From positions 1-22,913 of the IMG/VR virus record IMGVR_UViG_3300031757_000763: 22,913 nucleotides of DNA, one strand, 5' to 3'. The DNA is from a virus. Made by a program: the position numbers and the translations under genes. Below, one piece after another: positions 1 through 22,913 of the stretch. Every line of letters starts with the position of its first letter. Position 1 is the stretch's first letter. Below the pieces are notes generated by a model. That model was not told the DNA's origin. It saw only the letters and a program-made list of their open reading frames with translations, and ran no database searches.

Positions 1-558
1 GTTGGTGATGATTCAACATTACTAGTTGATACTGCTAATAGTTCTATTCCATATTCAGTTATAAGTGGTGCACCAACAATTCCATCTACTACAACAGATT
101 TAAGTGAAGGAACAAATTTATATTACACAGATGCAAGAGCTGATGCAAGAATTACAGCCGCTGACACAGATGATCTGTCAGAAGGTTCAACAAATTTATA
201 TTACACAGACGCTAGGGTAACAACAAAACTTGGAAGTGTATCTTCACATATTATTCCTGATACTGACGTTACTTACGACTTAGGTTCTAATTCAAACAGA
301 TTTAAAGATTTATATCTAAGTGGAACAACTATCCATTTAGGTAGTTCGCAGTTAAGCGTAGATGCTAATGGTAACTTTGCTTTTAGTGGTGGTGTTAAAT
401 CACAGCCAGTATTAGGTGATGATTCAACAGTACTAGTTGATACTGCTAATAGCCAAATTCCTTATGCTGTAATTAATTTTGATGGTCTTCCAACTTCAGA
501 CCCTGGGACTCCAGGACAACTTTGGCGGAATGGAAACGACGTGAAGATAAGCGTATAA
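1..558 (+). CDS. Phage fibre-like structural protein, C-terminal part
   Basis: This is the last 185 residues of a protein that begins outside the window; the reading frame is open from base 1 to a TAA at 556-558. The visible part has two copies of a LYYTDAR-type unit (residues 40-47 and 61-68), a common module of phage tail-fibre and other virion structural proteins. A GDDSTxLVDTAN block occurs twice (residues 2-13 and 140-151) and brackets them. The end, with DGLPTSDPGTPGQLW followed by a short beta-rich tail, is typical of structural proteins of marine T4-like phages. It is probably part of an adsorption fibre or baseplate-associated fibre. No catalytic motif is visible. The next gene, also fibre-like, follows after 36 bases. 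The exact virion position cannot be told from sequence. Confidence 0.8.
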   Translation, partial: VGDDSTLLVDTANSSIPYSVISGAPTIPSTTTDLSEGTNLYYTDARADARITAADTDDLSEGSTNLYYTDARVTTKLGSVSSHIIPDTDVTYDLGSNSNRFKDLYLSGTTIHLGSSQLSVDANGNFAFSGGVKSQPVLGDDSTVLVDTANSQIPYAVINFDGLPTSDPGTPGQLWRNGNDVKISV

Positions 559-566
559 TGGATACG

Positions 567-574
567 GTAAATAT
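567..574 (+). promoter_or_regulatory. Late-promoter-like motif GTAAATAT
   Basis: GTAAATAT resembles the T4 late promoter element TATAAATA. It lies in the 36-base gap before the large fibre gene, with 20 bases between the motif and the ATG at 595. A second AT-rich stretch, TATAAAATA, follows at 576-584 and could be the real element. Similar motifs at similar spacing precede five other genes in the window. Confidence 0.4.
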
Positions 575-594
575 GTATAAAATAGGAAACAACA

Positions 595-3453
595 ATGGCA
601 AATAGAATACCACTAATAGTTGATATTATCGACGACAATAAAATTAAGGAATTACCAGTAGGTGATAGTCTTGATTTAGGCGGAGCTGGTGTCACTAATG
701 CTGGAACTATTAACGCAACAGACATTAGAATTAATAATGTCTCGTTTAATAATCCATTTAGTGGTGACTATAACGATCTAACAAATAAACCTGTTATTCC
801 TGAAGTTCCAGGTGCCTTAAGTGCTTTTGCAAATGATGTTGGATATTTGTCAGCAGGAATTACAACAGATGCTGTTACTGATCAGGGAGAAGGTGTTGTT
901 AATAAGTACTTCTCAGATGCTTTAGCTGATGCACGTATACAAGCGGCAAAATTATCACAGTTATCTAATGTAGCAACAGTTACATCAGCAGACGATGGTA
1001 AAGTTATTTACTATGATCATTCAACACTAACATTTAAATTTACAAATGTAGTTACTGAATCTGATACACTTGATACAGTTTTATCAAGAGGTAACGTATC
1101 AACACACGATATTAATACAACAGGTAAAGTTTATTTTGCTAATAAATTTGATACAGAAGAAGAATTATTTGCTGTAAGTCCATCAATATATCATGGAATG
1201 TTTGCTCATGTCCATGCAACAGGTAAAGCCTATTTTGCACATCATGATGGTTGGTTTCCGTTAGTAAAAGAAGGCGATGGCTTAACAGCACTACAAGTTG
1301 CCGCTGACGACTCAACAATAAGAACAATTAGTACTGGAGAGTCAATCAAGTTTGCTGGTGGTACTGGAGTTTCGACTGCCAGTGATGCAGAAGGTAACAT
1401 AACATTTTCAATTGGTAACTTAGGTGACCTAGTAGATGTTGGTGTAGCAGGAGCAACTACTGGACAAGCACTAATATTTGATGCAGGTGGAGGTACTTGG
1501 GGACCAGGATCAGTTGCAAGTAGCATAAACGATTTAGGAGATTTAGGAGATGTTGATACAGCTACTACAACTCCAGTTGACGACTATGTTTTAAGTTTTA
1601 AAGGTGCAACATCAAAATGGGAACCACGAGTATTAAACAATGTTAATGCGGCAACTGTTACTTCGGCTCCAGATGGAACTAACGTAACACAATTTCTAAC
1701 TTTTGTTGCTTTAAGTAACGGTAATAATCAAGCACTAAGAACAGATGCTTCAGTAACTTATAATCCAAGTACAAATGTTTTAAGTGCAGATTCAGTTAAC
1801 GCAACTAATTTTAATGGTACTAATTTAAATATATCAGGAAATATTGCAAACGGCGTAAATGAAGTACAATTTGCTGGAAATATTAAAGTAGCAAGTGCTA
1901 AAGAAGTTAGATACTATGATGGTAATAATACAAACTTTATGGGATTTAGATCCCCAGCGGCTGTAACAACAAATAAAACATTTATTTGGCCAGACGGTGA
2001 TGGAACTATAAATCAAGTATTAAGTACTGACGGGAATACAACTTTAAGTTGGGCAACAATAACTCCAGGTGATGTAAATCAAGATGCATTTAAAACAATA
2101 GAAGTTTCAGGACAAACAAGTGTTGTAGCAGATGCACCAACTGATACATTAACGTTTGTTGCTGGTACTAATATGACAATTACTACAAGTGGTGATGAAA
2201 TTACATTCATTGCCGCAGGTGGTGGCGGTGGTGGAACACCAGGTGGTGCTGATACACAAGTACAATTTAATGATGCAAGTGCATTTGGTGGCGATGCAGG
2301 ATTAACATATAACAAAACAACCGATACCTTATCAGGTATTAATATAGTTGCTACTAAAATTACAGCTGATGAAGTTGTAAGTTCAGGTGCAGGTATACCA
2401 ACTATATCTTCTGCAAGTAATTTAATTTTAGATGCGGCAAGTGCCGTAGTAATATCACAAGCACCTTTACGTTTAGGAAATTTTGATAATGACGGAATAG
2501 CAGTTCTTACTGGATCAGCTGGTGATGTAATTTATAACCGTTCAGCAAAACAATTAGTATTCCATGATGGTACAGATTGGTTACCAACAGCAGATAGCTT
2601 TAAATTTAGTGTTGGGGCAGATGACTCAACTTTAAGAACAATTAGTAAAGATGAATCAATTAAATTTATTGGTGGAACTAATATTACAACTGCCAGTGAT
2701 GCAGAAGGCAATATTACAATTACTGGAGCGGCTTCATCAGAATTAAACGACTTAACAGATGTTGTTAGTGACGCGGCAAACTTTACAAATAGTATAAAAA
2801 TTGGTGATGCAACAACTGGTACTTTAAGTAGTGCTGAAAAAAATACTATGGTGGGACACGAAGCTGGTAATTCAATTACTAGCGGTGATTCAAATACTTT
2901 CATAGGATTTCAAGCTGGTACAAATACAAGTAGTAATAGTAATAATACTATTATTGGTAGTTTTGCTGGTACTGGGTCAGAAAGCGATACTGTTATAATT
3001 GCCGCAGGTACTACTGAACGTTTACGAATTAGCAGTACCGGTTTATTAAGAATTGCTGAAGGCTCTGATATAGACTTTAGTGGTACTGACGGATATGTAT
3101 TAAGATATCGTGATAGTGACGGTAAATGGCTTGCCCAATTACCTGGACTTTCTTTTAGTGTTATTAATAATGGATCAACAGCATATAGATGGACTGGACC
3201 TGGTACAGTTAGTACTACAGACAATCCAGGTCTTACATTTTATAAAGGATTCTCGTACACTATTATTAATGGAGGAGGGGCTACACATCCATTAGAAATT
3301 AGAGTAAGTGCCGGTGGCGCGGCTTACACAGATGGTGTGTCGGGTGATAAAGATGGAACACAATTACTTACAGTTCCAATGGATGCTCCGTCGTCATTAG
3401 TTTACCAATGTACTAGCCATAGTGCAATGGTTGGTAATATTACTATTGCATAA
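595..3453 (+). CDS. Large tail-fibre-like protein with cupredoxin-like C-terminal domain
   Basis: A 952-residue beta-rich, Ser/Thr/Asn/Gly-rich protein with no signal peptide or membrane segment, consistent with a long virion fibre. Visible modules: a YFSDALADARI unit near residue 105; a 35-residue block (ADDST...ASDAEGNITF) at about 237-271, repeated at about 675-709; a glycine run with GGADTQVQFND near 545-570, frequent in phage fibres; and a GHEAG/GFQAG/GSFAG-type turn repeat at about 747-790, as in trimeric adhesins and fibres. The last ~90 residues look like a small cupredoxin-fold domain, with H898 (HPLEI), C939, H942 and M945 (YQCTSHSAMVG) at copper-ligand positions. The start follows an AGGAAAC Shine-Dalgarno sequence. 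The likely role is host attachment. A fibre function is well supported; copper binding is inference. Confidence 0.82.
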   Translation: MANRIPLIVDIIDDNKIKELPVGDSLDLGGAGVTNAGTINATDIRINNVSFNNPFSGDYNDLTNKPVIPEVPGALSAFANDVGYLSAGITTDAVTDQGEGVVNKYFSDALADARIQAAKLSQLSNVATVTSADDGKVIYYDHSTLTFKFTNVVTESDTLDTVLSRGNVSTHDINTTGKVYFANKFDTEEELFAVSPSIYHGMFAHVHATGKAYFAHHDGWFPLVKEGDGLTALQVAADDSTIRTISTGESIKFAGGTGVSTASDAEGNITFSIGNLGDLVDVGVAGATTGQALIFDAGGGTWGPGSVASSINDLGDLGDVDTATTTPVDDYVLSFKGATSKWEPRVLNNVNAATVTSAPDGTNVTQFLTFVALSNGNNQALRTDASVTYNPSTNVLSADSVNATNFNGTNLNISGNIANGVNEVQFAGNIKVASAKEVRYYDGNNTNFMGFRSPAAVTTNKTFIWPDGDGTINQVLSTDGNTTLSWATITPGDVNQDAFKTIEVSGQTSVVADAPTDTLTFVAGTNMTITTSGDEITFIAAGGGGGGTPGGADTQVQFNDASAFGGDAGLTYNKTTDTLSGINIVATKITADEVVSSGAGIPTISSASNLILDAASAVVISQAPLRLGNFDNDGIAVLTGSAGDVIYNRSAKQLVFHDGTDWLPTADSFKFSVGADDSTLRTISKDESIKFIGGTNITTASDAEGNITITGAASSELNDLTDVVSDAANFTNSIKIGDATTGTLSSAEKNTMVGHEAGNSITSGDSNTFIGFQAGTNTSSNSNNTIIGSFAGTGSESDTVIIAAGTTERLRISSTGLLRIAEGSDIDFSGTDGYVLRYRDSDGKWLAQLPGLSFSVINNGSTAYRWTGPGTVSTTDNPGLTFYKGFSYTIINGGGATHPLEIRVSAGGAAYTDGVSGDKDGTQLLTVPMDAPSSLVYQCTSHSAMVGNITIA
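1303..1407 (+). repeat. First copy of 35-residue fibre repeat
   Basis: Codes for ADDSTIRTISTGESIKF...ASDAEGNITF. It matches a second copy at 2617-2721 in the same gene with conservative changes. Both copies follow a segment ending in a DGWFP/DGTDWLPT-type motif, so the duplicated unit may be somewhat longer than marked. Confidence 0.7.
2617..2721 (+). repeat. Second copy of 35-residue fibre repeat
   Basis: Codes for ADDSTLRTISKDESIKF...ASDAEGNITI, the partner of 1303-1407. The DNA has diverged mostly at third positions while the protein is conserved. This points to an old internal duplication kept by selection rather than a recent one. Confidence 0.7.
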
Positions 3454-3462
3454 GGAGAAGCT

Positions 3463-4977
3463 ATGAGTGAAAAACATTATGTTGTTTCTTTACATAAAGG
3501 CTTTAACAAAAATGAAGTCATTGACGATCTAAACAGAGACACGACTACAGACTTTACCGTCGACAGTAATATAATTCCAGATAGAGAAGTACAAAACGTA
3601 AACACTAGACCTTCTAGTAAACGTATCTTTGAAATAGCCCTTACAGACGAAGAAGCAGAAAAACTTAAAAACGATCCTAGAGTAGGTGATGTTAATACAC
3701 CACTTGTATGGAACGACGACTGGATGGATTACGAACAAACTGAAGATTGGACTAGAGATTCTACTTCAACAACAAGAGGTAACTGGGGACTCTTAAGACA
3801 CGGTAATACAGATAATGCTTGGGGACTTAATGTTACGTCAGATCTTCCTGCTGGAACAACTTATGATTATCATTTAGACGGTACTGGTGTTGATTATGTT
3901 CATCAAGAAAGTAAATTTAGATATACACACGAACAATGGCAAGATAAAAACGGCGTTAGTCGTTTAGTACCTTTTCAATGGAACGAACTTCCTAACTGTA
4001 GTCTTATACCTTTTCAAGATTATACTAACACCGCAGGAACAAGTTACCATGCAACTCATTGTGCAGGGACAGCCGTAGGAAAAGATTATGGTTGGGCCAA
4101 GAATGCAAACATTTATTGTTTAGATATGGCTATAAGTTCTTCATACTGGTTCGATGCAATTAAAGAATTTCATAAAGCTAAAGCTGTTGACCCTGTTACA
4201 GGAGTTAAAAGACCAACAGTAGTAGGAGCAAGTTGGGGATATAAAGCATATTTTACTAATATAACAGACATTCAATTTAGAGGTGCTAGTGTAGGAAGTG
4301 TTAAGAGTGCTAACTTTGGAATGATCGGTGATGCATTTAACAAATTTAATGCAAATCTTTATCAACTTAATGTTGAAGTTGAAGAAATGCAAGACGAAGG
4401 TGTACACTATATAAAAAGTGCAGGAAATCAATATCAAAAACTTTGCTACGATGGAGATATAGACTTTGACAATCATATTACTTGCGGTATTAACGTAGGT
4501 AATATTACCGCAGGTAATCCTATATACTATAATAGAGGAGCAGGTAATATAGGTCCTGAAACAATTGTTTGCGGAAATATTGATAGTGAATTATATAATA
4601 ATGTTGAAGCTACAGCTTCATCTAGTGATAAAGGTCCTAGAGTTGACGTATGGGCGGCTGGTACAGATATTATTAGTGCTACAAATACTGATGATACTGC
4701 AATATTAAATCTTAGTGGAACATCAATGGCTACTCCACAAGTATCAGGAATGAGTTGTTTATTATTACAATTAAATCCAGGATGGACACCTGCACAATTA
4801 CGCAAATGGTGGCAAGACAATGCAATTAAAGATTTAATGCATCAAGGTTCAACAGATGAAGGTACACCATCTACTTTTTTCTCAAATGATAGAAGTTTAA
4901 TGAATGGTTCTAATAGAATAGCTTATTTGCCATATGTAGTTAATAGAGCATTAACAACAAACGTAGGGATACTTTAA
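3463..4977 (+). CDS. Subtilisin-like (S8) protease homologue with altered catalytic Asp
   Basis: A 504-residue subtilase-family protein. Residues 3-83 resemble an inhibitor-I9-type propeptide (YVVSLHKGF, then LTDEEAEKLKNDPRV); the peptidase domain spans about 105-450. Visible elements: His box YHATHCAG with H196, oxyanion region SAGN with N322, and Ser box GTSMATP with S421. At the position of the catalytic Asp the sequence is HQESKF, so E149 (codon 3907-3909) replaces Asp, and the Gly of the D-x-G motif is lost too. The paralogue directly downstream keeps the normal motif. It may therefore be a weak or inactive protease, or a partner of the second one. The SD is AAGGAG. It sits among fibre genes, so virion association or processing of structural proteins is likely. 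No signal peptide is evident. Family assignment is secure; activity is not. Confidence 0.88.
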   Translation: MSEKHYVVSLHKGFNKNEVIDDLNRDTTTDFTVDSNIIPDREVQNVNTRPSSKRIFEIALTDEEAEKLKNDPRVGDVNTPLVWNDDWMDYEQTEDWTRDSTSTTRGNWGLLRHGNTDNAWGLNVTSDLPAGTTYDYHLDGTGVDYVHQESKFRYTHEQWQDKNGVSRLVPFQWNELPNCSLIPFQDYTNTAGTSYHATHCAGTAVGKDYGWAKNANIYCLDMAISSSYWFDAIKEFHKAKAVDPVTGVKRPTVVGASWGYKAYFTNITDIQFRGASVGSVKSANFGMIGDAFNKFNANLYQLNVEVEEMQDEGVHYIKSAGNQYQKLCYDGDIDFDNHITCGINVGNITAGNPIYYNRGAGNIGPETIVCGNIDSELYNNVEATASSSDKGPRVDVWAAGTDIISATNTDDTAILNLSGTSMATPQVSGMSCLLLQLNPGWTPAQLRKWWQDNAIKDLMHQGSTDEGTPSTFFSNDRSLMNGSNRIAYLPYVVNRALTTNVGIL

Positions 4978-6587
4978 TGGCTGGTGAAAAAGAATATATA
5001 GTTGTTACTAAAAAAGGTATCGATGTTGCAGAAATAGAACAAGAACTAGGAAGAGATACTTCTAGTGATGCTTCTGTTAGTGCAAACGTGCCAGGTAGAA
5101 CTGTTGATGTAGCTTATGCTAAAAAACATAATAATAGAATGACTCATTATATGTTAACTGATGCCGAAGCGGCAGAGTTATCAAAAGATCCAAGAATACA
5201 TATAGTAGAAGGAAAACCAGATCCAGCGAATAAAGAATTATACCAAACACAAATTGGTCAATTTGATCGGTCAGGTGTAAATGATCAAGATGCCGTTAAT
5301 TGGGGATTAAAAAGACACATTCTTAAAGAATATGATTTGGCGGCGGCAACTAATGGGTACACAGGAAATTATACTTATGCATTAGATGGTACAGGTGTTG
5401 ACGTTGTTATACAAGATGACGGTGTTGATCCTACAGGACATCCTGAATGGGAAGATGCAAATGGCACTACAAGATTTATACAACTAGATTGGAATACAAT
5501 TATTCCAGGGACAATGGGAACAAATCATTATACAAATATTACCGGCGATAGTCAACCAGCAGGAGAACACGGAAGTCATTGTTGTGGTATTGCCGCAGGT
5601 AAAACTTATGGTTGGGCCAAGAATTCAAAAATTTATTCAGTAAGAGTATTTGGCGGTGCTGAAGAGGTTTCTGAACCATTTGATGTTATTAGACTTTTTC
5701 ACGAACAAAAACCTATTGATCCTGTTACAGGATTTAAACGTCCGACAATTGTAAATCAAAGTTGGGGCTATGGTTATTACTATCCACTTGGCGGTGGGTT
5801 TGGGCAAGTAACATCTATTTTTTACAAAGGAGTAGATCAAGGTATTGTTACTCAAAACTGGACGTCTGGTACTTTTACACAATACGGATGTCCTAACAAT
5901 AAACATCCAATATCATATTCTTCAGTAAACACTGAACAAGAACAATTAACAGATTCAGGAGTAATTTGTGTTAATGCCGCGGGTAATGGATATCATCCTA
6001 TTTCAGGCCCTAATGCTCCATACAATAGTGACATTTATGATAGTTACTATACAAATAGCTTATATGGGGTGACGCCAATTTATTATAACCAGGCTGGTTC
6101 TCCAATAAGTGATGACACAATTGTTGTAGCAAACTTAGATCAGGGTCTATTTGGTACTGAAGAAATGATAAGAAATGATAGTGAAAGAGGACCACGTATT
6201 GATATAATAGCGGCTGGTGATGATATTACAAGTGCTACAAGTCAAGTAAGTACATATGGTTCAAAACAACTTTACCCTGGAAGTGCTTCTCACTATATTG
6301 CACGAATAGGTGGCACATCAATGGCATCTCCACAAATTTGTGGAATAGGTGCATTATGGTTACAAGCAAATCCAGGCGGAACAGCACAACAATTTAAAGA
6401 TTTTCTAGCAATACACTCTACAGCTAATTGCTATGATAGTGGAACAGATGAAGATTTTAATGCTTTCAACGCCATTCCAAGACGCTATGGTGCGCCAAAT
6501 AAAATACTACATTGGCCATATAGTAGTCCTAATCCTTGGGGATTCAAAGGTAGTAGTGGAAGCAGTACTCCTGGAATAAATACATAA
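4977..6587 (+). CDS. Subtilisin-like (S8) serine protease, complete triad
   Basis: A 536-residue subtilase. An I9-type propeptide is seen at about residues 5-80 (EYIVVTKKGID, then LTDAEAAELSKDPRIHIVE). The catalytic domain has D147 in VVIQDDGVD, H198 in EHGSHCCG, oxyanion N337 in NAAGN and S448 in GGTSMASPQ, so the full Asp/His/Ser triad is present. It is clearly a paralogue of the gene before it: propeptide layout, the GWAKN segment, the DPVTG-KRPT stretch and the SWGY strand all align. Its ATG shares one base with the upstream stop (TAATG), which indicates translational coupling. Possible roles are maturation of the neighbouring fibres or digestion of host surface protein during adsorption; the sequence does not decide between these. 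The Gly/Ser-rich C-terminus (about 520-536) may be a linker or anchor. Confidence 0.92.
   Translation: MAGEKEYIVVTKKGIDVAEIEQELGRDTSSDASVSANVPGRTVDVAYAKKHNNRMTHYMLTDAEAAELSKDPRIHIVEGKPDPANKELYQTQIGQFDRSGVNDQDAVNWGLKRHILKEYDLAAATNGYTGNYTYALDGTGVDVVIQDDGVDPTGHPEWEDANGTTRFIQLDWNTIIPGTMGTNHYTNITGDSQPAGEHGSHCCGIAAGKTYGWAKNSKIYSVRVFGGAEEVSEPFDVIRLFHEQKPIDPVTGFKRPTIVNQSWGYGYYYPLGGGFGQVTSIFYKGVDQGIVTQNWTSGTFTQYGCPNNKHPISYSSVNTEQEQLTDSGVICVNAAGNGYHPISGPNAPYNSDIYDSYYTNSLYGVTPIYYNQAGSPISDDTIVVANLDQGLFGTEEMIRNDSERGPRIDIIAAGDDITSATSQVSTYGSKQLYPGSASHYIARIGGTSMASPQICGIGALWLQANPGGTAQQFKDFLAIHSTANCYDSGTDEDFNAFNAIPRRYGAPNKILHWPYSSPNPWGFKGSSGSSTPGINT
6575..6583 (+). promoter_or_regulatory. Late-promoter-like motif AATAAATAC
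   Basis: AATAAATAC overlaps the last codons of the upstream protease gene and ends 17 bases before the ATG at 6601. It matches the core ATAAATA of the T4 late promoter and could start a unit carrying the short fibre protein, the YHYH protein and the SbmA-like transporter. Confidence 0.45.
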
Positions 6588-6600
6588 GAAGAGAGATAAA

Positions 6601-7305
6601 ATGGCACTACAAGATATCAACATAGGAACACTAGCAAACGACGGTACAGGTGATGACCTACGTGAAGCATTCATTAAAGTTAATCAAAACTTTGAGGATT
6701 TAGATCTACGCTCTCCAGAATCAACAACTGCAAGTAATTTAGGTAATGTTGGTGAAGGAGTTTTTTATCAAAAAGCTGGTTCCGATTTACAATTTAAAAA
6801 GTTAGTATCTGGTGCTAATATTACATTAACATCTTCAACAAATGGAATTACAGTTAATGCAACAGGTGGATTACAACAATTAAATGTTGTATCTGATTCC
6901 GGATCTAAACAATTAGTTGATGGCGATACATTAAATATATTTGGAGGAACTGGTATTGGTACAAGTATTGCTGGTGATAATTTAACAATTAATTCAACTA
7001 CTGAACTATCTACTGATACTACTCCTGTATTAGGAGGAAACCTAGATGCAAACGGAAATAATCTTATTAATGGTGGCACATTAACAGCAAGTACTTTTGC
7101 AGGTGCTTTCCAAGGAAACTTAACTGGATTAGTATACGGAGTAGACATTAGATTAATTGCTCCTAATACAGCTGGTTTTAACTTTGGTACTCTTAGTAAT
7201 GTAATTACAAGTGTAGTTGATTGGATAATTTATCAAACTGATATTGACTTTGGTAGTATGTTTACACCAGATCCAAGAGTATTTGATGCAGGGACAATAG
7301 CGTAA
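6601..7305 (+). CDS. Fibre-type virion structural protein
   Basis: A 234-residue protein whose N-terminus (residues 1-35: INIGT-ANDGTGDDLREAF-KVNQNFEDL) is a recognisable module at the start of many structural proteins of marine T4-like phages. It probably serves as the attachment or trimerisation part. The remainder is Thr/Asn/Gly-rich beta sequence (TTPVLGGNLDANGNNLINGGT, then a GFNFGTL-type end) as in fibres. No enzymatic motif is seen. An AAGAAGAGAG purine stretch precedes the ATG. It is much shorter than the fibres around it, so it may be a connector or a short fibre. The virion role is likely; the exact position is unknown. Confidence 0.78.
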   Translation: MALQDINIGTLANDGTGDDLREAFIKVNQNFEDLDLRSPESTTASNLGNVGEGVFYQKAGSDLQFKKLVSGANITLTSSTNGITVNATGGLQQLNVVSDSGSKQLVDGDTLNIFGGTGIGTSIAGDNLTINSTTELSTDTTPVLGGNLDANGNNLINGGTLTASTFAGAFQGNLTGLVYGVDIRLIAPNTAGFNFGTLSNVITSVVDWIIYQTDIDFGSMFTPDPRVFDAGTIA

Positions 7306-7315
7306 GGAAAGAGAT

Positions 7316-8194
7316 ATGGCAACATTAACAATTACATCAAATGGTTTACCTAATCCGGCGGCATTCGGAAATGCATTCGGAAATAATGATTTTTCGCCAA
7401 ACGTAAATACTGCGATTGCACAATCTTATAATTATTCTATTGTATATCGCGGTGGAGAAAATACTACTAATGCACAGGTAACAGTTCCTTTAACACCAAT
7501 GGGTATTATGTCTAACGGTGTTATATTTTTTAATCCTTCAGTAGGTCCAACAACTGTTCCACCAGGACTTGATCCTGTAACAGATGCACCAGGCGATGGC
7601 TTTGAATATAATGCAGTAGCATTTAGATCAAACTTTGGTGGCGACGATGCAGGTGGATGGCCAGAAACTAACGGACAATATCATTATATGTCTGGAATGT
7701 TTATGTTTTTACCAACAGGTTCAGCAGAATCAAATCCATCTTGGGATGCCGCTATGTTAACAGCGTCAACTCCGACGCCAACTTATTACACGGGAACTAA
7801 TTACAGTAGTGATAACTTTAGACACGCAGATGGACATAGTAAGATACTTGGATATTGTTTTGACGGATATCCAATTTACGGACCATATTCATACGTAGAT
7901 CCTAATGCAGAATTAGGAACCGCAGTTACTAGAATGACTTCATCATATCAATACTATACTACAGAACCAACTGGACGTGGTTACACTTATGGTGAAAAAG
8001 CGGCTGGTACATTTGTTAATGATCATGAATACCAAGTAGGTACTGGTCATTTAGATGCATACAACGGTCGATACAACAAAACTCCTGACTATCCAAACGG
8101 AACATGGGCATATTACTTGTCAGTGGATTCAAACCTTCAACCGGTTTATCCATACATAGTTGGTCCATCAACCAAACATCAGCGTAGCGTTTAA
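7316..8194 (+). CDS. YHYH-domain protein
   Basis: A 292-residue protein with the hallmarks of the YHYH domain family: a GQYHYM segment (residues 120-125), GHSKILGYCFDGYPIYGPYSY (173-193) and a C-terminal HLDAYNGRYNKTPDYPNGTWAYY...YPYIVGP block (245-283). The family name motif YHYH is here YHYM, so the second His is replaced. The biochemical role of the family is not established. The domain is found in bacteria and in virion proteins of marine phages. Conserved His residues (H123, H170, H174) could bind a metal, but this is inference. No signal peptide is seen; the N-terminal ~100 residues are less conserved. The SD is AAGGAAAGAG, 10 bases after the previous stop. Position within the fibre block suggests a virion component. 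Confidence 0.8.
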   Translation: MATLTITSNGLPNPAAFGNAFGNNDFSPNVNTAIAQSYNYSIVYRGGENTTNAQVTVPLTPMGIMSNGVIFFNPSVGPTTVPPGLDPVTDAPGDGFEYNAVAFRSNFGGDDAGGWPETNGQYHYMSGMFMFLPTGSAESNPSWDAAMLTASTPTPTYYTGTNYSSDNFRHADGHSKILGYCFDGYPIYGPYSYVDPNAELGTAVTRMTSSYQYYTTEPTGRGYTYGEKAAGTFVNDHEYQVGTGHLDAYNGRYNKTPDYPNGTWAYYLSVDSNLQPVYPYIVGPSTKHQRSV

Positions 8195-8207
8195 GACGTT
8201 ATAGATT

Positions 8208-9233
8208 ATGATCGGCGCATACTACAAAAGTCGAAAATGGGCTTTGTGGGCCTGGGGCGGTGGTGCCTTACTTATTGCATCTTTATGGATTCAAGTACAA
8301 ATAACTGTAGCCATAAACACATGGTACGGTGGATTTTATAACTTATTACAACAAGCAGGCGATTATAAAGATAAAGCTGACGTAGGTACAGCATTATTTT
8401 ACAATAAATTAATTAGTTTCGAATACTGGACTAGTGGATTACAAGGCGAACCCTCATTTGCCGTTTTAGCATTTCCCTACGTATTATTAGCAGTTGCAAC
8501 AGGATGGTTTACCCGTCTATATGGATTGCGGTGGCGTGAAGCAATTACATTTGATTACATTCCACGATGGCGTAATGTTAAAACTGAAATAGAAGGTGCT
8601 AGTCAGCGTATTCAAGAAGATTGTAATAGATTTGCTCGTATTGTAGAAGGTTTAGGATTACAAGTTGTACGAGCTATAATGACGTTGGTAGCTTTTATTC
8701 CTGTATTATGGGCATTAAGTGATGCAGTTACAATTCCATGGTTTAGTGATATTCCAGGTTCTTTAGTATGGACCGCTTTAGTTGTATCATTAGGTGGTAT
8801 TGTTATTTCATGGTTTGTTGGGTGGAAACTTCCAGGACTAGAATATAATAATCAAAAGGTAGAAGCCGCATTTAGAAAAGATTTAGTACTAGGTGAAGAC
8901 GATAAAGCCAATTACGCACAACCAGAAACACTATGGAGTTTATTTACTGGTATACGATTTAACTATCACAGACTTTATATGCATTATGGCTACTTTGACA
9001 CTTGGCGTATTACTTACGATCAATTTATGATTATTGTACCATATTTAATTGTAGGACCTAGCTTATTTACAGGTGCTATATTATTAGGTGTAGTAGTACA
9101 AGTATCAAATGCTTTCCAAAAGGTTCATGGGGGCTTTGCTTTATTTTTAGAAAACTGGACCACTATTACAGAGCTTCGCAGTATATGGAAGCGTCTACAC
9201 GAGTTCGAACGTAACTTGACCAAGTATGCATAA
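8208..9233 (+). CDS. SbmA/BacA-family inner-membrane peptide transporter
   Basis: A 341-residue polytopic membrane protein closely resembling E. coli SbmA. The diagnostic stretches EGASQRIQED (129-138), KLPGLEYNNQKVEAAFRKDL (207-226), LGEDD and RLYMHYGYFDTWRI are near-identical to the bacterial family. Likely membrane segments are at about 12-34, 82-105, 151-175, 186-206 and 272-299. SbmA/BacA proteins import peptides such as microcin B17, proline-rich antimicrobial peptides and bleomycin using the proton gradient and have no ATPase domain; none is encoded nearby. It is about 65 residues shorter at the N-terminus than E. coli SbmA. The start has no clear Shine-Dalgarno sequence. It lies 13 bases after the YHYH gene, inside the late structural block, which is odd for a metabolic gene. 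Family is very likely; purpose in infection is unknown. Confidence 0.93.
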   Translation: MIGAYYKSRKWALWAWGGGALLIASLWIQVQITVAINTWYGGFYNLLQQAGDYKDKADVGTALFYNKLISFEYWTSGLQGEPSFAVLAFPYVLLAVATGWFTRLYGLRWREAITFDYIPRWRNVKTEIEGASQRIQEDCNRFARIVEGLGLQVVRAIMTLVAFIPVLWALSDAVTIPWFSDIPGSLVWTALVVSLGGIVISWFVGWKLPGLEYNNQKVEAAFRKDLVLGEDDKANYAQPETLWSLFTGIRFNYHRLYMHYGYFDTWRITYDQFMIIVPYLIVGPSLFTGAILLGVVVQVSNAFQKVHGGFALFLENWTTITELRSIWKRLHEFERNLTKYA

Positions 9234-9238
9234 TATCC

Positions 9239-9247
9239 GATAAATAC
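9239..9247 (+). promoter_or_regulatory. Late-promoter-like motif GATAAATAC
   Basis: GATAAATAC lies in the 38-base gap after the transporter gene and 24 bases before the ATG at 9272. It has the ATAAATA core of T4-type late promoters and probably drives the large hydrolase/Ig-like protein. Confidence 0.5.
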
Positions 9248-9271
9248 TGTAAGAAGTAGGATATAAAGCAT

Positions 9272-12200
9272 ATGGCAAATTTACCTGTTTGGACACAACT
9301 ATCAGGACATACACTAGCAACTTTAGAGGAAAGATTAACTACAACAGTTATTCTACCTTTAGACCCTTCTAGTGCTGATCTTGGGGGATTATTTAACCCT
9401 GAATCAACCGCGTTAAGTAGCGACCCCTTACCTACACTAACAAATTCAACAGACATAGATATAACTAAAACTTGGTCACAAGAACCTGGTGGATATACAT
9501 ATCCTGTATCTATAAGAGTTCCTACTATTCCTGCTCTCACAAATAAAAAAGTACCAGTAGCTATATTGCTACATGGAGATAGTGGAACAGGTAGTAATGA
9601 AATTACTACTTGGGAAAACTATTTAGGTGATCATATTTTAGTTGCTCCAACAGGATATAACAATACATGGAATGTTGCAACTGAAACATCTAAAGCACCT
9701 GATATTGATATGCTTAAAGATTTAATTACAGCATTAAAAGGATTTAATAATGTTGACGACAACAGAATAAAATTTGTTGGATTTGATACTGGTGCAGGAT
9801 TAGTGAACAGAGCATTTATTGAAATTGGCGACGTAGATATCTATTCATATGTAACTATTGGTTCACAATTATTTGATCCACAATATCGTAACGATACATT
9901 TTTCGCTCCGGCAACACAAACTGGACCTGATGCTACTGATTATAATACAGCTACAATTCCATTACAAGATAAAAGATGGTTAACAATTCATGGAGAAAAT
10001 GATACTGTTATTCCATACGGTGGTGGTCTTGCTAATAGTGTAACATTTTTATCTGCACAAGACTCAACATTTGTTTTAGCAAAAAGTCAAGGATACACAG
10101 GTGGTATAATTCCAGATGCAGGCGGAGTATTTTACGGAACAAATCAAACATACTACTATAGCTACTTAGGTGGGCGAGTAACACATTACAAAACTGGAAC
10201 AGGACATACAGTAGAAACGTTTATGCAAGAAATTGTTCAAGGATTTATGACGTATGTATACACTACTGCTCCAAACATATTTTTAGAAGCAGGTTCTATT
10301 ACAACTATTCAACTTAATACAAGTATTGTAAGTTTAATAAGTGGACAATTACCTGCAGGAATGAGATTAGAAGAAAATCAAATTGTAGGAACACCATTTG
10401 AAGTACAACGTAGTACTACATTTGAATTTGTATTACGTGCAACAAATTCTTCTGGAATTGCTGATAGAACATATAATATTATTGTAAATGGTCCTGATGA
10501 ACCGGTCTGGACAACTAATGAAGGTAAACTTCCAATAGGACCTAATAATTCTTTTTATATTATAGATAGCAGTATTGTTGATTTCCAACTTTCTGCAATT
10601 GATCCGGATCTACCAGCAGGAGATGAACTTGAATATTTTATTGCTGACGGAGATGGCACACTACCTCCAGGTATAACATTAACTGAAGAAGGTAGACTTA
10701 TAGGAATTGTTGATCCTATTTTAGCATTAGATCTTAGATCTGGTAGCGGCTTTTATGATACTACACAATTTGATAGTTTTCCATTCGACTTTGGATTAAG
10801 AAGTGCTAATGGTTATGAAAGTTTCTTTTATGATACCACAGGGTATGATAAATCTATTCCAACACGAAGTCCAAAAAAACTTAATAGATTTTTTGAATTT
10901 AAAGTAAGTGTTAGTGACGGTGATACAGTTGTAAAAAGAAAATTTATAATATTCTTAGTTGGTGATGATTTCTTACGTGCAGATAATACAGTTATGCAAG
11001 TTGGTACAGGAATATTTACAGCTGATAATACATTCCTTAGAACGCCTGTTTGGTTAACACCAGCAGACATTGGTTATAAACGAGCAAATAATTATGTAAC
11101 AATTTACTTAGATGTATTTGATCCTAATACTATTGTTGGAGAACTAGGATATTATTTAGAACAATATAATGACGATGCAAGTCCTAGTGTGTTACCTCCA
11201 GGAATGGCATTAGATGTTAGTACTGGAGAAATTGCAGGACGAGTTCCATATCAACCAGCAGTTACTAAAGAATATAAATTTACAGTTGAAGCAAGACGCT
11301 TTACTAGTCAAGCAACATTATTAGCGGCAAAGCAAAAAACATTTACAGTTAAAATATTAGGCGAGGTTGAAAGTTCTATTGTATGGATAACTATGCCAGA
11401 CCTAGGAACTATTAAAGCAAACTTTATTAGTACATTTAACGTAGCGGCAAAAATAACTGCTCAATCAATTAGTAGTAAAGTATTATATAGAATCATTAGC
11501 GGAGAATTACCTCCAGGATTAAAATTAAATCCAAATGGAGAAATTGTTGGTAAAGTAAATCAATTTAGAAACCAAGATTCTGTCTCAGGTGAATGGACTA
11601 AAGGTTTAACAACGATTGATAATAATTTACTATTACTTGATGGTTCTACAACTACTGTTGATCGCAAGTTTGTATTTGAGGTTGAAGCACGAGATCGTTT
11701 TGGATTTAGTGTTTTATCACAGAACTATAATATTATAGTTACTGATCCTGACAATATCAGTTACAGTAACTTATCTGTTAAACCTTTCTTAAAACCGGCA
11801 CAGCGTACAACTTATAATAACTTTATCGGAGATCCTAATATTTTTACTCCTGATAAAATTTATAGACCTAATGATCCAGCATTTGGTTTACAAAAACAAA
11901 TTAAAATGTTAATATATGCTGGAATTGAAACTAAAGATGTTCGTGAATATGTTGCAGTATCAAGACAGAATCATTCTAAAAAACGATTTAAATTAGGTTC
12001 AGTTAAAACAGCAGTAGCTAAAAAAGCCGGAACAAATGATGTTCAATATGAAGTAGTTTATTTAGAAGTAATTGATCCATATGATTTTCCACCGCAGGCT
12101 GGGGTACCAGAAACAAAAGTTAGATCTTCTTTAACTATCAAAACTAGACAAGAGATTACTGTAGATAGTGTTGACTATGAAGCATTTGATGATGTTTCTA

Positions 12201-12790
12201 AAGAAGGTGCCGGTGTTGCAGTATTTGAAATAGAAAATGCAATAGGACAAAAAGTTCAAGTAGTAGCATTTGGAAACGATCTTGAAATTATTACTAGAAA
12301 TAATGGAACAGTAATACTTGATGCAAACGGGACAATTCTTGTACAATTACAAAATGGAAATATTATACAAGCTGGAACTATTGCTACAACAACAAGTGAC
12401 CCATTTAGATTTAGACCTAAATTTACTCCAGTTAAAACTGATAGTGATGCTATAAGAATTGACCAAGCATATAATACTCAACGCTATATCAGTAATGTAA
12501 CAAATATGCGTGAAAATATAAAAACAGTTGGGCTTACTGAACGCGATTTCCTACCATTATGGATGACTACGGCCCAGGGCACTTCAGTTCAAGAATTAGG
12601 ATTCATAACGGCTATTCCATTATGTTTTTGTAAGCCTGGAGAAAGTGCCACTATAGCATTAAATATCGCTAATAGCGCCTTCAATTTTAGGGTACTAGAC
12701 TTTGAAATTGATAGATATATAATAGATGCTACAAAAGGAAATAGCTATGAACAATATATACCATTCGGGAACTATGCCTTTAATGTTTAA
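9272..12790 (+). CDS. Large structural protein: alpha/beta-hydrolase-like domain plus Ig-like repeats
   Basis: A 1172-residue protein. Residues ~75-330 look like an alpha/beta hydrolase of the esterase/depolymerase type: oxyanion-type LLHGDSGTG (99-107), a nucleophile-elbow position VGFDTGAG (169-176), acid-like HGENDTVIPYGGG with D244, and GTGHTVETF with H312. The usual G-x-S-x-G serine is Asp (D172, codon 9785-9787). From ~335 on there are putative Ig-like (He_PIG-type) repeats, each with a LP-G-L...G-I-G core: about 357-372, 463-480, 636-655 and 750-766. The C-terminal ~350 residues are unassigned. The AAGTAGGA purine stretch supports the ATG at 9272. It is probably a fibre or adhesin that binds or modifies a host-surface polymer. 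Domain calls are good; activity is uncertain because of the Asp. Confidence 0.82.
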   Translation: MANLPVWTQLSGHTLATLEERLTTTVILPLDPSSADLGGLFNPESTALSSDPLPTLTNSTDIDITKTWSQEPGGYTYPVSIRVPTIPALTNKKVPVAILLHGDSGTGSNEITTWENYLGDHILVAPTGYNNTWNVATETSKAPDIDMLKDLITALKGFNNVDDNRIKFVGFDTGAGLVNRAFIEIGDVDIYSYVTIGSQLFDPQYRNDTFFAPATQTGPDATDYNTATIPLQDKRWLTIHGENDTVIPYGGGLANSVTFLSAQDSTFVLAKSQGYTGGIIPDAGGVFYGTNQTYYYSYLGGRVTHYKTGTGHTVETFMQEIVQGFMTYVYTTAPNIFLEAGSITTIQLNTSIVSLISGQLPAGMRLEENQIVGTPFEVQRSTTFEFVLRATNSSGIADRTYNIIVNGPDEPVWTTNEGKLPIGPNNSFYIIDSSIVDFQLSAIDPDLPAGDELEYFIADGDGTLPPGITLTEEGRLIGIVDPILALDLRSGSGFYDTTQFDSFPFDFGLRSANGYESFFYDTTGYDKSIPTRSPKKLNRFFEFKVSVSDGDTVVKRKFIIFLVGDDFLRADNTVMQVGTGIFTADNTFLRTPVWLTPADIGYKRANNYVTIYLDVFDPNTIVGELGYYLEQYNDDASPSVLPPGMALDVSTGEIAGRVPYQPAVTKEYKFTVEARRFTSQATLLAAKQKTFTVKILGEVESSIVWITMPDLGTIKANFISTFNVAAKITAQSISSKVLYRIISGELPPGLKLNPNGEIVGKVNQFRNQDSVSGEWTKGLTTIDNNLLLLDGSTTTVDRKFVFEVEARDRFGFSVLSQNYNIIVTDPDNISYSNLSVKPFLKPAQRTTYNNFIGDPNIFTPDKIYRPNDPAFGLQKQIKMLIYAGIETKDVREYVAVSRQNHSKKRFKLGSVKTAVAKKAGTNDVQYEVVYLEVIDPYDFPPQAGVPETKVRSSLTIKTRQEITVDSVDYEAFDDVSKEGAGVAVFEIENAIGQKVQVVAFGNDLEIITRNNGTVILDANGTILVQLQNGNIIQAGTIATTTSDPFRFRPKFTPVKTDSDAIRIDQAYNTQRYISNVTNMRENIKTVGLTERDFLPLWMTTAQGTSVQELGFITAIPLCFCKPGESATIALNIANSAFNFRVLDFEIDRYIIDATKGNSYEQYIPFGNYAFNV

Positions 12791-12794
12791 AGGC

Positions 12795-12802
12795 GATAAA
12801 TA
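12795..12802 (+). promoter_or_regulatory. Late-promoter-like motif GATAAATA
   Basis: GATAAATA sits in the 28-base gap before the ATG at 12819, with 16 bases between. It has the T4-type late-promoter core and is followed by a good SD (GAGAGGA). Confidence 0.5.
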
Positions 12803-12818
12803 ATAGAGAGGAACACAA

Positions 12819-13385
12819 ATGGCAAGTAATATCGACAATACCAGCATTGATGCTACATATCCAATAGCAGGACAGGATAATGATAGCCAAGGCTTTCGTA
12901 ACAATTTTAGCACTATAAAGAATAACTTTACTGCGGCTAAAAGTGAGATCGAAGACTTACAGACAAATACAGCCAAATTAAATGCTACCAATGACTTTTT
13001 AGGTAATGACATTACTGGCGGAAATCTTGTCAGTAACACAGAAAAACTATATGCTGGTGGAACAATAGTTGCTCCTCAAAATGTTAGTTTTGCAAATGGT
13101 AATTTTCAAACATTTACTATAGGGGGCAATATAACACTAACTTTTACAGATTGGCCTGTTACTAATAAAGTTGCTAAGATTCGTGTAATGATATTAAACA
13201 CACTTGGTGACAGTACTGCTAGAACACTTACTTGGGCAACAGAAGGTGGTGGAACAATTAAATATTCCTCAGGATTTCCAAGTCCATTTACTGTAGCAGA
13301 TGATGTAAATCCAGAAGTGATTGACGTTTGGAGCTCAGATCAAGGTACTACAGTATTTGCTCATTACGTCGGTACATTTACTTAA
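12819..13385 (+). CDS. Small virion structural protein
   Basis: A 188-residue protein. The N-terminal ~60 residues (IDATYPIAGQDNDSQGFRNNFSTIKNNFTAAKSEIEDLQ) form a motif seen in structural proteins of marine T4-like phages and end in a short predicted coiled coil. The rest is beta-rich (FQTFTIGGNITLTFTDWP...VIDVWSSDQGTTVFAHYVG), which resembles the C-terminal domain of fibre-associated proteins. No catalytic residues are apparent. It is the last gene of the fibre block and has its own late-promoter-like motif and SD. It is likely part of a fibre or neck appendage; the exact role is unknown. Confidence 0.72.
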   Translation: MASNIDNTSIDATYPIAGQDNDSQGFRNNFSTIKNNFTAAKSEIEDLQTNTAKLNATNDFLGNDITGGNLVSNTEKLYAGGTIVAPQNVSFANGNFQTFTIGGNITLTFTDWPVTNKVAKIRVMILNTLGDSTARTLTWATEGGGTIKYSSGFPSPFTVADDVNPEVIDVWSSDQGTTVFAHYVGTFT

Positions 13386-13395
13386 TAGGTAGGGT

Positions 13396-13620
13396 ATGCT
13401 ACACCCATTTACTCAAAACGTTTCAGAACTCACTTTAAAAGAAATAGACGCTAAAATTTCAGATTTAACTAAAAAATTTTTCCAAACCCGAAACCCCGAC
13501 GCAAAAAGCCAAATCCAATTACTGCTCAACAGCTATAAATTGGAAGTCAGCGAACGCCAAATTAAAGCAAGACTGAATAATGACAATAAAGGTCTTGACA
13601 AACTGATTGATATCAGTTAA
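13396..13620 (+). CDS. Small conserved phage protein, unknown function
   Basis: A 74-residue hydrophilic, helical protein (ELTLKEIDAKISDLTKKFF, then QIQLLLNSYKLEVSERQIKARLN) probably forming a helical hairpin or coiled coil. The SD TAGGTAGGG lies just before the ATG, 10 bases after the structural gene. The coding strand is more C-rich than its neighbours (runs of CCC and CCAAA around 13484-13525). Similar short proteins occur in T4-like phages, but I do not know a function. No membrane segment or metal motif is visible. Confidence 0.7.
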   Translation: MLHPFTQNVSELTLKEIDAKISDLTKKFFQTRNPDAKSQIQLLLNSYKLEVSERQIKARLNNDNKGLDKLIDIS

Positions 13621-13632
13621 AATACTTTATAA

Positions 13633-14190
13633 ATGAGAAACATGAAAGTAGACGATCTCGGTGTACCACGATTCACCAATCAAGATATTGTAAATTTAAT
13701 TTACGAAGGAAATAGTGATAAGCTCTCTAAGATATTAGTAGAGCCTAATCGTGACGCCAATCTATACAATAAATCTATTAAAGAACTTGGTTTTAACTTT
13801 TTACCATTAAAAGAATACCAACCACTCTCGTACGATAAGAAACAATTTGATGACGCTTTACAGTCACAATGGTTTATGCCGGACAAGTATAAAGATTTAG
13901 ATATACATAAATGGATGTATGCTCAACTGCAAGACGAACTTGACAAAGAACAAATTGGTGATACAGAAGAATGGATGCGAACTGAAGCAGAATATATTGA
14001 GTACGAAAAACGTGGACTACTTAACTTACTAAGATTTCTTATATATTTGGTAGACATAATGAGAGAAAATAACATAGTATGGGGTGTAGGACGAGGATCT
14101 AGTGTAGCAAGTTATATCCTATACTTAATTGGTATTCATAAAATTAACTCAATCCAGTATGAGCTAGACTGGCATGAGTTCATGAGATAA
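13633..14190 (+). CDS. DnaE-like fragment (DNA polymerase III alpha palm N-terminal motif)
   Basis: A 185-residue protein. Residues ~117-185 resemble the start of the polymerase core of bacterial DNA polymerase III alpha: a Glu-rich helix, EKRGLLNLLRFLIYLVDIMRENNI, then VWGVGRGSSVASYILYLIGIHKI (148-170) and YELDWHEFMR. In DnaE the GRGS loop binds the incoming nucleotide, and the catalytic PD-x-D aspartates come shortly after FERFL. Here the protein ends at HEFMR, so the catalytic part is absent. It cannot be a polymerase alone; it may bind nucleotides or the replication complex. The first ~110 residues are unassigned. The start could instead be ATG 13642, because TATAAATG at 13628-13635 runs through the first ATG. 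The gene lies 12 bases after the small upstream gene. Confidence 0.7.
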   Translation: MRNMKVDDLGVPRFTNQDIVNLIYEGNSDKLSKILVEPNRDANLYNKSIKELGFNFLPLKEYQPLSYDKKQFDDALQSQWFMPDKYKDLDIHKWMYAQLQDELDKEQIGDTEEWMRTEAEYIEYEKRGLLNLLRFLIYLVDIMRENNIVWGVGRGSSVASYILYLIGIHKINSIQYELDWHEFMR

Positions 14191-14194
14191 ATAC
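14186..14194 (+). promoter_or_regulatory. Late-promoter-like motif GATAAATAC
   Basis: GATAAATAC overlaps the stop codon of the DnaE-like gene and ends 20 bases before the ATG at 14215. The core matches the T4-type late promoter, and a strong SD (AGGAG, 14204-14208) follows. It would drive the lysine-rich protein, GroES, MazG and the oxygenases. Confidence 0.5.
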
Positions 14195-14214
14195 GTACAT
14201 AATAGGAGATCATA

Positions 14215-14646
14215 ATGGCAGTTAAACAAACCGGTCGTAAACAACACGTATCAATGCAAGGTAAAAGAATTGATATGGACTTGTTACGCCAAAAAAATGA
14301 ATTGACACCAGCAGTAGGTAACGTTCGTGTTAATGCTCGCGGTGACGAATTAGGCCCTGGCGGCAAAATTGTTCGTAAGCGTGAAGAAGTCATGGCCGAC
14401 TATTACAGAGACCATCCACAAGCAGTTCCAGATGAAATTCCTGGTCGTGGAGTTAACGTTGTTGAAAAAGAAGCAACAGTAGTACCTAAAAAAGCAACTA
14501 CTAAAGCTAAAGCTAAAGTTTCTAAAACAACAAAAGTTAAAGAAGCAGAAGCAGTTGAAGTTAAAACTGAAGAGCAACCCTACGATCGAGGCGGTCAAGA
14601 CTGGGTTGAAGATGCTGATGGCAACTTTGTAAATAAAGGTGACTAA
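14215..14646 (+). CDS. Lysine-rich conserved phage protein, unknown function
   Basis: A 143-residue basic protein. The first ~80 residues (TGRKQHVSMQGKRIDMDLLRQKNELTPAVGNVRVNARGDELGPGGKIVRKREEVMADYYR) resemble a protein conserved in T4-like marine phages. Residues ~85-120 are an unstructured Lys/Ala/Val-rich linker, and the end is acidic (GGQDWVEDADGNFVNKGD). No domain of known function is recognised. The strong SD and late-type promoter suggest high late expression, which would fit a virion or DNA-associated protein, but that is inference. Two bases separate it from the GroES gene. Confidence 0.68.
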   Translation: MAVKQTGRKQHVSMQGKRIDMDLLRQKNELTPAVGNVRVNARGDELGPGGKIVRKREEVMADYYRDHPQAVPDEIPGRGVNVVEKEATVVPKKATTKAKAKVSKTTKVKEAEAVEVKTEEQPYDRGGQDWVEDADGNFVNKGD

Positions 14647-14648
14647 CA

Positions 14649-15050
14649 ATGGATTTAGGACTGATGGGTGGGCCCCCAAGGGCTATCACAGTTTACAAAG
14701 GTCACGTTAGACCAATACATGACCGAGTAATTGTTCGTCAAATGAACTTTGACGAAATGGTAACTAAAGGTGGAATTATACTTCCTTCCGACGACGGTAA
14801 GTCACACGGTGTTAAACCACGTTGGGGTAAAGTGTATGCTAAAGGCCACGAGAATAAAGATGAATTTGAAGTAGGTGACTGGGTACTTGTAGAACATGGA
14901 CGTTGGACAAGAGGATTTAATATGGAACTTCCAGATGAAGAAGAAGTTGCTGTTCTGCGTACAATAGAAGCTGAAGGTATTTTAGCCTGGCAAAAAGAAG
15001 ACCCAGATAATGCTTATCTAGGCGATATGGACCAAGAGAGTATTATTTAA
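14649..15050 (+). CDS. groES: GroES-like co-chaperonin
   Basis: A 133-residue Cpn10 family protein. The core starts at VRPIHDRVIV (20-29), followed by the mobile loop (31-46) with the GGIILP hydrophobic contact (41-46) that docks onto GroEL. The rest is the beta barrel, including WGKVYAKGHENKDEFEVGDWVLVEHGRWTRGF. It would cap the host GroEL chamber, the job gp31 does in T4 for folding the major capsid protein; no GroEL is encoded in this window. The first ~18 residues and the last ~25 (ILAWQKEDPDNAYLGDMD) extend beyond bacterial GroES of ~97 residues. The SD AAGGTGAC lies at the end of the previous gene. Confident assignment. Confidence 0.93.
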   Translation: MDLGLMGGPPRAITVYKGHVRPIHDRVIVRQMNFDEMVTKGGIILPSDDGKSHGVKPRWGKVYAKGHENKDEFEVGDWVLVEHGRWTRGFNMELPDEEEVAVLRTIEAEGILAWQKEDPDNAYLGDMDQESII

Positions 15051-15051
15051 A

Positions 15052-15486
15052 ATGGGTGGGTACGATCTCCCAAAGGTGCTTATGTTGGATTTAAAACGAT
15101 ATGAAGAATTCGTTGAAAAAGTTACATCAGTAGAAAGTAACAAGTCTGGTGCATTTTTTGGACGAGTACAAGAATTAGAAAATGCAACAGGTGTTAACAT
15201 TCCATTGTTATTAACTGCATCTATTGGATTGTCAAGTGAAGGAGGAGAATTTAGTGAAATTGTTAAAAAATGCTTGTTCCAAGGTAAACCACTTAACGAT
15301 GAAACTGTATTTCATCTCAAGCGAGAACTTGGTGATATTATGTGGTATTGGTCTAGTGCTTGTCGCTCTCTTGGGCTTGATCCTAATGAGGTAATTGAAG
15401 AAAATGTCAAAAAACTCGAATCAAGATATCCAGGAGGAAAGTTTAACATCAACGACTCCGAAAACAGACAAGACGGCGACCTTTGA
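15052..15486 (+). CDS. mazG: MazG-like nucleoside triphosphate pyrophosphohydrolase
   Basis: A 144-residue all-alpha NTP pyrophosphohydrolase-type protein. The metal-binding motif reads E63-G-G-E66 in LSSEGGEFSEIVKK and E92-L-G-D95 in RELGDIMWYW, matching the E-x2-E...E-x2-D pattern of MazG. It ends with the family-typical KLESRYPGGKF. Such enzymes hydrolyse dNTPs or ppGpp-like nucleotides to monophosphates; phage MazG proteins are thought to alter host nucleotide pools or the stringent response. It begins one base after the GroES stop. The 3' end overlaps the next gene by 83 bases, an unusually long overlap here. An AGGAGG at 15432-15437 lies inside the coding region (PGG codons). Confidence 0.88.
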   Translation: MGGYDLPKVLMLDLKRYEEFVEKVTSVESNKSGAFFGRVQELENATGVNIPLLLTASIGLSSEGGEFSEIVKKCLFQGKPLNDETVFHLKRELGDIMWYWSSACRSLGLDPNEVIEENVKKLESRYPGGKFNINDSENRQDGDL

Positions 15487-16288
15487 ATCAAAAAATGTTT
15501 ATGTTATAGACGACATTGTTCCGGACTGGCTCCACAAACAAGCTAAAGAAACAATATTAAACTTTCCATTAAGATTCGGTCATAGAGGACTAGGTCCTTA
15601 TCAAGGTTATCAATTCTGGAGTGAACAATGGGGTGACTCAGTTGGTACTGATCCGCAAGAGGCTCCTTGGGAATTATGGGCTATATGGTTAGTATTAAAT
15701 GAAAATAGAAAACTTATTGCTCCTAATGTATGCAATCTTCAATGCAATCAAATACAAGTAAATTTAACAACTAAAAAACACGCTGGCGGACTACACGTCG
15801 ATGTTACGACCAATGCACCTGCATATACTATGGTTTATCTTTTACATGGTGATACTGGAATGGAATTTTGGTCTAACAATCCTGAACATTTAAATCCTAA
15901 ATTAGCAGAACTATCTCATGGTGTAACTAAAGGAAGAGTTACAGAAGCAGAAGTAGATGCTGAATTACAACGAACAAAAGACATGGCTCGGAAAAGTGGG
16001 GGCTTCAGATCAAAAGATGCTACATGGTATGACGATGATTATGCAAATCATCAAGGCGATCTAGATTCATATAAATTTCATTCTGTTCCTTTTAAAGAAA
16101 ATAGAATGGTTATATTTCCTAGCAAATATATACATCAAGGATTACCTCCAAAAGAAATAAGCCCACGTGTTACTATAGGTTATATTTTTAGTGGAGAAGC
16201 TACACCGTTTATGAAAGAACGTAAAGTACTTCACCCAATCTTTGAAGATGCTTGGGACTCAAATTGGAACAATAATGAACAAAAATAA
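15404..16288 (+). CDS. 2-oxoglutarate/Fe(II)-dependent oxygenase, longer paralogue
   Basis: A 294-residue protein from ATG 15404; an upstream in-frame TTG at 15395 is also possible. The double-stranded beta-helix oxygenase fold is shown by the iron-binding H131-x-D133 (GGLHVDV), distal H244 (YIHQGLPP) and 2-oxoglutarate-binding R255 (SPRVTIGYIF). The YxxxYLLHGDTGMEFW strand lies between these. It belongs to the prolyl-hydroxylase-like group common in marine phages. Substrates may be protein, nucleotide or small molecule; none can be named. Compared with its neighbour it carries a charged insert of ~65 residues at ~161-225 and an extra N-terminal arm. It overlaps mazG by 83 bases and the next oxygenase by 14. 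Family is confident; the start is less certain. Confidence 0.87.
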   Translation: MSKNSNQDIQEESLTSTTPKTDKTATFESKNVYVIDDIVPDWLHKQAKETILNFPLRFGHRGLGPYQGYQFWSEQWGDSVGTDPQEAPWELWAIWLVLNENRKLIAPNVCNLQCNQIQVNLTTKKHAGGLHVDVTTNAPAYTMVYLLHGDTGMEFWSNNPEHLNPKLAELSHGVTKGRVTEAEVDAELQRTKDMARKSGGFRSKDATWYDDDYANHQGDLDSYKFHSVPFKENRMVIFPSKYIHQGLPPKEISPRVTIGYIFSGEATPFMKERKVLHPIFEDAWDSNWNNNEQK

Positions 16289-16871
16289 TATTTTAATTTT
16301 TGACGATTTATTTCCTGACTTCTTACAAGCACAAGTTGAAGCAGTCATTCCGCATTTACCATTACGATTTGGACATAGAGGATTAGGATACGATCAAGGA
16401 TATCGAACATTTAGTGAACAATGGACACGAGAAGTTCAACACGGAATTGAAGTTAGTCATACTAATTTTCTAGCTGATATGCCTTGGGAACTTAAATCAA
16501 TGTGGACTGTAGTACATCATGCTAAAACAAAACTCTTTAAAAAACTTACAGAAGACTTACAATTAAATCAAGTTCAAATTAACTTATCCACAGAAGAATT
16601 TTATGGTGGGAAACATACTGACGCACCAGACGATACCGAACAAATGAAAGACCCAAGATGGATACCATCACATACAATGGTATATTATGTACAAGGTGAT
16701 ACAGGTACACGATTTTGGAATGAGGACAATAGTTTTCATGATATCGATTTCAAAAAAGGACGAGCCCTTATATTTCCAAGTAGTTATCCACACGAAGGTT
16801 TACCACCAAAAGAAGTAAGTCCAAGAGTTACAATTGGATTTATTTTTAATGGATTACCATTACAAAACTAA
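16275..16871 (+). CDS. 2-oxoglutarate/Fe(II)-dependent oxygenase, shorter paralogue
   Basis: A 198-residue protein starting at ATG 16275; an in-frame ATG at 16242 would add 11 residues without homology to its sister. Active-site residues are H114-x-D116 (GGKHTDAPDD), H173 (YPHEGLPP) and R184 (SPRVTIGFIF). It aligns with the preceding gene throughout (IDD/FDD, LPLRFGHRGLG, YQGY/DQGY, SEQW, PWEL, QIQVNL/QVQINL). The two therefore arose by tandem duplication and diverged. It lacks the ~65-residue insert of the first. Overlap of 14 bases with the upstream gene suggests coupled translation, and possibly a heterodimer. The substrate is unknown. After it, the early-type promoter at 16880 begins a new unit. 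Confidence 0.88.
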   Translation: MNKNNILIFDDLFPDFLQAQVEAVIPHLPLRFGHRGLGYDQGYRTFSEQWTREVQHGIEVSHTNFLADMPWELKSMWTVVHHAKTKLFKKLTEDLQLNQVQINLSTEEFYGGKHTDAPDDTEQMKDPRWIPSHTMVYYVQGDTGTRFWNEDNSFHDIDFKKGRALIFPSSYPHEGLPPKEVSPRVTIGFIFNGLPLQN

Positions 16872-16879
16872 AATAATAC

Positions 16880-16908
16880 TTGACACACATCACATTATAG
16901 TTTATAAT
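16880..16908 (+). promoter_or_regulatory. Consensus sigma-70 promoter
   Basis: TTGACA at 16880-16885 and TATAAT at 16903-16908 are separated by exactly 17 bases: a perfect host housekeeping promoter. It is in the only sizeable gap (16872-16929) on this part of the plus strand, followed by the SD GAGGAGAG at 16919-16926 and the ATG at 16930. It is expected to be read by unmodified host RNA polymerase, so it probably drives early expression of the membrane protein and the gp44 operon. Confidence 0.85.
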
Positions 16909-16929
16909 AACATAAACTGAGGAGAGTTT

Positions 16930-17091
16930 ATGCAAATACCAAGTCAAAGATTCAGTATAGGAACTGTTGGAGCAACAGGAATTACCTTAATGGTTTTACA
17001 TCTTACCGGAAATTTAATAGGCTGGGCTTGGCCATTTTTATATGTGTTTATAATTTTGGTTGCGGCTGGACAGGAGAATCGTTATAAATGA
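16930..17091 (+). CDS. Small membrane protein, 53 residues
   Basis: ATG 16930 to TGA 17089-17091, preceded by the SD GAGGAGAG and the sigma-70 promoter. The sequence MQIPSQRFSIGTVGATGITL, then a hydrophobic stretch to about residue 30, then GWAWPFLYVFIILVAAG (31-47) and a basic end QENRYK, suggests two transmembrane helices in a hairpin. The stop overlaps the start of the clamp-loader gene (ATGA), which supports it as a real translated gene. The function is unknown. As the first gene after a strong host promoter it may alter the host membrane early, for instance in exclusion or in tethering replication. No family is recognised. Confidence 0.75.
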   Translation: MQIPSQRFSIGTVGATGITLMVLHLTGNLIGWAWPFLYVFIILVAAGQENRYK

Positions 17092-17996
17092 AAGAACTTT
17101 GGGTAGAAAAATACAGACCAAAAACTGTAGATGGTTATGTGTTTAGAGATGAACATCAAAAAGCACAAGTAAACACTTGGATTAAAGACAAGTCAATTCC
17201 GCATCTACTTTTTAGTGGAAATGCAGGTATTGGAAAAACAACTCTTGCAAAAATCCTTTTTAATCAAATAGAAATAAACGACTATGATATACTTGAAATA
17301 AATGCAAGTAGAACTAATAGTGTTGATGATGTACGAGATAAAATTATTAATTTTGTACAGATGATTCCTTTTGGTCCATTTAAAGTTGTATTATTAGATG
17401 AAGCAGATTATTTAAGTCCACAAGCACAAGCGGCATTACGTGGCGTAATGGAAGAATATCATTTAACATCACGATTTATTTTAACTTGTAACTATCCAAA
17501 TAGAATTATTCCAGCATTACATAGTAGATGTCAAGGGTTTCATATTGCACGTATTGACAAAAACGAATTTACGGCTCGTGTAGCAGAAATTCTTATTACA
17601 GAAAATATTACTCCAGATATAGATACATTAGATACGTATGTAAAAGCAACATATCCTGATTTACGCAAATGTATTAATATGGTACAAATGAACAGTCAAG
17701 AAGGAATTCTTCTTAAACCAAGTGAAATGGATAAAGGAGAAGCTGACTGGAAATTAGATATGGTTGAGTTATTTAAAGCAGGTAAAATAACTGAAGCAAG
17801 AAAATTAGTTTGCGGGTCTGCAAAAGCAGAAGAAATGGAAGACGTATATCGTTGGTTATATGATAATATAGAATTATTCGGTGACAAGCAAGACGAAGCT
17901 GTCATAATTATTAAACAAGGTTTAGTTGACCACACGTTAGTTGTTGATCCAGAAATCAACTTGGCCGCAACTATGATAAAGTTGAATCGTTTATGA
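17088..17996 (+). CDS. 44: Sliding-clamp loader large subunit, gp44-like
   Basis: A 302-residue AAA+ ATPase of the RFC/gp44 family. Walker A is GNAGIGKTT (44-52), Walker B VLLDEAD (101-107), the arginine-finger SRC motif is HSRCQGF (145-151), and DLRKCIN (191-197) carries the sensor-2 region. The N-terminal LWVEKYRPKTVDGYVF is typical of RFC-type loaders. It opens and loads the phage gp45 clamp on primed DNA in an ATP-dependent complex with gp62. The length agrees with T4 gp44 (319 residues). It overlaps the upstream membrane-protein gene by 4 bases and the next gene by 4. Confident assignment. Confidence 0.95.
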   Translation: MKELWVEKYRPKTVDGYVFRDEHQKAQVNTWIKDKSIPHLLFSGNAGIGKTTLAKILFNQIEINDYDILEINASRTNSVDDVRDKIINFVQMIPFGPFKVVLLDEADYLSPQAQAALRGVMEEYHLTSRFILTCNYPNRIIPALHSRCQGFHIARIDKNEFTARVAEILITENITPDIDTLDTYVKATYPDLRKCINMVQMNSQEGILLKPSEMDKGEADWKLDMVELFKAGKITEARKLVCGSAKAEEMEDVYRWLYDNIELFGDKQDEAVIIIKQGLVDHTLVVDPEINLAATMIKLNRL

Positions 17997-18253
17997 ACCT
18001 TTATACAGCAGAAAGACAAGAAGAAATTGTAAATAAGTTTAGAAACCTTTTAATGGAGGCGGACAATTTTCCAAGGGAAAAAAATCCGGACGACTATAGA
18101 ATGTTTTGGACTGGCTTACGAGGTGAAGGAGCCAGTATATTAGGTCTTACTATGCACTTGACAGAATCGCTGGCAAATGCTAAACAAGTAATTGACCGAC
18201 TTGTAGAAGAAAAGGAAAAAAGTAGTAAGAAAGATGACATACCTAGTAAATGA
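17993..18253 (+). CDS. Unknown 86-residue protein in the gp62 position
   Basis: An 86-residue, mostly helical acidic protein ([14 protein letters not shown]..., [45 protein letters not shown]). Its ATG overlaps the gp44 stop by 4 bases. In T4 the gene after 44 is 62, the small clamp-loader subunit, but that is about twice as long and I see no clear resemblance. It could be a much-reduced or displaced gp62, or an unrelated protein. The Lys/Glu/Asp-rich tail overlaps the ferredoxin gene by 20 bases. No metal, membrane or nucleotide motif is seen. Confidence 0.65.
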
Positions 18254-18575
18254 GGACTGTATCAAATGTAAACATATGGATTGTGTTGAAGTTTGTCCAG
18301 TCGACTGTTTTTACGAAGGCGAAAATATGCTGGTTATACATCCTGACGAATGTATTGATTGTGGTGTATGCGAACCAGAATGTCCTGTAGAAGCAATAAT
18401 TTCAGATAACATGGATGATAGTGGTGAGTGGCTAATACTAAATGAAAAGTATGCTAGTACATGGCCAAACATTACAAAGAAACGTGAAGAAGACGTACCA
18501 GCTGATGTTAAAGACTGGGAAGGCGTAAAAGGAAAAATGGAGCATTTTAGTGATAAACCAGGTAAGGGAGATTAA
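18234..18575 (+). CDS. fdxA: 7Fe ferredoxin, FdxA type ([3Fe-4S][4Fe-4S])
   Basis: A 113-residue protein close to Azotobacter vinelandii ferredoxin I and alphaproteobacterial FdxA. By that alignment C9, C17 and C50 would bind a [3Fe-4S] cluster, and C21, C40, C43 and C46 a [4Fe-4S] cluster; C12 and C25 are the extra conserved cysteines. The C-terminal extension ([20 protein letters not shown]...[17 protein letters not shown]) is the FdxA tail. It is a soluble one-electron carrier; in infection it may supply a reductase or oxygenase, for instance the 2OG enzymes upstream or ThyX downstream, but no partner is proven. It overlaps the preceding gene by 20 bases and abuts the parvulin gene. It is probably host-derived. 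Confidence 0.94.
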
Positions 18576-18893
18576 GTGAAATTACGAGCTTCACATATTT
18601 TATTAAGTCATAGAGACGCCAAACCTCCTACACATACTAGAGGAATTGCACAAGCAATGATAACGGCTGAAGAATTAATAAAAGAAATAAAATCAGGCGG
18701 TGTAACTTTTGAAGCGGCGGCATGGGAGAATAGTGCTTGTCCAAGTAAATCAAAAGGAGGAGACCTTGGCTGGTTTGAAGAAGAATCTATGGTGCTTGAG
18801 TTTTCAGGTGCTTGTAAAAATATTCTAAAAGGAGATATAGGACCACCTTGCATAACACCTTTCGGAGTACATATTATATTGAGGACAGGATGA
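18576..18893 (+). CDS. Parvulin-type peptidyl-prolyl cis-trans isomerase
   Basis: A 105-residue single PpiC/Pin1-type domain: ASHILL (5-10), a helix near 30-50, GGDLGWF (61-67) and TPFGVHIILRT (94-104). These are the conserved strands and active-site edge of parvulins. The enzyme speeds cis/trans isomerisation at X-Pro bonds and could help fold virion proteins, several of which are Pro-containing. It lacks a signal peptide, so it acts in the cytoplasm. The GTG start at 18576 directly follows the ferredoxin stop, with GGGAG five bases upstream. The stop overlaps the thyX start (ATGA). It is a rare cargo in T4-like phages as far as I know. Confidence 0.88.
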   Translation: MKLRASHILLSHRDAKPPTHTRGIAQAMITAEELIKEIKSGGVTFEAAAWENSACPSKSKGGDLGWFEEESMVLEFSGACKNILKGDIGPPCITPFGVHIILRTG

Positions 18894-19558
18894 GTGTAAA
18901 ATTAGTTTCATATTCAAAACCTTCAGATGATTTTTTAGAAGAAGGACTAGAAGACGCTCAAGACTTAATAGCCTTTTGTGCTAGGGTTAGTAATCCTACT
19001 AATCAAATGAATACTGAAACAAGTGAAAAACTTATTAAGTATTTGATTAAGCATAAACATTGGTCACCTTTAGAGATGGTTAATGCTTGTCTTGAAATTA
19101 ATACTACAAGAGATATAGCCCACCAAATAGTAAGACACAGATCATTTTCCTTTCAAGAATTTAGTCAACGTTATGCAGATCCGCAAGATATGAAAGAAGC
19201 ATTTACTTTTAGAGAAGCACGTTTACAAGATCCAAAAAATAGACAAAACTCTATAGAAGTTAATGATGATGCATTACAAATAGCTTGGGGGAACAGACAA
19301 AAAGGAATAATTGAACAATGTAAAGAAGCATACAATTGGGCATTAGACCAAGGTATTGCTAAAGAACAAGCAAGAGTCGTATTGCCTGAAGGACTAACTA
19401 AAACACGACTATATATGAATGGCACACTCCGTTCGTGGGTTCATTATATTGAGTTACGTGGCGGGCATGGTACACAAAAAGAACATATGGATATTGCTCA
19501 TGCTTGTGCTAAAATTATAGCAGGAATTTTTCCTATAATAAACGACTTAAATGACTAA
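18890..19558 (+). CDS. thyX: Flavin-dependent thymidylate synthase ThyX
   Basis: A 222-residue protein from ATG 18890, chosen because GAGGACAGG is its SD and it overlaps the parvulin stop by 4 bases; an upstream in-frame ATG at 18848 lies inside the parvulin gene. The ThyX signature RHRxxSxxxxSxR is at 82-94 (RHRSFSFQEFSQR). Other family blocks are ARVVLP (161-166), MNGTLRSWVHYIELR (176-190) and the EHMDIA-type C-terminus. It methylates dUMP to dTMP using methylene-tetrahydrofolate and FADH2, supplying thymidine for AT-rich phage DNA. It overlaps the following gene by 8 bases. Confident. Confidence 0.95.
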   Translation: MSVKLVSYSKPSDDFLEEGLEDAQDLIAFCARVSNPTNQMNTETSEKLIKYLIKHKHWSPLEMVNACLEINTTRDIAHQIVRHRSFSFQEFSQRYADPQDMKEAFTFREARLQDPKNRQNSIEVNDDALQIAWGNRQKGIIEQCKEAYNWALDQGIAKEQARVVLPEGLTKTRLYMNGTLRSWVHYIELRGGHGTQKEHMDIAHACAKIIAGIFPIINDLND

Positions 19559-20294
19559 ACCTATATTATTTTTTGAAACAGAAAACTGGGCTGTAAGAAA
19601 ACACGCACCTATTAGACCAGCTAAAGATTTCATGCCTGAAGCATGGAAAAATATGCCTACATATACTAAAAAGGCAAATCATTTAATTGACAGCGATAAA
19701 AGTGTAAAAGCCTGTCCAGGTATTGGTGATTTTATGTCAATGGGCTATGTTATTCCAGCTTGGTGTGATATAGAAATTACTCCAGGACAAGACGGATTAA
19801 GTGTTACTACTAGGTATTCAGAGCCTAACTATAATAGTGCTTATCATCCAGTAGATCAAATAAGCAAAGATTTATTAAAGAACTTCGGCGTAAGAGCGGC
19901 TGTAAAATTAGATAACCCATGGAAAATGTGGGCGGCCGCCGGCTGGACTTTAATGTACCTACCAATGTTCTATTTTGAAGATAGAAATTTTGAAGCAATT
20001 CCTGGTGTAATCGATCATGATATGGGTGCCTTAGTAAACCCTATTAATATTATGCTAAAAGAAATTAAACCTACAACAATTAAGTTAGGCGAACCTCTAT
20101 GTCAAGTTATTCCTATTAAACGAGAAACAGTAGTTGCTAGGACTGGGGAGTTAAGCGAAACAGCAGTCAACAGACATAACGCGATCTCACAATTAAAAAA
20201 TATTATATTCGCCGGTTGGACACGTTGGCAACACGAAAAGAAAGATTATGTCGTAGATGCCCACGATTTACATCTGCCCGGGGATACTGATTAG
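19551..20294 (+). CDS. Conserved phage protein, unknown function
   Basis: A 247-residue soluble protein that shares 8 bases with thyX. It has no recognisable nucleotide-binding, metal or membrane motif. Distinctive stretches are PAKDFMPEAWKNMP (22-35), ACPGIGDFMSMGYVIPAWCDIEI (55-77), DNPWKMWAAAGWTLMYLPMFYFE (122-144) and DHDMGALVNPINIMLKEIKPTTIKLGEPLCQVIPIKRE (154-191), then a basic WTRWQHEKKDY end. The Trp/Pro-rich composition points to a compact beta-containing fold. Proteins like it occur in marine T4-like phages, but I know no function. Position after thyX suggests nucleotide metabolism or replication, only by association. It ends the operon; convergent genes follow. Confidence 0.65.
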   Translation: MTKPILFFETENWAVRKHAPIRPAKDFMPEAWKNMPTYTKKANHLIDSDKSVKACPGIGDFMSMGYVIPAWCDIEITPGQDGLSVTTRYSEPNYNSAYHPVDQISKDLLKNFGVRAAVKLDNPWKMWAAAGWTLMYLPMFYFEDRNFEAIPGVIDHDMGALVNPINIMLKEIKPTTIKLGEPLCQVIPIKRETVVARTGELSETAVNRHNAISQLKNIIFAGWTRWQHEKKDYVVDAHDLHLPGDTD

Positions 20295-20374
20295 ACGTAA
20301 TATATTAGTGCAATAAATCCGCTAATGATTATAATTCCTAATAGTAATTGACTTATTTGAAATACCCAGTTCAT
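20291..20374 (-). CDS. Possible 27-residue membrane peptide downstream of phoH
   Basis: Reads M N W V F Q I S Q, then an almost unbroken Leu/Ile/Gly/Phe helix ending in YYV. It has the length and composition of a single membrane span. It starts 14 bases after the phoH stop on the same strand and overlaps the stop of the plus-strand gene by 4 bases. No convincing SD is seen, but an ATAAATAT element (20379-20386) lies directly upstream. It fills nearly all of the 94-base space between the convergent genes. It could be a small membrane toxin-like or holin-like peptide, or chance. There is no homology evidence. Confidence 0.35.
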   Translation of the reverse strand: MNWVFQISQLLLGIIIISGFIALIYYV

Positions 20375-20388
20375 TTAAATATTTATTG

Positions 20389-21099
20389 TTATTCGTCTCC
20401 GTAAACTTGTAATACCTCTCGTACAGCATTATGACGTTCAATGTCACCTTGATGAAATCTTACAACATCAATATGCCTAGTTTTACTAAATCGTTCTAGT
20501 TGTTTTATAAAATCTAATAGTCCATTACTAGACATTCTATCTGCTTGACGCAAATCACCAGTAACTACCATTTGTGATTTTGTTCCTAACCGTGTTAATA
20601 ACATCTTCATTTGACCTGTAGTAGCATTTTGCATTTCATCTGCAACTATAAATGCATTTTTAAAAGTTCTACCTCGCATATAGGCTAATGGTGCAATTTC
20701 GATAATATTTTCATTAATCATACCACGAATCTGGTGTTGACTATAATTTTCTTTAAATACATCAAAAATTGGCATTGTCCAAGGAGCCATTTTTTGCTCC
20801 AATGTTCCTGGTAAAAATCCTAAATCTTCATCGACACTTACTGCCGGTCTAGTTACCACAATTTTATCTACAACACCACCTTGAAATAGCTTAACTGCCA
20901 CTTGTACCGCTAGAAGCGTTTTACCAGTTCCTGCAGGACCAATTCCGAAGACTATGTCTTTCTGCGGATCCATTAGTTTTAGCATATAAGATTCTTGGTT
21001 TCTATTTCGGGGTAGTATTTTAATGTCTCTTTTATGTGGTTGAAAGTTGATAATATTACTCGTATTTTGAAGATGCCGTTTGGCTCGTTTATTACTCAT
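20389..21099 (-). CDS. phoH: PhoH-like P-loop ATPase
   Basis: A 236-residue PhoH family protein: Walker A GPAGTGKT (54-61), Walker B IVADEMQN (151-158) and the family blocks VVTRPAVSVDEDLGFLPGTLEQKM (81-104), LAYMRGRTFKNAF (138-150) and VVTGDLRQAD (178-187). PhoH is widespread in marine phages; an ATPase/RNA-associated role is proposed, but its role in infection is unsettled. It is the only clear gene on the minus strand. It starts 12 bases from an excellent SD (AGGAGGA, 21104-21110 in plus coordinates) and has a candidate promoter at 21128-21157. Its separate orientation suggests regulation independent of the late block. The ~25-residue N-terminal extension is basic. Confidence 0.94.
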   Translation of the reverse strand: MSNKRAKRHLQNTSNIINFQPHKRDIKILPRNRNQESYMLKLMDPQKDIVFGIGPAGTGKTLLAVQVAVKLFQGGVVDKIVVTRPAVSVDEDLGFLPGTLEQKMAPWTMPIFDVFKENYSQHQIRGMINENIIEIAPLAYMRGRTFKNAFIVADEMQNATTGQMKMLLTRLGTKSQMVVTGDLRQADRMSSNGLLDFIKQLERFSKTRHIDVVRFHQGDIERHNAVREVLQVYGDE

Positions 21100-21103
21100 G
21101 CAG

Positions 21104-21110
21104 TCCTCCT
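21104..21110 (-). promoter_or_regulatory. Shine-Dalgarno of phoH
   Basis: On the minus strand AGGAGGA lies four bases before the ATG of phoH. It is the strongest ribosome-binding site in the window and fixes the phoH start. Confidence 0.8.
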
Positions 21111-21127
21111 TTATGAGTCAATTTAAG

Positions 21128-21157
21128 ACTATAAAGAACAACTTATTGTGCTGTAAA
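21128..21157 (-). promoter_or_regulatory. Candidate sigma-70 promoter for phoH
   Basis: Read on the minus strand: TTTACA (21157-21152), an 18-base spacer, then TATAGT (21133-21128). Each box is one mismatch from consensus. It lies about 30 bases before the phoH ATG. The inverted repeat at 21138-21171 runs through the -35 box and spacer. Confidence 0.45.
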
Positions 21158-21171
21158 CACAACAAAGTTGT
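21138..21171. repeat. Nested inverted repeat in divergent intergenic region
   Basis: Outer arms ACAACTT (21138-21144) and AAGTTGT (21165-21171), 7 bases each, enclose a second pair TTGTG (21146-21150) and CACAA (21158-21162), with a 7-base loop between. It could be an operator or a hairpin in the phoH leader, and it overlaps the candidate phoH promoter. No run of T follows on either side, so it is not a typical terminator. Confidence 0.45.
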
Positions 21172-21234
21172 CTCTACATAAGTATTTACTGAGTTTGCCG
21201 GAAAACAAAACTACAACTATATAGAAGTAAAATA

Positions 21235-21242
21235 GCTAAATA
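21235..21242 (+). promoter_or_regulatory. Late-promoter-like motif GCTAAATA
   Basis: GCTAAATA ends 21 bases before the ATG at 21264 and shares the TAAATA core of the other late-type elements here. An SD (CAGGAG, 21249-21254) follows. It probably drives the two unknown proteins and the endolysin. Confidence 0.45.
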
Positions 21243-21263
21243 AGTGTACAGGAGCGACTAATC

Positions 21264-21815
21264 ATGCAAGACGTAATGGACATTGTTAAAAATATCGAGC
21301 ATATCTACGATAGCGATACTGCTTTTAGTGTACTTAAAGACTTCGAAAGAGTACTAGATGAACTTGATATTTACGTATACGAAAACTGGGAAGATGGTGA
21401 AATTGTCTCAGGTCCAAACATTGAAAAACATTGGGTAACTTGTGAATTTATGTGGCCTAGAGATAAAATGCCAGATCCAATGGGCGGAAAAAGACTTATA
21501 GATTACGATTGCAAAGTATCCTTTGAAAAAACAAACGTTATTAAACCCCGAAAAATTAAAGAACCCGGCGACATTCGTCCTGGAACTAAAAAAGGTAAAC
21601 TTGACAGACATCCTATTTGGGTAGTTAAAATACAAATGCCTAAAGACTTAATTCTTAATATTTACAGTGGCTACAAAGAACAATTAGACAGTTATGCAGA
21701 GCCGGCTGATATGGGTGTAGAAACAGCAGTAGATCAAGTTGCACAACCAGGCGAAGAAGCGGCAATGGCTCCTGAGCCAGAAATGGCACCAGCACCAGTA
21801 GAAGGCGAAGTATAA
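21264..21815 (+). CDS. Conserved phage protein with Pro/Ala/Glu tail, unknown function
   Basis: A 183-residue protein. The first ~145 residues are folded and acidic-to-neutral (VLKDFERVLDELDIYVYENWEDGEIVSGPNIEKHWVTCEFMWPRDKMPDPMGGKRLIDYDC...). The last ~35 are a disordered tail rich in Ala, Pro, Glu and Met. Proteins of this type are conserved in marine T4-like phages, often beside virion genes, but I know no role. The SD CAGGAG and late-type motif suggest late expression. It shares one base with the next start (TAATG), so the two proteins are probably made together. Confidence 0.68.
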   Translation: MQDVMDIVKNIEHIYDSDTAFSVLKDFERVLDELDIYVYENWEDGEIVSGPNIEKHWVTCEFMWPRDKMPDPMGGKRLIDYDCKVSFEKTNVIKPRKIKEPGDIRPGTKKGKLDRHPIWVVKIQMPKDLILNIYSGYKEQLDSYAEPADMGVETAVDQVAQPGEEAAMAPEPEMAPAPVEGEV

Positions 21816-22525
21816 TGGGTCTTCAAGCAGGCGACTTAAGAAATCTAGTTTACGACATTTTTGAAATAGATTCATTCAAATCAAAAATGGGTGAAGATAG
21901 AGATATTGTTGTTTTAAGTTTTTCAGTTAAATCACAAGAACCAGCAAAAGATTTAATGAATTTTTGTGAAAAAGGATTTCCATTTGTATTAGATGCAGAC
22001 GTTACATCAGGTGAACAACAAGACGGAACATATAAAGTTTTTGTTGAGATGGAACGTGGTAGAGAAATTCCCCAAAATATTGCAGAAATAGTTGACGGTG
22101 TTAAAAAGTTAGCTCATATAGAAGACCTTAAATTTAGATATTATAAAAATTTTAATAGTTTACCAGCTGATGAACAAAATATCAGCGAAACAGTTCCATT
22201 AGATGGCGAAGGTTATGAAATCAGAGTTAATGAAACTAATATGGAAAACTATAAAAATTTCTTTAATAAAAGCTATTTAGATAGCGTTGAACTATTACAA
22301 GATCATCTTACATTTAAAAAAATTTACTCAGACACCTTAAAATTTAAAGTAGAAGGTTTCGGAAAACACAAAGATATCCACAATAAAATTGACGAATCAT
22401 TTAATGTCAATTCCTATCCTGAAGTTATCTTTCTTACTAAATATTTAGGTGACTATGATATTTCTATATATGGTGACAAGTACTTAATTGAGAACGCAGG
22501 TTATACATTAGTATTATCCAAATAA
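21815..22525 (+). CDS. Conserved phage protein, unknown function
   Basis: A 236-residue protein of alternating helices and strands (LRNLVYDIFEIDSFKSKMGEDRDIVVLSFSV, AKDLMNFCEKGFPFVLDADVTSGEQQDGTYKVFVEMERGREIPQNI, ENYKNFFNKSYLDSVELLQDHLTFKKIYSDTLKFKVEGFG). There is no signal peptide, membrane helix or catalytic motif. The two halves each contain a strand-helix pattern ending in similar contexts, so an internal duplication is possible but weak. Its ATG overlaps the upstream stop by one base, and it precedes the endolysin by 12 bases. This kind of protein is found in T4-like marine phages; the function is unknown, perhaps structural. Confidence 0.68.
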   Translation: MGLQAGDLRNLVYDIFEIDSFKSKMGEDRDIVVLSFSVKSQEPAKDLMNFCEKGFPFVLDADVTSGEQQDGTYKVFVEMERGREIPQNIAEIVDGVKKLAHIEDLKFRYYKNFNSLPADEQNISETVPLDGEGYEIRVNETNMENYKNFFNKSYLDSVELLQDHLTFKKIYSDTLKFKVEGFGKHKDIHNKIDESFNVNSYPEVIFLTKYLGDYDISIYGDKYLIENAGYTLVLSK

Positions 22526-22537
22526 TAAAGGATTAAA

Positions 22538-22913
22538 ATGGCGAGAGAGAATTATAGAGACGCACTTTCGATAATCTTAGACCATGAAGGTGGATACGTT
22601 AATCACCCTAAAGACCCGGGTGGTATTACTAATATGGGTGTTACTAAACGGACTTATGAAGAATGGGTAGGACACGACGTTGATGCTGACACTATGAAAG
22701 CACTAACTGAAGATGATGTTGCTCCTATCTATGAAAAGAACTACTGGGGCAGAGTTCATGCAAACGATTTGCCCGCCGGCCTAGATCTGTGCGTATTCGA
22801 CTTTGGCGTAAACGCTGGCACAGGACGAGCCGCTAGATACCTACAAGAGCTAGTCGGAGCAGGAGTAGATGGGGCTATAGGCCCAAATACAATTAGTAAA
22901 GTGAACGAATTTG
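22538..22913 (+). CDS. Endolysin, GH108-type N-acetylmuramidase, N-terminal part
   Basis: The first 125 residues are visible; the gene runs off the window. The GH108 signature is DHEGGYVNHPKDPGGITNMGVT (15-36), with E17 as the expected catalytic acid. It is followed by Y-E-K-NYWGRVHANDLPAGLDLCVFDFGVNAGTGRAARYLQELVGAGVDGAIGP, whose end matches the family's peptidoglycan-binding portion. It cleaves the glycan strand of host peptidoglycan at lysis. No N-terminal signal peptide is seen, so a holin or pinholin would be needed; none is certain here. SD: AAAGGA. Confident family call. Confidence 0.92.
   Translation, partial: MARENYRDALSIILDHEGGYVNHPKDPGGITNMGVTKRTYEEWVGHDVDADTMKALTEDDVAPIYEKNYWGRVHANDLPAGLDLCVFDFGVNAGTGRAARYLQELVGAGVDGAIGPNTISKVNEF

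Follow-up and report, generated by a model that had tools for sequence, protein, structure and literature searches.

In the window, by which we mean the whole 22,913-base IMG/VR virus record IMGVR_UViG_3300031757_000763, an esterase-derived domain has probably lost its serine catalysis and would be retained on the virion for binding or structure. The earlier note had placed an aspartate where esterases have their serine nucleophile, in the motif VGFDTGAG, and the GAT codon of this residue, D172 (9785-9787, + strand), indeed lies within the positions 9782-9793 that it gave. Serine stands at this position in all readable bacterial relatives and in most viral ones.

The gene set of the window is that of a marine T4-like phage. 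Profile matches identify a YHYH protein, the N-terminus of a baseplate/tail-fibre connector and two subtilases, while PhoH-like and clamp-loader-like genes were recognized by eye. The two subtilase (S8) genes (3463-4977 and 4977-6587, +) are adjacent, encode products about 34% identical to each other, and are probably the outcome of a tandem duplication inside the structural block. Further along, a protein of 185 aa (13633-14190, +) matches the short DNA-polymerase family phrog_11127 (E 1e-41) and is possibly a split or remnant polymerase piece.

The domain under discussion belongs to an ORF of 1172 aa (9272-12790, +), which contains IKFVGFDTGAGLVNRA and is built from an N-terminal hydrolase-like domain, He_PIG Ig-like repeats (Pfam E 1.2e-14) and a conserved C-terminal region. 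The latter is modelled with a pLDDT of 35 and gave only a weak match when used to search phages. The ORF is intact in all 14 relatives that were checked with both ends visible. Upstream are the gene of the YHYH-domain protein (7316-8194, +; Pfam YHYH E 1.4e-30; phrog_2576 E 1e-76, profile 13-283) and, between it and the hydrolase gene, that of an SbmA/BacA-like transporter (8208-9233, +), recognized by Pfam SbmA_BacA (E 2.9e-117) and by synteny. This peptide transporter of 341 aa lies within the structural gene block and is under strong purifying selection (dN/dS 0.06-0.13); relatives occur in more than 100 IMG/VR stretches, mostly not adjoining this hydrolase. According to published proposals, YHYH domains in operons of this kind are receptor-binding (PMC7029224) or metal-dependent hydrolases (PMC7824862). 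The gene neighbourhood and the domain fusions suggest a location of the hydrolase protein on the virion and a role in host recognition.

Residues 55-326 (9434-10249, +) form an alpha/beta-hydrolase domain with the fold of CE1 / PHB-depolymerase-type esterases, located N-terminally in a large protein from the tail/baseplate block of a marine T4-like phage. The domain matches phrog_2576 (E 2e-64) and, at E 3.6e-6 and 26.7 bits, which is under the curated cut-off of 150, the PHA depolymerase model NF050058, a weak match that recurs in 25 of 25 relatives. No Pfam family is matched by the domain. The best solved match by both sequence and fold is the acetyl xylan esterase B of Aspergillus oryzae (9j07; phmmer E 1.8e-5, Foldseek E 8e-13), and in the sequence match the serine of its GKSNGG motif is aligned to D172. 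The likeness to these enzymes, feruloyl esterases included, extends to the order of elbow, acid and histidine and to the S-N-G motif of the serine-bearing relatives. The window differs from them in that the G-x-S-x-G serine nucleophile is absent, with aspartate for the serine and threonine for the asparagine next to it, and in that the domain sits on a phage Ig-repeat protein.

Structure prediction bears out the placing of residue 172 at the nucleophile elbow. An AlphaFold2 model based on the window domain together with 24 relatives (mean pLDDT 84, pTM 0.82) has D172 between strand 161-171 and helix 173-184. The acid and the histidine named in the earlier note were also found as described: D244 (10001-10003, +) comes just past strand 235-241, at the acid position after strand 7, where alignment and model agree that it is kept, and H312 (10205-10207, +) follows strand 303-308, at the base position after strand 8. 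The placement of the three residues rests on the secondary structure of the model and on the alignment, and it corresponds to the canonical nucleophile, acid and base positions of alpha/beta hydrolases (PMC7034887). A loop after strand 3, HGDSGTG (residues 101-107; 9572-9592, +), is a putative part of the oxyanion hole. Its serine, S104, was considered as a replacement nucleophile and rejected: it is glycine in the Asp-bearing L017 and hence not conserved among the Asp members. A serine elsewhere in the nucleophile role, which would have refuted the earlier note, was thus not found.

As judged from the aligned relatives and the tree, serine is the ancestral state at position 172. Bacterial relatives, 34-46% identical and belonging to Bacteroidota, Neomarinimicrobiota and others, came from a contig scan with an alignment as query; a single-protein query gave none. 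The elbow motif is Ser-Asn-Gly in all 32 readable bacterial homologues, with D244 in 31 of 31 and H312 in 28 of 28 readable sequences. GxSNG is likewise found in all cyanophage sequences and in most of those from related marine phages. Among the former, the phrog_2576 YHYH-hydrolase protein of T4-like Synechococcus phages (ACG-2014d, S-ShM2, S-RIM14) has a hydrolase domain 35-43% identical to that of the window and shares with it a tail/baseplate neighbourhood with a YHYH domain. However, the cyanophages have the YHYH and hydrolase domains in one polypeptide with a GxSNG elbow, whereas the window group has separate genes with the SbmA gene between them, a hydrolase fused to He_PIG repeats and an aspartate at the elbow. 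In Synechococcus phage ACG-2014h, a subtilase takes the place of the YHYH domain in front of the hydrolase domain, which indicates that the latter travels as a module among tail-region proteins.

Besides the window record, the DNA pattern for GFDTGAG is present in nine separate IMG/VR contigs, which rules out a sequencing error behind Asp172. The Asp-bearing sequences constitute three distinct lineages, 79-86% identical: that of the window, the L017 type and the L008 type. Searching the viral sequences with the L008 domain added no Asp lineage to these three. In a tree of 44 distinct viral domains, made with column 172 left out, the departures from serine comprise eight sequences with Asn, one with Gly (L010) and three with Asp. 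The Gly member has in addition changed HG to HD.

The Asp and Gly sequences share a clade with one Ser sequence, L007, and it is exactly these sequences that have the SbmA/BacA-like insertion between the YHYH and hydrolase genes; the nearest serine relatives of this SbmA clade are without it. Within the clade, residue 172 is Asp in three sequences, Gly in one and Ser in one, and identities to the window are 73-86% (83% for L007). Concatenated neighbour genes group L007 with L008 with 98-99% support and reject monophyly of Asp (AU p 0.004 with the hydrolase domain, 0.011 without it), while with the hydrolase domain by itself monophyly is not rejected (p 0.085). Asp therefore had two origins, or a single one followed by reversion to serine in L007, or else recombination moved the segment.

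The alignments show that replacement of the serine in the SbmA clade has been repeated and that it is coupled to the loss of the neighbouring Asn173, which is present in 32 of 32 bacterial relatives and in every viral Ser relative except L007. This residue, at the oxyanion-hole position after the nucleophile, is threonine in the window (T173; 9788-9790, +) and has gone in all five clade members, including the Ser-bearing L007. Only four of the 61 family-conserved positions, N106, S172, N173 and Y211, differ in each of the three Asp members, and two of them, N106 and N173, differ in the clade's Gly and Ser members as well. Position 106 is T in the window and Asn in most Ser relatives, but it is not strict in bacteria (Asn in 24 of 32 readable relatives). 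There is a modest clustering of these changes round the elbow and the oxyanion loop (hypergeometric p 0.009; 0.04 without the ascertained S172).

The genetic code gives a further indication. Each single-base path from AGY to GAY goes through Gly or Asn, both of which are non-nucleophilic and both of which occur among the relatives, so that, barring a double substitution, a non-nucleophilic intermediate must have existed. The residues and codons are those observed in the relatives, and the simplest route for the SbmA clade, in an order of steps that we infer, would start at AGT (Ser), pass through GGT (Gly) or AAT (Asn) and end at GAT (Asp), with loss of Asn173 alongside. Since both the serine nucleophile and Asn173 have been replaced, covalent serine esterase chemistry would no longer be possible for the domain. 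The folded domain or its pocket would have been kept for another virion task, most likely the binding of the host-surface polysaccharide or glycolipid group that was once deacylated by the ancestor, or else the positioning of neighbouring domains.

Selection on the domain is in line with relaxed but persisting constraint. Among the Asp members, dN/dS is 0.39 in the domain and 0.18 in the rest of the ORF (ratio 2.2, 95% bootstrap 1.4-3.2), which indicates that the domain is less constrained in this group, yet not free. In the main Ser clade the corresponding values are 0.168 and 0.126 (ratio 1.3). The contrast between the Asp members and this Ser clade has a bootstrap fraction of 0.034, or 0.012 with L007 added, values that are indicative only because the pairs are not independent; with all five SbmA-clade members it is 0.17 and not significant. 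Intact ORFs and dN/dS values near 0.4 or lower rule out a pseudogene.

The Asn sequences provide a second case. They make up a clade of eight distinct sequences (100/100 support) that is also without the histidine at the base loop, and dN/dS is 0.151 in the domain and 0.094 in the rest of the ORF. As the ORFs are intact and dN/dS is low, the domain has been kept without the triad, and by its alignment this clade is apparently a stable, non-catalytic form of the hydrolase domain. An apparent D244N change was left unused, the alignment there being ambiguous by one residue. The clade (L054:3052-4113 and relatives L092-L106) also has a conserved insertion ahead of the acid loop. As in a pseudoenzyme, then, the nucleophile is gone while the ORF is intact and constrained (dN/dS about 0.39 for the Asp members and 0.15 for the Asn clade). 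Neuroligins are non-catalytic alpha/beta hydrolases in which the esterase fold has lost its serine nucleophile and serves for binding. The phage lineage is unrelated to them, and its loss is recent, with a residue that varies between close phages. Searches of the literature gave no report of a non-catalytic hydrolase fold on a phage tail.

Several observations count against a loss of activity. The Asp members have preserved D244, H312 and the HG loop, and dN/dS of their domain is still far under 1. Furthermore, L007, with its serine, may be active, and fixation of the same GFDTGAG context in three lineages at 79-86% identity could mean that Asp itself was selected. If the concatenated tree is right, a twofold origin of Asp or a return to Ser would be as compatible with a functional switch as with drift. 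Kept D244 and H312 were rejected as proof of catalysis, being weak evidence, because most of the family-conserved positions (52 of 61) show no change in any of the three Asp members.

It is unlikely that the clade is shifting its substrate instead of losing activity, with Asp172 as a general base that activates water or with a weak esterase activity remaining. Retention of the HG loop, D244 and H312 would fit such a shift, as would the serine of L007 at 83% identity, but the whole clade has lost Asn173 of the elbow, a residue that never varies in the other Ser relatives. Equally improbable is that Asp172 is a working nucleophile and that an Asp-His-Asp chemistry like that of haloalkane dehalogenases or epoxide hydrolases evolved independently on the CE1 scaffold. 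The elbow aspartate, the acid and the histidine are all at the usual positions of those enzymes, and the D-T-G context is common to the three lineages and nine contigs. However, in haloalkane dehalogenases and epoxide hydrolases, the nucleophilic Asp is directly followed by Trp, a position held by Thr173 in all Asp members, and a helical cap between strands 6 and 7 is not predicted, residues 197-234 forming two short strands and loops. The window belongs to another sequence family: neither enzyme is among the best 50 PDB folds found by Foldseek with the window model, nor is there a Pfam match, and relatives have G, N or S at the site. Such chemistry is not needed for explaining the data. Still less likely is a divalent-cation site formed by D172, D244 and H312 that aids binding or metal-dependent hydrolysis: potential ligands are indeed present at all three active-site positions of the model, but the Gly and Ser members retain D244 and H312 without D172, so these two are not kept for a metal site.

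Of the two meanings offered in the earlier note, a binding-only domain is thus favoured, and a different, Asp-based chemistry is less supported. The grounds are the variation of the site between D, G and S or to Asn, the loss of Asn173, the kinship with CE1 / PHB-depolymerase esterases, the lack of a Trp at the next position and of a helical cap, and the best fold matches, which include no dehalogenase or epoxide hydrolase.

Phage-tail esterase domains usually cut host-surface sugars. There is only a slight chance that here a serine esterase domain of CE1 type, carried by a tail-region protein, has turned independently into a hydrolase with an Asp nucleophile or other Asp-based chemistry; if this were true, the Ser, Gly and Asp versions, in domains 73-86% identical, would display a nucleophile swap as a series found in nature. 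The Ser, Gly and Asp relatives, together with the clade that lacks both serine and histidine, constitute a test set for the passage from tail enzyme to binder, or for a takeover by Asp. In this hydrolase family, the fold alone is an unsafe basis for annotation as an esterase.
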